Below the pieces are notes generated by a model that searched no databases, was not told the origin of the DNA, and saw only the letters and a list, made by a program, of their open reading frames with translations. Of a stretch of 64,000 bases of DNA, positions 1 to 64,000 are shown piece by piece. A program made the translations under genes and the position numbers. The stretch's first letter is position 1; each line of letters begins with the position of its first letter. This DNA is from a cyanobacterium PCC 7702 (GTDB lineage Bacteria; Cyanobacteriota; Cyanobacteriia; Cyanobacteriales; Nostocaceae): NCBI GenBank assembly GCA_000332255.1, contig KB235926.1:4292407-4356406 (forward strand). Direction: 5' to 3'.

Positions 1-16
1 CGGTTTCGGTTGTTAA
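1..16 (+). CDS. 3' tail of an upstream copy of the tandem secreted-protein gene (partial)
   Basis: The first 16 bases encode the end of the protein (Gly-Phe-Gly-Cys, then TAA) and match the last bases of the copy ending at 466. The 102 bases that follow are identical to the spacer after that copy. So at least one more copy lies left of the window. Only the last codons are visible. Confidence 0.8.
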
Positions 17-118
17 GCAATTCTCTATCTTTGCAGTTGGCGTTGCTAGTGCAAATTTGGCAACGCTTGCTTTCCACCACATTTCTACAACACAGAACTC
101 ATCAGGAGGTAAAAAATT

Positions 119-466
119 ATGTTTCGTAAAGCTCATATTCTCGGTGTACTAGCTGCTACCTTAGCGATCGCTCCCGGTGCTGCATTTGCTCAACAAACCT
201 CTGTCACTACTCAACAAAACAACCAAGAAGCAAACGTTCTCGGTACTGCTAATACCGTTGTTCAACAAGGTAGTCAGTACACCAACACTCATCAACTTAA
301 CATTAACAAGGGATTTTACTGCTCTGGCGTTTCTCAAGTTGCAGCTACTGTTCAAAATCAGTCCCAAAAGGCTAATGTAGCCGGAGCGTACAACACCGTT
401 GCTCAAATTGGCAACCAAGCTGCTCAGACCGCTCAAACTCAAATTTCTCACGGTTTCGGTTGTTAA
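119..466 (+). CDS. Small secreted Gln/Asn-rich repeat protein, copy 1
   Basis: 115 residues. Residues 1-24 form a clear signal peptide (MFRK, hydrophobic core, AAFA-QQ cleavage site). The mature part is two related blocks of about 42 residues. Each runs through an ANVxGxxNTVxQxGxQ core and ends in GFxC, so the protein has one cysteine per block. The Gln/Asn/Gly spacing resembles curlin-type amyloid repeats, but I cannot assign it to that family without a profile search. An AGGAGGT ribosome site at 104-110 supports the ATG. It is almost identical to the next gene and lies in the tandem array. Function unknown; a surface or extracellular fibre component is an inference. Confidence 0.85.
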   Translation: MFRKAHILGVLAATLAIAPGAAFAQQTSVTTQQNNQEANVLGTANTVVQQGSQYTNTHQLNINKGFYCSGVSQVAATVQNQSQKANVAGAYNTVAQIGNQAAQTAQTQISHGFGC

Positions 467-568
467 GCAATTCTCTATCTTTGCAGTTGGCGTTGCTAGT
501 GCAAATTTGGCAACGCTTGCTTTCCACCACATTTCTACAACACAGAACTCATCAGGAGGTAAAAAATT

Positions 569-916
569 ATGTTTCGTAAAGCTCATATTCTCGGTGTACT
601 AGCTGCTACCTTAGCGATCGCTCCCGGTGCTGCATTTGCTCAACAAACCTCTGTCACTACTCAACAAAACAACCAAGAAGCAAACGTTCTCGGTACTGCT
701 AATACCGTTGTTCAACAAGGTAGTCAGTACACCAACACTCATCAACTTAACATTAACAAGGGATTTTACTGCTCTGGCGGTTCTCAAGTTGCAGCCACCG
801 CTCAAGGTCAGTCTCAAAGCGCTAACGTCGCTGGTGCGTACAACACCGTTGCTCAAATTGGCAACCAAGCTGCTCAGACCGCTCAAACTCAAATTTCTCA
901 CGGTTTCGGTTGCTGA
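569..916 (+). CDS. Small secreted Gln/Asn-rich repeat protein, copy 2
   Basis: 115 residues, the last member of the tandem array. Signal peptide, first block and final 30 residues are identical to copy 1. The proteins differ only around residues 71-84, at the start of the second block (for example SGGSQ instead of SGVSQ, and AQGQSQSAN instead of VQNQSQKAN). It ends GFGC with a TGA stop instead of TAA. The same AGGAGGT site sits upstream at 554-560. Function is not known. The two-block architecture with terminal GFxC suggests repeated beta-strand units. Confidence 0.85.
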   Translation: MFRKAHILGVLAATLAIAPGAAFAQQTSVTTQQNNQEANVLGTANTVVQQGSQYTNTHQLNINKGFYCSGGSQVAATAQGQSQSANVAGAYNTVAQIGNQAAQTAQTQISHGFGC

Positions 917-1001
917 TCGGGGTCAACAAAGCTACACAAAGGTTTTTCCGATTTCCTAACTTCAAAAAATCGGCTCTTTCTAGCGTGTCAGGAATAGAGC
1001 C

Positions 1002-1352
1002 ATGCTTGCTAAAGCATTTATCTCATGTTTGGCAGTGTCTGCACTGATGACCGTACCTACTGAAATTGCGACAGCAGAAAATATTACAGCTAAAAATGAT
1101 AATGTCAGGGTTACGGTAAAGCAAGGCGGTGACGTTACGATTTCCAATCCCAGCGGAACGCTCGTTGTTCCCCACAGCAGCAGTGCAAACCGTTTTCCTA
1201 CCAATCGTCTCTACCGCATTCCGGTCGCCAAGTCACCTCAATTACTATGCAGTAGAAAAATCGTAACTAACCAAAGTATTAAAACAAATAGTTCTAACAC
1301 TGCTATTCATCGCACTTACAGTTCTACAACAACGCAAATTTGTAAACGATAG
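1002..1352 (+). CDS. Secreted hypothetical protein, paralogue of the one at 1929
   Basis: 116 residues. It starts MLAKAFISCLAVSALM and has a signal peptide ending near AxA at residue 25. The mature protein begins with a region rich in Val, Asp, Asn and Gly (NVRVTVKQGGDVTI), then a PHSS stretch, and ends RTYSSTTTQIC plus two basic residues. The protein at 1929-2294 has the same layout: MFAKPLISLLALSG start, RVRIDRDGDIRI, IPHSW and RTYSSSTTIVC. The two are clearly paralogues. No known family recognised. It lies 85 bp after the tandem repeat array, on the same strand. Confidence 0.75.
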   Translation: MLAKAFISCLAVSALMTVPTEIATAENITAKNDNVRVTVKQGGDVTISNPSGTLVVPHSSSANRFPTNRLYRIPVAKSPQLLCSRKIVTNQSIKTNSSNTAIHRTYSSTTTQICKR

Positions 1353-1379
1353 ATTGAAAGGACTTGAAAGGAAATCCCC

Positions 1380-1787
1380 ATGAAATTAAAATTTCTTTCT
1401 ATAAGCTTATTCTCACTTGGCATTATCTCTCCCTTTTTCATTCCTTCTTTAACTCCTGCTGCTAAAGCAGTAGGATGTGCAGCGATCGCGGTGACACCAC
1501 AAATATCAGTTCGCGGTTCTAAGCAACCAGCAACACAAACTAATACTGTTAACCAAGAAATCGATCCCAACTGTATTGGCAATACTGCTGTTTGCTCGGG
1601 TTCTCAAGTCGCTGTTGTTCCTGGAGCTGTTGAACAAAGAAGAAGTTGCACCCAAAACCTGGGAGGAGATCCTAACCGTACTCTTCCTGTTAGGGGCGGA
1701 GATGTGAAGTTCCAGTCCACTCCCAAATTCGACATATACAATCCTGCTCAAGATCAAGATTATCTTAATGGTGTACTAAAGAAATAA
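1380..1787 (+). CDS. Secreted hypothetical protein with four cysteines in the mature part
   Basis: 135 residues. The signal peptide covers residues 1-31 (MKLKFLSISLFSLG... AAKA-VG). The mature region has cysteines in VGCAA, DPNCIG, AVCSG and RSCTQ, consistent with extracytoplasmic disulfides, and a Pro/Asp/Asn-rich tail. It starts 27 bp after the preceding secreted-protein gene. An AAAGGA site lies about 10 bases upstream of the ATG. No family recognised. Context makes it part of the same exported set. Confidence 0.75.
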   Translation: MKLKFLSISLFSLGIISPFFIPSLTPAAKAVGCAAIAVTPQISVRGSKQPATQTNTVNQEIDPNCIGNTAVCSGSQVAVVPGAVEQRRSCTQNLGGDPNRTLPVRGGDVKFQSTPKFDIYNPAQDQDYLNGVLKK

Positions 1788-1928
1788 CTTATTTACTTTC
1801 TTTGTCACAAACGAATGGTACAAAATTGCTAGCAAGCAGTGGGGAAAGATGGGAGAAGCATTATCCTATCTACCCCCTATTGTCATTATTCATTATTTGT
1901 AGCTACAAAAATAGGAGATTTAAAAATT

Positions 1929-2294
1929 ATGTTTGCCAAACCATTGATTTCATTACTAGCACTTTCTGGATTCCTAGCATTACCTATTGGAATTGCCACT
2001 GCTGGTGAAATAGACATTCAAAACAATGGTACGAGGGTGAGAATCGATCGAGATGGGGATATCAGAATTAATTCTACTCCTACAGATAAAATTTACATAC
2101 CCCATTCCTGGCCTATTTCAGATTATCCCATTCAACCAAATTGGACTCGACCTTGGAAAATTTGGAGACTTCCAAGAAATAAAGATATTCGCTGCAATGG
2201 AAACACATACAGCAGCCATACTACTCGCAGCTATAGTCTTGGTAGTAGTAGCAGTCGAACTTATAGTTCTTCGACAACAATTGTCTGTCAATAA
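1929..2294 (+). CDS. Secreted hypothetical protein, paralogue of the one at 1002
   Basis: 121 residues from the ATG at 1929. The open frame extends to 1839, but this ATG has a good AGGAG site at 1913-1917 and starts a proper signal peptide (MFAKPLISLLALSGFLALP, cleavage near ATA-GE). The mature protein shares the pattern of the 1002 gene: alternating charged and hydrophobic residues (RVRIDRDGDIRI), IPHSW, and a Ser/Thr/Tyr-rich tail ending SSTTIVC. Two cysteines (IRCNG and IVC). Function unknown. The paralogy shows repeated duplication within this locus. Confidence 0.75.
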   Translation: MFAKPLISLLALSGFLALPIGIATAGEIDIQNNGTRVRIDRDGDIRINSTPTDKIYIPHSWPISDYPIQPNWTRPWKIWRLPRNKDIRCNGNTYSSHTTRSYSLGSSSSRTYSSSTTIVCQ

Positions 2295-2398
2295 AAAGAA
2301 ACTGTTGTAACTGCAACATTTTTCTGGCGATCGCCCATAACAAAAACCCAGCAGGTAGATAATTTCCATACCTGCTGCTACCTATTTACAATCCAGCT

Positions 2399-2890
2399 AT
2401 GAAAAAGTTACTGTTTTTGGGCTTTTGCTTGGCTTTCGTTGCTTCTGTTTCCGCAGTTGCTGCTCAAAATTTCATTTCCCATCGCAAAGTTTCTTTGATT
2501 TATGCCGACAGCAATAGTGATGATATGCACAACTTTAGCACCTTTAGCCAGCAATCCAATTTTTCCTCTACATACCAACAAAACTTTCTTACTTTCAGGG
2601 CGACTAATCTAAGTCAACCTCATATTTTGACGGTTAAAACTTCAGGTGCTCAGCTCCAGGGCGAAATCACCCTTGATGGTAAAATTATCAAACTATTAAA
2701 CAGCAATCAAGTAGAAATTAATTTATCACCATTCCTATCTGTTGGAGAGCATCAGGTGAAAATTTCTGGACGTTATTCCCCTGTATCATCTTCTGCAAGC
2801 ATCACTCTGAGCGGTCCTGGTACTAATGTTATGCAACAAACTAGTGGCAATGGAATTTTATATCATGTTATTAACATGAGTATACATTAG
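2399..2890 (+). CDS. Secreted hypothetical protein, beta-rich
   Basis: 163 residues. The signal peptide is residues 1-22 (MKKLLFLGFCLAFVASVSAVAA-QN). The mature part has many Ser, Asn, Gln and Phe residues followed by alternating hydrophobic stretches (HILTVKTSGAQLQGEITLDG, VGEHQVKISG, SASITLSG) that look like beta strands of an Ig-like or jelly-roll fold. No cysteine in the mature part. No family recognised. It is the last of the rightward secreted genes and converges on the PIN gene, with only 3 bases between the stops. Confidence 0.7.
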   Translation: MKKLLFLGFCLAFVASVSAVAAQNFISHRKVSLIYADSNSDDMHNFSTFSQQSNFSSTYQQNFLTFRATNLSQPHILTVKTSGAQLQGEITLDGKIIKLLNSNQVEINLSPFLSVGEHQVKISGRYSPVSSSASITLSGPGTNVMQQTSGNGILYHVINMSIH

Positions 2891-2893
2891 GTA

Positions 2894-3349
2894 TTAACTG
2901 GAACTCAGGGCTTGAAGCTGACTTTCTAAATTCACACGTATCCAAAATTCTGCTAGTGACCAAATCCGATATTGGTTTGCAGCTAGAGCGAAATTATGGC
3001 GATTGTGGATAACAATTGCATCTAGTTCTTGATGCTCAACACACATTAATTCCACAGCAGACTCAAAGTCTTGGATAGGTAAGGAACGTGCTTGTTGCAA
3101 TATAGTTCGATGAACTGGTAATATTTTGATTTTATTTTGTAACCAACTGACGACAATGGCAGCAGTTTTGTTATTTTGTAAACGACTGGCATAAGTGTAT
3201 ATTTTTTGGTAACCAATATCTGTTACGTACATCTGAACTAAAGGATGTACTTTATCTATCAATTTGCTAACATCTGCGCTCAAACCACTGCGATTTATCA
3301 ATGCTTCCAAAAGTAGGTCAGCATCCAATAAAATCTCGAACAATTTCAA
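2894..3349 (-). CDS. PIN-domain protein (VapC-like), apparently without a partner antitoxin
   Basis: 151 residues. It shows PIN nuclease features: an N-terminal ILLDADLLLEAL strand with acidic residues, a middle FESAVELM acidic position, and DAIVIHNRHNF near residues 118-128, matching the last acidic site and the NxxHF end of PIN domains. PIN proteins are metal-dependent RNases, often VapC toxins. No antitoxin-sized frame precedes it; the gap of about 130 bp to mltA encodes at most a short fragment. The start is a TTG (3349). A second TTG at 3343 sits at a better distance from the AGGGGG site, so the start is uncertain. Confidence 0.7.
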   Translation of the reverse strand: MKLFEILLDADLLLEALINRSGLSADVSKLIDKVHPLVQMYVTDIGYQKIYTYASRLQNNKTAAIVVSWLQNKIKILPVHRTILQQARSLPIQDFESAVELMCVEHQELDAIVIHNRHNFALAANQYRIWSLAEFWIRVNLESQLQALSSS

Positions 3350-3476
3350 TCCCCCTAATTGTGTGAATCACATACCTACTTTTCTTACTTTGAAACCCTA
3401 GAAGTAGAACCAGTAATGGGAATAACTGTTTTTAGTGATGACGAGCAATTGTTTATGTAGTTCCTAACCACAAATT

Positions 3477-4751
3477 TTATTTGTCGGACTTAAGCAGCAA
3501 ATAGTACAGTTGTCCGTTACTAACCGTGACACCAGCACGATCGCCTGCTTCCTGACCAGTACCCAAAAAATAATCTACCCTACCGGCGCCTTTAATTGCA
3601 CCTCCAGTGTCCTGATCGGGAACATAGCGACTGACAATACGGTGTTCTATGCTACCGTTAGAGTCTAGAAAAGGAAAAGGAGCGCGGATCAAAGCTAAAG
3701 CACCAGGAGGCATGAAGGATTTATCAGTAGCGATGGAACGTTCTGCTGTCAGGGGTATCCTCAACGCACCTTGTGCAGGTGCACCGTGCTTATCTTGGAA
3801 AAATACAAAGCTGCGATCGCGAGAAATATAAGCATTTAAATCCTGGGGATGCTTTTGAAAATAATCCAAGATTTTAGGCATCGTTAATCCTTCTAAGGGT
3901 AATTTACCATCTTCCACAAGTTGGCGTCCCAGGCTTTTGTAATTATAAGCAGTACTTCCGGCGTATCCTACTGTTGTTTGCGTACCATCGGGAAACTGAA
4001 GTCGCGCCGAACCTTCAATTTGAATGATATACGGCTGTAGGCGATCGCGGAACCAAAACAACTCTAATCCCCGCAGTTTCCCTTTTGAACCTTGCAAACC
4101 ATCCGCTCCCTCCAACTCAAAGCGGGTGGGGTGAGGTTTTTGCCAAGAATCAAAATCAGGAGGTAAACGATAGATAGGATAGCGATATTCTTTCGTGGGA
4201 ATACGACTGGCATCATAAAGTGGCTCATAATAGGCAGTAAACAAAACCGTTCCCTTGCCATCACTACCCACAGACTGATAAAAAACAAATTCCCGTGCAA
4301 TAGCTGCATTTAATTCTTCGGGAGATTTAGATTGAAGTAATAATTCACGGAAACGTTGTAAACTACTAATAACCCGCTGCCGCGTAATTCCAGAAATTGC
4401 ATACCTTTTGTAAGCAGCATCAGCTCTGCTGGTTTGTAGGTATCGCAAGCTGTAGGCGATCGCGGTCAAAAGAGCCTTTTTGTCAGGTCCTTTCCCATTT
4501 TCGCCCCAAAGCTGGCGATCCAAGCAAGAAGCATCTCCCTCACAACAAAGAAATGGCGATTTTGGTAAGGGAATCAATGGTGGTACTGTTTGAGCTGGAT
4601 TGGGAATTGGTAAAGATACGGGTAATTGCCACTTTTTGACCCGACATTCTCCAGGACTAAGTTCTTTTGATTCCAAGGAACTTACGGGTAACAGTAGAAT
4701 GATAAAAGTTGTACAAAGGCTAATAACAAGACCATTAGGTATTTTTTGCAT
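3477..4751 (-). CDS. mltA: Membrane-bound lytic murein transglycosylase A (MltA)
   Basis: 424 residues from ATG 4751. A TTG at 4775, overlapping the stop of the upstream gene, is an alternative start. MltA cleaves peptidoglycan glycan strands to 1,6-anhydro products at the cell wall. Visible features are an N-terminal hydrophobic export segment, the family stretch FTAYYEPLYDASR, the YGLP-type region (YPIYRLPPDFDSW), a Gly-rich GYAGSTAYNYKSLGR segment, and the C-terminal 3D domain GGAIKGAGRVDYFLGTG that carries the conserved Asp. Length is normal. It is the second gene of a pair with the coiled-coil protein and probably translationally coupled to it. Confidence 0.9.
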   Translation of the reverse strand: MQKIPNGLVISLCTTFIILLLPVSSLESKELSPGECRVKKWQLPVSLPIPNPAQTVPPLIPLPKSPFLCCEGDASCLDRQLWGENGKGPDKKALLTAIAYSLRYLQTSRADAAYKRYAISGITRQRVISSLQRFRELLLQSKSPEELNAAIAREFVFYQSVGSDGKGTVLFTAYYEPLYDASRIPTKEYRYPIYRLPPDFDSWQKPHPTRFELEGADGLQGSKGKLRGLELFWFRDRLQPYIIQIEGSARLQFPDGTQTTVGYAGSTAYNYKSLGRQLVEDGKLPLEGLTMPKILDYFQKHPQDLNAYISRDRSFVFFQDKHGAPAQGALRIPLTAERSIATDKSFMPPGALALIRAPFPFLDSNGSIEHRIVSRYVPDQDTGGAIKGAGRVDYFLGTGQEAGDRAGVTVSNGQLYYLLLKSDK

Positions 4752-4771
4752 TGCCGACAGTGGAATTTTGT

Positions 4772-5128
4772 TCAAGAACGCGACTCTAACTTAGCAACTC
4801 GCTTCTCTAATGTGTTAACTTGTTGCTTTAATTCCACTACCAAAGTTGCCAGATGATCGAACATCCGGTCCCGTTCTTGCTGAGAAAGTGTTCGCCCCGA
4901 ACGAGATGACTGTCGGGGGGTCAATGTGGTTGTTGGCGCTGGGGTGCGAATTTGTCCTTGTTGAGATTGTAACTGATTTACCTGAGCCTGCAAACGACGA
5001 AAGTCGGCTTCTAAATTACTAAGGCGGGATTCTATTTGCTGCGATGCCGCAGGGTGCGAAAATAAACTACCCCAGGCAATTATTATTGTTACAACTCCTA
5101 CTAATATTAATACCCCTATTTTTCTCAT
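4772..5128 (-). CDS. Small membrane-anchored coiled-coil protein
   Basis: 118 residues. One N-terminal hydrophobic segment (residues 4-23), then a heptad-like helix rich in Gln and Leu (residues 31-60), a Pro/Thr/Ser/Arg linker (61-80), and a second coiled-coil segment at the C-terminus (LVVELKQQVNTLEKRVAKLE). The stop codon touches the start of mltA, so the two are probably co-translated. This suggests a cell-envelope role, perhaps tethering the transglycosylase, which is inference. No named family recognised. Confidence 0.75.
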   Translation of the reverse strand: MRKIGVLILVGVVTIIIAWGSLFSHPAASQQIESRLSNLEADFRRLQAQVNQLQSQQGQIRTPAPTTTLTPRQSSRSGRTLSQQERDRMFDHLATLVVELKQQVNTLEKRVAKLESRS

Positions 5129-5268
5129 CGCCTACTCCCGTAATGGGTGAGGTATTGTAAGTTAGCGACTCATTGCTTTGGCCTTAACTAGCTAGGTATT
5201 TTCAGGACTAGAGTTGTAACTGCTAGCGTTAAGAAGGACTAAAGTCCTTACTACTAGCTTGGTTGGGT

Positions 5269-6753
5269 CTAAGAGTCGGCTTGCAGATTGGCAAATAGTC
5301 TTTGCCATTCGATGGAACCAGTGTAATCTTCTCCTTCTTTGACTTCAAAGGTAACATTACGCGCCTGTGGATACTTTAGCGCTTGTACGCAAATTTCTGC
5401 TACGTCCTCACGGCTGATTTTTCCTTTAATGTTATCACCTTGATCGAATATTAAAGATTTACCTTTTGGTTCCTCAGTTAATGCACAAGGTCTAATAATG
5501 GTGTAAGGAATTCCGCTTTTTCTGAGACTGTCTTCTCCCTTTAATTTCCAGGTTAAAATTCCTCCCAACTGTTCGTTTAGTCTTACTGCAGGCGGTTCTT
5601 CATCCAAATTAATTCCCGGGCGTCCGGGACGAGTAACACCAGCGGAACTGACAAGGACAAATTGCGGCAAAATTTCGCCTCCATAGGCTTTAATGGATTG
5701 GATTTGTAAGGCAAAACTACCGGGTGAAAATTTTGGGTTTAAGGCATTATCATATTCAAATTTGCTTAACATTAATTGCACAGAAGAAATTTTAGTAGTA
5801 TCTATGGGTGGATAATCTTTTATTGTCTTAGCCCGAAATACAGGAATTAAATCGCTAAAGGGGACGCGAACATCTATCCAGGTATTTGCTACTGTATCAA
5901 AAGAATAACTGTAGCCAACACCATCCCACCTTTCGTCCGTACGCAGAAAGAACTTGTAACGTTTTCCATCTCCTTTGACACGTAATTCTATACCTGTATA
6001 ACCTGATAAATTAAAGGGTGGAGACAAGTTCTTAGTTCTTACAGAAGCAAATCCTCCAGAATTGGTGGTAGAAACATTACCAGAAAATAAAGCTGTACCT
6101 TCTACCAATCGCAGATTACTTTCGCTGACACCTCCCATGACCACATCATCTACAGCACCCCAAATACTTTCTATTTCTGCGGACGGATGTGTAAAATCAA
6201 ATAATATCTTTTCCCCTGGTTTTGGTAAATATTTGGCTGCAGCTTCTACTAAATTTTTTACGCCTTGATATTCGACATTTTCTGGAGTGTCGCCAATAAC
6301 TTCTGGTTGATAAAATTTAACACCTTGATAGTATTTTTGTCGGTTGGGAGTATCACCTTCTACAGGTTGGACGCGCACCGCGGTAGAGCAAATTACGGCT
6401 TGAATTCCAGCAAAAACGCAAGAATTTAAAGTTTCTGGCTTAGTAATATCTCCGAAAACTAAGTCAATTTCATTACCAAGAATGGCTCGCGCTTTGTCAA
6501 GATTGCGGACAAGCGATCGCACCGTGTAACCTTCTTCCAGCAATCGCCGCACTACTCGCCTACCAACGCCACCCGTCGCACCCGCTACTAGTACTGCAGC
6601 CACCTGTCTTGCTCCATCAGCTTTTTTTGGACTACCTCCAACATTAGCTCGGAATAAATTTTGTATCCAACTGACCAAAGGTATAACTTCAAAGAAAGTC
6701 AGAGTCTGAATAAATCTACCTAAGTCCCACTTAGCAGAATTTTTTTGAGTCAT
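5269..6753 (-). CDS. Atypical short-chain dehydrogenase with an inserted CIA30 domain (HCF173-like)
   Basis: 494 residues. Residues 53-135 form the N-terminal half of an NAD(P)-binding atypical SDR fold (VLVAGATGGVGRRVVRRLLE). Residues about 184-350 are a CIA30 (NDUFAF1-like) beta domain, seen as WGAVDDVVMGGVS, GYTGIELRVKGDGKRYKFFL and WIDVRVPFSDLIP. The SDR fold resumes at FVLVSSAGVTRPGRP and continues to PYTIIRPCAL. Plant HCF173, needed for psbA mRNA translation, has this same split arrangement. A photosystem II assembly or psbA role here is therefore a homology-based inference. The gene is monocistronic as far as can be seen. Confidence 0.85.
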   Translation of the reverse strand: MTQKNSAKWDLGRFIQTLTFFEVIPLVSWIQNLFRANVGGSPKKADGARQVAAVLVAGATGGVGRRVVRRLLEEGYTVRSLVRNLDKARAILGNEIDLVFGDITKPETLNSCVFAGIQAVICSTAVRVQPVEGDTPNRQKYYQGVKFYQPEVIGDTPENVEYQGVKNLVEAAAKYLPKPGEKILFDFTHPSAEIESIWGAVDDVVMGGVSESNLRLVEGTALFSGNVSTTNSGGFASVRTKNLSPPFNLSGYTGIELRVKGDGKRYKFFLRTDERWDGVGYSYSFDTVANTWIDVRVPFSDLIPVFRAKTIKDYPPIDTTKISSVQLMLSKFEYDNALNPKFSPGSFALQIQSIKAYGGEILPQFVLVSSAGVTRPGRPGINLDEEPPAVRLNEQLGGILTWKLKGEDSLRKSGIPYTIIRPCALTEEPKGKSLIFDQGDNIKGKISREDVAEICVQALKYPQARNVTFEVKEGEDYTGSIEWQRLFANLQADS

Positions 6754-6897
6754 CGTTAGTATTTTGACAATAAACTATCAGTTTTCAAAAATTCTTGTGT
6801 CTATACTTCAGTCAGTATTATTTTGACTGAATTTTTTGTGTCATCCTATTTCTACCTTTGGTCTTTGTTGTAGCGTTCCACAAATCAAAAAAATTGA

Positions 6898-7395
6898 CTA
6901 AACAATATAAAATTCCAAGTTGTGCTTTTCGAGAAAATCATAAGTAAAACGATCCACTACATTCGTATCGCTCAGCTCTAAATTATAAAAATCTACAACT
7001 TCATGCTCAAAATATGGTCCTGCATGCCAAGTTCCTATCTCTAACTTGACAAAGCAATTCCCAGGAATGCGGAAAGCAGCAATATTTTGTACATCTGGTT
7101 GCTCCGCATCATTATTGGGAGGACAAACTGCTATTAACCAATCTTTTCCTTGTAATGAACCCAAACATTGAGTACATTGCACGTGGCGGGTGATTTGGTG
7201 AAATTTACGTCCCCGACTTTGCAAACGCATAATATAAAAGCGCGGCGTACCTTTGTCCAGTACTAAAGCAGCATCGTTGGCATCAAAGACTTTACCATCT
7301 TCAGTAGGGAAAATCACCTGACCGTAAGGACGAAAATTTTCCGGCGTTATCCACTGTGCCTGCAATTGTTGTACTATTTGTGACGTACTCATCAT
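6898..7395 (-). CDS. Ureidoglycolate lyase (AllA) family protein
   Basis: 165 residues from ATG 7395. The open frame reaches a TTG at 7410, but AAAGGA lies just upstream of the tandem ATGATG, so 7395 or 7392 is preferred. AllA-type features are ENFRPYGQVI near the N-terminus, GTPRFYIMRLQSRGRKFHQITRH, the conserved IGTWHAGPYF, and FYNLELSDTNVVDRFTYDF. Family members release urea from ureidoglycolate late in purine catabolism. No other allantoin pathway gene lies beside it, and cyanobacterial members may have another substrate, so the exact reaction is not assured. Confidence 0.8.
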   Translation of the reverse strand: MMSTSQIVQQLQAQWITPENFRPYGQVIFPTEDGKVFDANDAALVLDKGTPRFYIMRLQSRGRKFHQITRHVQCTQCLGSLQGKDWLIAVCPPNNDAEQPDVQNIAAFRIPGNCFVKLEIGTWHAGPYFEHEVVDFYNLELSDTNVVDRFTYDFLEKHNLEFYIV

Positions 7396-7809
7396 GCAAG
7401 TCCTTTCCAACTTTTAAGATAGCAATGTTCTCGACACAGTTGCGGCTAATTACATTTATGCCATCTCAGTGCTACACTCCATGTTTGCAGATAATTTCAA
7501 AACGTAGCAACTTGCAGACAAAACTTCTGCCAGCACATTTTTCACCAAGTCTTCTTTAGGTTCACAGTCATACCTACGATAGATTTTTGATGGAAATGCT
7601 TGATGAGCTAATTATTTGGTAGTATTTTCATCCGTGTACTACACATGCGTTGGCGATCTCGTTACCGTGTTTGCGAGTAAAATCAAAGTATTAAGTTTTA
7701 TGTGCCAGTGTTAAGCAATTTTAAACTGCTGTGCGCTGGGCTTCTACTTTGTAAGCTTCCTTAATTTAAGAAGCTAGAAACTAAAACGATCAAGAGAGGA
7801 GGATTTCAC
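7396..7809. other. Intergenic region between divergent genes (sodB promoter region)
   Basis: 414 bp, AT-rich, between the leftward AllA-family gene and rightward sodB. It must hold promoters for both. I see no convincing reading frame or RNA gene. The sodB ribosome site GAGAGGAGG lies at 7793-7801. Confidence 0.6.
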
Positions 7810-8412
7810 ATGGCATTTACATTGCCCCCCCTTCCCTATCCTATGGATGCTTTGGAACCATATGGCATGAAAGCTGAAACTTTCGAGTACCATTATGGTA
7901 AACACCACAAAGCTTATGTAGATAACCTGAACAAATTGATTGAAGGGACAGAATTTGCAGATAAACCTCTAGAAGAGATTATCCAAATCTCCTTTAAAGA
8001 TCCCTCCAAAATAGGTATTTTTAATAATGCTGCCCAGACATGGAACCATACCTTCTTTTGGAATTGTTTAAAACCAGCTGGTGGCGGTCAACCTCAAGGT
8101 GAATTAGCGACCAAAATAGAAAAAGATTTTGGTAGCTTTGACAAATTTAAGGAAGAATTCTCCAATGCTGCTGCAACTCAATTTGGTAGTGGTTGGGCTT
8201 GGTTGGTAGATGACAATGGGACTTTAAAAGTCACCAAAACTCCCAATGCGGAAAATCCCTTGGTCCACGGACAAAAACCACTACTGACGCTAGATGTTTG
8301 GGAACACGCTTACTACATTGATTATAGAAATGCCCGTCCTGCCTTTATCAAGAACTTTTTGGAGAATCTAGTAAACTGGGACTTTGCTGCAGAACAATAC
8401 GCTAAGGCTTGA
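7810..8412 (+). CDS. sodB: Iron superoxide dismutase
   Basis: 200 residues, normal for FeSOD. It converts superoxide to oxygen and hydrogen peroxide in the cytoplasm. The N-terminal helix has EYHYGKHHKAYVDNL with the first iron-ligand His at residue 28. The second ligand is in AQTWNHTFFW, and the last Asp/His pair is in LDVWEHAYYIDYRNARP. The pattern FNNAAQTWNHTFFWNCL and the Gly/Gln context AATQFGSGWAWLV favour the iron rather than the manganese type. A strong GGAGG site precedes the ATG. No signal peptide, so a cytosolic enzyme. Confidence 0.95.
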   Translation: MAFTLPPLPYPMDALEPYGMKAETFEYHYGKHHKAYVDNLNKLIEGTEFADKPLEEIIQISFKDPSKIGIFNNAAQTWNHTFFWNCLKPAGGGQPQGELATKIEKDFGSFDKFKEEFSNAAATQFGSGWAWLVDDNGTLKVTKTPNAENPLVHGQKPLLTLDVWEHAYYIDYRNARPAFIKNFLENLVNWDFAAEQYAKA

Positions 8413-8677
8413 TTTAGTTCCCAAATATTTGTTGGCTGTTATCTTTCTTAGCGCTCTTTCCTTCCAAGCACCTGTACACGAAAACACTAGTCTCAGCAAT
8501 TCTTCTTTGTTCTTCTAACTTACCTGCAAAGCAGTCACGAGCAATTTCGTGGCTGTTTTTAATATGTTTTTTGGATGTGGTTTGCATTGACCCCAGCTTA
8601 ACTATCATTTGGACTAGAGGCTTTTAATAGCTTCTGGCCAAAAATCAATTCCAAATACCAAATCCAAAACCCAGTAT

Positions 8678-8884
8678 ATGGATAGCACACAACTAGCACA
8701 ATACCTGGAAGTTACTGATAGTTTTGCCAAACCGTGGTTGTTGGTACAGCTGCGACTTAAGAAACTGCAGGAACTTCGAGAGAAACTCTCAGAAAACGAG
8801 TATGCTGATGCCTTAGCTGACATTCACGAAGATTTAATGAGTCTGGGTGAATGGTGGCGCGGTATTGAAGATGAAGTGTTTTAA
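8678..8884 (+). CDS. Small conserved acidic protein, function unknown
   Basis: 68 residues, mostly helical and acidic (MDSTQLAQYLEVTDSF... LREKLSENEYADALADIH), ending WWRGIEDEVF. No signal peptide, membrane segment or cysteine. Regular codon use and compact length suggest a real gene of a type often seen as a short conserved cyanobacterial protein. I cannot name a family. The ribosome site is weak. It sits between sodB and purM on the same strand, with gaps of about 265 and 175 bp, so it is probably transcribed on its own. Confidence 0.65.
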   Translation: MDSTQLAQYLEVTDSFAKPWLLVQLRLKKLQELREKLSENEYADALADIHEDLMSLGEWWRGIEDEVF

Positions 8885-9059
8885 TTAGTTTAGTTTAGTT
8901 TTAAACAGTCAAGGGTCTAAAGTCAGCGGTCAAGGATTAAGGGTGAGCAAGCTTTTAATTTGGGACTGAGGACTTGAGACTTTTGACTTTGTCCTGCACA
9001 CAAATATGTGATGATAGATAACTTGAGTGATTGGCAGATTGATAACGGTATTTTGAGTA

Positions 9060-10088
9060 ATGGATTATAAGGACGCAGGAGTTGATATTGAGGCTGGTCG
9101 AGAATTTGTCACTCGAATTCGCAATTTGGTTCACAGTACGTTTAGACCGGAAGTATTGGGTGGACTAGGCGGGTTTAGTGGTTTTTTTCAATTACCAACA
9201 GGCTATAGGGAACCAGTTTTAGTTTCGGGGACTGATGGTGTAGGTACAAAACTCAAAATAGCCCAGGTTCTCAACCGTCATGAGACTGTTGGTATCGATT
9301 TGGTGGCGATGTGCGTTAACGACGTGCTCACATCCGGTGCAGAACCTTTATTTTTTTTGGATTACTTAGCTACCGGGAAGTTAGAACAACAACAGTTAAC
9401 TGCTGTAGTTGCAGGAATTGTCTGCGGTTGCAAACAAGCACGTTGTGCTTTGTTGGGCGGAGAAACTGCAGAAATGCCTGGTTTTTATCAAGCAGGTGAG
9501 TACGATCTGGCTGGATTTTGTGTCGGGATTGTTGAAAGAAGTCAATTGTTGGATGGCTCTCAAGTACGAGTAGGAGATGTAGCGATCGCTCTTGCGAGCA
9601 CCGGCGTTCACAGCAACGGCTATAGCTTGGTTAGAAAAATTATCAGCGAGCGAGGATTTTCTTGGAACGATTCCCCAGAACTACTGGGTGGTAAAACTTT
9701 AGGAGAAACTTTTTTGACTCCCACCCGTATTTACGTGCAACCAATTTTAGCTGCACGCCAAGCGGGATTGGAAATTCACGGAATGGCTCATATCACCGGC
9801 GGTGGCCTGCCAGAAAATTTACCCCGGTGTTTGGGAACTGGACAAGCAATTAAAATTAATACTGGAAGTTGGGTAATCCCACCTGTATTTCACTGGTTGG
9901 CAGTGGAGGGAGCGGTTAGTCCCCAAGTTATGTACAACACTTTTAATATGGGAATTGGTTTTGTAGTGCTCGTACCTCCACAACAAGCACAGCAGGCAAC
10001 TTCCTACTTCGAATCACAAAATATCGCGGCTTACGTTATTGGTGAAGTAATTAACGGCTCAGGAGAATTGTTAGGAATACCGGAATAG
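9060..10088 (+). CDS. purM: Phosphoribosylformylglycinamidine cyclo-ligase (AIR synthetase)
   Basis: 342 residues, the usual length. Fifth step of de novo purine synthesis: ATP-dependent ring closure of FGAM to AIR in the cytosol. Recognisable motifs are the N-terminal [28 protein letters not shown], the metal/ATP-binding [42 protein letters not shown], and the C-terminal [13 protein letters not shown] and [10 protein letters not shown]. No other purine genes lie beside it, which is common in cyanobacteria, where pur genes are scattered. Confidence 0.96.
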
Positions 10089-10316
10089 ATGTTGCTCGCA
10101 AAAGTAACTGACTTTTATTAATATCACTAATCGAGAATACTCATGACTACTGGCGTTTAAATTTGCTAACGTAGTCTTAACATATTGAAAAATTTAACTA
10201 AATAAGCTTAAAAAATGGCTTTCAACACTATATTAAAGTGCTGAAAAATTCCAGCAATATATCTTTGGTGCTGAAGTAGAAACTATCATCTAAAAAAGAG
10301 ATTGAAAGAGGGGGTT

Positions 10317-11006
10317 ATGGTTGTCAATTGTGTTGCGAGTTATTCCGCCACCAGAGAATCTTTGGAACAGGTATTTAAAAATATCAATGCTCAAAGTTGT
10401 CCCAGACATTTCAACTTTCACATGCACACAGTTTGTTCGGATGGAAGATTGCAACCAGCTGCATTAATGGAACAAGCGATCGCCATCGGCTTAAAAGGAC
10501 TTGCCATCACAGACCACCATACTGTAGATGGATATCAAGCAGCAAAAATTTGGCTAGAAGATTGGCAACAGCGCCATCCAGGAACTTTTGTTCCCCAGCT
10601 GTGGACAGGCGTGGAAATCAACGCCGAACTTTTGGGTGTGGAAGTTCACATTTTGGGTTATGCTTTCGATCCAAAACACGCAAGCATACAACCCTACATT
10701 CAAAGAGTAACCGCTACCGGTCAACAATATCAAGCAGCTAACGTCATCGCCGCCATTCACAAAGCTGGTGGACTAGCAGTACTTGCCCATCCAGCACGTT
10801 ACAAGCGATCGCCCAGAGACTTAATTTCTGCAGCGGCAGCAATTAGTATTGACGGTGTGGAAACTTTTTATGCCTACGATAATCCCAATCCCTGGAGACC
10901 AAGTCCCTCAGAATCCCTACAAGTGCAGCAGTTAGCTGCTGAATACGGTCTTTACAATAGCTGCGGAACCGATACTCACGGACTCAACCTGCTGCAACGG
11001 TTATAA
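10317..11006 (+). CDS. PHP-domain metal-dependent phosphoesterase
   Basis: 229 residues from ATG 10317, chosen because AGAGGGGG lies just before it; the frame opens at a TTG five codons earlier. The PHP signatures are FNFHMHTVCSDGRLQP (His-x-His metal pair), LAITDHHTVDGY, GVEINAE, AHPARYKRSP and the final SCGTDTHG. Family members with this architecture hydrolyse nucleotide or sugar phosphates (for example 5'-3' RNase/phosphoesterase RnaAM/TrpH types). The substrate here is unknown. The protein stops soon after the last metal motif, as in the short family members. Confidence 0.85.
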   Translation: MVVNCVASYSATRESLEQVFKNINAQSCPRHFNFHMHTVCSDGRLQPAALMEQAIAIGLKGLAITDHHTVDGYQAAKIWLEDWQQRHPGTFVPQLWTGVEINAELLGVEVHILGYAFDPKHASIQPYIQRVTATGQQYQAANVIAAIHKAGGLAVLAHPARYKRSPRDLISAAAAISIDGVETFYAYDNPNPWRPSPSESLQVQQLAAEYGLYNSCGTDTHGLNLLQRL

Positions 11007-11307
11007 ATTTCAAACATTTAGCAACAGAATCAATTTCTGGCAGCCCATTGATAACCATAATGCCTTTTAATACCAGCAATAGACAAGCCTAAATCGAACT
11101 ATCTTCATCATTTCGTAGAATTATTTATTGCTAGTGGTTTCGAGTTTGTGAGCATCCTTGTCAAGATGCTCGGCGATAACACTATTTGTATGCAAAATAA
11201 ATTCCTACCTGCTAACAAGGGCCAGCAAATTTTTTCAAAACCAGCGATCGCCTATTGTCAGAAAAATTTAACATAAATTTTAGCAGTCCTATTTATTTCG
11301 TAGGTTC
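11007..11307. other. Intergenic region upstream of rca
   Basis: 301 bp. A 7-bp inverted repeat (GAGCATC at 11150-11156 with GATGCTC at 11165-11171) could fold in the PHP gene's 3' region but has no T-run. A HIP1 octamer lies near 11246. The rca promoter is presumably here. No gene seen. Confidence 0.5.
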
Positions 11308-12591
11308 ATGAGTTACTACATAGCTCCTCGCTTTTTAGACAAAGTAGCAGTTTTTATCACCAAAAATTTTCTCGACTTACCCGGCGTACGAGTTCCTTTG
11401 ATTTTAGGTATCCATGGACCTAAAGGCGAAGGCAAATCCTTTCAATGCGAGCTAGTCTTCAAAAAAATGGGGGTAGGAGTTACTTTCATCTCTGGTGGAG
11501 AACTGGAAAGTCCAGATGCAGGAGATCCAGCACGCTTGATTCGCTTGCGCTATCGGGAAACGGCAGAATTAATTAAAGTACGTGGCAAAATATACGTGCT
11601 GATGATTAACGATCTAGATGCAGGCGCGGGGCGGTTTGATGAAGGTACCCAATACACGGTAAACACCCAGTTGGTAAACGCCACACTCATGAATATTGCC
11701 GACAATCCCACCGATGTACAACTTCCTGGAAGCTACGATCCCACACCCCTGCATCGCGTCCCCATTATTGTCACAGGAAATGACTTTTCCACTCTCTACG
11801 CGCCTTTGATTCGGGACGGTCGGATGGAAAAATTTTACTGGAAGCCAGATCGCAACGACAAAATTGGAATTGTCGGTGGAATTTTTAGCGAAGATGGACT
11901 TTCGCAACGGGAAGTAGAACAATTAGTAGACGCATTTCCCAATCAAGCAATTGACTTTTTTAGCGCTTTGCGTTCCCGAATTTATGACGAACAAATCCGT
12001 AACTTTATTTATGAAATTGGCATGGAACGCATATCCCAACGGTTAGTCAACAGTCCCGAAGGACCACCAAAACTTCAAAAGCCGAATTTTAGCCTTCCTC
12101 ACCTGCTGGAGATAGGCAATTTAATGGTTGCGGAACAAAAACGTGTGGAAGAATACCGCTTGGTAACCGAGTACAACCGAAACATGCGCCCAAATTATCA
12201 ACCCGAAACCGTTCCAGAGGCTGTAACAGTTACTGCTGATACCTCCGGTAACGGCTCCAAACAGCCAAATCCAACTTATAACCCGCCAAAACCACATTCA
12301 TCCCAGATGCGCTTGCATCCAGAAATTATAGAACAAATACGTACTATTTTGTCCCAAGGTCATAAAATTGGCATAGAACATGTAGATGAGAGGCGCTTCC
12401 GAACCGGTTCTTGGCAAAGTTGTGCAGTAGGACAGATAGAAAATGAAGCAGATGCCATATCTTGTTTAGAATCCTGTCTAGCCGAATACAACGGCGAATA
12501 TGTACGGTTAGTGGGTATCGATCCCAAGGTAAGGCGACGGGTAGTAGAAACAATTGTCCAACGTCCCAACGGCAAAGTTGTTATTCAGTAG
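11308..12591 (+). CDS. rca: Rubisco activase, cyanobacterial type with C-terminal small-subunit-like domain
   Basis: 427 residues. An AAA+ motor that remodels inhibited Rubisco. Walker A is GPKGEGKS at residues 37-44, and Walker B-like VLMINDLDAGAGR follows with the arginine-rich DGRMEKFYW. The N-terminal extension of plant Rca is absent. Residues about 334-427 form a small-subunit-like (SSUL) domain (IGIEHVDERRFRTGSW, CLAEYNGEYVRLVGIDP) joined by a Pro/Asn/Ser linker at about 300-333. Such SSUL tails bind Rubisco and help recruit Rca to carboxysomes. Cysteines in SWQSCAV and ISCLESCL could give redox control, as in CcmM SSUL modules; that is inference. Confidence 0.95.
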   Translation: MSYYIAPRFLDKVAVFITKNFLDLPGVRVPLILGIHGPKGEGKSFQCELVFKKMGVGVTFISGGELESPDAGDPARLIRLRYRETAELIKVRGKIYVLMINDLDAGAGRFDEGTQYTVNTQLVNATLMNIADNPTDVQLPGSYDPTPLHRVPIIVTGNDFSTLYAPLIRDGRMEKFYWKPDRNDKIGIVGGIFSEDGLSQREVEQLVDAFPNQAIDFFSALRSRIYDEQIRNFIYEIGMERISQRLVNSPEGPPKLQKPNFSLPHLLEIGNLMVAEQKRVEEYRLVTEYNRNMRPNYQPETVPEAVTVTADTSGNGSKQPNPTYNPPKPHSSQMRLHPEIIEQIRTILSQGHKIGIEHVDERRFRTGSWQSCAVGQIENEADAISCLESCLAEYNGEYVRLVGIDPKVRRRVVETIVQRPNGKVVIQ

Positions 12592-12791
12592 AAGCGATCG
12601 CCGATCAAACGCATTTGTCTGTAGATCATTCCATAGCCTGTTAACTTGTAGCAAACACGGTTTAGCTTGTCAGCTTGTAGCAAGCACTTAAGTGCTTACT
12701 ATCAACACTTGCCTCCACCCGGGAAAAGTCACCATCCGTAGCCTTGAGATCTGCTTTAATACTACAGTTGAACTTTGTAAGTGATGAAAGC

Positions 12792-13427
12792 ATGAGCGGC
12801 AAATTAATAGTATTTGAAGGATGTGAAGGTGGGGGTAAAACGACTCAAATCCATCTTTTAAAAGAGTGGTTGAACCAAAAAGGTATTTCTGTTACAACCA
12901 CAAAGGAACCTGGTGGAACGCCATTAGGTCAAAAGCTACGCCACTTAATCCTCGCTCCCAAGCAGGAGTTAATAACAGCTTCTGTGGAATTACTTTTATA
13001 CGCAGCAGACCGCGCTGCTCATGTGGAACAAGTGCTGCGAAAAGAACTGTCTGCTGGAAAAATAGTTTTATGCGATCGCTATGTTGATTCTACTGTTGCC
13101 TATCAAGGCTACGGTCGCGGTTTAGATCTCAATTTAATCTCTCAACTCAACCAAATTGCTACCGGTGGACTGCAAGCTGACCTTACGTTTTGGTTAGATG
13201 TTGATGTTGAAGTAGGTCTTTCTCGCAAACGTTTAAATCGCGATCGCCTGGAACAAGAAGATATCGCTTTTCATCGTCGCGTTCACTTTGGATACGCCCA
13301 TATTTTTGCCCAAGATAACAAAAGCCATATCAGAATAGATGCTAACAATCACCCAGAAACAGTGCACAAAGAAATTCAGAAAATTCTACTTCTCAAACTA
13401 CAGCAATGGGGATACAAGCAAATCTAA
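12792..13427 (+). CDS. tmk: Thymidylate kinase
   Basis: 211 residues from ATG 12792, where MSGKLIVFEGCEGGGKTTQ begins the family fold; an open frame of 16 more codons upstream is not expected. It phosphorylates dTMP to dTDP in the cytosol. P-loop GCEGGGKTT, the DR(Y) motif LCDRYVDSTVAYQGYGRG, and a lid with arginines (SRKRLNRDRLEQ) are visible. The DRYxDS and lid pattern is the bacterial type. Length is normal. It lies between rca and the convergent dnaE gene. Confidence 0.95.
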   Translation: MSGKLIVFEGCEGGGKTTQIHLLKEWLNQKGISVTTTKEPGGTPLGQKLRHLILAPKQELITASVELLLYAADRAAHVEQVLRKELSAGKIVLCDRYVDSTVAYQGYGRGLDLNLISQLNQIATGGLQADLTFWLDVDVEVGLSRKRLNRDRLEQEDIAFHRRVHFGYAHIFAQDNKSHIRIDANNHPETVHKEIQKILLLKLQQWGYKQI

Positions 13428-13584
13428 AGTATTCTTTGCTCCACCTCTAAAATCAGCAGGAGGGAATTCTTGCTATCGTCACTAAATTAATTAGTCCAGG
13501 TTGTCAAGAGTTGGTGGTGACCCTGTCGCAGGATATCTTCACTGATCGACAAAAACTTCTAAAGCCATCACCAGCAAAATCAGG

Positions 13585-16218
13585 TTATTGTGGCAATCCT
13601 GTGATTTGCATTAAATCTAGTTGGCGTGCAAATATTTGATCAATTGGTAACATTTCTCCCTCAATTGTCATAAATTTGTGATCTTTAGTTGCTCGAATAG
13701 TGGAACCATCTTCTAAAGAATATTCAAATATCTCTTGTTCTCCCTGTTCGTGCCATTGAGCTATTGGTTGTGTGTATATATAACCATTACTATCAACGGT
13801 ATAAACTGTACATTCAATTTCTTTTTCTACTATTTCACCAATAGATAAAAAGCCATATTCTACAGTTAAAATTTCTGTATCGTAGCTCAGGCAATACTCA
13901 GCAAATTTTAGCATTTGTTCGAATAAATTTTCAGCGATTTGTTGTTTAACACCGTTTTTAGCTGCACCATCAATAAATTTTTCTCGCTGCTTTTGCATTT
14001 CCGAAACTTTCTTTTTACCCATAGCTCGGCGCAGCAAGTCAGCTTGTCCTAGAGAATATCCTGCCATGTCTTGAGCAATCTTCATGATTTGCTCTTGATA
14101 GACCATTATTCCATACGTCTCATCCAATATTGGCTCTAAAAGACTGTGTTCGTAATCAATTTTTTCGCGACCGTGTTTGCGGTTAATGAATTTAGGAATC
14201 AATCCTGCATCTAATGGTCCAGGTCTGTAAAGAGCTAAAATTGAAGAAATATCTTCTATACTCGAAGGTTTTAAATCACGAACTATTTGGCGCATTCCGG
14301 AAGATTCTAACTGAAAAACACCTTCTAATTCACCTGCTTCTAAAAGTTCGTAAGTCTTTTTAATATCATGGGGTAGTTTAGCATTTTCTCCACCTTTAGA
14401 TAGTATTTTTTGAGCTTTTCTTTCCTGGGCTGTAATGACATAAGGATCAATTTTAAATCCATGATTTTTTTCAATTAATTCGATTGTTCTTTGGATCATT
14501 GTCAGGTTTTTTAAACCGAGAAAATCCATTTTTAACAATCCTAGAGATTCTAAATCTTCCATGAAATACTGGGTAATTACAGAGCCATCATTATTTCTTT
14601 GTAATGGCACAATTTGATCTAGTGGTTCGGCAGAAATTACTACACCTGCTGCATGGACGCCAAAAGTTTTGTTGGTTCCCTCAATGCGAATCGCCATATC
14701 TATCCAATGGCGAACTTTTGGATCGCTGTCGTATTTTGCTTTAAATTCTGGTTCTGGCGTTTCATCAGAAATCATCTTTTTCAGTGGCGCTGGTTTTCCG
14801 CGCGACACAGGAATCATCTTCGCCATTTTATCAGCTTCTCCGTAGGGAATATTTAATACCCTGGCGACATCTTTTAATACTGCTTTAGAAGTCATGCGGT
14901 TAAAAGTGATGATTTGAGCAACCCTATCTGTGCCATATTTTTTATTGACATAATCAATGACTCGATCTCGTTTTTCAATACAGAAATCTGTATCAATATC
15001 TGGCATGGATTTTCTTTCAGGATTTAGAAATCTTTCAAAAAGCAGGCCATGATGTACGGGATCGATATTAGTAATTCCCATGGCGTAGGCTACTAAAGAA
15101 CCAGCTGCCGAACCACGACCTGGTCCTACGGGTATATCATTATCTTTAGCAAATTTAATATAATCCCATACCACTAAAAAATATGTAGAAAAGCCCATTT
15201 GTTGAATTACTTTTAATTCGTATTCCAGCCTTTCTTTATAAACTGGGTCAATTTCGTGACGTAATTTGCGATTTAGTCTTTCTAGAAGTCCTTGCCAAGC
15301 GATTTCTTCTAGGTAGGTGTCTGCTGTGTGGCCGGATGGAATTGGATAATTGGGAATGCGAGGTTCACCGAGAATGTTGTAAGGTTCGACTTTGTCTGCT
15401 ACTTCTACAGTGGTTGCGATCGCTTCTTCAATTACATCTGGCGGGAGGTGATCGCGAAATAATTGCTTCATTTCTTCAGCAGATTTGAGATATTCTGTAC
15501 CGCTGTAACGCATGCGGTTTTCTTCAAAAATTAGTTTGTTAGTTTGAATGCACAATAAAGCATCGTGTGCTTCCACGTCATAACAAGAAACATAATGAGA
15601 ATCGTTAGTAGCAAGAAATTTAATCCCTAGTTCTCGTGCTATTTTAATGATTTCTACATTGACAATTCTGTCTTCTTGAGAGCCGTGGTCTTGAATTTCT
15701 AAATAGTAATCATCTCCAAATACATCTTTGTACCATTTGGCTACTTTTCTGGCAGTATCAAGCTTGCCTGCTAGAATTGCCTGAGGAATTTCACCACCTA
15801 AACAGGCACTAGTAACTATTAAGCCTTCTCGGTATTCTTGAAGTAGCTCTTTATTAATGCAAGGACGGGAAAAAATTCCTTTACCTTGTACGCCCTGGAG
15901 GTGAGAAATAGATGTTAATTTGACTAGATTTTTATAACCTTTTGTATTTTTTGCTAACACAACTTGATGGTAGCGGGGACGGCGTTCTTGTTTAGTGATA
16001 TCGCCATTGATAATGTACATTTCATTGCCGATAATTGGCTTAATATTTTTGCTACGGCAGATTTTAATTAGTTCGATCGCTCCGTACATCACACCGTGAT
16101 CCGTTAAGGCGATCGCCTTTATACCGAGCTCCAAGGCCCGGGTGACCAAATTTGGTAGTTGGCTAGCACCATCCAGCAAACTGTAATCGCTGTGAACGTG
16201 CAAAGGAACAAAAGACAT
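13585..16218 (-). CDS. dnaE: DNA polymerase III alpha subunit, N-terminal part fused to the N half of a split intein (DnaE-N)
   Basis: 877 residues: 775 of DnaE extein then a 102-residue intein half. The chain starts with the PHP domain ([27 protein letters not shown]). The polymerase catalytic core follows, with [13 protein letters not shown], the metal-binding [19 protein letters not shown], and [10 protein letters not shown]. The gene stops inside the polymerase, at the usual cyanobacterial split site AEY|C. The rest of DnaE must come from a separate dnaE-C gene outside this window and be joined by protein trans-splicing. The product is the replicative polymerase. No frameshift seen. Confidence 0.97.
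13588..13893 (-). other. DnaE split intein, N-terminal half (Int-N)
   Basis: 102 residues beginning with Cys1 ([14 protein letters not shown], block A) right after the extein end FAEY. Block B is IRATKDHKF with Thr69 and His72 at the standard positions. The half ends after block B with [11 protein letters not shown]. Length and motifs match the fast-splicing Npu DnaE type. All catalytic residues expected in this half are present, so it should be active with its Int-C partner. Confidence 0.95.
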
Positions 16219-16412
16219 ACACTTTTCCTACTACAAGCAAATAACCTTATCAAAAGTATCTATCAGAGATTTGGAGTCAGGATGGTATTCTAGGGTAGCT
16301 TAGTTTCAACCCCATTCTCAAACTGGCGCGTATCAGGAACGAAAATTTTTGTAGTTGTTGTTTAAATAAACAATTCGCTCTACTCCCCCTAAAAAAAACA
16401 AGCTGTTCCTTT

Positions 16413-17387
16413 TGGCGACGAATACCGCTTTATTTGCAAATTGTTATCGCCTTAATTTTTGCAGTTGGTGTAGGTATTTTACTAGGTGGCTATCAGCCAA
16501 ATCCGGAACATGTTCCTTGGCTCAAACACTTAGTGATTCCTTGTACCTTAGTGCTCAAAGCTTTGCGGGCCCTTGCTACGCCATTGATTTTGCTAGCAGT
16601 ACTTCATACGTTTATGACTGCTACTATTCCAGAACAGGCAGGGCGACGGTTGTTTTTGCTACTGTTTTAGAACAAGTGATCGGAACGTTGTTCGAGACGG
16701 TAATTCGCGTTCTGAATTGGGTGATTGCTTTCATACCGCTGGCAGTTTTTGAAATAGTAGCCTAAAGCGTTGCTTTGAAAGGATTTGCACCATTTAAATC
16801 TTTGGCTGCATTTATTGTCACGGTGCTGGTGGCTTTGTTTTTGCAAGCTTGTTAGTATCTTAGCCGCGTACAATTTGGCTGTTGGGTAAAACCACTAAAT
16901 TTTTTAAGTGGAGCGATGGAACCACTTTTAATAGCTTTTTCAACAGTCTCCTTCACAGCAACAATGCCTGTTACTTTTCAAGCTTTGCAACAAAAAATTG
17001 GCCTGCGGGAATCCTCTGCTTCTTTGGGAGCATTATTGGGTTCAAATTTCAACAATGATGGTACTGCTTTGTATGAAGCTATGTCTGCGTTGTTCGTAGC
17101 TCAAGTCCTGGATTTGCATCTCAATCTTACCCAGCAGCTAATAGCGGTGCTCACCTTGATTATCGCTTCTGTTGATGCAGCAGGAATTCTGGAGGCGGGT
17201 TTGGTAACTATGATGTTGGTATTTACTTGTGTTGGTTTACCCACAGAGTACATAGCTTTGTTAAAGTATAGTGGATTGGTTTTTAGATCGCTGTCGTACT
17301 GCTATTAACGTTATGGGAGATATGACTGTGAGTGCCGTACTCGATGGCGAAAAACCTCCTTCTCCAAACGAGGTTTGCACATTTTAA
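16413..17387 (+). pseudogene. Decayed dicarboxylate/amino acid:cation symporter (DAACS/GltP family)
   Basis: Reading across frames rebuilds a DAACS carrier. The N-terminus IPLYLQIVIALIFAVGVG is in one frame up to a stop at 16668-16670. The next frame resumes with LFETVIRVLNWVIAFIPLAVFE, so roughly 200 residues between them are missing. That frame carries in-frame TAA (16763-16765) and TAG (16853-16855), then the family core IAFSTVSFTATMPVT and NDGTALYEAMSALFVAQ. A one-base shift near 17270 leads to VDWFLDRCRTAINVMGD and the true end at 17387. With one deletion, two stops and one frameshift it cannot give a working transporter. No start codon in place. Confidence 0.85.
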
Positions 17388-17472
17388 CTAATGGTAACAC
17401 GCATGATAGAATTGGACCTGGCACTCAAGGACTCTGGCGAAGGAAAACAGTACTAAAAGTAATAAGTAAGGA

Positions 17473-17538
17473 AGACCCCCAGATAGTGCACACTGCCTCT
17501 TGTCAAGTCGTTTTTTAGGGGGGTTTTTTAGGGGGTCT
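17473..17538. repeat. Imperfectly spaced inverted repeat AGACCCCC / GGGGGTCT
   Basis: AGACCCCC at 17473-17480 is matched by GGGGGTCT at 17531-17538, enclosing T- and G-runs (TTTTTTAGGGGGG occurs just before, and again in part). It could be the ends of a tiny element or an RNA stem. No coding content. Confidence 0.45.
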
Positions 17539-17619
17539 ACAACCCAGATAAGTGACGTGGGGCACGAATTCCCAACTCTAAAGTTGGAAGCCTACACCAT
17601 AAGTTTTAATTTGGTATGG

Positions 17620-17636
17620 GCGAATGTCACATTCGC
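17620..17636. repeat. Perfect 8-bp inverted repeat (hairpin)
   Basis: GCGAATGTCACATTCGC is a perfect palindrome around one central base. It lies in the gene-free region and has no T-run on either side, so it is not a standard terminator. It may be a protein-binding site or part of a small mobile repeat. Confidence 0.5.
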
Positions 17637-17926
17637 ATCTATTGTTGATGTTAATAGGGTTCTTTAGCATCACACTGTTTAGTCCAGCACCTTTTGAGAA
17701 GATCGATTCTGTAAAGGTACGCGAAGCGGCGAGGATTTAATATTAGTTTGGTATCATTACTAAACAAGGGCTGGTTTAAGTATTCCCAAAGAGGAAATCT
17801 TATCTTGGTGTGTTTTGGAGTCATAAGAGCATGAAAATATTATAAAACTGTCGTAGCAGTAGACGGCATCTCGTATTTCAGCTGCCCGTTACTGATTTAC
17901 TAGTTAAACCCTACACAATCCATATT

Positions 17927-17947
17927 CAATTGTCCTTAGGACAATTG
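17927..17947. repeat. Perfect 10-bp inverted repeat around one base
   Basis: CAATTGTCCT, a central T, then AGGACAATTG. A perfect 21-base palindrome in an otherwise featureless region. A dimeric regulator site or a mobile-repeat core are both possible. No gene starts nearby. Confidence 0.5.
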
Positions 17948-18288
17948 CGGAAAATTTAGCAAGGTATTTTAGTTCGATATTTCATGTTATCTTTTTAAAT
18001 GTGTTTCTAGTACTATATATAAAATATATAAAACTTAAAATAAGCAGGTTGTGGCACATAAGAACAATATCCAATTTCAGTGGGCTGACTCTTTATTCTA
18101 ATTTAAGTGAAGTCTACCCGGAATTTCAAATTTAAACTCAAGACAAATTGATTTTCACACAGGGGATACTGCCAAGAGAGTAGAAGGTATTTGTGTTTTC
18201 TATCCTCGTCAAATTCCGAAAAAATGTAATTTGTAACCGTAGTTTTTGTGGCGAGAAAATAAACATATTTTCTTTTTTTAGCCTTGCT

Positions 18289-18310
18289 AAAAAAGCCCAC
18301 AAAGGTGGGC
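18289..18310 (-). terminator. Rho-independent terminator of the flv3-flv1 transcript
   Basis: On the minus strand GCCCAC-CTTT-GTGGGC forms a perfect 6-bp G/C-rich stem and is followed directly by six T residues. It lies about 40 bp past the flv1 stop codon. Confidence 0.85.
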
Positions 18311-18348
18311 AAAGAAGAGATTACTCAATACAAGAGCATGGGCATAAC

Positions 18349-20064
18349 TTAATAGTGATTGCCAGCCTTGCGATGATGCACGGCAGTAACACCTTCTGGT
18401 TTGAGCAATTTGCCATGGAGGGCGATCGCGTAGATTACCCAATGGTCGCCACATTCCATGCGTTTTTTGACTGAACATTCCAAGTAAGCTATGGCATCGG
18501 TAAGAATGATGCAGCCGTTATCAGCAACTGCGGTCTTGAAAGCGGCAAATCTGTTTTCTCCCGGGGCAAAGGATTTACGGAAGTGCTTCATGTAATCTTG
18601 ATAATTATCTTCGCCGAGGATATTGAGAACAAACTTACCGCCTGGATACATTAGAGATTCAATGGCGCGGTCTTTAGCGATCGCAACGGTAATACCCGGG
18701 GGATTAAAAGTAGCCTGTGATACCCAAGCTCCCAGCATGGCAGTGGAGACATCGCCAAGCTTGGCCGTCAGAACGCAAACAGAACCAACAATACGACCTA
18801 CAGCTTGTTCCACAGGAGTAGCAGCTGGTTGAGGCAATCGCAATTTTTTCGTTTTTTTCAGGGTCTGGGCAAAATCTGTACCCATTTCTTCACACTGTTT
18901 GAGGGTAACGTCGGTAGGCTTAAACCTAGCCTTTAAAGTTTCAAACCCAAATTTAAAACCAGCATCTTTGAGTTTACCTTCAATCAAATCAAATGCTTCG
19001 CCACTCCAACCGTAGGAACCAAAAACACCAGCTAGTTTGGTATTGTCGCCAACAGCCAAAACAATACCGAGGGCGGTATGGATGGGAGTAGGTGCATTTC
19101 CACCAATGGTGGGAGAACCGATAATAAAGCCATCGCACCTTTCAATAGCGGCGCGGATTTCATCAGGTTCGGCTTCTTCACAGTTGATAGATTCTACAGC
19201 TACTCCCGCTTTCGTTAATCCTAAGGCAAAAGCCTGGGCCAAAGTAGCCGTGTTTCCGTAAGCGGAAGCATAAAGCAAAGCGACACGAATTTCCCGATTG
19301 GCATGCGCTTGGCTCCATTGTTGATAAGCTTTGTTCAGTTCCAACAAGCCATAGCGAATCAACGGTCCGTGAACAGGAGCGTACATTCTTACGGGTACTT
19401 CTGATATTTTCTCTAAAGCTGCTTGTACTTGAGTGGCGTGGGGAGCCATCAAACAGTCAAAGTAATAGCGTTGGTCCTCCTTGAGGAGATCCCAGTCTTC
19501 GTCAAAAACTTCATCACCACACAGATGAGCTCCGAATAGCTTGTTGGAGTAAAGTATTTGTGTTTGCCCGTCGTAAGTACAAAGACCACTTGGCCAGCGA
19601 GGACTGGGGATAGGAATAAATTTCAGAACATGACCTTGTCCTAAATCGAGGGTTTCTTTTCCCCGCATGGTGATAATTTTTAGCTCGCGGTTGGGAAAAG
19701 TAGCACGTAAATTAGCAGCACAGGGAACAGAACAAACAAAGGTTAGCTTGGGAACTAAATCTAAAAGCTTTTTGAGGGTAGCGACGCGGTTGGGATTAAA
19801 ATGTCCTAAAATTATGTAATTTAACTCTTCCCAATCACGAAGACATTGCCGCAATGCATCCAGATAAATTTCCGTAAAAGTCTCAGGTGGCGGATCGATA
19901 ATTGCAGTTTGATCGGCTTTAATTAAGTAGCAATTGGAGGTAGTACCTCTTGCAAGTGCGTATTCAATTTCAAAGCGCAGACGAGTCCAACTGCGGGCTC
20001 TTAGGACAGTCGTGTTTGTAGCGATGGGTAAAACCTGCACATCACGAGGATTGGAATTATTCAT
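18349..20064 (-). CDS. flv1: Flavodiiron protein Flv1-type (partner of Flv3), possibly Flv1B
   Basis: 571 residues in three domains: metallo-beta-lactamase-like (about 30-260), flavodoxin (ALLYASAYGNTATLAQAF, about 268-400) and C-terminal flavin reductase (AVGRIVGSVCVLTAK on to the end). These proteins move electrons from the photosystem I acceptor side to oxygen, forming water. The diiron ligand set is degenerate: HFNPNR replaces HxExDH (residues 88-93), SPRWP replaces a His site, and SNKLFG replaces the Asp. This is typical of Flv1/Flv2, which pair with canonical Flv3/Flv4. It lies just downstream of flv3. The adjacent order fits the heterocyst pair flv3B-flv1B of Nostoc, which is inference. 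Confidence 0.9.
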   Translation of the reverse strand: MNNSNPRDVQVLPIATNTTVLRARSWTRLRFEIEYALARGTTSNCYLIKADQTAIIDPPPETFTEIYLDALRQCLRDWEELNYIILGHFNPNRVATLKKLLDLVPKLTFVCSVPCAANLRATFPNRELKIITMRGKETLDLGQGHVLKFIPIPSPRWPSGLCTYDGQTQILYSNKLFGAHLCGDEVFDEDWDLLKEDQRYYFDCLMAPHATQVQAALEKISEVPVRMYAPVHGPLIRYGLLELNKAYQQWSQAHANREIRVALLYASAYGNTATLAQAFALGLTKAGVAVESINCEEAEPDEIRAAIERCDGFIIGSPTIGGNAPTPIHTALGIVLAVGDNTKLAGVFGSYGWSGEAFDLIEGKLKDAGFKFGFETLKARFKPTDVTLKQCEEMGTDFAQTLKKTKKLRLPQPAATPVEQAVGRIVGSVCVLTAKLGDVSTAMLGAWVSQATFNPPGITVAIAKDRAIESLMYPGGKFVLNILGEDNYQDYMKHFRKSFAPGENRFAAFKTAVADNGCIILTDAIAYLECSVKKRMECGDHWVIYAIALHGKLLKPEGVTAVHHRKAGNHY

Positions 20065-20187
20065 AGGCTTGGTGTGAGGGGAGGGAAGTTCTGGAGATAG
20101 GGGAGCAGGAGAGGAAAGAGGGAATCTTTTTGTTTGTGTATCCCAATTTCCCTGTACCTGTCGCCTTTTGTCCTCTGTTGGCGTTCT

Positions 20188-21906
20188 TTAGTAGTAGTTG
20201 CCTACTTTGCGATGGCGAACGGCTGTTAAGCCTTCAGGTTTGGCTACCCGACCATCTGTGACAGTGCAGTATAAAATCCAATGGTCGCTGCATTCCATGC
20301 TGCTGGTAACTTCGCATTCCATGTATGCGAGAGCATCTATGAGAATGGGAGCACCGTTTTTAGCTGTTTGGGTTTTTACTCCGGCAAAGCGATCGGCACC
20401 TGGAAGTAAGCGTTTGAGAAAATGTTTCTTCAGTTCCTGATAATTTCCTTCTTCAAGGACGTTGAGGACAAATTTATCGCCTATTTGCAACAAGGAGTCG
20501 ATGGCGCGGTCTTTGGCAACGGCGACCGTGAATCCCAAAGGTTGAATGCTCGCTTGCGCTACCCAGGAAGCAAGCATTGCTCCTTTAACTTCATTCTTTT
20601 TGGCAGTAATAATGTAAAGCCCACTGCTAATCCTACCCAGGGCTTTTTCTAAATTAACGTCGAGGGACTTAATCTGCTTGATGTTACGTTCTCGGACTAG
20701 CAATTGTCCCAAGTCAGTACCCGCTTCTTCACACAATTGATAGGTGGCTGGGGTGGGTGTTTCTTTAATACGAATAGCTGGAAAGGCTTCTTTGACACCA
20801 AAGTCAATGAATCTTCTGCGCAGTGGATCTATTGGTTCGTCGTCGCCGCCGTAACATTCAAAAAATCCGATGACTTGCTTTTCTTTGGCGACGCCCAACA
20901 GCGCACTGATGGCGGCTTGAGCCGCAACGTTGGCACTGGGAGGCATACCGATAACAATTCCAGCTGCTCTGGCGGCCAATTCTTGGATTTCTTGGATTTC
21001 TGCGGCGGTTAGATCCATCATTTCCACACCGACACCTGTTTTTTGGATGCCTTGGGAAATGGCTTGGGCGAGGCGATCGCTACAGCCGTAATCAGAGACG
21101 TAAAACAAGCCGACAATAGTTTCTGATTTTGCTTGTTTTTGGCTCCAACTTTGGTAACACTCTTTGAAAATATCTAAATGGTGGTAAAGTAAGGGTCCGT
21201 GTCCGTTGGCAATGATTTTAATGTTTCCCAACTCGCCCATTTTCTTCATGGCATTGAGCAAGGAACGGGCGTTTGGTCCCATCAAGCAATCGTAGTAAAA
21301 TCTAAAGTCGGGTTCGATTGCCTCTAGGTTGACGTCAAAGACATCATCGCTGCAATAGTGCATGCCAAAGGCGTCACAGGTATAGAGAATTTGAGTTTTG
21401 TGGTCGTAGCTGAAGATTGTGTCCGGCCAGTGCAGGTTCGGTGCACTCACGAACTCAATTTCGTGTCCTTGACCAAGATCGATGCGATCGCCGCTTTTGA
21501 CAATTCGCTTTGAAAAGGGTTCGTGGACAAGATTTTCCAGAAACTGAAGTGCAACTTTCGACGCTAAAACGGTAGCTCTCGGTGCTAATTGCAGAACGTC
21601 TTCCACTAAACCGCTATGATCTGGCTCGGTGTGGCTGACAATTATATAATCTATTGCTTTGGGATTGACTAGTTTTTTGAGAGTCTCTAAATACAAGTCG
21701 CGAAACTTTGTGTGGGAAGTATCGACCAAAGCAATGCGGTCACTTTTAATTAAATATGAATTGTAGGTTGTACCATTTTGTAGCCCGAATTCTATATCAA
21801 AGCGATCGCGATCCCAATCCAGAGAACGGATCGCTGTCGTGTTGGGAGCAATTTCAACAGTTTGTACGGTCAGTCGTTTTTGGACGTTCTCTGTGAGCGC
21901 TGCCAT
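20188..21906 (-). CDS. flv3: Flavodiiron protein Flv3-type with canonical diiron site, possibly Flv3B
   Basis: 572 residues with the same three domains as its neighbour. The diiron ligands are complete: SHTEPDHSG (His92, Glu94, Asp96, His97), NLHWPD, CDAFGMHYC and NGHGPLL. So this is the catalytically competent type (Flv3 or Flv4). Absence of the small sll0218-like gene between the two flv genes argues against a flv4-flv2 operon and for flv3-flv1. It is the first gene of the pair; the 123-bp gap suggests co-transcription. In Nostoc the flv3B-flv1B pair is heterocyst-specific and protects nitrogenase from oxygen; that role here is inferred. Confidence 0.9.
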   Translation of the reverse strand: MAALTENVQKRLTVQTVEIAPNTTAIRSLDWDRDRFDIEFGLQNGTTYNSYLIKSDRIALVDTSHTKFRDLYLETLKKLVNPKAIDYIIVSHTEPDHSGLVEDVLQLAPRATVLASKVALQFLENLVHEPFSKRIVKSGDRIDLGQGHEIEFVSAPNLHWPDTIFSYDHKTQILYTCDAFGMHYCSDDVFDVNLEAIEPDFRFYYDCLMGPNARSLLNAMKKMGELGNIKIIANGHGPLLYHHLDIFKECYQSWSQKQAKSETIVGLFYVSDYGCSDRLAQAISQGIQKTGVGVEMMDLTAAEIQEIQELAARAAGIVIGMPPSANVAAQAAISALLGVAKEKQVIGFFECYGGDDEPIDPLRRRFIDFGVKEAFPAIRIKETPTPATYQLCEEAGTDLGQLLVRERNIKQIKSLDVNLEKALGRISSGLYIITAKKNEVKGAMLASWVAQASIQPLGFTVAVAKDRAIDSLLQIGDKFVLNVLEEGNYQELKKHFLKRLLPGADRFAGVKTQTAKNGAPILIDALAYMECEVTSSMECSDHWILYCTVTDGRVAKPEGLTAVRHRKVGNYY

Positions 21907-22088
21907 TAAAAGTCTCCGAGCACCAATTATCGGTCTGCTTTTCTGTTTTTATTTTGCTCATAATTATTTTTGTAAAGTTGTTCAAAACTCTATTTTTTGG
22001 AAAAGTCAATATGTAGTTAAAATGTCTATTTTTTTGGCATTAACTGTTACTGAAAATTAGTTAATCCTTTTTTTTAGCCTGCTAAACC

Positions 22089-22130
22089 AAAAAACAAAGC
22101 CCACCCAAACATCTTGGTGCCAGGTGGACT
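22089..22130 (-). terminator. Rho-independent terminator after tmRNA
   Basis: Minus strand: AGTCCACC pairs with GGTGGGCT (8 bp with one G-T) around a 17-base loop, followed by TTGTTTTTTGG. It begins about 20 bases past the tmRNA 3' end. Confidence 0.75.
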
Positions 22131-22148
22131 TGGTGACGATTTTATAAG

Positions 22149-22533
22149 TGGATCCGAGCAGAGTCGAACTGCTGTCCAGACTGGGTATTGACCCCCTGCT
22201 CTTTCACAGGTTTAGCCTTTTTTACCCTCAAGGCGGGGGACGTTCTTTTTCCCGAGCGTCAGGGATCTCTGGTAATATCTTTGCCGATAAGTCTACCAGA
22301 GAAAACTTATCAGCGCATCCGTTGGGGTTTGCCCCTAGCCCTTAACGGAGTCGGACTAGAAGCGCTCGAGCCTATCTGAGGCTATTAGGCAGCTACGAGA
22401 GCTTCCTTACGAGCAAAAGGAACGATGTTGTTCGCATTTACTTTTTTTGAGCCTTTGATTTTCGAGAGGTGGCTCGCTCTCGACCTGCATCACAGAGTAG
22501 CTTTCGCCAGCCTGTCGAAACCGGTACGGACCC
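22149..22533 (-). ncRNA. ssrA: Transfer-messenger RNA (tmRNA, one-piece)
   Basis: About 385 nt. The 5' end GGGTCCG pairs with CGGATCC near the 3' end to form the tRNA-like acceptor stem. The T arm GTTCGACTC and the 5' GGTTTCGAC segment are typical of tmRNA. A discriminator A follows the stem and CCA is not fully encoded. The internal tag frame codes for ANNIVPFARKEALVAA. tmRNA frees ribosomes stalled on broken mRNAs and tags the product for proteolysis. It is not the permuted two-piece form of some marine cyanobacteria. It stands alone between the atp cluster and the flv pair. Confidence 0.97.
22385..22435 (-). other. tmRNA proteolysis-tag reading frame
   Basis: Sixteen codons plus TAA inside tmRNA: ANNIVPFARKEALVAA, with a second in-phase stop (TAATAG). 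The resume codon is GCG (Ala). The hydrophobic ALVAA end is the ClpXP/ClpAP-type degron. Confidence 0.95.
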
Positions 22534-22552
22534 ATGAGATCTTACACTTCCA

Positions 22553-22558
22553 ATTATA
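22553..22558 (-). promoter_or_regulatory. -10 promoter element of ssrA
   Basis: A perfect TATAAT on the minus strand ends 19 bases before the mature tmRNA 5' end. Transcription would start within a few bases of the mature end, leaving a short leader for RNase P. No strong -35 hexamer seen. Confidence 0.6.
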
Positions 22559-22595
22559 GCGCGGGATTTGCAACTGGAAAGCAACATCAGGAGGC

Positions 22596-22628
22596 AAAAA
22601 TTTTTTTGAGTGCGGGGGTCTCCCCACT
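22596..22628 (-). terminator. Possible terminator of the atp gene cluster
   Basis: Minus strand: AGTGGGG-AGA-CCCCCGCACT forms a stem with one bulged G, starting 9 bases past the gamma-subunit stop. It is followed by A7 T5 rather than a direct T-run, so efficiency is uncertain. Confidence 0.4.
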
Positions 22629-22636
22629 TTTCGAGC

Positions 22637-23584
22637 CTAACTTAACGCTTCAGCACCGCCTACAACTTCAAGAATTTCCTGGGTAATGGAAGCTTGCCGG
22701 GCTTTGTTGTAAGACAAAGTGAGAGTATTAATTAACTCGGCTGCATTATCGCTGGCGTTGCTCATGGCTGTCATCCGCGCTGCTAGTTCGCTGGCGGCTG
22801 ATTCTTGTAGCGCCCGCAATAGCTGGTTTGTTAAGTAAAGAGGTAGCAAAGAATCCAAAATTTGCACCGGATCTTGTTCGAAAATCATGTCACTCGGAAG
22901 AGAGCGAACCTGGGTGGAGACTTTCTGTCTTTCTACTTCAAATTGACCGCCACGAGTTGTCAGACGGAAAATTTCGTCGTCTGCGGTTTCTAAACCTTGG
23001 GGGTCGAGGGGAAGTAGGGTTTGTACTACCGGACGGGAGCTAACCAAGGAGACGAAGCGGGTGTAAATTAACTCGATTCTGTCTACGCTTTCGGAAAGGA
23101 ATAAAGAAAGCAGTTCGTTAGCTATGTTAGAAGCTTCTGCGGCGGTGGGAATTTGTTCTAAGCCAGAGTAGGTAGCGTCAATGGGTTGGTTGCGGCGTTG
23201 AAAGTACTGCGTGGCTTTGCGCCCGACGATGACAAATTTATAGTCTATTCCTTCGGCTTTTAGTTCCTGGGCGCGGGTTTCTGCACGTTTGATGATGTTG
23301 TTGTTGTAGCCGCCGCACAGACCCCGGTCGCCTGATATTACTAACAATCCTACTGATTTGACTTCCCGTTTTTTCAGCAAGGGTAGATTTGCTTCTTCAA
23401 ATCGCAAACGGGCTTGCAAACCGTAGAGTACTTGGGCCAGGCGATCGGCAAACGGGCGAGTTGCCAGTACTTGTTCTTGGGCGCGACGTACTCTGGCGGC
23501 AGCCACAAGTCGCATGGCTTCTGTAATTTTTTTAGTGTTTTTAACTGATTGAATGCGATCGCGTATTGCTTTCAGGTTTGCCAT
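22637..23584 (-). CDS. atpG: ATP synthase gamma subunit
   Basis: 315 residues, the length of photosynthetic gamma subunits, which carry an extra insert compared with E. coli (about 286). It is the central rotor shaft of F1. The N-terminal helix [24 protein letters not shown], the [12 protein letters not shown] motif, and the C-terminal helix [18 protein letters not shown] are diagnostic. The insert after LDPQGL lacks the chloroplast redox Cys pair, as in cyanobacteria. In cyanobacterial naming this gene is often atpC. Last gene of the cluster, 75 bp after atpA. Confidence 0.97.
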
Positions 23585-23659
23585 AATTTTTATTCCTGAT
23601 TAATTGCTAATCGCTAATAGCTAATCGTCGCGGACAATTAACTATTAGCTGTTAGCTAA

Positions 23660-25210
<1,551 letters not shown>

Positions 25211-25213
25211 TTA

Positions 25214-25768
25214 CTAGGCACTGGTTAGGCGCAAGGAAAGACGACGCAGTTGACCGCGCAAACTCGCGTCGATTACTTGAGAACCCACTTTAATAATGAC
25301 ACCACCAATGATGTCGCGATCTATTTTGGTGTCTAGTTCTACTTCCCGGGCGTTGGTCATGGCTATGATCTTTTCTTTGACAGCTTTTTGTTGGGCTTCG
25401 CTCAAAGGTACGGCAGATATTACTTCTGCTAGCACTATTTGCTTGATTTGCCGCCAAAGGGCTAAATACTGCTGGCAAATTTCTTCCAGTAAGAAAATGC
25501 GCCGTTTATCCACCAGCAGCATTAAAAAGTTGCGCAGATAAATATTAGCACCTTCACCGAGAATGCGCTTGAGGACTGCTTTTTTGTCTTCTGGTTCAAT
25601 AAAGGGGATGTTCAAAAAGTTTCGTAGTTGCTCGCTGGCGGATAACAAGCTTAGCAGCGAGCGTATGTCTTGGCCGAATTCTTCTATGAGGTTGTTTGCT
25701 TGCGCTACCGACATTAAGGCTTGTGCGTAAGGCTGGGCTATTTCCGTTGTGGCGACATTACTTTTCAT
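25214..25768 (-). CDS. atpH: ATP synthase delta subunit (OSCP-like)
   Basis: 184 residues. Peripheral-stalk cap joining F1 to the b/b' stalk. The N-terminus has [14 protein letters not shown] and the C-terminal domain ends [21 protein letters not shown], the family signature. The start ATG overlaps the stop of atpF by four bases (ATGA), with GGGAGG upstream, so translation is coupled. In cyanobacterial naming it is atpD. Confidence 0.96.
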
Positions 25769-26319
25769 TTTTTGCCTCCCAGTAGCGCAATGCTGCGGTC
25801 GATTAGTTGTTGTTGGACGTTGTCAGAAATTCCGCTTTTGAGTTCTGACTCTGCTTTTTGCAATGCCATTGCTACTATTTGTTGTCGCAGTTGAGCGATC
25901 GCCCGCTCTTTTTCTGCATTTAAATCCCGGGCTGCTATTTCTTTTAAACGCTGCACGTCTTGTGCTGCTTTCGCTAGAATTGCTTCCCGAACTGCTTGAG
26001 CGTTTTCTTCAGCTGCCTGGCGAATTTGTTGTGCCTCTTTTTGTGCTGCAGTCAACTTCTGTTGTGCTTCAAAAACAGCTGCTTGTGCTTGTTTTAAGCG
26101 CTCTTCTGCTTCTTGAATTGCTCTTTCAATATTCGAGCGCCGCTCACTCAATGTATTACCTACAACTTTACGCCCAAAATAGAGTAGTACGCCGATGAGA
26201 ATCGCTAAATTAATTATGTTGGTTTCTAAAATATCTAGATTCAGACCGAAACCACCTGCTGATTCTTTTTCTGCCAATGCTTCTGTGGCTAACAATAAGA
26301 CTCTTCCTACAATATCCAT
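25765..26319 (-). CDS. atpF: ATP synthase subunit b
   Basis: 184 residues from ATG 26319; a TTG two codons earlier extends the frame. One N-terminal membrane helix ([20 protein letters not shown], about residues 35-54), then a long charged helix rich in Ala, Gln and Glu ([18 protein letters not shown] and onward) that forms the peripheral stalk with b'. The N-terminal leader-like segment before the membrane helix is typical of cyanobacterial b. It overlaps atpH by four bases. Confidence 0.95.
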
Positions 26320-26381
26320 CTCCAACTGCGCTGCTCCCTTGCTAGTAAGTTTTGAACTTTCCCTGAAGGCAAAAAGGGAAA

Positions 26382-26401
26382 AAGTGTCACTGTTGACACT
26401 T
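26382..26401 (-). other. Perfect 8-bp stem-loop between the b' and b genes
   Basis: AAGTGTCA and TGACACTT separated by CTGT, in the 135-bp gap between atpF2 and atpF. No T-run on the transcript strand, so more likely an mRNA processing or stability element than a terminator. Confidence 0.6.
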
Positions 26402-26454
26402 AATTCAGCGCCTACTGGACTAATATGCCCTGCTGCGCGTATGGTTTTTAGAAC

Positions 26455-26889
26455 CTACTTGCTCACTAAAGTTGGTTCCAATAATTTTTCTAGAATTTGC
26501 CTGCTGAAGGCATCTACTTGTTGTTCTAGCGAACATAAAGCTTCCTGCTTTTGCTGTTCTATTTCTCGGGCCACCTGCTCTCGTTGGGCTTGAGCTTCTC
26601 TTTGCGCTGCAGCAATTTTCTCAGCAGTAATTCTCTGAGCTTCTTCTTGAGCTTGAGTCACTATTGCTTGGGCTTGCCTGCGAGCGTTTGCAAGCTGTTG
26701 CTCGTATTCTTTGAGCAATCGCTCAGCTTTTGCCAAGCGCTCCCGAGCCTCAAGGTTATTCGTTCGGATGTAATTATCGCGATCGTCCAATGCCTTGGTC
26801 AGTGGCTTGTAAAAAATCACATTTAGCACAGCTGTCAACAGCAGGAACTGCAATGCCATTAAGGGCAAGGTAGCATCGAAATCAAACAT
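26455..26889 (-). CDS. atpF2: ATP synthase subunit b'
   Basis: 144 residues. The second, diverged b-type subunit found in photosynthetic organisms; it pairs with b in the peripheral stalk. One membrane helix ([21 protein letters not shown]), then a long coiled-coil helix. AAGGAGAG precedes the ATG. In cyanobacterial literature it is atpG. It lies between the c and b genes, the standard cyanobacterial order. Confidence 0.95.
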
Positions 26890-27001
26890 TTCTCTCCTTT
26901 TTGGCTGGGACAGCAGTTATCATGGCAAGCAAGTTAATTCAACTGATTGGTTTTTTGTACGCTATTAACCCTATTACCTTCCAAAGATTTTATCCAGACC
27001 A

Positions 27002-27023
27002 GAGACGTGATATTTCACGTCTC
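27002..27023 (-). other. Perfect 9-bp stem-loop just after the c-subunit gene
   Basis: GAGACGTGA and TCACGTCTC around a TATT loop, about 24 bases past the atpE stop on the transcript. It lacks a T-run. A 3' stem-loop here could protect the atpE segment of the mRNA, which must be made in excess of the other subunits; that role is inference. Confidence 0.65.
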
Positions 27024-27046
27024 CAAAGCACAAAGGAGTTTAGGTC

Positions 27047-27343
<297 letters not shown>

Positions 27344-27411
27344 TTAGATTCGGAACTGAATTCTAAATGCTTCCAGGGTCCAAAATCTAAAATTACATCA
27401 ATTTGAGGACT

Positions 27412-28167
27412 TTAATGTTCCTGATGTTCTTCACCGCCATGTCCCTCCATTGCCTCGTGAATGTAGGCGCCTGCTAAGGTAGCAAAAACTAGGGCTTGAA
27501 TGGCACTGGTAAATAATCCCAAAGCCATTACCGGTAGAGGAACAAACAAAGGAACTAGAAGAACCAGGACTGCTACCACTAGCTCGTCCGCCAAAATGTT
27601 GCCAAAAAGACGGAAGCTCAGGGACAAAGGCTTGGTGAAATCTTCTAAAATTGCGATCGGCAGCAAAATCGGTGTTGGTTCGATATACTTTTTAAAGTAT
27701 CCCAAACCGCGCTTGCTAAAACCGGCGTAAAAGTAAGCCAAAGATGTCAATAACGCCAGTGCTACTGTCGTATTAATGTCGTTAGTCGGAGCGGCTAACT
27801 CACCCGACGGCAACTTGATGAGCTTCCACGGTACCAAAGCACCCGACCAATTTGAGACAAAGATAAACAAAAACAACGTGCCGATAAATGGCACCCATGG
27901 GCGGTACTCTTTCTCACCAAGCTGGTTTTTTGTCAGATCCCGAATAAATTCCAAAGCGTATTCCATCAAATTCTGGATTCCGTTTGGAACTCTCTGAATG
28001 TTTCGAGTCGCGGCTAGTGACGCCACTACTAAAATGGCAATCACAAACCAAGAGGTGAGAAAAACTTGCCCGTGTAATTTCAAATTACCCAATTGCCAGT
28101 AGAAATGTTGACCGACTTCTAGTTCGGCAAGGCAAACAAAATTGAAGAAGTTCAGAAAATTCAGCAT
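27412..28167 (-). CDS. atpB: ATP synthase subunit a
   Basis: 251 residues, five to six membrane helices. It forms the proton half-channels against the c-ring. The essential arginine lies in [17 protein letters not shown], and the C-terminal helix has [17 protein letters not shown]. The His-rich tail (GGEEHQEH) is typical of cyanobacterial a subunits. In cyanobacterial and chloroplast naming it is often atpI (the chloroplast gene) or atpB. Confidence 0.97.
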
Positions 28168-28265
28168 TTCCTTCCCATATCAATTATTTCTCCAATCTTA
28201 GCTGGAGACAAAAGCAGGAGCTTGGCAGCGTGAATTTTATTCTCACAAAACCGGCGTTGAGGTTT

Positions 28266-28724
28266 TTATGGTTGTCGGGGGTTTGGTAAAGCCCAGAGAA
28301 GTGACTCTCTGATGACGTAGATGATGAGCGTTGCTTTATAAGTGAGGAAACCCAAAAATATGGGCATTATTTGTAGCTGGTGCCACCGAGATGCCAGTAG
28401 AGTTATTACTACTAGCAAAGCAAACCGAGTTTTACTCAGCTGTCTCGATTCTTGGCTTATCCGCTCAACATCCTTTGCCAACATCCTGACATAAACCATG
28501 CCCGTGATCGCCCCCAGTAGATAGCTGAGGGCAATGTTGAGAGAATAAAAAATCCACACAGAGATAAAAATAATCCCCGTCAAGACAAGTGTGATTACCA
28601 AAAACTCCTTGTAGAGTTTATAAAACTCTTGCATGGAGTCAACTGGTTCTGTGTCCTCAAAACCAGATGGAGTTTCTTGTCGTGTTATTGGTGTGGGATC
28701 GGTTGATTCATCAGACAAGCTCAC
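28266..28724 (-). CDS. atpI: ATP synthase accessory protein AtpI (Atp1)
   Basis: 152 residues. The first 35 are hydrophilic (rich in Thr, Pro, Glu, Asp), followed by membrane helices ([37 protein letters not shown], and [20 protein letters not shown]). AtpI acts as a non-structural factor in assembly or stability of the c-ring. It is the first gene of the cluster, as usual; the promoter of the whole cluster should lie upstream. Confidence 0.9.
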
Positions 28725-29064
28725 GGGACTCGAAACCAGTACAGCTAATTATGTTGACTGCACATTCAGCCAGCTAAATCATATCACGATTGGGTAACAA
28801 TACTTTAAAAAAAACAATTGGCATTGTTAACCTATAGAAGGTGTGGAGACTGTGGAATAGCAAGCTGAAATTGGCAAAAACAAAAGCATCTTCTTCAGAT
28901 TGTGTCTCTACTATGCTATCTCATGTGTCTTGAAAATGGTGTTTTTCAGACCTCCTCTAGTGCAGAGGAAAGTTGTCACTAATAAGTACCCGAACTTTTT
29001 CGGAAAAGATGTGGGTGCGGGCTTTTACCACCAGCGGCTAGCTGTTCTGGAGTCACAAAACTTT
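28725..29064. other. Intergenic region upstream of atpI
   Basis: 340 bp between the leftward methyltransferase gene and leftward atpI. It should hold the atp cluster promoter near its left part. I could not single out a clear promoter, and no gene or RNA was seen. Confidence 0.5.
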
Positions 29065-30261
29065 CTAGCTTGGGTGTAATTGGGCAGGTGTTAGTAAAAT
29101 TAACTGTTGCTGCAGGAATTTTCTCACTTGATTCAAGTCCAGCGGTACATTTTTTAAAATATCTGCCACTGTTAATTGACCGTTACATTTTTTTAAAAAA
29201 TCTAAGTCCGATGCTGACAAGTGAACAATCTGGTAATCGTAATTAAATACACACTGACTGGGAAATCCGTCAATACATGGGCTGAGTTCGGGAATAGCTG
29301 TCAACAGAGCTTTATCCTCTGACCAATCAGCTTTTGCTATAGGAGGGCGACCGAGGAAAAATTCATAATGGCTGACTTGAGGATCTAGTAATTCTATGAG
29401 GCGGTAGCGTTGGCGATCGCTCAAATTTTCTGCTCGTTTCATTAACTCTGGAGCTTTGCCTAAAAGTCGGTGTAAATCCCAAAAAGCGGGATTAGAAAAA
29501 CCAATAAATTCCAATCCCGATGCATCGATTAATTCAAATAAAGTCTCGATGTTGTAGTCTATTTCTTGGGGATGAAGGTACATGTCGGCAAAGCATTCAT
29601 CTCGTTGATTTTCCAGTGACCAACGTTCTTTTTCCCGCTTGACAAGTCGATTATTTTCTGGTAAGGAGGCAAATATCTTTCGTCCTACCTGGACACCGTC
29701 GCGGTAATCACCTCGTTTTTCGCCTTGAAGCAGGGCGATCGCTTGTTGCATCAGTCGAATTTCCCAGCGTCCCAACTCTCCATACACAAAGATATGCATT
29801 AAGCCGCCCGGGGCTAACTTTTTTGCTAAAGCTCGAATACCGGCAATCGGATCGGGTAAGTGGTGCAGTACCCCCACACAATTAATCAAGTCAAACTCAC
29901 CCGCAAGTTGCTCCACATCGTACAAGCTCAGGTGATGAAACTCGACGCGGTAAGCTTGGGAACGCTGACAGCGCTGTTTGGCTACTTCTAACGCACCAGC
30001 GCTCAGGTCAATAGCAACAACAATAGCTTCCGGATTGAGGTGGACTAAGTACTCTGTTCCTACTCCCGTACCGCACCCTGCATCTAAAATTCGGATCTTT
30101 TGCCTTGCGGGTTTGCGTCCGGTGCAAAAGTTGTACGCGGCTAGCCAGTTCCAGCGCCAGTTATAACCTGGAGGTGGCTCATCCAGTAACGGCTCTGGAG
30201 GAAAGGGGTAGGTATTGTATAAATTAGCAACAGCAGTGCTAATTGCTTGTGAGTCGGACAT
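29065..30261 (-). CDS. SAM-dependent class I methyltransferase with a C-terminal winged-helix-like tail
   Basis: 398 residues. The SAM-binding motif I is ILDAGCGTGVGTEYL (about residues 58-72), followed by VVAIDLSAGALEVAK and the later NCVGVLHHLPDPIAGI of Methyltransf_11/12/25 types. The last 60 residues (HLSASDLDFLKKCNGQLTVA, then DLNQVRKFLQQQLILL) look like a PqqD-type or winged-helix domain. The N-terminus YNTYPFPPEPLL is common in a family of uncharacterised cyanobacterial and bacterial methyltransferases. Substrate unknown. Confidence 0.85.
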   Translation of the reverse strand: MSDSQAISTAVANLYNTYPFPPEPLLDEPPPGYNWRWNWLAAYNFCTGRKPARQKIRILDAGCGTGVGTEYLVHLNPEAIVVAIDLSAGALEVAKQRCQRSQAYRVEFHHLSLYDVEQLAGEFDLINCVGVLHHLPDPIAGIRALAKKLAPGGLMHIFVYGELGRWEIRLMQQAIALLQGEKRGDYRDGVQVGRKIFASLPENNRLVKREKERWSLENQRDECFADMYLHPQEIDYNIETLFELIDASGLEFIGFSNPAFWDLHRLLGKAPELMKRAENLSDRQRYRLIELLDPQVSHYEFFLGRPPIAKADWSEDKALLTAIPELSPCIDGFPSQCVFNYDYQIVHLSASDLDFLKKCNGQLTVADILKNVPLDLNQVRKFLQQQLILLTPAQLHPS

Positions 30262-34211
<3,950 letters not shown>

Positions 34212-34584
34212 ACGTTTTTCATAACTTGGAATCCACTAACCAGGGAAGTTATATGCTTCCTTGGTTACCTTAGCTGCTTGTAATGGCAACTTTTCGTAAC
34301 ATTGCTTTCAGAATCGAAATTCCAGTGAAAACATGAAAAGTAATGTTACAAACTATTAAAAGCAGTCATATGTGCTCAGCATAATGCCCGAAAATAATTC
34401 CGGAAGGTAGCTGAGTTTGAAAGCTTGTTGACTCCTAATTACTCAAACAGGCTCGGAATCTCATAATTCCAGCAGCTTTTAAGCATTGAGTTAAAAAAAT
34501 CAAGAGAAAACGAGCTCGGTCAGCCCACAAAGTCGCACCAGTTTCATCAAATTCTGGTTTTATTCGTATTGGAGGAATCCATTA
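34212..34584. other. apcE-apcA intergenic region with stem-loops
   Basis: 373 bp. Besides the strong hairpin at 34237-34267 there is an 8-bp inverted repeat GTAACATT (34296-34303) with AATGTTAC (34342-34349). The apcA ribosome site TTGGAGGAATCC precedes 34585. The length and hairpins suggest a separate strong promoter for apcABC plus partial termination after apcE; that is inference. Confidence 0.55.
34237..34267 (+). terminator. Stem-loop after apcE (possible attenuator)
   Basis: TAACCAGGGAAG pairs with CTTCCTTGGTTA (12 bp, one G-T) around a 7-base loop, 26 bases after the apcE stop. No T-run follows, so it may stabilise or attenuate rather than end the transcript. ApcE is needed in far fewer copies than ApcA and ApcB. 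Confidence 0.55.
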
Positions 34585-35070
34585 ATGAGTATCGTCACGA
34601 AGTCTATCGTGAATGCAGATGCAGAAGCCCGCTATCTTAGCCCTGGCGAACTGGATCGAATTAAGAGCTTTGTTTCTAGTGGTGAAAAGCGCCTGCGGAT
34701 TGCTCAAATTTTGACAGATAACCGCGAGCGGATTGTGAAGCAAGCTGGCGATCAGCTCTTCCAAAAACGCCCCGATGTTGTTTCTCCTGGTGGCAATGCT
34801 TATGGTCAAGAAATGACCGCTACCTGCTTGCGCGACCTGGATTACTACCTCCGCCTGATTACCTACGGTATTGTTGCCGGTGATGTTACCCCCATCGAAG
34901 AAATTGGTATTGTGGGCGTGCGGGAAATGTACAAGTCCCTCGGTACTCCCATCGATGCTGTGGCTGCTGGTGTCAGCGCCATGAAGAACGTTGCTTCTTC
35001 CATACTATCTGCTGAAGATGCTGCTGAAGCTGGCGCTTACTTTGATTATGTCGCTGGTGCTTTAGCATAG
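34585..35070 (+). CDS. apcA: Allophycocyanin alpha subunit
   Basis: 161 residues, normal. Binds one phycocyanobilin at the cysteine in [18 protein letters not shown] (about residue 81). It starts [23 protein letters not shown] and ends [13 protein letters not shown], as in allophycocyanin alpha. With ApcB it builds the core trimers that collect energy from phycocyanin rods and pass it to ApcE/ApcD. A strong GGAGG site and highly biased codons suit very high expression. The spacing to apcB is 64 bp. Confidence 0.98.
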
Positions 35071-35134
35071 GTAAAGCTGTTTAGCTGCTGAAACGGAAGT
35101 ATTGCAATAACGTTGGAAATAAGGAAATAACAAC

Positions 35135-35620
35135 ATGCAAGACGCAATTACCGCTGTTATTAATTCTTCAGACGTTCAAGGTAAGTACTTGGACACCGCT
35201 GCTCTGGAAAAACTCAAGAGCTACTTCTCAACTGGCGAACTGCGCGTACGTGCTGCTACCACCATCGCTGCTAATGCTGCTGCGATTGTCAAAGAAGCTG
35301 TGGCTAAGTCCCTCCTTTACTCTGACATTACTCGTCCCGGCGGTAACATGTATACCACTCGTCGCTATGCTGCTTGCATTCGCGATTTGGACTACTATCT
35401 CCGCTATGCTACCTATGCCATGTTAGCTGGTGACCCCTCCATTTTGGACGAGCGCGTGCTCAATGGCTTGAAGGAAACTTATAATTCCCTGGGCGTACCC
35501 ATTAGTGCTACCGTACAAGCTATCCAAGCAATGAAGGAAGTAACCGCTAGCTTGGTTGGTCCCGATGCTGGTAAGGAAATGGGTGTTTATTTCGACTACA
35601 TTTGCTCTGGCTTGAGCTAG
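35135..35620 (+). CDS. apcB: Allophycocyanin beta subunit
   Basis: 161 residues. The bilin cysteine is in [20 protein letters not shown]; the conserved asparagine in [12 protein letters not shown] is the one methylated in phycobiliprotein beta chains. It starts [20 protein letters not shown] and ends [10 protein letters not shown]. Partner of ApcA in core trimers. The ribosome site is AAGGAAA. Same operon as apcA. Confidence 0.98.
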
Positions 35621-35667
35621 GGAGCTAGTTTGCGCTTAATAGCTTAGGTGCGACTTAAGATTAAGGT

Positions 35668-35764
35668 CTGGAAATCAGTCGTGAGTGCTAGAACGTTATG
35701 TCGCTTATCAAGCTAAATTAAGTTGATGAGTGTAAACTGTCTAGTATTGACGCTTGATTTCCAG
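35668..35764 (+). other. Long-range inverted repeat between apcB and apcC
   Basis: CTGGAAATCA (35668-35677) and TGATTTCCAG (35755-35764) are perfect 10-bp complements separated by 77 bases, within the 214-bp apcB-apcC gap. On the mRNA this could fold and reduce read-through into apcC or protect apcAB message. No T-run follows the stem. Confidence 0.6.
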
Positions 35765-35834
35765 CCTTTGAGTGAATAAAGACAAGATTTTGAAATAAAA
35801 AAGTTTTCACTTTTATTACAGGAGATTTACAACA

Positions 35835-36041
35835 ATGGGGCGCTTGTTTAAAATTACTGCTTGTGTTCCAAGCCAAACTAGAATTCGCACTCAGCGGGAA
35901 TTACAAAATACTTACTTTACTAAGTTAGTTCCTTATGAAAATTGGTTCCGCGAACAGCAACGCATTCAAAAAATGGGTGGGAAGATTGTCAAGGTTGAAT
36001 TAGCAACTGGAAAGCAAGGAATAAACACAGGTTTAGCTTAA
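35835..36041 (+). CDS. apcC: Phycobilisome small core linker (LC7.8)
   Basis: 68 residues, basic: MGRLFKITACVPSQTRIRTQ at the start, the Arg-rich RELQNTYFTKLVPY, and a GGKIVKVELATGK end. It caps allophycocyanin trimers in the core cylinders and modulates their spectrum. Length and sequence match the family closely. A clear ACAGGAGA site precedes the ATG. Last gene of apcEABC. Confidence 0.97.
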   Translation: MGRLFKITACVPSQTRIRTQRELQNTYFTKLVPYENWFREQQRIQKMGGKIVKVELATGKQGINTGLA

Positions 36042-36282
36042 AATCTCAATGTTCCTTTGCTGCGAGAGATGATAACCTCCCCGGAAGGATACAGTAGCGA
36101 AAGTATCCAATGAACAGACGCCGAAATCAATCTGAGGAGTAGTCTTTCTTTATCGAGCCGACTTGACTTGAATAAGTAAGTTATCAATGGAAGGTTCAAA
36201 AACCTCGCACGTGGGGAAAAGTGGAGTGCGTAGCTAGTTCATTGTAATTAATTACTATAGAGGAATTATTCTAGGGAGTTGT

Positions 36283-36307
36283 AAGAGGTCTGTTTGACCT
36301 CTTTTTT
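36283..36307 (+). terminator. Rho-independent terminator of the apc operon
   Basis: AAGAGGTC and GACCTCTT form a perfect 8-bp stem around TGTTT, running into a six-T stretch (36302-36307). It lies 241 bases past the apcC stop and just before the convergent neighbour's stop codon. Confidence 0.85.
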
Positions 36308-36316
36308 GTGCTTTAG

Positions 36317-37318
36317 CTAGATAAAATCAAACATTTTTAGGAGACGGTATCCATGGGTATATAGGGGAACCGGGTCTTCAACTTTTTGTTTTCTTTTTAG
36401 CTGTTCGACAGTTTCGTCAAATATGATGAGCGTTTCTTTACCAACTTTTAACCACTCTTGATAGGGTACGCTCATATCTTCTTCCACACGGACAATACTT
36501 GCTGGTACCATTGCCCGGTATGCTTCGTTGAATTTTCTGCGAAATCTAAAATCTACTGAAATTCTTAGTCCTTCTGCTTTTCGCCTGACTGTTTGGTGCA
36601 ATCCACGAGCATCGTTGAAGTACATCGTACCGTGTTGCAATCGGGCTTCTGTATAAGAAACAACCATGGGAATGTCTTTTCCTTCATCGAAGTCGGACAT
36701 AAACCGCATTGCTTGTAGTTCCATTTCGCGCGGCATTTCACCAGCTTCGATAGTTATATTTTCTATATCGCCAAATAATGGCAAAATTACGACTGTAGCA
36801 TCTGCTGGGACACCTGCCCAAACATCACTGTGAAGTTTTGAACTGGCAAAGGGTAAACGGGCTTTTTGCGGATCGGTTTTGCCATATACGATGCGGAGAT
36901 TTACCGGTAAATCTACTGCATCAATCAAATCATTGGCTGCAAATTGGTAAAAAGCTTCAGCGACACTTTTTTGAAAAAGGTTAAAAGCGAGAGTGTGTTC
37001 GCGCTTTGGCATTAAAAGTCCAGTTCCAGTGTAGTTGGGCAAGGTATTCCTCGCTTCCAGCAATCTTTGCAGAATTTCCTCCTCTGAAAGAATGATGGGG
37101 CTATTTAAACATGCTGAAATATAAGTTGCCGCTGCAATTTTGATGTGTTGAAATAATTCTGGCTTCAATTTGTGTTCGAACAGCAGTCGATACTGGCGTT
37201 TGGTAGCCATGCGATCGCTCAACTCGTCAAACAAGCGATCGCCTAGTTGAGAGAATGCGATCGCTCGTTCGTATTCCGACTGCTTGTTTAGTCCTGCTTT
37301 TGTTAACAATCCTTTCAT
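36317..37318 (-). CDS. Putative Fe(II)/2-oxoglutarate-dependent oxygenase-like protein
   Basis: 333 residues from ATG 37318 (MKGLLTKAGLNKQSEYERA), preceded by AAGG at a normal distance; the frame opens 15 codons earlier. A possible HxD...H iron facial triad is seen: KLHSDVWAG (His, Asp) and, about 80 residues later, RGLHQTVRR (His). It is followed by GLRISVDFRFRR, where an arginine could bind 2-oxoglutarate. The region between is beta-rich (ATVVILPLFGDIENITIEAG), fitting a double-stranded beta-helix. Similar proteins occur sporadically, including in antibiotic gene clusters (StrG-like); this match is from memory and unproven. Substrate unknown. Confidence 0.6.
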   Translation of the reverse strand: MKGLLTKAGLNKQSEYERAIAFSQLGDRLFDELSDRMATKRQYRLLFEHKLKPELFQHIKIAAATYISACLNSPIILSEEEILQRLLEARNTLPNYTGTGLLMPKREHTLAFNLFQKSVAEAFYQFAANDLIDAVDLPVNLRIVYGKTDPQKARLPFASSKLHSDVWAGVPADATVVILPLFGDIENITIEAGEMPREMELQAMRFMSDFDEGKDIPMVVSYTEARLQHGTMYFNDARGLHQTVRRKAEGLRISVDFRFRRKFNEAYRAMVPASIVRVEEDMSVPYQEWLKVGKETLIIFDETVEQLKRKQKVEDPVPLYTHGYRLLKMFDFI

Positions 37319-37902
37319 AATTATTACCTTGAGGTTTTTGTGCGTGATTTTTTTTACAAACACAATAATTTCATCTTGCCTAAACGGAAATGAGCTCTAG
37401 TAGAGTAATGCTTCGGATTCTTCACATAAATTTCCGGTCAAAATCCCACGCAAAAACATAAAGATATCTGTAAGTATTAAGCTTTATTGAAAACACATGA
37501 AATTTTCTTAATTTATTTATGTTCTTCCTTGATAGTTTGGGAGCACCTTAAAAACAAGAGTTAGAGAATTGTCAAAAGCACTCTCGTGCCAGTTCTCTTT
37601 CATCTTAATCGTGTGCTTCTGTCCTTGCGACGTACCATATACAAGGTCCTTTCGTTTCTGAAAACACTTATTTTTAATTTCCTTTTTCCCACTTACTATT
37701 TTTTAATATCCCAATAAGTAACTTCAACATTTTCAAGTAAAGATAAACTTGCTAAATTTTAATCTAGTATATTTTGCCTGGAAATAGTAAGGTTGCTCTC
37801 ATATTTTATTTACCTAAGAAATCTTGTTTTGCTCCTCATCATTTTTAGCATAAAAACAGTTGATAATGAATCAATTTATTTGCGTTCAAAACAAAAGTAA
37901 AA
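37319..37902. other. Intergenic region between divergent genes
   Basis: 584 bp, very AT-rich, between the leftward oxygenase-like gene and the rightward methyltransferase. It must hold promoters for both. No reading frame, RNA gene or clear palindrome identified. Confidence 0.55.
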
Positions 37903-38673
37903 ATGACAAATTTCGAAAATAGAAATGTCACCAAAGACCTTTACGACAGTACAGCATCACAATGGATTAGACAAGAACCTTCTTCTCTTTCTGACTTTAC
38001 AGCACGTCCGTTTGTCCTAGAACTATGTGAACCAGTTAGGGGTTTGCGAGTGCTTGATTTGGGTTGCGGAGAAGGTTATTGCAGTCGAGAGTTACGCGCA
38101 CTAGGTGCAACACAAGTATGTGGTTTAGATATTTCTGAGGGTATGATCGCTGCAGCAAAGTTGCAGGAAGCTCAACAACCTTGGGGTATTGACTACGAAG
38201 TAGGATGTGCTACTAACCTTCAACAATTTGGCGATCGCACTTTTGATTTAGTAGTTGCAGTTTTTCTGTTTAACTACTTAACTACTGCTCAAACCCAGCA
38301 ATGCATAGCAGAAATAGCACGCGTACTTTCTCCTGGCGGTAGATTTGTTTTCAGCGTTCCCCATCCATGCTTTCCATACATGCGAGAAGCTGCATATCCC
38401 TTTTATTTTGAAGTCGAGGGTAGAGGCTACTTTAGCAAACGAGATTGGCAATTTCCAGGACGTATTTGGAAGAGAAATGGTTCTTGGCTAAATGTGCAAT
38501 TAATTCACAAAACTTTAGAAGACTATTTTGATGCTCTCAAAAATGCTGGCTTCAATACAATGCCAACCTTAAAGGAATTACGAGTTACTCCAGAACACAT
38601 AGCGCTGGACGAATCGTTCTTCTCTCCTTTAGTTGACTTACCACTTCATTTAGCAATACAAGTATGGCGATGA
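37903..38673 (+). CDS. SAM-dependent class I methyltransferase
   Basis: 256 residues. SAM-binding motif I is VLDLGCGEGYCSRELRALG (residues 49-67), motif II VCGLDISEGMIAAAK, and motif IV FDLVVAVFLFNYLTTAQ. It is followed by LSPGGRFVFSVPHPCFPYM, typical of Methyltransf_11/25 small-molecule methyltransferases. No membrane segment. Its last codons overlap the start of the diiron oxidase-like gene (ATGGCGATGA), so the two are translationally coupled and probably act in one pathway. Substrate unknown. Confidence 0.88.
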   Translation: MTNFENRNVTKDLYDSTASQWIRQEPSSLSDFTARPFVLELCEPVRGLRVLDLGCGEGYCSRELRALGATQVCGLDISEGMIAAAKLQEAQQPWGIDYEVGCATNLQQFGDRTFDLVVAVFLFNYLTTAQTQQCIAEIARVLSPGGRFVFSVPHPCFPYMREAAYPFYFEVEGRGYFSKRDWQFPGRIWKRNGSWLNVQLIHKTLEDYFDALKNAGFNTMPTLKELRVTPEHIALDESFFSPLVDLPLHLAIQVWR

Positions 38674-39404
38674 AAAACTTATCTTCTTTTGTGCAGGTTC
38701 AGGAATCTCTACGTGAAATTACGGCTAACCATCCCCTTTGGAATCATGAGTTCCTCAATCGTTGCCGTACTAGACAATTAGCTTTACAAGAAGTACAATT
38801 ACTGGCTATTCAAATGTATAAATTCTCTAAAGAATTTAGCCGTATCTTGGCTAGCATCTTATCTTGCTGTCAAGATGAAAGTGTTCAGTTGGCGATCTTA
38901 GAAAACCTATTCGATGAAATGGGACGAGGAGATTTGACTCAGTCCCATCCAGAATTATTTCGGCACTTTACCCGCGCGTTAGGTATTGACGACAATATCC
39001 TTGCTATACAGGCTCCCAATCTTGAAACTGAAGCCTTAATTAATACTTACCTGCGCATACCACACCAGTACGGTTTTTTAGCTGCACTTGGTGCCGTTTG
39101 TTATGCCTCAGAAGGAATTGTGAGTGCGCTGTACATTCAACTTTATCAAGGAATTATTGGTGCTGCACCCTTGCCAAAAGAATCTCTCGTATTTTTTGAA
39201 GTTCATATTCACTTAGATGATAGCCATGCAGCAAAATTAGCAGCATTGATTGAAGCTCGAGTTACAACAGTTGAAGAATTAGAAAATATAAAACTCGCCG
39301 TTCTTGAAGCAATGAATGCTCGCGTACAATTCTTCAATGGAATCGAACGCCAAATTATTGAATATCAAGTTAATGCTAATCCATTTAACTTATTAAAGGT
39401 ATAG
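38664..39404 (+). CDS. Haem-oxygenase-like diiron oxidase (HDO, TENA/PqqC-like fold)
   Basis: 246 residues, all-helical. The candidate iron ligands of the HDO family are in order: LENLFDEMGRGDLTQSHPEL (Glu and His), YASEGIVSALYI (Glu), and FFEVHIHLDDSHAAKL (His, Asp, His). Known members (UndA, SznF central domain, CADD) use oxygen for C-C cleavage, N-oxygenation or amination. Start could be 38664 or 38670; both overlap the methyltransferase. Coupling with a methyltransferase suggests a small biosynthetic step. Product unknown. Confidence 0.8.
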   Translation: MAMKNLSSFVQVQESLREITANHPLWNHEFLNRCRTRQLALQEVQLLAIQMYKFSKEFSRILASILSCCQDESVQLAILENLFDEMGRGDLTQSHPELFRHFTRALGIDDNILAIQAPNLETEALINTYLRIPHQYGFLAALGAVCYASEGIVSALYIQLYQGIIGAAPLPKESLVFFEVHIHLDDSHAAKLAALIEARVTTVEELENIKLAVLEAMNARVQFFNGIERQIIEYQVNANPFNLLKV

Positions 39405-39586
39405 CAGTAAGAGTAAAAACACTCTGGCAGCTAAACTAAATTTAACAATGACAATTACAGCGACATTTTTTATTTTTTTCTATCGTGGCAAACAAACAAT
39501 CTCAATTTTGATCAGAGCTAAATTTAAAAAACATAATTTAGTTTCATCAAAACATGTAAATTAAATACTGTCATAAGGAGACTTGA

Positions 39587-40138
39587 ATGTACGGATTAGT
39601 TAATAAGGCGATTCAGGACATGGTATGCAGCCGTTTCGGCGAAAATACTTGGCAAGAAATTAAGCAAAAAGCAGGAATAGAAGTAGATTTTTTTATGACA
39701 ATGGAAGCTTATCCAGATGAAATTACCCATAGGTTGGTAAAAGCAGCCAGTGCCGTACTTAATCTCTCACCCCAAGAGGTTATGCAAGCTTTTGGAGAAT
39801 ACTGGGTACAGTATACAGCATGGGAAGGCTATGGTGAACTTATGGATATGAGTGGAGATAATTTACCTGAATTTCTCGAAAACCTCGACAATCTTCATGC
39901 TCGTGTCGGAATTAGTTTTCCCCAGCTGCAACCTCCATCTTTTGAATGTGCCGATATAGAAGAAGAATCTTTGAAACTTCGTTATCATTCAACTAGAGAA
40001 GGTTTAGCTCCAATGGTAATTGGTTTAATTAAGGGGTTGGGGAAAAAATTTCATACAGAAGTTGATATTTCTCAAACCCAAAGTCGAGACGCGGGAGCTG
40101 AACATGATGAATTTTTGGTGAAATATAAACCACAATAA
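39587..40138 (+). CDS. H-NOX haem NO-binding sensor protein
   Basis: 183 residues, a stand-alone H-NOX domain that binds haem and senses NO (in some cases O2). The proximal haem ligand is His104 ([11 protein letters not shown]), and the haem-propionate YxSxR motif is YHSTR at 133-137. N-terminal [13 protein letters not shown] and the [13 protein letters not shown] stretch are family hallmarks. AAGGAGA precedes the ATG. The kinase gene follows after three bases, so it is the haem-sensing input to that kinase. Whether it excludes O2 cannot be judged by eye. Confidence 0.93.
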
Positions 40139-40141
40139 GAC

Positions 40142-41578
40142 ATGGTTTTTACTAAATTTAGTCTTTCCTTTGATTCATTTGCCAAAGCATTTCCGTTTCA
40201 TTTTGTAATTAATCGTCATCGAGAAATTGTACAGGTTGGTTCTGTTCTGGAGCGCCTTTGTCCTGAACAAATAATTGGTACATCTTTTACCCAGCATTTT
40301 CAGCTTAAGCGTCCAAATATTACAGTTGATTTTGATGATATTATCAAGCATTCCCGCACTCTTTTTATTTTGGAATTTCTGCATAATGGAATGCAGCTGA
40401 AAGGACAAATGATGTATCAACTAGAGCAGGATGTAATATTTTTTCTGGGTTCTCCTTGGGTTACTGATACTGCTAGTCTTGCTCCTCTTGGTCTAAAACT
40501 TAAGGATTTTGCTATTCACGATCCGATTGTTGATTTTATTTTTCTTTTACAAGCTAAGAACACAGCGATCGCCGATAATGAAAAATTAACAGCAGAATTA
40601 ATTAAACAACAGATAGAATTAAAGGCTGCTCTCAAACTTAAAGATAATTTAGCTAAAATTGCCAAAGCCCAGGCAGAAAAGCTAAACCAATCTTTAATAG
40701 CATTACAGAACACCCAAACTCAACTAATTCAAGCAGAAAAAATGTCCAGCCTGGGACAATTAGTAGCAGGTGTAGCTCATGAAATTAATAATCCGATTAA
40801 CTTTATATACGGCAATATAAATTACCTGGAAGAATACACGCAATATCTGTTACATTTATTTGCACTTTATCAAAAATTTAGTTGCCATCAAATTCGAGAA
40901 ATTGAAGAGTATGCTCAAAAAATAGACCTGGAGTACTTAATTGATGATTTACCAAAAATCATCGGTTCTATGAAAATTGGTGCTGAACGTATCATAGAAA
41001 TTGTATCATCTCTGCGGAATTTTTCTCGTTTAGACGAAGCAGAGATGAAAAAAGTTAATATTCACGAAGGGATAGATAGTACTCTATTAATTTTAGAGCA
41101 TCGACTCAAAGGACAAGGAAATAGTCCTCCTATAGAAGTTGTCAAAAAATATGGAGATTTACCTTTAGTAGAGTGCTATCCCGGTCAACTTAATCAAGTA
41201 TTCATGAATATTATTAGTAATGCGATTGATGCACTGGATAACCACAATACTAAAAGCTCTAGGCAAATTACTATTGCTACAGAATTATTAGTAAGTAACT
41301 TGGTTGCGATCAAAATTGCCGATAATGGTCCGGGAATTCCAGAAGTAGTTAAATCGCGAATTTTCGATCCTTTTTTTACTACTAAACCTGTGGGTAAGGG
41401 TACAGGGCTAGGCTTGTCAATTAGTTATAAAATAGTTGTAGAAAAGCATAAGGGGCAGTTGAAGTGCATTTCGCAACCAGGACGGGGAACGCAGTTCTGG
41501 ATAGAAATTCCTTTAGCAGTGCATACCGACAAGGAAAATGGCTTGGAATTAAAGATGGGTGCTTTTGAGTTGAGTTAG
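40142..41578 (+). CDS. H-NOX-associated sensor histidine kinase
   Basis: 478 residues. Residues about 1-160 form an HNOBA-type (H-NOX-associated, PAS-like) domain ([36 protein letters not shown]). A coiled-coil linker (about 165-215) follows, then HisKA with the H-box [14 protein letters not shown] and HATPase_c with N-box [15 protein letters not shown]1 IADNGPGIP, and G2 [11 protein letters not shown]. No membrane segment, so cytosolic like its partner. H-NOX proteins usually inhibit their kinase when NO binds. No response regulator is encoded next to it. Confidence 0.93.
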
Positions 41579-41726
41579 TATTACGAAGGTTTGTGAACAG
41601 TTGCTCGTAATTTTGCCTGTTTGGAATTACGTTCAAACAGCTTGCCCGATCGCGTAATATCATTAACGTCAATTCCGTTTGCACAGCAAACCGGAAGCTG
41701 GAGTTAAGAATTTACTGGTACAGGTT

Positions 41727-42923
41727 GTGAGTTTACACCGTCTGATTCCGTTTTTCGATCGCACTGTCTCTAGTTGGGGAACAGAAGCACGCCTTCTACG
41801 CTGGTTAACACTAGTTTGGTTGTTTTTTGGTTTAGTGATGCTGTTTTCAGCGTCCTATCCAGTTGCTTATGCTCGCAACAACGATGGACTGTACTACTTT
41901 AAGCGCCAAATACTTTGGGTTTTAGTTTCTCTGATACTATTCAACATCATCGTTAACCTGCCTCTGCGTAAAGTTTTAGGGGTATCCCACTGGTTTATAT
42001 TCTTACTGCTGGGGTTAATTTTCCTTACCCTTGTACCAGGAGTGGGTAAAAAAGCTTTTGATGCTTCTCGTTGGATTTCCCTAGGACCAATTCCGATTCA
42101 ACCTTCTGAATTAATTAAACCATTTTTGGTACTGCAAAGCGCGCGGCTTTTTGGTCAGTGGGACAAACTCAGCTGGCGCGTTCGCTTTACTTGGTTGGGT
42201 ATTTTTTGTCTTGTAGTTTTGGGAATATTGGCACAGCCAAATTTGAGTACAACCGCACTTTGCGGTATGATTGTTTGGCTAATTGCCTTAGCAGCTGGAT
42301 TGCCTTATAAATATCTGGCAGGTACAGCAGTTGGGGGGATAGCCTTAGCAATACTGAGTATCAGCATTAAAGAGTACCAGCGCAAACGAGTAATGTCATT
42401 TCTTAATCCTTGGGCTGATGCTACTGGAGATGGCTATCAATTAGTACAGAGTTTGCTTGCAGTGGGTTCTGGCGGTACATGGGGTGTTGGTTTTGGGCTT
42501 TCTCAACAAAAGCAATTTTATTTACCAATTCAGGATACCGATTTTATTTTTGCAGTGTTTGCAGAGGAATTCGGTTTTGTTGGTGGTATAGTGCTGCTGT
42601 TGATGTTGGTCACCTACGCCACCTTGGGACTCATTGTTGCTCTCAAGACGATTAATCCTATTAATCGACTAGTGGCTATCGGCGTGACAGTTTTGATGGT
42701 AGGACAGTCATTGCTTCACATTGGTGTGGCGACAGGTGCTTTACCGACTACTGGTTTACCGTTGCCAATGTTTAGTTATGGCGGTAATTCTATGATTGCT
42801 AGTTTAGTAGCAGCGGGATTATTGATTCGAGTAGCAAGGGAAAGTAGTGAAGCTGAGATATTACCTTTTCAAAAAAGAATAAAAAATAGACCACAACGGC
42901 GAGTTGTTCGAAAAATAAACTGA
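41727..42923 (+). CDS. ftsW: SEDS-family cell division glycosyltransferase FtsW
   Basis: 398 residues from GTG 41727 (VSLHRLIPFFDRT); an upstream TTG at 41679 is an alternative. About ten membrane helices. FtsW polymerises lipid II into septal peptidoglycan with a class B PBP. SEDS motifs are ARNNDGLYYFKRQ, SLGPIPIQPSELIK, NPWADATGDGYQLVQSL, FAVFAEEFGFVGG and the C-terminal TGLPLPMFSYGGNSM. RodA is the alternative, but the N-terminal extension and septal-type spacing favour FtsW. Confidence 0.92.
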   Translation: MSLHRLIPFFDRTVSSWGTEARLLRWLTLVWLFFGLVMLFSASYPVAYARNNDGLYYFKRQILWVLVSLILFNIIVNLPLRKVLGVSHWFIFLLLGLIFLTLVPGVGKKAFDASRWISLGPIPIQPSELIKPFLVLQSARLFGQWDKLSWRVRFTWLGIFCLVVLGILAQPNLSTTALCGMIVWLIALAAGLPYKYLAGTAVGGIALAILSISIKEYQRKRVMSFLNPWADATGDGYQLVQSLLAVGSGGTWGVGFGLSQQKQFYLPIQDTDFIFAVFAEEFGFVGGIVLLLMLVTYATLGLIVALKTINPINRLVAIGVTVLMVGQSLLHIGVATGALPTTGLPLPMFSYGGNSMIASLVAAGLLIRVARESSEAEILPFQKRIKNRPQRRVVRKIN

Positions 42924-42934
42924 ATTTATGCTCT

Positions 42935-43135
42935 CTACTCAGAGATAATTTGAAAATCATCTGGGGTTAGGGACACGACTATGTTTTCCGAATCGACTCT
43001 AACCAGCCAGCGATCGCTTGGCTGATTGTCTGAAAATATTTCTCGACCGCAGACGACTCCAATTTTGCCAGCAACATAGGCTGGATGTAATATTAACACT
43101 TTGTCTCCAATACGAACATTTTCCGGGGTTTGCAA
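42935..43135 (-). CDS. Small conserved protein with SH3/KOW-like barrel pattern
   Basis: 66 residues. The pattern IGDKVLILHPAYVAGKIGVVCG, then RWLVRVDSENIVVSLTPDDFQII, resembles a KOW/SH3-like beta-barrel. No export signal. Convergent with ftsW (gap of 11 bases). Function unknown; nucleic-acid or protein binding would fit such folds, but this is inference. Confidence 0.65.
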   Translation of the reverse strand: MQTPENVRIGDKVLILHPAYVAGKIGVVCGREIFSDNQPSDRWLVRVDSENIVVSLTPDDFQIISE

Positions 43136-43397
43136 TAGCCTTCTTTAATCCTCAGTACAAGTAGAATTTGCCAATTGTATAATCTTTTATTAACCTTAGC
43201 TTAACCTAAGATTAATCAATATGTTTTTCTTTGGGGAGGTAGGTATTATACCTAATTACAGCTGGGAACTATAGCAAATCATTCCATTACTTCTAGAAAG
43301 CAGTTAGTGAGAAATTTTACTAATTTAAATTTATTTTTGTAACAAAATCAGTCAGATTAAATTAATTAATAAAGCATTTAACAATTTTTTATCGAAC

Positions 43398-44198
43398 ATG
43401 CACAGCTTTATTCCTCCAGAACGCTTTTTCCCCTACCTGAGTTGGACTGACATTCAGGCTATGCCAAACAAGGAAAATGTGGTAATAATTCAGCCAGTGG
43501 GAGCAATTGAGCAACACGGTCCTCACTTACCGTTGATAGTAGATGCTGCTATTGGCGTGGCGGTACTGGGAAAAGCCATGGAAAAGCTGGATAGCAAAAT
43601 TCCTGCTTATGCTCTACCAACTCTTTATTACGGTAAATCTAACGAACATTGGCATTTTCCGGGTACGATTACCCTTAGTGCTCATACCCTGCTGACAACA
43701 TTGATAGAAATAGGAGAAAGTATCTACCGCGCCGGGTTTAGAAAGCTGGTGTTGATGAACTCTCACGGGGGACAACCCCAGGTAATGGAAATTGCTGCTC
43801 GAGACTTACACGTCAAGTTCGATGACTTTTTAGTATTTCCGCTTTTTACTTGGCGAGTTCCCCACATTACCTGGGAATTACTTTCACCTCAGGAAAAACA
43901 ATTAGGTATTCATGCTGGGGATGCTGAGACCAGCATTATGCTAGCGATTCTACCACAGCAAGTGAAGATGGAAAAAGCAGTTGCTGAGTATCCTCCACCA
44001 CAGCCAGAAGATAGCTTGTTAAGTGTAGAAGGCAAGTTAAGCTTTGCTTGGGTAACACGGGATTTGAGTAGAAGCGGGGTTGTGGGCGATCCGACCACAG
44101 CAACAAAGGAAAAAGGCGATCGCATACTCGAATCTGTGTCTGATGGTTGGGTACAACTGATCGAAGAGATATATCGCTTTCAACAACTGCGACCCTAA
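43398..44198 (+). CDS. Creatininase-family amidohydrolase
   Basis: 266 residues. Metal-binding features are VGAIEQHGPHLPLIVDA (Glu, His, Asp), LVLMNSHGGQ and IHAGDAETSIML. The family includes creatininase and enzymes acting on related amides such as formamidopyrimidines and mycofactocin precursors; substrate here unknown. The family motif GxxExHGPHLP is intact, so it is likely active. The PrsW-like gene follows 12 bp later and is probably co-transcribed. Confidence 0.88.
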   Translation: MHSFIPPERFFPYLSWTDIQAMPNKENVVIIQPVGAIEQHGPHLPLIVDAAIGVAVLGKAMEKLDSKIPAYALPTLYYGKSNEHWHFPGTITLSAHTLLTTLIEIGESIYRAGFRKLVLMNSHGGQPQVMEIAARDLHVKFDDFLVFPLFTWRVPHITWELLSPQEKQLGIHAGDAETSIMLAILPQQVKMEKAVAEYPPPQPEDSLLSVEGKLSFAWVTRDLSRSGVVGDPTTATKEKGDRILESVSDGWVQLIEEIYRFQQLRP

Positions 44199-44210
44199 TA
44201 AGTACAACAG

Positions 44211-45008
44211 ATGAATTATATGGTTTTTTTTCAACGTCGGTGGGTTCAAATCTTTGTGAGTGGAGTTTTCCTTCTGTATTTAATTGAAAAGACTCTAGTT
44301 GCAACTGGTAATCCCAATTTTGTACCGAGCGCGATTCTGCTTGGCTCCTTTCTAGTACCAGTGACCTTTGTTACTTATTTATATGAAACTTTACCTAATT
44401 GGGACGTTTCCTTAGCCGCAATGGCTATCTGTTTTCTTTGGGGTGGGGTCTTTGGAACAGTAGTGGCGGGAACTATTGAGTACGATGTCTTAAAGACTTT
44501 GGGTTTTCTACCCATGTTGGGCGTTGGATTAATAGAGGAAAGCGCAAAGTTAATTTTTCCTTTAGGATATTATTTTCAAGGTCGTTACCGTTCACAAGCA
44601 GCCGGGATTCTTTTAGGTACAGCTACAGGTATGGGTTTTGCTGCACTAGAGACCATGGGCTATAGTTTTGTCACTCTTTTACTATCTAAGGGAAACATAC
44701 TCGTACTGGATGGAGTTTTGTTTGCTCGTGGACTGTTTTCTCCAGCTGGACACGCAGCTTGGACCGGATTGGTATGTGCTGTGTTGTGGAAAGAGCGGGA
44801 AAAATCAGGACATCAGGTCTTGAACTTGCAGGTTATAGGTGCTTTTGCAACGGCAGTATTGCTTCATGCCTTGTGGGATACATTTAATAGTTGGAGAGGA
44901 GCTAGCTTTATTCAATTTTTGAACGTAGAGTTACTGAGTTTAATGGTTGCTTTAACAAGTTTGAATTTACTCCACAGGCGGGTGCAAGAAGCACGAACCG
45001 ACCTGTAA
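44211..45008 (+). CDS. PrsW-family intramembrane protease
   Basis: 265 residues, about seven to eight membrane helices. The family's motifs are visible: LIEESAKLIFPLGYYF (EExxK), GMGFAALETMGYSF (FxxxE) and AGHAAWTGLVCAVLW (His in a helix). PrsW proteases cleave membrane-bound anti-sigma factors; the target here is unknown. It follows the creatininase-like gene at 12 bp spacing. CAAX-protease relatives are a more distant alternative. Confidence 0.82.
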   Translation: MNYMVFFQRRWVQIFVSGVFLLYLIEKTLVATGNPNFVPSAILLGSFLVPVTFVTYLYETLPNWDVSLAAMAICFLWGGVFGTVVAGTIEYDVLKTLGFLPMLGVGLIEESAKLIFPLGYYFQGRYRSQAAGILLGTATGMGFAALETMGYSFVTLLLSKGNILVLDGVLFARGLFSPAGHAAWTGLVCAVLWKEREKSGHQVLNLQVIGAFATAVLLHALWDTFNSWRGASFIQFLNVELLSLMVALTSLNLLHRRVQEARTDL

Positions 45009-45111
45009 AAGTAGAATAATTGACCGTAAACAAGGCAATACAGAAATTTCCCAACGCAAGAAGGCAGAACTCAGGGACTTAAGACCATCTTTAGTACTTT
45101 CCTAGTATATT

Positions 45112-46287
45112 CTACAAATTACTTGGTATTGTTTTAAACTTATCCCCAGTTGCCAAAGAATAATCCTTTAGCTTAAAGTCAGCAAAAGATTTGTTTTTTA
45201 ACCTATTTCGCAGTGCTTCATCTATATTTACACCTTCTGATTTTTTTCTAACACCGATAATAATAAGACTTCTTTGGTAGGTGGTTTCATTGCGGTGGGA
45301 TTGACATTGCTGAGGACGAAATTGACCAAGATTCAATATTCTATAGTCTTTAACACTCGAACCTTCCTGAAAAAATAATTTTTTTACTAATCGTTGAATT
45401 TGTTTTGCGCGTTCAAAAGCCGTACGTTCTTCAAATTGTGGTGTTCCTTCGCAAGCAGCTGTCCCTACCGAGATAATCTCAGTTGGGTTTTCCATAATAG
45501 TTTGAATTCCTTGTTGTTCTAGCTTTGCTCTCAAATCATCCACATTAATAATTTGATTTTTATATTTAATTTGCTCGTTACTACCACTAAGCCATTTATA
45601 TTTAGTTGATAAAACAGCTATATTAAATTCTGCTGTTCTGCCTTGACTGTCCTTACCTTCTTGATAGGCAAAATAATCAACTTTACCTTTTTTTTCTGGT
45701 ATTTGACGGTAGCCTGGAGGATAAAAGGTAAAATTAACAGCAACAGCAGGTACGAGCGCAGCTCCTCCCAAAGAAGCTCGTGCTGCTAGTGCAGCTAAAC
45801 CCAGCAATCCAAATGAGACTAGCATCATGGCGAATAATTTTGGTAGGGGTACCGAGTGGCGCTGCTGGGATTGTGATATGAAATTTTCAGGTAGTGACGG
45901 CGCTAGCTGTTTGGTGTTTGGACTTTGTACCCTTGGTTGTTGCTGCTTTAGCCTTTTGAGTTCGAGCTTAGTTGTGGCGGTTTGTTCCATAACAGTGCAG
46001 TACAAAACCAATCCTTGTTTTGTTCGATACTGGAAAGATTGCTCCCCAAGACAAGCTTGTTGTGGAAGTGTATTTGTGTTTGGATTTTCCTCGGTTACTG
46101 CAATGACTTTGGGTCGATCCTGGTCGTAAGCTTCGTAAACTTTTCCAAGACCGCTTTGGTGACTTAACAAACGCCTGACCCGATAACGTCCGATTTCCAG
46201 TAACGAACCGCAGCTTGTGCAAAAGCGGTTTTTGCTGTTATCTGGGTGGTTTGGTTGGGGACAGTTAGGGTTAATACAAAGGCTCAT
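45112..46287 (-). CDS. Zinc-ribbon membrane protein resembling a Ser/Thr kinase without its kinase core
   Basis: 391 residues. The N-terminus CINPNCPQPNHPDNSKNRFC, then TSCGSLL, is the four-cysteine ribbon found at the start of many cyanobacterial Pkn2-type kinases. It is followed by RYRVRRLLSHQSGLGKVYEA, the place where the Gly-rich kinase loop should be. Here the loop is corrupt and there is no catalytic HRDxKxxN or DFG; only about 60 residues of kinase-like sequence remain. One membrane helix (FAMMLVSFGLLGLAALAAR) comes next, then a 220-residue C-terminal domain, extracytoplasmic if the usual topology holds. No frameshift. Function unknown. Confidence 0.75.
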   Translation of the reverse strand: MSLCINPNCPQPNHPDNSKNRFCTSCGSLLEIGRYRVRRLLSHQSGLGKVYEAYDQDRPKVIAVTEENPNTNTLPQQACLGEQSFQYRTKQGLVLYCTVMEQTATTKLELKRLKQQQPRVQSPNTKQLAPSLPENFISQSQQRHSVPLPKLFAMMLVSFGLLGLAALAARASLGGAALVPAVAVNFTFYPPGYRQIPEKKGKVDYFAYQEGKDSQGRTAEFNIAVLSTKYKWLSGSNEQIKYKNQIINVDDLRAKLEQQGIQTIMENPTEIISVGTAACEGTPQFEERTAFERAKQIQRLVKKLFFQEGSSVKDYRILNLGQFRPQQCQSHRNETTYQRSLIIIGVRKKSEGVNIDEALRNRLKNKSFADFKLKDYSLATGDKFKTIPSNL

Positions 46288-46591
46288 AACTGAACTTAGA
46301 GTTGTACAAGTTAGCGATCGCTACTACTCTTTCTTCAGACAGATGTTAAAAGGCTAAAGTTGCAGTATTAAGAGAAAAGTCTACCAAAATGTTTTCCGTG
46401 GCTTTTTGTCAAACCCTAAAAGTGCAGTTAACACACGGGAAAAAGGGTATTTCAGGCTTTCACCATTAAATCTAGTAAAGGCTGTTAACCTTGATTTTAA
46501 TTAAATCCTGCACCGATAGGGGCTGAACAAGGATTTGTTGGTGGCGAGGAATTTGCAGTCCTGGATTTGGAGAAACGGATACAAAGAGAAT
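46288..46591. other. Intergenic region
   Basis: 304 bp between two leftward genes. A HIP1 octamer lies near 46315. Nothing else recognisable; the promoter of the zinc-ribbon gene presumably lies in it. Confidence 0.45.
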
Positions 46592-47080
46592 TTAATTGGG
46601 TAAATTTGCAAAAACTTGCTCAACTAACTTTTTTGTTTTGGCATCCAAGGCATTCCAATCCACATCACCTGTTTCATCGATTAAACTAGTATCAACCTCA
46701 ACTGCATCGTTACTTAAATAACTGTAGTTAAGGAAACATACTTGATAGCACAGTTCCCACAAATCTATGCTGACTTGTTGCTGTTGACGCTGCAAGCACA
46801 AATGATATCCTGGATGGGGCATTGGTAGATGAGCAAGAGCCTCTCTAATTTCTAGTGTTTTTTCCGGGGTTGCAGTTTCTAATTCTTGCAATAGCCTTGT
46901 CACAGATGCTTTTGTTTCAGCGCTGGTATCAGGGGGCCAAATCAGTACATCTTGGTAAGTTCCCTTCCAATCAGAGACATCAAGCAGCTTGCGAATATTA
47001 TCAACCACACGAATGAAGGCAGGTTGCATAAGGAGTTCAGCCTGCTGCCATGCGGTCAGGTTTGTTATTTTAGGTGGCAT
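46592..47080 (-). CDS. Conserved hypothetical soluble protein
   Basis: 162 residues, acidic, no export signal. It contains WQQAELLMQPAFIRVVDNIR, IDLWELCYQVCFLNYS and an acidic C-terminal region (DETGDVDWNALDAKTKKLV). Length, codon use and clean stop point to a real gene. I do not recognise a named family. It is divergent from the kinase gene at 47228, with 147 bp between. Confidence 0.7.
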   Translation of the reverse strand: MPPKITNLTAWQQAELLMQPAFIRVVDNIRKLLDVSDWKGTYQDVLIWPPDTSAETKASVTRLLQELETATPEKTLEIREALAHLPMPHPGYHLCLQRQQQQVSIDLWELCYQVCFLNYSYLSNDAVEVDTSLIDETGDVDWNALDAKTKKLVEQVFANLPN

Positions 47081-47227
47081 AGCTAAAGATCGACAATTGT
47101 GTATCTACAAGCAAAAATTGCATATTAAATCCAGAATCTTTTCCCAAGATAACGAATTTTATCGCGGAAGTTTTGGAGATATTCATTACCATCCTGAGAA
47201 AATGGGTGTTAATACTAGGGAGGGAAT

Positions 47228-49180
47228 ATGATTGGCAAGTTACTCGACCACAGGTACCAAGTAATTCAAGTCTTGGCAACGGGGGGATTTGGCGAAACCT
47301 ACATTGCCCAAGATACCAAGCGACCGGGCAATCCTATTTGTATGGTCAAGCACCTCAAGCCAGTCAGCGTTACTCCTTCTTTATTTGAAACGGCTAAGCG
47401 TTTGTTTCAAAGCGAAGCTGAAACTTTAGAAAAATTGGGCAATCACGATCAAATTCCCCGGCTTTTAGCTTACTTTGACGAAAACCAAGAATTTTATTTG
47501 GTACAGGAATTTATAGAAGGCCATCCCCTCAGTCAGGAACTAGCTTCTGAAACAAAATGGACAGAAGACCAAGTTATCGATTTGTTAATAGAAGTTCTCA
47601 ATATCTTGGATTTTGTCCACGGTCATGGGGTAATTCACCGCGATATCAAGCCAGATAATATTATCCGACGTGCCTCGGATCACAAGTTAGTGTTGGTAGA
47701 CTTTGGAGCGGTCAAACAACTGCGATCGCCCTTTGGATTAGCTACGCAAGCATCTGCTTTCAACGCCGCCCACTTCTGTGCTACCGTAGCTATTGGTACT
47801 CCCGGTTACATGCCCACCGAACAAGGACAAGGCAAACCCCGCCCTAACAGTGATATCTATGCTTTGGGCATTATTGCTATTCAAGCATTAACTAAAGTAG
47901 CGCCAGTGGATTTGCAAGAAGATCCGGAAACCGGCGAAATCCTTTGGCAACACTTAGTATCTGTAAGTCCGCAGTTGGCTGCGGTGTTGAATAAAATGGT
48001 ACGCTATCACTTTAAAGACCGCTACCAAACTGCTAAAGAAGCATTGCAAGCTTTGCAGGCCATCGATAACCGTTATCAAAGACAAGAAAATGATGGGCGA
48101 AATCTTACTCATCAAGCTAGCAATTTTCCCTTAGTAGTTCCATCTCAACAAAAAACTATTGCTGTTGCACCAGCAAATTATGCACTTCCTCCTGTTGCAG
48201 CAGTAGCAGGACCAGTTTCTCAACCCACTTCTACCAACACGGGTTCTAGCGGTCCTGATTTGTTGCAGCTGTTTATTTTGTTCGTCTTAGCAGGTAGTGC
48301 TGCTGCTGTAGCGCCATTGGTGGTTAAGAATGCTCAAAATTGGGCTGCTAATTTGATGCGAGCAGGAGAAAATGATGTTGCAGCACAAACTTGTGTGGTG
48401 GTGGTGGGAGCAAACCAAGCTAATATTCGTTCTGAACCAAGCGCGATCGCAAGCAATAACATACTACAAGTTGCCAACAAAGGTAGTAAATTAGAAGTAA
48501 CTGGCAGACGTACAAAACGTGGCTGGGTAGAAGTAAAACTAGACTCGGAACGCTTGGCTTGGATCCACTCGGATACGATCAAAAATAATTTTGGATGGGT
48601 TTCTTGTTTGCGAGATAAAGGTATTGCAGTTAAAACCCTAGACGATGATAATTTGATCGGCACTCGCCCAACTTTCCAACCAAAATCATCTGTACATGTA
48701 GAAACTCCATCGCCGCAGATACCACAAGCATTACCTTCGCCATCTCCCACAGCAACTTCAGAAAAAGTACAACCGAAAAAATCTTCTCCAACCGCTATAG
48801 ATATTTTAGAAAAAGCAAGAAACAAGTATGAGTCTGGAGATTTACAAGGAGCAATTGATTTGCTGAAGTCTATTTCTACCAACAATGCCAATTGGAAACA
48901 AGTGACAGAGACGATCGCTCAATGGCAGCAAGATTGGGCGAAATCAGAAGCTTTTTTTAATGATATAAATCAGGCTTTGGAGAACGGTCAGTGGGATAAA
49001 GTTTTGGCTTACAAAAAACATCCTGAAAAGCTTCCTAATATTCAATACTGGCGAAATAAAATTGAACTTTTATTCAAGCAAGCTGCCGAAAATCTTACTA
49101 AACAAAAGTTGATTCCAGAAAACATTTCTAGCAGTAATTCTTCAGCCAAAATTTCCCATCCTGCTCAACAGCACAGATAA
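47228..49180 (+). CDS. Ser/Thr protein kinase with SH3-type C-terminal domain
   Basis: 650 residues. Kinase domain 1-270 has a Gly-rich loop VLATGGFGETYIA, the catalytic Lys in MVKHLKP, GVIHRDIKPDNIIRR and VDFGAVKQL, and GTPGYMPTEQ in the activation region. All catalytic residues are present. After a Pro/Gln-rich linker comes one membrane helix (LLQLFILFVLAGSAAAVA). Then a bacterial SH3 domain (GANQANIRSEPS to WVEVKLDSERLAWIHSD), a Ser/Pro-rich stretch and a helical tail. GGGAGGG precedes the ATG. It probably senses cell-wall or extracytoplasmic signals, which is inference. Confidence 0.92.
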   Translation: MIGKLLDHRYQVIQVLATGGFGETYIAQDTKRPGNPICMVKHLKPVSVTPSLFETAKRLFQSEAETLEKLGNHDQIPRLLAYFDENQEFYLVQEFIEGHPLSQELASETKWTEDQVIDLLIEVLNILDFVHGHGVIHRDIKPDNIIRRASDHKLVLVDFGAVKQLRSPFGLATQASAFNAAHFCATVAIGTPGYMPTEQGQGKPRPNSDIYALGIIAIQALTKVAPVDLQEDPETGEILWQHLVSVSPQLAAVLNKMVRYHFKDRYQTAKEALQALQAIDNRYQRQENDGRNLTHQASNFPLVVPSQQKTIAVAPANYALPPVAAVAGPVSQPTSTNTGSSGPDLLQLFILFVLAGSAAAVAPLVVKNAQNWAANLMRAGENDVAAQTCVVVVGANQANIRSEPSAIASNNILQVANKGSKLEVTGRRTKRGWVEVKLDSERLAWIHSDTIKNNFGWVSCLRDKGIAVKTLDDDNLIGTRPTFQPKSSVHVETPSPQIPQALPSPSPTATSEKVQPKKSSPTAIDILEKARNKYESGDLQGAIDLLKSISTNNANWKQVTETIAQWQQDWAKSEAFFNDINQALENGQWDKVLAYKKHPEKLPNIQYWRNKIELLFKQAAENLTKQKLIPENISSSNSSAKISHPAQQHR

Positions 49181-49365
49181 TGCAACTGCCGTGTGCTCCA
49201 GGACCAATTGGGCAAAGAAAACTTGACACATAGTGTATTCCTAGACAGGAACTGGATCGAGATTTAGAGAAGAATTTGCTCGTGGAAGTACCCAGCTTGC
49301 GCCTCCTGACACAAACACCTAAAAGACCTTATGATTTGTGAAGAATTAGTGATAGCCATACCTCA

Positions 49366-50499
49366 ATGTCATCTATAGTTAAACTAGTTAAAACTCTACA
49401 AACTAAAAATCTGTTTTCCATCGGTTTGCTTTTCTTTGTACCGACGGCGATCGCTGCAGAAAAGTTAGGGTGGAGCGCGCTGGCGGTATTTGCACTTTCG
49501 GCGCTGGCGATCGTACCTTTAGCCATTTGGCTCAGTACAGCAACCGAAGAAATTGCTTTAATTTTGGGACCATCAATAGGAGGTTTGCTAAACGCAGTCT
49601 TTGGCAATGCAACAGAGCTAATTATTGCTTTGGTGGCCTTGAAAGAAGGCTTAGTAGATATCGTCAAAGCGAGCATCACCGGGACAATTATCAGCAATCT
49701 GCTGTTAGTAATGGGACTGTCGATGCTGCTGGGAGGATTGCGTTATAAAGAGCAACATTTTCAACCAATGGCGGCGCGAGTCAATGCTTCGACCATGACC
49801 CTAGCAGTGATTGCCATTGTGCTGCCTGCTACTGTGATTAGCACATCTAACGTAGTCGCACCAAGTGCCATTAACAACTTGTCAATTTTTGTAGCAATTG
49901 TTTTGATTGCAGTCTACGCCTTTACACTACTGTTTTCCTTGAAAACTCACAGTTACCTTTACGAAGTTGGTGTTGTGGATCAAGAAGGTGAAACTTCTCC
50001 CCACCATGGAAAAGAACGAACAACAAAGCATCCAAAATCCAACTTGTGGCTTTGGGTCGGTGTTCTGCTGGTAGCTACAGCTGGTGTAGCATTTTTGTCT
50101 GAGATTTTTGTCGGTGCGGTAGAAGAAGCAATCCAGGGATTAGGACTAACGCCTCTTTTTACTGGAGTAATATTGTTACCTCTGGTGGGAGGTGCAGCGG
50201 AATATGTCACTGCGATTCGGGTTGCGATCAAAAACAACATGGACTTGTCGGTTTCTGTAGCCATGGGATCGAGTTTACTGGTTGCTTTGCTAGTAGCACC
50301 CATCCTGGTATTAGTCGGACAAGCCATAGGACAACCAATGGACTTAAATTTTAATTTGTTTGAGGTGATTGCGGTAATTATTGCCGTAGTAATTGCCAAC
50401 TTGATTAGTTTGGACGGTCGTTCTAATTGGCTAGAAGGAATGCTGCTGCTTGCAACCTACGCTATTGTTGGGGCCGCTTTTTATTTTCATCCTGTTTGA
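49366..50499 (+). CDS. cax: Calcium/proton antiporter (CAX family)
   Basis: 377 residues, about eleven membrane helices. Both CAX alpha repeats are present: NAVFGNATELIIALVALKEG and VGGAAEYVTAIRVAIKNNMD. An acidic/His-rich cytosolic loop lies between (DQEGETSPHHGKE). It exports Ca2+ or similar cations in exchange for protons. It begins after a 185-bp gap from the kinase gene and runs convergently with the glycosyltransferase gene. Specificity for Ca2+ over Mn2+ is not decidable from the sequence alone. Confidence 0.92.
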   Translation: MSSIVKLVKTLQTKNLFSIGLLFFVPTAIAAEKLGWSALAVFALSALAIVPLAIWLSTATEEIALILGPSIGGLLNAVFGNATELIIALVALKEGLVDIVKASITGTIISNLLLVMGLSMLLGGLRYKEQHFQPMAARVNASTMTLAVIAIVLPATVISTSNVVAPSAINNLSIFVAIVLIAVYAFTLLFSLKTHSYLYEVGVVDQEGETSPHHGKERTTKHPKSNLWLWVGVLLVATAGVAFLSEIFVGAVEEAIQGLGLTPLFTGVILLPLVGGAAEYVTAIRVAIKNNMDLSVSVAMGSSLLVALLVAPILVLVGQAIGQPMDLNFNLFEVIAVIIAVVIANLISLDGRSNWLEGMLLLATYAIVGAAFYFHPV

Positions 50500-50521
50500 T
50501 GAAATTTCCCAAAGAAGACTA

Positions 50522-51709
50522 CTACCAAACCACTTGCGATCGCTCTTGCACTACCCGTTTGTAAACATCTTCTGTTTGCTTGGCTAACTTCGGCCAGCTA
50601 AAACGTCGTTGCAGATCTTCATAGGCGTTATCAACTAACCATTGTCTATATCCAGGGTTTTTCAAGACTTCTAAAATTCCCCACGCCAGGGAATCAGGAT
50701 TATTGGTGTAAGTAACTATGCCGGTTTTGGTATGTTGCACTACCTCAGGAAAACCACCAGTATCCGATACTACTACCGGAACCCGGGAGGCAAAGCTTTC
50801 CAAGGCAACTATACCAAAGGGTTCGTAAAGACTGGGAAAAACGGCACAATCGGCAATGGTTTGAAATTTATCTAAGTATTCATCGGACATAAAGCCGGTG
50901 AAATAGCATTTGTGCCAAATTCCCATATCCCAAGCTTGCTTTTTCAAGTTGTCGGTATTACCACCACCAATGATGACAAATTTTACGCCTCCCCCCATTT
51001 CCGACAATACCTTAGGAGCAGCACTTAATAAAACAGATACTCCCTTTTCGTAGGTCATTCGCCCTACATAGTAAACGATTTTTTCGCTATCTTCGGCAAA
51101 TTGGCGGCGAAAATCTTGGGCGTGAAAATATTCGTGACGGCGTTTTTTTTCTGGACGGATACCGTTGTAGATGACATCAATTTTATCCCAGGGAGTGTGC
51201 AGCACTCGTTCTACTTCCCGACGCATGTAGTCAGTGCAGACAATAATCCGCCAAGCGTTGTATGCCAAAAGTTCTTCTTTGCCGCTAATATAACGCTGGG
51301 TATCTGTGTGAATGCCGTTATGGCGACCGTGTTCGGTGGCGTGAATGGTAGCTATCAAGGGAACTTTAAAATTGTGCTTGAGGGCGATCGCTCCGTCTCC
51401 CACTACCCAATCATGAGCGTGAATAATATCAAAGGGACCTTCTTCCAACATCAATTTACCACCGTGACTGCCCATGCTTTCGTTCATGTTTGCTATCCAG
51501 TGGAAAAAGTCGTTTCCCCCTGAAACGGGAATTCTGTGTACTCGCACACCTTCCACAATTTCGTACAAGGGAGCATGGCCAAACTCCGGTGTAATCAGGT
51601 GGATTTCATGTCCCAGCTTGACTAATTCTGGATACAACTCCGACACGTGACGGGCGATTCCTCCCACGATCCGCGGTGGAAATTCCCAACTCATTACTAG
51701 TATTTTCAT
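50522..51709 (-). CDS. Glycosyltransferase family 4 protein
   Basis: 395 residues. GT-B fold. The N-terminal donor/acceptor domain starts MKILVMSWEFPPRIVGGIAR with IIHAHDWVVGDGAI. The C-terminal nucleotide-sugar domain has VYYVGRMTYEKGVSVLL and the E-x7-E motif YEPFGIVALESFA. The N-terminal PPRxxGGIARHV loop is seen in GT4/GT5 enzymes acting on glucans. The exact sugar is unknown. It lies 41 bp downstream of the DUF2079 membrane protein and may be in its operon. Confidence 0.88.
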   Translation of the reverse strand: MKILVMSWEFPPRIVGGIARHVSELYPELVKLGHEIHLITPEFGHAPLYEIVEGVRVHRIPVSGGNDFFHWIANMNESMGSHGGKLMLEEGPFDIIHAHDWVVGDGAIALKHNFKVPLIATIHATEHGRHNGIHTDTQRYISGKEELLAYNAWRIIVCTDYMRREVERVLHTPWDKIDVIYNGIRPEKKRRHEYFHAQDFRRQFAEDSEKIVYYVGRMTYEKGVSVLLSAAPKVLSEMGGGVKFVIIGGGNTDNLKKQAWDMGIWHKCYFTGFMSDEYLDKFQTIADCAVFPSLYEPFGIVALESFASRVPVVVSDTGGFPEVVQHTKTGIVTYTNNPDSLAWGILEVLKNPGYRQWLVDNAYEDLQRRFSWPKLAKQTEDVYKRVVQERSQVVW

Positions 51710-51750
51710 TTACCGCTATCCCCTAGCCTTGACACAAAATGTTTGTTTTT

Positions 51751-53367
51751 CTAAAGTTTCAGCTCGAGCTGGCGAAATTGTAACCAAGCTGCTGTGGCTT
51801 GGGTGTCCGAATTGGCATCTTTTTGGAGTAGAATGACGCCATCTTGAAAGTCAATGATTCCATATTCTCGGTTACTGCTGACTCGGTCAATGAGATTTGT
51901 CAGATCTCGAAGCAGGTGGCGATCGCTTTTGAATGCGGGTTGATATTTTTGTAATTGCCATAAATCGGCGATCGCGTAATCTACCTTAATCACTTGTTTA
52001 GCATCGTTGCGTAACTCTAAAGCAGGTAAGCGCAGAATTTCTCGCCGACTGGAAAGATGGGGAGCAATGTAGGTAGTTGCAGATACACTAGCATCCTCAG
52101 GAATTTTTGCCAGCAACGGCCCCATCTTACTGACATGCTGCCATTGTCGTATTAAAGACACATGGACCCAAGGTTTTACAGAATCAGGAATGAGAAAGTA
52201 AAAAGTCCGGTGAGGGTTAGATGCCACGCTAAAAAACAAGGATAGACAAATACAACCTAGCCAGAGGCGACGAAATGAAGGTGTAAATTTTTGCTGCGAA
52301 CGCGACCACCAAAGGATGGCTCCGTAAAATAATCCCGGCACTACAGTTAAAGCATAGCGAATTGTAATTGCTAAAACAGATTCTCCCCTACTCAGAAGTA
52401 TTTGTAAGAGGGGAAAACCAGCAATCATCCAAGAGGCCGGAGCAGCAGCAGGTACAAAGGCCAAAGGCAACCATTGACCGAGCAAATACCTAATGGTTTT
52501 ATCTACTGGTGTAACCAATTCTATTAACAAACGTAGGGGATTGGCAATCATTCCCCAAAGAATTTCCAAGGTAGAAGCTTCTTTTCCTTGGGTATATTGT
52601 CCAAACCTCTCCAACATGAATCTTTGCGAAATATCCTTGGAAAACAAGGGCATGATTAAATTGGTGAGAATTAATACATAACCAAAGCTGAGAAGACATA
52701 CGCCTATTCCGGCGCGCGGGAAGCGCTTGCTTAAAACCATGTATACTCCCACGCCAAACAAACCTATCCCCGCATCTTCTCGCACGGCTAAAACCAAAAT
52801 TGCCATCAGCCAAAACAACCACCACCAGCGTTTTTCCATTGCCAACAGCAAGGTAAAAATAAACAAGGGAATTTGACTAATGTCATGAAAATTACTTAAG
52901 GTCGGCCCAATCACCGCGTTGGCAGCATAAAAGCTAGCAGTAATAAATACCGCTAATGAGGGTTGGAGATACTGTCGCGCCAAAAGATACAAAACTAAAC
53001 CAGCTGTAGTAATAAATATAACTTTTAGTACTGATAGAGTGGCGGGAGAAGGAAATAAAGCGTAAATTGGTAGCCACAGCAGCAACGCTGGTGTAAAGTG
53101 CTGGCCGAGGCGATGGTAGTATACCGTGGGAACTTCCCCCCCATGGACAACGTTAGTAGAGAGACAGGAAGAAAGGGAACTCTGAAAAAAACGACCGTGG
53201 AGGTTATTCCAAAAAACTTGGTTGAAAATACCTTGGTCAAAGGAAGCATAGAAAGTATAATAGCGGTGCAAGGAAAATAGCAAACACAAAATAAAAAACA
53301 TTCCTGCTAATTTGAAAACAGTAATGTTTGGATTGCCTAGTTTTGAAATTTTGTTTGTATTGATCAC
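51751..53367 (-). CDS. DUF2079 integral membrane protein
   Basis: 538 residues from GTG 53367, with about ten membrane helices. The diagnostic N-terminal motif YYTFYASFDQGIFNQVFWN, the QHFTPALLLWLPIYALF stretch and the soluble C-terminal tail (LRNDAKQVIKVDYAIADLW) identify DUF2079. The GT-C-like topology suggests a sugar-transfer role on lipid-linked donors, but this is unproven. It lies just upstream of the glycosyltransferase gene on the same strand. Confidence 0.88.
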   Translation of the reverse strand: MINTNKISKLGNPNITVFKLAGMFFILCLLFSLHRYYTFYASFDQGIFNQVFWNNLHGRFFQSSLSSCLSTNVVHGGEVPTVYYHRLGQHFTPALLLWLPIYALFPSPATLSVLKVIFITTAGLVLYLLARQYLQPSLAVFITASFYAANAVIGPTLSNFHDISQIPLFIFTLLLAMEKRWWWLFWLMAILVLAVREDAGIGLFGVGVYMVLSKRFPRAGIGVCLLSFGYVLILTNLIMPLFSKDISQRFMLERFGQYTQGKEASTLEILWGMIANPLRLLIELVTPVDKTIRYLLGQWLPLAFVPAAAPASWMIAGFPLLQILLSRGESVLAITIRYALTVVPGLFYGAILWWSRSQQKFTPSFRRLWLGCICLSLFFSVASNPHRTFYFLIPDSVKPWVHVSLIRQWQHVSKMGPLLAKIPEDASVSATTYIAPHLSSRREILRLPALELRNDAKQVIKVDYAIADLWQLQKYQPAFKSDRHLLRDLTNLIDRVSSNREYGIIDFQDGVILLQKDANSDTQATAAWLQFRQLELKL

Positions 53368-53532
53368 ATCACTTACCCTGGAAAAATTTCAAAAATATTG
53401 AGAAACTGATTGTCTGTTTTGCAACAAGGGGTAAAAAAAGTTCTAACAGAAACCTCAAGAATATCTTCTCGCAAAGGGTGTTGTGGAACAAACTTATAGG
53501 AAAATAAATGCAGTGGTCTTTGTGCCTGGAAA

Positions 53533-54936
53533 ATGGCTGCCTTAATTAAAGACGTTCAAAACTTGCTTGCCGAGTTAATCGCTCGCTACTCGCCTAGGGT
53601 AGATTATTTGATGATTCGCTTGGAAGAAGCTGAAGGTACAGATATCTTGTTGCGTGGCGATAAGGTGGAAACCCTTAGTGAAGGTATTTCCATTGGCGGA
53701 CACATTCGTGCTTGTTATAAAGGTGGATGGGGATTCAGTAGTTTTAACCGCCTGACAACAATTAAAGACCGCATCGAAGAAGCGATCGCCGCAGCGCGAA
53801 TGGTTGGCGATGAAAAAACCATGCTCGCAGAAGTGGAACCGGTGCAAGCAGTATGTCAGGTACCGCTGAGAGGTAGCGATCCCCGCAAAGTACCCTTGAG
53901 CAGAAAAAAAGAATTATGCGATCGCTACAGCGAACTTCTCAAAACTGTAGACCAACGCATTACCACAACTTCCGTACGCTACAGCGACTGCAGTCAAAGA
54001 GTCATAATTGCCAGCAATGAAGGAACTTTGATCGAGCAATCCTGGGTAGACATGGAAATGCGCTTTGCTGCAACTGCAAGAAATGGTGAAACCGTACAAA
54101 CTGGTAGAGAAACTACTGGCTCGCGCCAAGCTTTTGAAGATTTAATTAGTTTAGACGAACAAGTCAAAAGTGCAGCCCAAAGAGCAGTAGCTGCCTTATC
54201 TTTACCCTCGGTCAAAGGCAATACCTACACTGTCGTTATCGACCCCATTCTCACTGGTTTATTCGTCCACGAAGCCTTTGGACATCTTTCGGAAGCAGAT
54301 ATGGCCTACGAAAACCCCGATTTGTTGGAAGTGATGACCATAGGTCGCAGATTTGGTCCCGAGGAATTACAAATTTTTGACGGCGCCGCCCTCCCCGGAC
54401 ATAGAGGTAGTTATTTTTACGATGATGAAGGAACTCCCGCCACAACTACGCAACTAATTAAAGATGGCATTCTCGTAGGACGCCTTCACTCTCGAGAAAC
54501 TGCTGGCTCGCTTCAAGAAGCAGCCACCGGTAATGCTAGATGTCTTAATTATCACTATGCTCCCCTGGTACGGATGACAAATACTTGGATCGCCAGGGGA
54601 AAAACTCCAGTAGCAGATCTATTTTGCGATATCAAAGAGGGAGTTTATGCCCGCAACTGGCTAGGTGGTATGACCAACGGAGAAATGTTCACCTTCAGTG
54701 CTGGAGAAGCATGGATGATCAGAAACGGCAAAATCGCCGAACCTATAAAAGATGTAACGCTATCGGGAAACGTTTTTCAAACTCTAAGAGATATAGAAGC
54801 AATCGGCGATGATTTTTACTGGGACGAGTCGGGTGGTTGCGGTAAAGGCGGACAAAACGGTTTACCTGTAGGTTGCGGTGGTCCGAGTCTGCGCATCCGT
54901 GATGTAGTAGTAGGTGGAGAAGCTGCAGAGATTTAA
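53533..54936 (+). CDS. tldD: Zinc metalloprotease TldD
   Basis: 467 residues. TldD pairs with TldE/PmbA to degrade unfolded peptides and process small modified peptides. The metal motif is HEAFGHLSEADMAYE (HExxxH) at about residue 245. RGSYFYDDEGTPATTTQLI and the C-terminal GGCGKGGQNGLPVGCGGPSLRI are family signatures. Length is usual. No pmbA partner lies beside it; in many cyanobacteria it is elsewhere. Confidence 0.95.
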   Translation: MAALIKDVQNLLAELIARYSPRVDYLMIRLEEAEGTDILLRGDKVETLSEGISIGGHIRACYKGGWGFSSFNRLTTIKDRIEEAIAAARMVGDEKTMLAEVEPVQAVCQVPLRGSDPRKVPLSRKKELCDRYSELLKTVDQRITTTSVRYSDCSQRVIIASNEGTLIEQSWVDMEMRFAATARNGETVQTGRETTGSRQAFEDLISLDEQVKSAAQRAVAALSLPSVKGNTYTVVIDPILTGLFVHEAFGHLSEADMAYENPDLLEVMTIGRRFGPEELQIFDGAALPGHRGSYFYDDEGTPATTTQLIKDGILVGRLHSRETAGSLQEAATGNARCLNYHYAPLVRMTNTWIARGKTPVADLFCDIKEGVYARNWLGGMTNGEMFTFSAGEAWMIRNGKIAEPIKDVTLSGNVFQTLRDIEAIGDDFYWDESGGCGKGGQNGLPVGCGGPSLRIRDVVVGGEAAEI

Positions 54937-55044
54937 GACAAAAGGTAAAAAGCTCTAGGACAGAGAATAGGCATTTTCTTGGTTTGTAGTAAGCACAAAG
55001 CTTGCTAGGATCTGAAAGAAACAGATGGCTAGAAATAACTTGGT

Positions 55045-55647
55045 TTATAATTTCTGGGTCGGGACTTTAGCTAATGCCGCATCAACTTGTAAAAATAGGA
55101 CTTGTGGAGTAGAAGTATTATCTAAAACAACATCGGCAAGTTTTACTTTTTCGGCTATGGGCATTTGACTGTTAATTCTAGCTTGTGCTTGTTCTGGAGT
55201 AAGATTGTTTCTTTGCATTAATCTTTGTATTTGCTGTTGTTCCCAGCAGCGCACCACCCAAATTTCTGTAACTATATCCGTCATCCCTGCTTCGAATAAT
55301 AAAGGTATGACCAACACTAGTGTTTCTGCGGAGGATGCTGTAATTTCTTGGCAAAAGCGATCGCGTACGTAGGGGTGAATAACACTCTCTACCCAACGTC
55401 GTTGCTCTGAATCAGTAAAGATAATTTCACCTAATTTTTGCCGGTTGAGGCTACCGTTTGCTAGTAAAATTTCTGGCCCGTAACGGTGGGCGATCGCATC
55501 GAGAATAGGTGAACCCACAGCAACTGCTTCTTTTGCATAAATATCTGCATCTAAAATTGGTAAATGATGAACCCCAGCCAAATAGTTGGCAACAGTTGTT
55601 TTGCCAGTAGCAATACCTCCAGTTAAACCAATAATGCGTTTTGCCAT
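55045..55647 (-). CDS. coaE: Dephospho-CoA kinase
   Basis: 200 residues, normal. Final step of CoA synthesis: phosphorylation of the 3'-OH of dephospho-CoA. P-loop GLTGGIATGKTTVANYL, LDADIYAKEAV, VIPLLFEAGMTDIV and WVVRCWEQQQIQRLMQRN are family features. It is the last gene of the cobA-hemD-coaE group (17-bp gap after hemD). Confidence 0.95.
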   Translation of the reverse strand: MAKRIIGLTGGIATGKTTVANYLAGVHHLPILDADIYAKEAVAVGSPILDAIAHRYGPEILLANGSLNRQKLGEIIFTDSEQRRWVESVIHPYVRDRFCQEITASSAETLVLVIPLLFEAGMTDIVTEIWVVRCWEQQQIQRLMQRNNLTPEQAQARINSQMPIAEKVKLADVVLDNTSTPQVLFLQVDAALAKVPTQKL

Positions 55648-55664
55648 GGATAATTAGCCAATAA

Positions 55665-56504
55665 CTACGAGGAAGCAGCCCATTTCACCAGTGCTTGCGT
55701 TAATCCTTCCAGAGTGTGTTCTTCTGCTTCTACATCCACACGTCCGAATAAAGAACGACAAGTTTTAGAAGTTTGCGGTCCAATAGAAGCAATACAAATT
55801 CCCTCTAAATAATTCGCGAGTGTAAATGACTGATTTTCTGTCTCAGGATTGGGAAAAATTTTTTCAAGCAACTTGCAGAAAAATTGCACGGTTTTGGAAC
55901 TAGCAAAAGTGATAGCATCAATGGTTTTATTTTGCAAGGCAACTGCTGCCGAAGTCGGGATGCTCCTCGGACAACAGGATTGATACGCCGCTACCTCCAC
56001 TACCTGTGCACCTTTAGCAGTTAATTGTTGAACCAAAACTTCCCGTCCACCACTTTCTACTCTAGGAAATAAAATCTTTCGATCCGCAACTTGTTCGGGA
56101 AAATTTTCTACTAACGAGTCGGCGATAAAGTTTGGCGGTATAAAGTCTGGTTGCAAATCGTATTGTCTGAGACTTTGGGCTGTTTTTTCCCCAACAGTAG
56201 CAATTTTAATTGCTGTCAAGGCGCCAGTATCCTGACCGTGTACTGTTAATCTGTGCACAAAGTAGTCTACAGCGTTGCTAGAAGTGAAAATTAACCAATG
56301 GAAATCAGACAATTGCGCGATCGCCCGATCTAAAGCTTCCCAGCTCGAAGGCGGGCTAATTTCCAAAGCAGGCATTTCGATGACGTTTGCACCTGCTGCT
56401 TGCAAAAGTTCTGTAAACTGACTCGATTGTCCAGCGGAGCGCGTTACCAAAATTGTTTTGCCACGAAGGGGAAAAGCTTGCAAAAGTGGAAAATTAGTTG
56501 CCAT
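55665..56504 (-). CDS. hemD: Uroporphyrinogen-III synthase
   Basis: 279 residues from ATG 56504 (MATNFPLLQAFPLRGKTILVTRSAGQSSQF). An ATG at 56549 inside the end of cobA would give 15 more residues, so the start is uncertain. It closes the linear tetrapyrrole hydroxymethylbilane to uroporphyrinogen III, precursor of haem, chlorophyll, bilins and sirohaem. Typical weak conservation, but GKTILVTRSAGQ, HWLIFTSSNAVDYF, IATVGEKTAQSL and AITFASSKTVQFF fit. It follows cobA, whose product uses the same uroporphyrinogen III. Confidence 0.9.
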   Translation of the reverse strand: MATNFPLLQAFPLRGKTILVTRSAGQSSQFTELLQAAGANVIEMPALEISPPSSWEALDRAIAQLSDFHWLIFTSSNAVDYFVHRLTVHGQDTGALTAIKIATVGEKTAQSLRQYDLQPDFIPPNFIADSLVENFPEQVADRKILFPRVESGGREVLVQQLTAKGAQVVEVAAYQSCCPRSIPTSAAVALQNKTIDAITFASSKTVQFFCKLLEKIFPNPETENQSFTLANYLEGICIASIGPQTSKTCRSLFGRVDVEAEEHTLEGLTQALVKWAASS

Positions 56505-56526
56505 AGTGTTTACAGGTAGAAAGCTT

Positions 56527-57285
56527 TCACTGCGAAAAATTCTCCTCATCTATATTCTCAGGTTGAAAGTATCTTCGTAACCCCACTACTTCTCCAATTA
56601 CTATTACTGCAGGCGAAAGGGACACACCTGCTACTTGCTGCACGATAGTTTCTAACGTACCTGTCCAAATTTTTTGTTGTTTAGTACCTGCCCAACGAAT
56701 AATAGCAATGGGTGTGTGTGGCGATCGCCCGTATTGCAATAATCGTCGCACAATTTCAGCTAAATTCTGTCCTCCCATTAAAATTACTAACGTTTCTATG
56801 CTTGTCAGTACTTCCCAATTCAAAGCATCGGGTTCGTGGGCGGTACATACGGCAAAACAACGACTCAAAACCGGATCTGTTAGGGGAATATTTGCAAGCA
56901 AAGGTGCAGCCAAAGCAGAGGAAATTCCCGGTACTACTTCCAAATCGCAACCCGCAGCGATCGTCGCTTGTATTTCTGCACTCGAGCGACCAAAAACGAA
57001 CGGGTCCCCTGCTTTGAGGCGGACTACCTGTTTTCCTTGCTGACAGTATTTAATTAATAACTGATTGATTTCAGCTTGGGAAGTGCTGGGTTTACCTCCA
57101 CGTTTTCCTACGTCCAGCTTCAGGCAATCGGGTGGTACTAGCTGCAATAATTCCGCATCTACCAGGGCATCGTAAACTAACACTTGGGCGATCGCCAGCA
57201 GCTTTTTAGCTCTCAGGGTTAGGTATGCTACATCTCCCAGTCCCGCACCTACTAGGTAAACTTTGCCCTTTGGATGATTCATCAC
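56527..57285 (-). CDS. cobA: Uroporphyrinogen-III C-methyltransferase
   Basis: 252 residues. Methylates uroporphyrinogen III at C2 and C7 to precorrin-2, the branch to sirohaem and cobalamin. The signatures KVYLVGAGLGDVAYLTLRAK, VRLKAGDPFVFGRSSAE, VVPGISSALAAP and TLVILMGG are clear. It is a stand-alone methyltransferase domain, not the CysG fusion. First gene of the cobA-hemD-coaE group. The preferred hemD start lies 22 bases past its stop; an alternative one lies within its end. Confidence 0.95.
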   Translation of the reverse strand: MMNHPKGKVYLVGAGLGDVAYLTLRAKKLLAIAQVLVYDALVDAELLQLVPPDCLKLDVGKRGGKPSTSQAEINQLLIKYCQQGKQVVRLKAGDPFVFGRSSAEIQATIAAGCDLEVVPGISSALAAPLLANIPLTDPVLSRCFAVCTAHEPDALNWEVLTSIETLVILMGGQNLAEIVRRLLQYGRSPHTPIAIIRWAGTKQQKIWTGTLETIVQQVAGVSLSPAVIVIGEVVGLRRYFQPENIDEENFSQ

Positions 57286-57387
57286 TCGATACTAGCTTGA
57301 CACGGCCCTACTAATGTGTGCTGCACAAATTACCTTGCTTTTATTATTTTGTCAAAATGCACCGGTTTTAGCGAGTACGCCGTGAAA

Positions 57388-58164
57388 CTACTGCTTTGAT
57401 GCAGATTGTGCATAACATACCGGAATAATATCAATATGTTTTTCACCCTGCATAGCTGGTCTGAGAGGGATTTCTGTCGTTGGCCACATACTCCTATCTT
57501 CGTACAGAAATAATTGATATTTTGCTGGCAAACAGTTGGATGTATACTTTTTAACTTTGGAAAACCAGGGTGCGTATCTATCGAAGTAATCAAATCCAGG
57601 TGCGCGTACGTGGTCAGCTTCATACGGATTTGGCTGCGGATATTCGATGGTCCTTTCCGCCACTACTGGTACCGGTAGGATAGCTATACCATTTGGTTTG
57701 AGAATTCTGCGTATTTCTTGTATTGCTTTTCGATCATCAGGAATATGTTCTAATACGTGAGAAGCGAAAACAAAATCGTAAGTCGAATCGGTAAAAGGAA
57801 GATTTTGAATATCAACCTTATGATCTACACCTTCCATGTAGAGATCGGCTGTTTCATACTTGCCAAATTGCCGTGAAAAAAAGCTTCTTAAACATTCTTC
57901 AGGAGCAATATGAAGCATTTTCATTTGTGAGACATTCAGTCCCGCCAATACTGATTGAAGCACCAAATATTGAAACCTGTGTCTTTCTAATGCCAAACAG
58001 CTTGGACATTGAGCATGTTTTCGCAAACCGGTAGGAGGACAGATATCTTTAAAAGGTCCTTTGTAACCGCAAATCGGACATTCGAATCTTTCTTTACGGA
58101 AATTTCTAAGTTGAAATGCTAGCGCCGAGATTCTTCTGAAGATTTCTCTGAAATGTGATGACAT
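57388..58164 (-). CDS. SAM-dependent methyltransferase with N-terminal zinc ribbon
   Basis: 258 residues from ATG 58164. The zinc ribbon FECPICGYKGPFKD then AQCPSCLALERHR (residues about 30-65) precedes a class I methyltransferase domain: KMLHIAPEECL, DLYMEGVDHKVDIQNLPF, YDFVFASHVLEHIPDDRKA, LKPNGIAILPVPV. The ribbon plus this fold recurs in methyltransferases of lipopolysaccharide and glycan gene clusters. Substrate unknown. Alone on this strand between cobA and the reductase gene. Confidence 0.85.
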   Translation of the reverse strand: MSSHFREIFRRISALAFQLRNFRKERFECPICGYKGPFKDICPPTGLRKHAQCPSCLALERHRFQYLVLQSVLAGLNVSQMKMLHIAPEECLRSFFSRQFGKYETADLYMEGVDHKVDIQNLPFTDSTYDFVFASHVLEHIPDDRKAIQEIRRILKPNGIAILPVPVVAERTIEYPQPNPYEADHVRAPGFDYFDRYAPWFSKVKKYTSNCLPAKYQLFLYEDRSMWPTTEIPLRPAMQGEKHIDIIPVCYAQSASKQ

Positions 58165-58331
58165 GCGCAAGAATTTTGAAGACGGATTGCTTTTGCTTTT
58201 TTCAAAGAATTATGGGCTCGATATATAAGGTCTTGATAAGATAAATCTAAGAAGAATGAAGCTAGCTAAAGTTTGTACTCTTAAGTAAATTTAGAGGCTT
58301 GAGACCTTGTCCTTATGTTTTGTGGCAGCAA

Positions 58332-59339
58332 CTAAAACCTTACAACCACTTTGCCGCAGTTTTGGCCGCTGAGTAAATATTCTACTGCTGCCGGGATAGA
58401 CTCTATACCCTGAAATGGAGTTGCATCGACTACAACTTTGAGTTGATTGCTATAAAACAAGTCTAACAGGCGATCGCGTGCCGCAGCAGCATGTTCTTGA
58501 TAAAAAGGCATAACAAAGCCATGTACGGAAGCAGCTTTCCAAAATATTTTGTGATAAATGCGAGGTTGGGTTACTTCCTCTATGTTTTTACCGTATTCGG
58601 AAATAAAACCAACTACAACTAAACGTCCTCGAATTGCTAAATTGTCTGCACAGACATCAAAAACTTGGCTACCAACACAATCGAAAACCAAATCGATTCC
58701 GTGGGGATATTCTTGTTTGAGCACTTGCTCTAGGTTTTCTGTGCGGTAGTTAATTGGGCGATCGCATCCTAAATTTGCAAGCAGCTGCACCTTTTGTTGA
58801 GAACCACAAGTACCGATAACATGATTTCCTGCTAGCTTCGCCAATTGCACTGCAATGTGTCCCGTTCCTCCTGCTGCTGCTGTAACTAAAACTACTTCAT
58901 TACTTTTCATTTTTCCTACTTTTTCTAGCGCCACCAAAGCTGATATTCCTGTAGGTATGAGAGTTAATACTTCTGGTGTAGCTTGGCGAACTTTAATGGC
59001 AAGATTCGCATCGATTAGTTGGTATTCGCGATATCCTCCTCCTTTTGCTGTAGTCACCACAGCATCACCAATATGAAAGTTTTGAACGTTATCTCCTACA
59101 GCTACTACTTCCCCAACAGCTTCTACACCCAAATCAAAAGGGGGCGTTAAGTTCACATAAGCAACTTTTCCTTGACAAACTAAAGTATCAAACCCACCAT
59201 TAATTCCAGCAAATTTGTTACGAACTAAAATTTCATCCGCAGCCGGCTCAGGAATAGGAACTTCTATAATTTCTACAGCTGCTTTAAAATCCACAGCAAA
59301 CTGTTTTGCTATTAACTTTCTGTAAACTTTTGAACTCAT
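58332..59339 (-). CDS. Zinc-free medium-chain reductase (quinone/enone oxidoreductase-like)
   Basis: 335 residues. An N-terminal GroES-like domain (LVRNKFAGINGGFDTLV, DLGVEAVGEVVAVGDNV) and a Rossmann domain (VLVTAAAGGTGHIAVQLAKL). The zinc-site cysteines of alcohol dehydrogenases are lacking, as in quinone oxidoreductases and prostaglandin reductase 3-like enzymes. It should reduce activated C=C bonds with NADPH. Substrate unknown. It is upstream of the methyltransferase and 276 bp downstream of the interrupted hydroxylase locus, same strand. Confidence 0.88.
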   Translation of the reverse strand: MSSKVYRKLIAKQFAVDFKAAVEIIEVPIPEPAADEILVRNKFAGINGGFDTLVCQGKVAYVNLTPPFDLGVEAVGEVVAVGDNVQNFHIGDAVVTTAKGGGYREYQLIDANLAIKVRQATPEVLTLIPTGISALVALEKVGKMKSNEVVLVTAAAGGTGHIAVQLAKLAGNHVIGTCGSQQKVQLLANLGCDRPINYRTENLEQVLKQEYPHGIDLVFDCVGSQVFDVCADNLAIRGRLVVVGFISEYGKNIEEVTQPRIYHKIFWKAASVHGFVMPFYQEHAAAARDRLLDLFYSNQLKVVVDATPFQGIESIPAAVEYLLSGQNCGKVVVRF

Positions 59340-59615
59340 TATTTGATATGATTACCAAGCGAGTGGCTTTGATGCAAGCCGATAACTAAAAAAAGAAATT
59401 CTTAATTATTTGCGAGCATCCAGTCAAACCTGAAAGTGTTTCTCCTTTGGTTCGAGTTCGAGAAGATACTCTTTATGCAGTACGACGAAGTAATTGCGCT
59501 CCTAAATTACCTAAAGTTGCTAGTATTTTCTTGATTCCAGCTTCCTTAAGATAAGCATGGTATTCATTTGCTTTAGTAGTTAAAGTTCTGCTTTTTGTCT
59601 CTTCATTATTTCCTC

Positions 59616-59747
59616 TTAAGCTTTTAAGGCTTGATCCCACTCCAGTTGATGCGCTAAACCGTACTTGATAAAGTCTTCTTCTTTGGCGCGATCGTTTTTA
59701 CCAAAAACGCCCAAGCTGTAGGGATTGTCTTGCATGCGCTGCGCGAC
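59616..59747 (-). other. In-frame continuation of the beta-hydroxylase gene beyond a stop
   Basis: Directly after the TAA at 59748-59750 the same frame runs on for 43 codons to a TAA at 59616-59618. It reads VAQRMQDNPYSLGVFGKND and ends HQLEWDQALKA. The sequence is protein-like (charged helices, no low-complexity bias) and in phase, so it is most likely the original C-terminus cut off by a point mutation or a sequence error. Confidence 0.75.
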
Positions 59748-60416
59748 TTACTCTTTTTCGAATTGAATCGCTTCTTCTCGAGACCAGTCTGGTTTCAAAA
59801 AGTCTACAACCAAAACAGTTCTATCATAATTGGTGTAATTGTGCGGGCAGTGGGGATAGCTGTGGTCTAGGACCATGAATTCTCCTTCATGCCAATAAAG
59901 TTTTTGGTGGCATATTTTCATAGCCACATCTCCTTCTGGGACGATCAATCCCAGATAACCGCGATTCATGTGAGGGTTGTAGTTAACGTGCAGCTTAACG
60001 TCTAAGCCGGGATGGAATGTACTGTAGTAAACATTTCTAATAATATTATCATGGCTAGAGTTAACTTTTTCTATTACCTTAGTTAAATTAGGAAAATATT
60101 TATTTCTCAATAGCGAAGCTTTTTCGGGGGCATATTTACCGTTGTAATCGGGATAGTTAATTTGATGTGCTTGAATATATTCCTCAATAAACATGCCTTG
60201 AAATAAAATTCCAAAGGCGCTATATTTAGATTTTTTTTTAGTTTTAATGGTTTTACTTTTCGGACCAAGAACATTGTAGGTAAATTTTAATTCTTCTGGA
60301 GAAGCGTTATTAACAAAGTTGAGATATTCATCTCGAATTAATTGCCAATTATCTTGAAAGAGTTTGAGAAAAGGAAACTGCTCGGGATTGAGATGATACT
60401 CGTTAAAATTTTCCAT
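59748..60416 (-). CDS. Aspartyl/asparaginyl beta-hydroxylase-domain protein, probably truncated
   Basis: 222 residues to the TAA. Fe(II)/2-oxoglutarate hydroxylase domain: VKLHVNYNPHMNRGYLGLIV (first His), HEGEFMVLDHSYPHCPHNYT (second His) and the 2OG-binding Arg in YDRTVLVVDFLKPDW. The catalytic core is complete. Helical N-terminus. A good GAGGAG site precedes the ATG. The frame continues for 43 codons past the stop, so either it is a recently broken gene or it makes a slightly shortened, perhaps functional enzyme. Substrate unknown; divergent from the amidohydrolase gene. Confidence 0.82.
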   Translation of the reverse strand: MENFNEYHLNPEQFPFLKLFQDNWQLIRDEYLNFVNNASPEELKFTYNVLGPKSKTIKTKKKSKYSAFGILFQGMFIEEYIQAHQINYPDYNGKYAPEKASLLRNKYFPNLTKVIEKVNSSHDNIIRNVYYSTFHPGLDVKLHVNYNPHMNRGYLGLIVPEGDVAMKICHQKLYWHEGEFMVLDHSYPHCPHNYTNYDRTVLVVDFLKPDWSREEAIQFEKE

Positions 60417-60531
60417 AAATTTTTCTCCTCAACAACAGCGAGTAAAAAACAGTTACACAATGAGGGAATTGGCCTTGTGTGCCAGTACGATTGATTTTGA
60501 GTTCTGTACTCATTTTAATGTGAGGTTTACC

Positions 60532-62007
60532 GTGTCTGAAGCTTCTTTATTAGATCTCATTATTAAAAAAGTGCGGGTGGTGCGTCCCCATCAGGAGGCT
60601 GTGGAATTGCTGGATTTAGGAATTAAAGATGGAAAGTTTGTGGAAATTGCTGCAAATATTAGCCCCAGCAAAGGCAAAGAGATATTTGATGCTCAAAATT
60701 TATTGGGTTTTCCTGGGGTTGTAGATGCTCACATGCACATTGGTATTTACCAACCGCTTGATAGGGATGCTGTGACAGAAAGCAAGGCAGCAGCAAGCGG
60801 CGGTGTAACTACTAGTTTGAATTACATTCGCACAGGACAGTATTATCTTAATAAGGGAGGTCCTTACAAAGATTTTTTCCCAGAGGTATTGGCATTATCG
60901 CAAGGAAATTTTTTTGTTGATTACGGCTATCATATTGCCACAATTAGTGCAGCTCATATAGATGAGATGCCAATGCTGTTTGAGGAATATGGAATTAGAT
61001 CGTTTAAAATCTTTATGTTTTATGGGGGCTATGGTTTGCATGGTCTTAGCGATCGCCAAGATTTGTTTTTGATGATTAATAAAGAGGAAAGGTATGACTT
61101 GGCTCACTTTGAATTTGTGATGCGCGGTCTGGTAAAGCTTCAACAAATGTATCCGCAAGCAAGCGATCGCCTCAGTCTCAGTCTCCATTGCGAAGTGGCG
61201 GAAATTCTCAGCGCCTACACCAAAATTGTCCAGCAAGATCCTAACCTTACGGGTTTACGAGCATACAGTGCAGCCCGTCCTCCCCACTCGGAAGGATTAG
61301 CAATCTGTATTGCTTCCTATTTAGGATACGAAACCAACTGTCTCAATATCAATTTATTGCACCTTAGTTCCCGCAAGGCAGTAGAAGCTGCTTTGATGAT
61401 GCAAAATTTATTTCCGCACATTAATTTTCGACGGGAAGTAACAGTGGGACACCTTCTTTTGGATACAAATGCACCTGCAGGTCAGCTAGCAAAAGTAAAC
61501 CCGCCCATTCGTTCTCGTGCAGACGTTGAATACTTGTGGCAAGCCGTACTCAATCACCAAATTGATTGGATTGTCAGTGACCACGCCTGTTGTTCTGCGG
61601 AGAAAAAAGTTAGTCAAAAACATCCCAATAACGTTTGGCTTGCCAAATCTGGCTTTGGCGGTACAGAATATCTGCTTTCCGGCGTTTTTAGCGAAGGTAG
61701 CAAACGCGGTATGTCCTACAATCACATGGCTAGATTGTTAAGCTGGAATCCTGCACAACGATTTGGACTGGATTGCAAAGGTGATATCGCCCTTGGTTAT
61801 GATGCAGATTTAGTGCTGCTAGATCCCCGCGAAACTTTTGTAGTTCGGGCTAGTGAGTCGCAGTCACAACAAGGCTATACTCCCTTTGAAGGACTAGAGT
61901 TAACAGGACGGGTAAAAAGTACCTTTTTACGCGGAAACTTGATTTACGACAAAGGGGAAGTTTTGGGTCAACCTACTGGGCGTTACCTTCTGACTTCCAC
62001 CAAATAG
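60532..62007 (+). CDS. Hydantoinase/dihydropyrimidinase-like cyclic amidohydrolase
   Basis: 491 residues from GTG 60532, chosen because GAGG lies upstream and the family N-terminus (LLDLIIKKVRVVRP) begins here; the ATG at 60460 adds 24 unlikely residues. The TIM-barrel metal site is DAHMHIG, and SLHCEVAE, LLHLSSRKAVEA and WIVSDHACC carry later ligands. The metal-bridging Lys is in IRSFKIFMFYGG. Members open cyclic amide rings (hydantoin, dihydropyrimidine, allantoin). Which substrate applies is unclear. Divergent from the hydroxylase and convergent with the cupin gene. Confidence 0.85.
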   Translation: MSEASLLDLIIKKVRVVRPHQEAVELLDLGIKDGKFVEIAANISPSKGKEIFDAQNLLGFPGVVDAHMHIGIYQPLDRDAVTESKAAASGGVTTSLNYIRTGQYYLNKGGPYKDFFPEVLALSQGNFFVDYGYHIATISAAHIDEMPMLFEEYGIRSFKIFMFYGGYGLHGLSDRQDLFLMINKEERYDLAHFEFVMRGLVKLQQMYPQASDRLSLSLHCEVAEILSAYTKIVQQDPNLTGLRAYSAARPPHSEGLAICIASYLGYETNCLNINLLHLSSRKAVEAALMMQNLFPHINFRREVTVGHLLLDTNAPAGQLAKVNPPIRSRADVEYLWQAVLNHQIDWIVSDHACCSAEKKVSQKHPNNVWLAKSGFGGTEYLLSGVFSEGSKRGMSYNHMARLLSWNPAQRFGLDCKGDIALGYDADLVLLDPRETFVVRASESQSQQGYTPFEGLELTGRVKSTFLRGNLIYDKGEVLGQPTGRYLLTSTK

Positions 62008-62040
62008 CAACAAAGCCAGTAATTACGATCGCCCCTCATC

Positions 62041-62841
62041 CTAAGAGATATCATATGACAAAACAGTTCCAACTTGTGACAAATCCCTATCAACTCGGAT
62101 AAAGAACAAGCAGCCATCATCCGTGCGATGCCAAGGGGCGGTAGCAAAGCTGGGACAGTAGCCAAAGTGATCTTTGGCAAAATGATAATCTCCTATGTTG
62201 CAGTACCCGGCTAAGCAATAGGACTCCTCATTGTAGCATTGAATCATTGGATACCTGCCATTATAGTGGGGTAAAATCGCAAGCAACCATACTCCACCGC
62301 CGTTGCCATCTTTTCTCAGCCACTTTTTGTTTGCTTGCAGGAATTGTGCTGTATCAGTTTTGCCCCAGGGCAGCAATCTAGTATCCAAGGCTGGAATAAA
62401 ATTACTTAATACAGCGTCCGGGTGATCTGCTTGGGCATTTTTATACTCAAAAGAAGCGTTTGCCATCCACAGGGCTTCTACTTCTTCGTTATCCAAGACC
62501 TTCCAAGGTCCAACTTTTACTCCTGCTGGTATAAAAGAGTAACCGTGTTTGCCTAGTCGCCACTCACCTACTCGAATAGTACCCTTGAGTACGAATATTT
62601 CCAAATCAGCTGTAAATATGCCAGAAGGAGCCTCGAACTCGGGTGGTAGTACTACTTTTGCAGTTGATGCACCGCAATAATTATGCCAGGTTAGCAACCG
62701 ACGCCTTCCAGAAACAACTTCCTTTGGCATACCAGTAATTCGCCATTCATCTTCTTCGGGTAGTGAATTGGTATCAAAAAACTGATACTGTCGCGGTATA
62801 TACTCTTTGGAAATGGCGGTGCATCTTCCAGAAAGATTCAT
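62041..62841 (-). CDS. Cupin-fold protein
   Basis: 266 residues from ATG 62841, which has the purine-rich GGTAGAGGACGG before it; an open frame from GTG 62973 is an alternative. A cupin barrel is suggested by AKVVLPPEFEAPSGIFTADL, EIFVLKGTIRVGEWRLGKHG and SFIPAGVKVGPWKVL (first barrel), and a second half with HRTDDGCLFFIRVDRDL. The usual metal histidines are not all obvious. It lies downstream of hisS on the same strand and is perhaps co-transcribed. Function unknown. Confidence 0.65.
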   Translation of the reverse strand: MNLSGRCTAISKEYIPRQYQFFDTNSLPEEDEWRITGMPKEVVSGRRRLLTWHNYCGASTAKVVLPPEFEAPSGIFTADLEIFVLKGTIRVGEWRLGKHGYSFIPAGVKVGPWKVLDNEEVEALWMANASFEYKNAQADHPDAVLSNFIPALDTRLLPWGKTDTAQFLQANKKWLRKDGNGGGVWLLAILPHYNGRYPMIQCYNEESYCLAGYCNIGDYHFAKDHFGYCPSFATAPWHRTDDGCLFFIRVDRDLSQVGTVLSYDIS

Positions 62842-63009
62842 CCGTCCTCTACCGTCTCCTCCCCAATCTTCTTTGATGAAGACTGTTTGCAAATCGAAAT
62901 TTCTATTTTTTTGACCCACAATTGTATCTAAAATAAAAAACCTTGCCAAAGTCTTGTTTGTTTGCTTGCTCACAAACTAAATAATACGGGTAAATAATGT
63001 TGTTATTTT

Positions 63010-64000
63010 TCAGGTAAGCTTGTGATTTTGCAGTCTCTGCTTGATTTCTGCTGCTAAATTTGCGAGCGCCACTTCTACTTGTTCGCCTGTTTTTAAATTT
63101 TTCAGGGAGGATTTTTGATCTGCAGCTTCATCGGGACCTATAATCACGCAAAATTGGATTCCTTGTTTATCAGCAAATTGAAATTGTTTGCTCAATCCTC
63201 GTTTCTCAAAACTAGTGATAACATTAATACCTGCCTGGCGTAAATCTTGAGATACTTTTAAATACAGTGGCATCAAATCTTCTTGCAAGTTTACTACCAG
63301 CACCTGTGCTGGTGTCGGAGCCAAAGTATTTAAAATTCCAGCTTTGAGCAAGCGACTGAGCAAGCGGGTTAAGCCGATAGAAATTCCGACACCGGGCATT
63401 TTTTCGCCTAAAAATATCCCGACTAGTTCTTCGTATCTACCGCCAGAACAAATACTGCCTAAGGCTTCATGTCCTAGTAAAGTTGTTTCGTAAACTGTTC
63501 CTGTATAGTAATCAAGACCGCGAGCGATGGATAAATCGATGCAGAAACGATTTTCAGGAACTCCTAAATTACGAACACCTGCAATCACCGTTTCTAGTTC
63601 TGTGACTCCCAGACTAAATTGTTCGTTTTCCGGCAGATTTTGACTGAGGTATTTGAGTTTATCTAATACTTCATCAACCGTACCATTAATTTTTATAAAA
63701 TCGATAATTTTGCGACTTTGTTCCGATAGAATGCCTTGTTTTTCTAACTCTTGTTTGACTCGGTTCTCGCCGACTTTTTCTAATGTATCGATAATGCTGA
63801 TACAAGATTTAATTTTGTTGGTCTCAATTCCTGCTGCTTGAAACAAGCCAGTGAGAATTTTACGATTGTTAATGCGAATAATAAAATCACCAATGTTGAT
63901 GGCTTCAAATATTTCGGTGATGATTGCAGGCATTTGCGCGTCGTAGAGCAAGCTTAATTCTCGACGGCCAACAACGTCAATATCACACTGGCGAAATTGA
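63010..64000 (-). CDS. hisS: Histidyl-tRNA synthetase, 5' end beyond the window (partial)
   Basis: About 330 residues of the C-terminal part; the frame runs off the right edge, where QFRQCDIDVVGRREL is still in phase. Class II aminoacyl-tRNA synthetase that charges tRNA-His. IARGLDYYTGTVYE is the histidine-binding motif, SICSGGRYEELV follows, and PGVGISIGLTRLLSRL carries motif 3. The C-terminal anticodon-binding domain (PAQVLVVNL to IGPDEA) is complete. The cupin gene follows on the same strand. Confidence 0.93.
   Translation of the reverse strand, partial: QFRQCDIDVVGRRELSLLYDAQMPAIITEIFEAINIGDFIIRINNRKILTGLFQAAGIETNKIKSCISIIDTLEKVGENRVKQELEKQGILSEQSRKIIDFIKINGTVDEVLDKLKYLSQNLPENEQFSLGVTELETVIAGVRNLGVPENRFCIDLSIARGLDYYTGTVYETTLLGHEALGSICSGGRYEELVGIFLGEKMPGVGISIGLTRLLSRLLKAGILNTLAPTPAQVLVVNLQEDLMPLYLKVSQDLRQAGINVITSFEKRGLSKQFQFADKQGIQFCVIIGPDEAADQKSSLKNLKTGEQVEVALANLAAEIKQRLQNHKLT

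Follow-up and report, generated by a model that had tools for sequence, protein, structure and literature searches.

Four head-to-tail copies of a gene for a small secreted protein are detected by DNA and protein search in the assembly of the cyanobacterium PCC 7702, lying across the left edge of the window, by which we mean the whole analysed stretch of 64,000 nucleotides (positions 4292407-4356406 of the contig that carries the array). The source genome, 4.9 Mb in 4 contigs, contains no DNA match at E <= 0.001 beyond the four array copies, and in a protein search of the same genome at E up to 10 the best match after these copies has E 0.06. The copies are adjacent and on the same strand, with near-identical spacers, the arrangement by which we define a tandem array, and Tandem Repeats Finder gives a period of 450. 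The sequence-only reading of the window had the array continuing leftward, and two more copies are indeed present upstream in the assembly. All three spacers are identical in sequence; each has AGGAGG ahead of the following start codon and contains a GCGTTGC/GCAACGC hairpin whose folding is only modestly better than that of shuffled sequences (z -1.8). Scans for promoters and terminators gave chance-level results. The first spacer of another array (L041) has, by eye, the same hairpin stem, and other hairpins are seen by eye in the spacers of two more (L050 and L086). The features of the locus are collected in Table 1.

Table 1. Features of the array and of its downstream neighbourhood; L013 and gene coordinates are given where they apply.
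Feature	Window	Strand	L013 or gene position	Remark
Copy 1			L013:7632-7973	Type A
Copy 2	1-16 (3' end)	+	L013:8076-8423	Remainder left of the window
102-bp spacer	17-118	+		Type A downstream flank fused to type B upstream flank
Copy 3	119-466	+	L013:8526-8873	115-aa protein with leader; hybrid, type B front and type A back
35-bp switch tract	311-345	+	gene 193-227, copy 3	Copies 1 and 4 identical here
40-bp diverged patch, type A version	346-385	+		In copy 3
102-bp spacer	467-568	+		Identical to 17-118
Copy 4	569-916	+	L013:8976-9323	115-aa open reading frame; taken as the type B gene; last in the array
40-bp diverged patch, type B version	796-835	+	gene 228-267	Holds 12 of the 13 unit differences
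77-bp C-terminal near-identical tract	836-912	+	gene 268-344	Conversion-like
Small neighbour gene	1002-1352	+		Paralogue of 1929-2294
Small neighbour gene	1380-1787	+		Relative in 22 of 25 named loci
Small neighbour gene	1929-2294	+		Paralogue of 1002-1352
Neighbour gene	2399-2890	+		Relative in 19 of 25 named loci

By eye, the encoded proteins have a leader of Sec type, reading APGAAFA and ending in AFA, and two similar blocks per member; two cysteines follow residue 25 in 101 of the 126 distinct family members. The window proteins match no Pfam or NCBIfam family over its curated cut-off, and no convincing match was found in Pfam, NCBIfam or PHROGs, a comparison of 75 members with these families yielding scattered weak matches at E <= 0.01, none shared by more than two members. 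PDB sequences gave no match (best E 1.6). A structure model built from 73 of 90 distinct relatives together with the two window copies contains four long strands at low confidence (mean pLDDT 59). No known structure matches it at E <= 0.001, and FapC, a CsgA and HET-s are among the seven weak Foldseek rows, none of them significant (E 2 to 8).

The family sits in a recurring neighbourhood, the counts for which come from 25 named loci, several of them cut by contig ends. A relative of one or other of the paralogous small genes is present in 20 of these loci, and in PCC 7702 the two flank the gene at 1380 on either side. Of two genes lying upstream, a polysaccharide deacetylase has relatives in 16 of the 25 loci and an XRE-type regulator has them in 2, both names being read from sequence rather than from a family search. 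The model of the gene at 2399-2890, for which the alignment used 18 of the 19 named-locus matches, a short one in L080 being left out, has a confident C-terminal beta-sandwich. Its best structural row is the MmpL5-S5-AcpM complex, at a Foldseek E of 2.9e-3 and a Z of 7.7, and since these matches are only middling no function is drawn from them.

A comparison of the two complete units (window 1-450 with 451-900) gives 13 differing sites (unit positions 330, 346, 349, 351, 356, 357, 364, 369, 370, 376, 379, 382 and 385), and the remaining 437 of 450 bases agree, spacer included, so that the tally made by eye in the sequence-only reading is exact on recount. The exact P for 13 randomly placed sites falling within 56 of 450 is 4.2e-11. 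The description of all divergence as packed into 56 bp is accurate for units 3 and 4 and fails once copy 1 is considered, which is strongly different from copies 2-4 in its front half. At site 330 (window 330) copy 3 alone has changed, from G to T, whereas the other 12 sites set copy 4 apart from copies 1, 2 and 3 alike. The private changes of copies 2 (L013:8268) and 3 (L013:8737) convert glycine to R and to V, respectively, both near the middle cysteine and within the switch tract.

Copies 1 and 4 are diverged paralogues, referred to as types A and B, respectively. In its front half copy 1 stands apart from the other three copies, but its back half matches that of copies 2 and 3; copy 4 agrees with copies 2 and 3 in the front half and differs in the 40-bp back-half patch and from the stop codon onward; copies 2 and 3 are accordingly composed of a B front, an A back and an A downstream spacer. 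With copies 1 and 4 taken as parents and ambiguous bases excluded, a single switch from copy-4-like to copy-1-like sequence between gene positions 192 and 228 fits every informative gene site in copy 2 (76 of 76; 178 of 178 when 80-bp flanks are included) and all but one in copy 3 (76 of 77; 178 of 179 with flanks), the gene-only counts being the fairer because flanking columns are partly non-homologous. The lone exception in copy 3, at gene position 308, reflects a base that only copy 1 carries. Copies 2 and 3 are therefore hybrids in the sense used here, that is, genes with one switch inside a tract of parental identity, subject to the assembly being right.

Synonymous and non-synonymous divergence between copies 1 and 4 is equal in the front half (pS 0.571, pN 0.147) and the patch (pS 0.581, pN 0.158), while pS is 0.056 in the C-terminal segment and 0.109 in the switch segment, the latter value arising from one edge difference which is itself the first patch site. 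Across the 77-bp C-terminal tract the two copies differ at a single position, and one further base, in copy 1, is ambiguous. The patch is as diverged as the A/B pair in general; it is the two identity tracts that are anomalous. When the 47 differences over 285 sites were shuffled, the longest identity run had P 0.0185 and the two longest jointly P 0.00015; singly, these tracts are only moderately unusual. Inherent conservation of the switch zone was considered and rejected, as in other arrays a zone at roughly the same place, set by gene position, is no more identical than the gene as a whole in 17 of 22 pairs with gene identity of 65-90%.

These values bear directly on two explanations that had been offered for the clustering. 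Import of a variant segment is unneeded, the copy 4 patch differing from type A (pS 0.58, pN 0.16) to the same extent as the old B sequence elsewhere (0.57 and 0.15), so that it looks like a resident remnant. Selection for diversity in one short region of the protein, or hypermutation targeted to it, would account for unit differences so tightly clustered, but is very improbable. About 7 of the 12 patch substitutions are synonymous and 5 non-synonymous, yielding 3 amino-acid changes, one version of the patch is carried by three of the four copies, and pN/pS in the patch is about 0.27 against 0.26 in the front half of the A/B pair. Since both levels in the patch equal those in the rest of the pair, hypervariability need not be invoked, and this candidate was set aside.

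The arrangement is probably best explained by unequal crossing-over between neighbouring A and B genes, generating a hybrid, followed by an unequal exchange that duplicated it. The ancestral locus would have consisted of a pair of diverged paralogues side by side, A before B, each encoding a protein of ~115 aa with a secretion leader. Misaligned recombination of A on one chromosome with B on another, within the 35-bp identical tract, would yield a hybrid with a B front, an A back and the A downstream spacer, creating the 450-bp unit, and a second unequal exchange would then give copies 2 and 3. On this hybrid origin, mismatches between units 3 and 4 are confined to the positions at which A and B have stayed different in their back parts. 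The single switch in copy 2 together with the identical spacers is as predicted by unequal crossing-over of adjacent A and B genes; from it and from the equal divergence of front half and patch we infer recombination as the cause, as well as the order of events. Near-identity over the 77-bp 3' tract, where divergence is expected, may reflect gene conversion. The earlier suggestion that recombination homogenised the flanks is thus right in kind, its specific form being revised to unequal crossing-over, accompanied by an identity tract of conversion-like character.

Patchy gene conversion without crossing-over, in which several tracts were copied between existing genes and the 40-bp patch was left unconverted, is an appreciably poorer and improbable account. 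Some event of conversion type is needed for the 77-bp tract common to copies 1 and 4; however, in copy 2 both parts of the gene and the spacers on either side of it agree throughout with a single switch, for which one crossover is the simpler explanation. Unequal crossing-over as the preferred reading places the array among tandem arrays undergoing concerted evolution, which likewise have head-to-tail copies, identical spacers and a hybrid with one switch in an identity tract, and from which it does not differ in kind. As far as the searches go, the gene family and the organism are new examples of a known process. If the assembly is right, the locus offers a clean, small natural case of bacterial hybrid genes formed by unequal crossing-over, with the switch narrowed to 35 bp.

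Three isolated ambiguous bases are present in the assembly at L013 7957, 8383 and 8407, all within copies 1-2 and none in the window. Compared with twenty 20-kb samples of the same contig, in which 1 isolated N was found in 400 kb, 3 within the 1.7-kb array correspond to a Poisson P of about 1e-8, indicating that the assembly is unsure here and the copy number consequently uncertain. Exact repeats of 310 and 329 bp inside the array are long for short reads, which alone could therefore not fix the number of copies. Elsewhere in the contig sample, N runs of 479, 1198 and 1420 bases occur, which may be scaffold gaps or withheld stretches. A contig ends within 500 bp of a family gene in 10 of the 25 named relatives, so such arrays do break assemblies. 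The real locus might then consist of A and B only, or of one hybrid, the assembler having circled a 450-bp loop extra times, and such looping would yield an identical mosaic. We regard this artefact as unlikely. Copies 2 and 3 bear different private bases in the switch tract (gene positions 193 and 212), which pure loop copying would not produce, although they could stem from a mixed population. The tracts in which copies 1 and 4 are identical, 35 and 40 bp, are short relative to usual read lengths, and comparable arrays are present in single-contig genomes, for example as six consecutive genes in G111. The search for further assemblies of this species gave none, the genomes covered including two others of the genus, of which G002 also carries the family. 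The copy number thus comes from one assembly; four is the assembly's count rather than a measured one, and the true copy number is inferred from it with this uncertainty.

The leader, composition, copy number and neighbours of these genes suggest that the proteins perhaps have a secreted role at the cell surface or in the matrix. They resemble the curli subunits CsgA and CsgB of E. coli and relatives, which are likewise small, Q/N-rich and equipped with a secretion leader and repeated blocks; the low-confidence model contains beta strands that may be paired, as in the stacked strand-turn-strand fold of curli. The resemblance does not extend to the curlin signatures: the PF07012 curlin repeat has no match over its cut-off in the array proteins, and QxGxxN, contained in the minimal curlin motif X6QXGX2NX10 (PMC3521004), is found in 5 of 126 family members and, on reading, in neither window copy. 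The exporter CsgG was not found in the source genome by a search that was positive in 4 of 14 control genomes, and was found in 1 of 14 other family-bearing genomes (G081). Judged by repeat, motif and exporter, membership of these proteins in curli was rejected. Another likeness is to EbfG1-4 of Synechococcus elongatus, small secreted proteins encoded in an operon of four, of which EbfG4 has been observed on the cell surface as well as in the matrix, amyloid formation being reported for EbfG1-3 (PMC9981879). Both groups are small secreted cyanobacterial proteins, but the EbfG proteins have a double-glycine secretion motif, the array proteins having instead the leader that by eye ends in AFA. 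It is conceivable, if on balance doubtful, that filamentous cyanobacteria build an undescribed curli-like fibre, at the surface or in the matrix and independent of CsgG, from subunits encoded by these arrays, with unequal crossing-over repeatedly altering subunit number and creating hybrid subunits. Among the matches listed in open-licence literature on cyanobacterial curli, tandem genes and unequal crossing-over, neither the family nor crossing-over in it is described, which is weak evidence because only open-licence papers were covered.

The PCC 7702 locus is one of the arrays of a recurring cyanobacterial secreted family, variable in copy number and often situated at the ends of draft contigs. 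Of 217 genomes from the same taxonomic family, 72 are matched by a profile built on 26 members, and of 148 sampled from the order, 22 are matched by a 75-member profile, several of them weakly, the source genome being included in both counts and per-genome copy numbers from either search being lower bounds. In the order sample, G299, G315 and G331 have at least 9-16 profile matches each, many scattered over the chromosome rather than in one array. No relative of the family was found in the plasmid collection.

High identity between successive copies is widespread, reaching >=97% (rounded) over the gene in 18 of 59 pairs and in 10 of 13 arrays, that of PCC 7702 included. The 59 pairs remain from 64 after exclusion of the last pairs of L050, L087, L088, L090 and L091, in which only 21-27 gene columns align, and a few are not strictly adjacent, one N-broken copy being omitted from L042 and a gap of double length following the first copy in L087. 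Seven trios of copies in four arrays were checked for a switch. Four show one, two at the PCC 7702 locus and one each in L047 and L042, and no clear switch was seen in a further L042 trio or in two L088 trios. In copies 2-3-4 of L047, from the single-contig genome of another genus (G021), the switch is less clean and runs in the same direction, fitting 174 of 189 sites with flanks and 81 of 96 in the gene (15 exceptions). In L042, 96 of 109 sites fit with flanks (13 exceptions) and 32 of 38 in the gene. In none of the four trios with a switch did any of 1000 shuffles reach the observed value. At the ends of the arrays in L041, L042, L043, L047, L050 and L086-L092, the final or penultimate gene shares 46-61% identity with its predecessor, far under the level of most other pairs, as if the end of the array escapes homogenisation.
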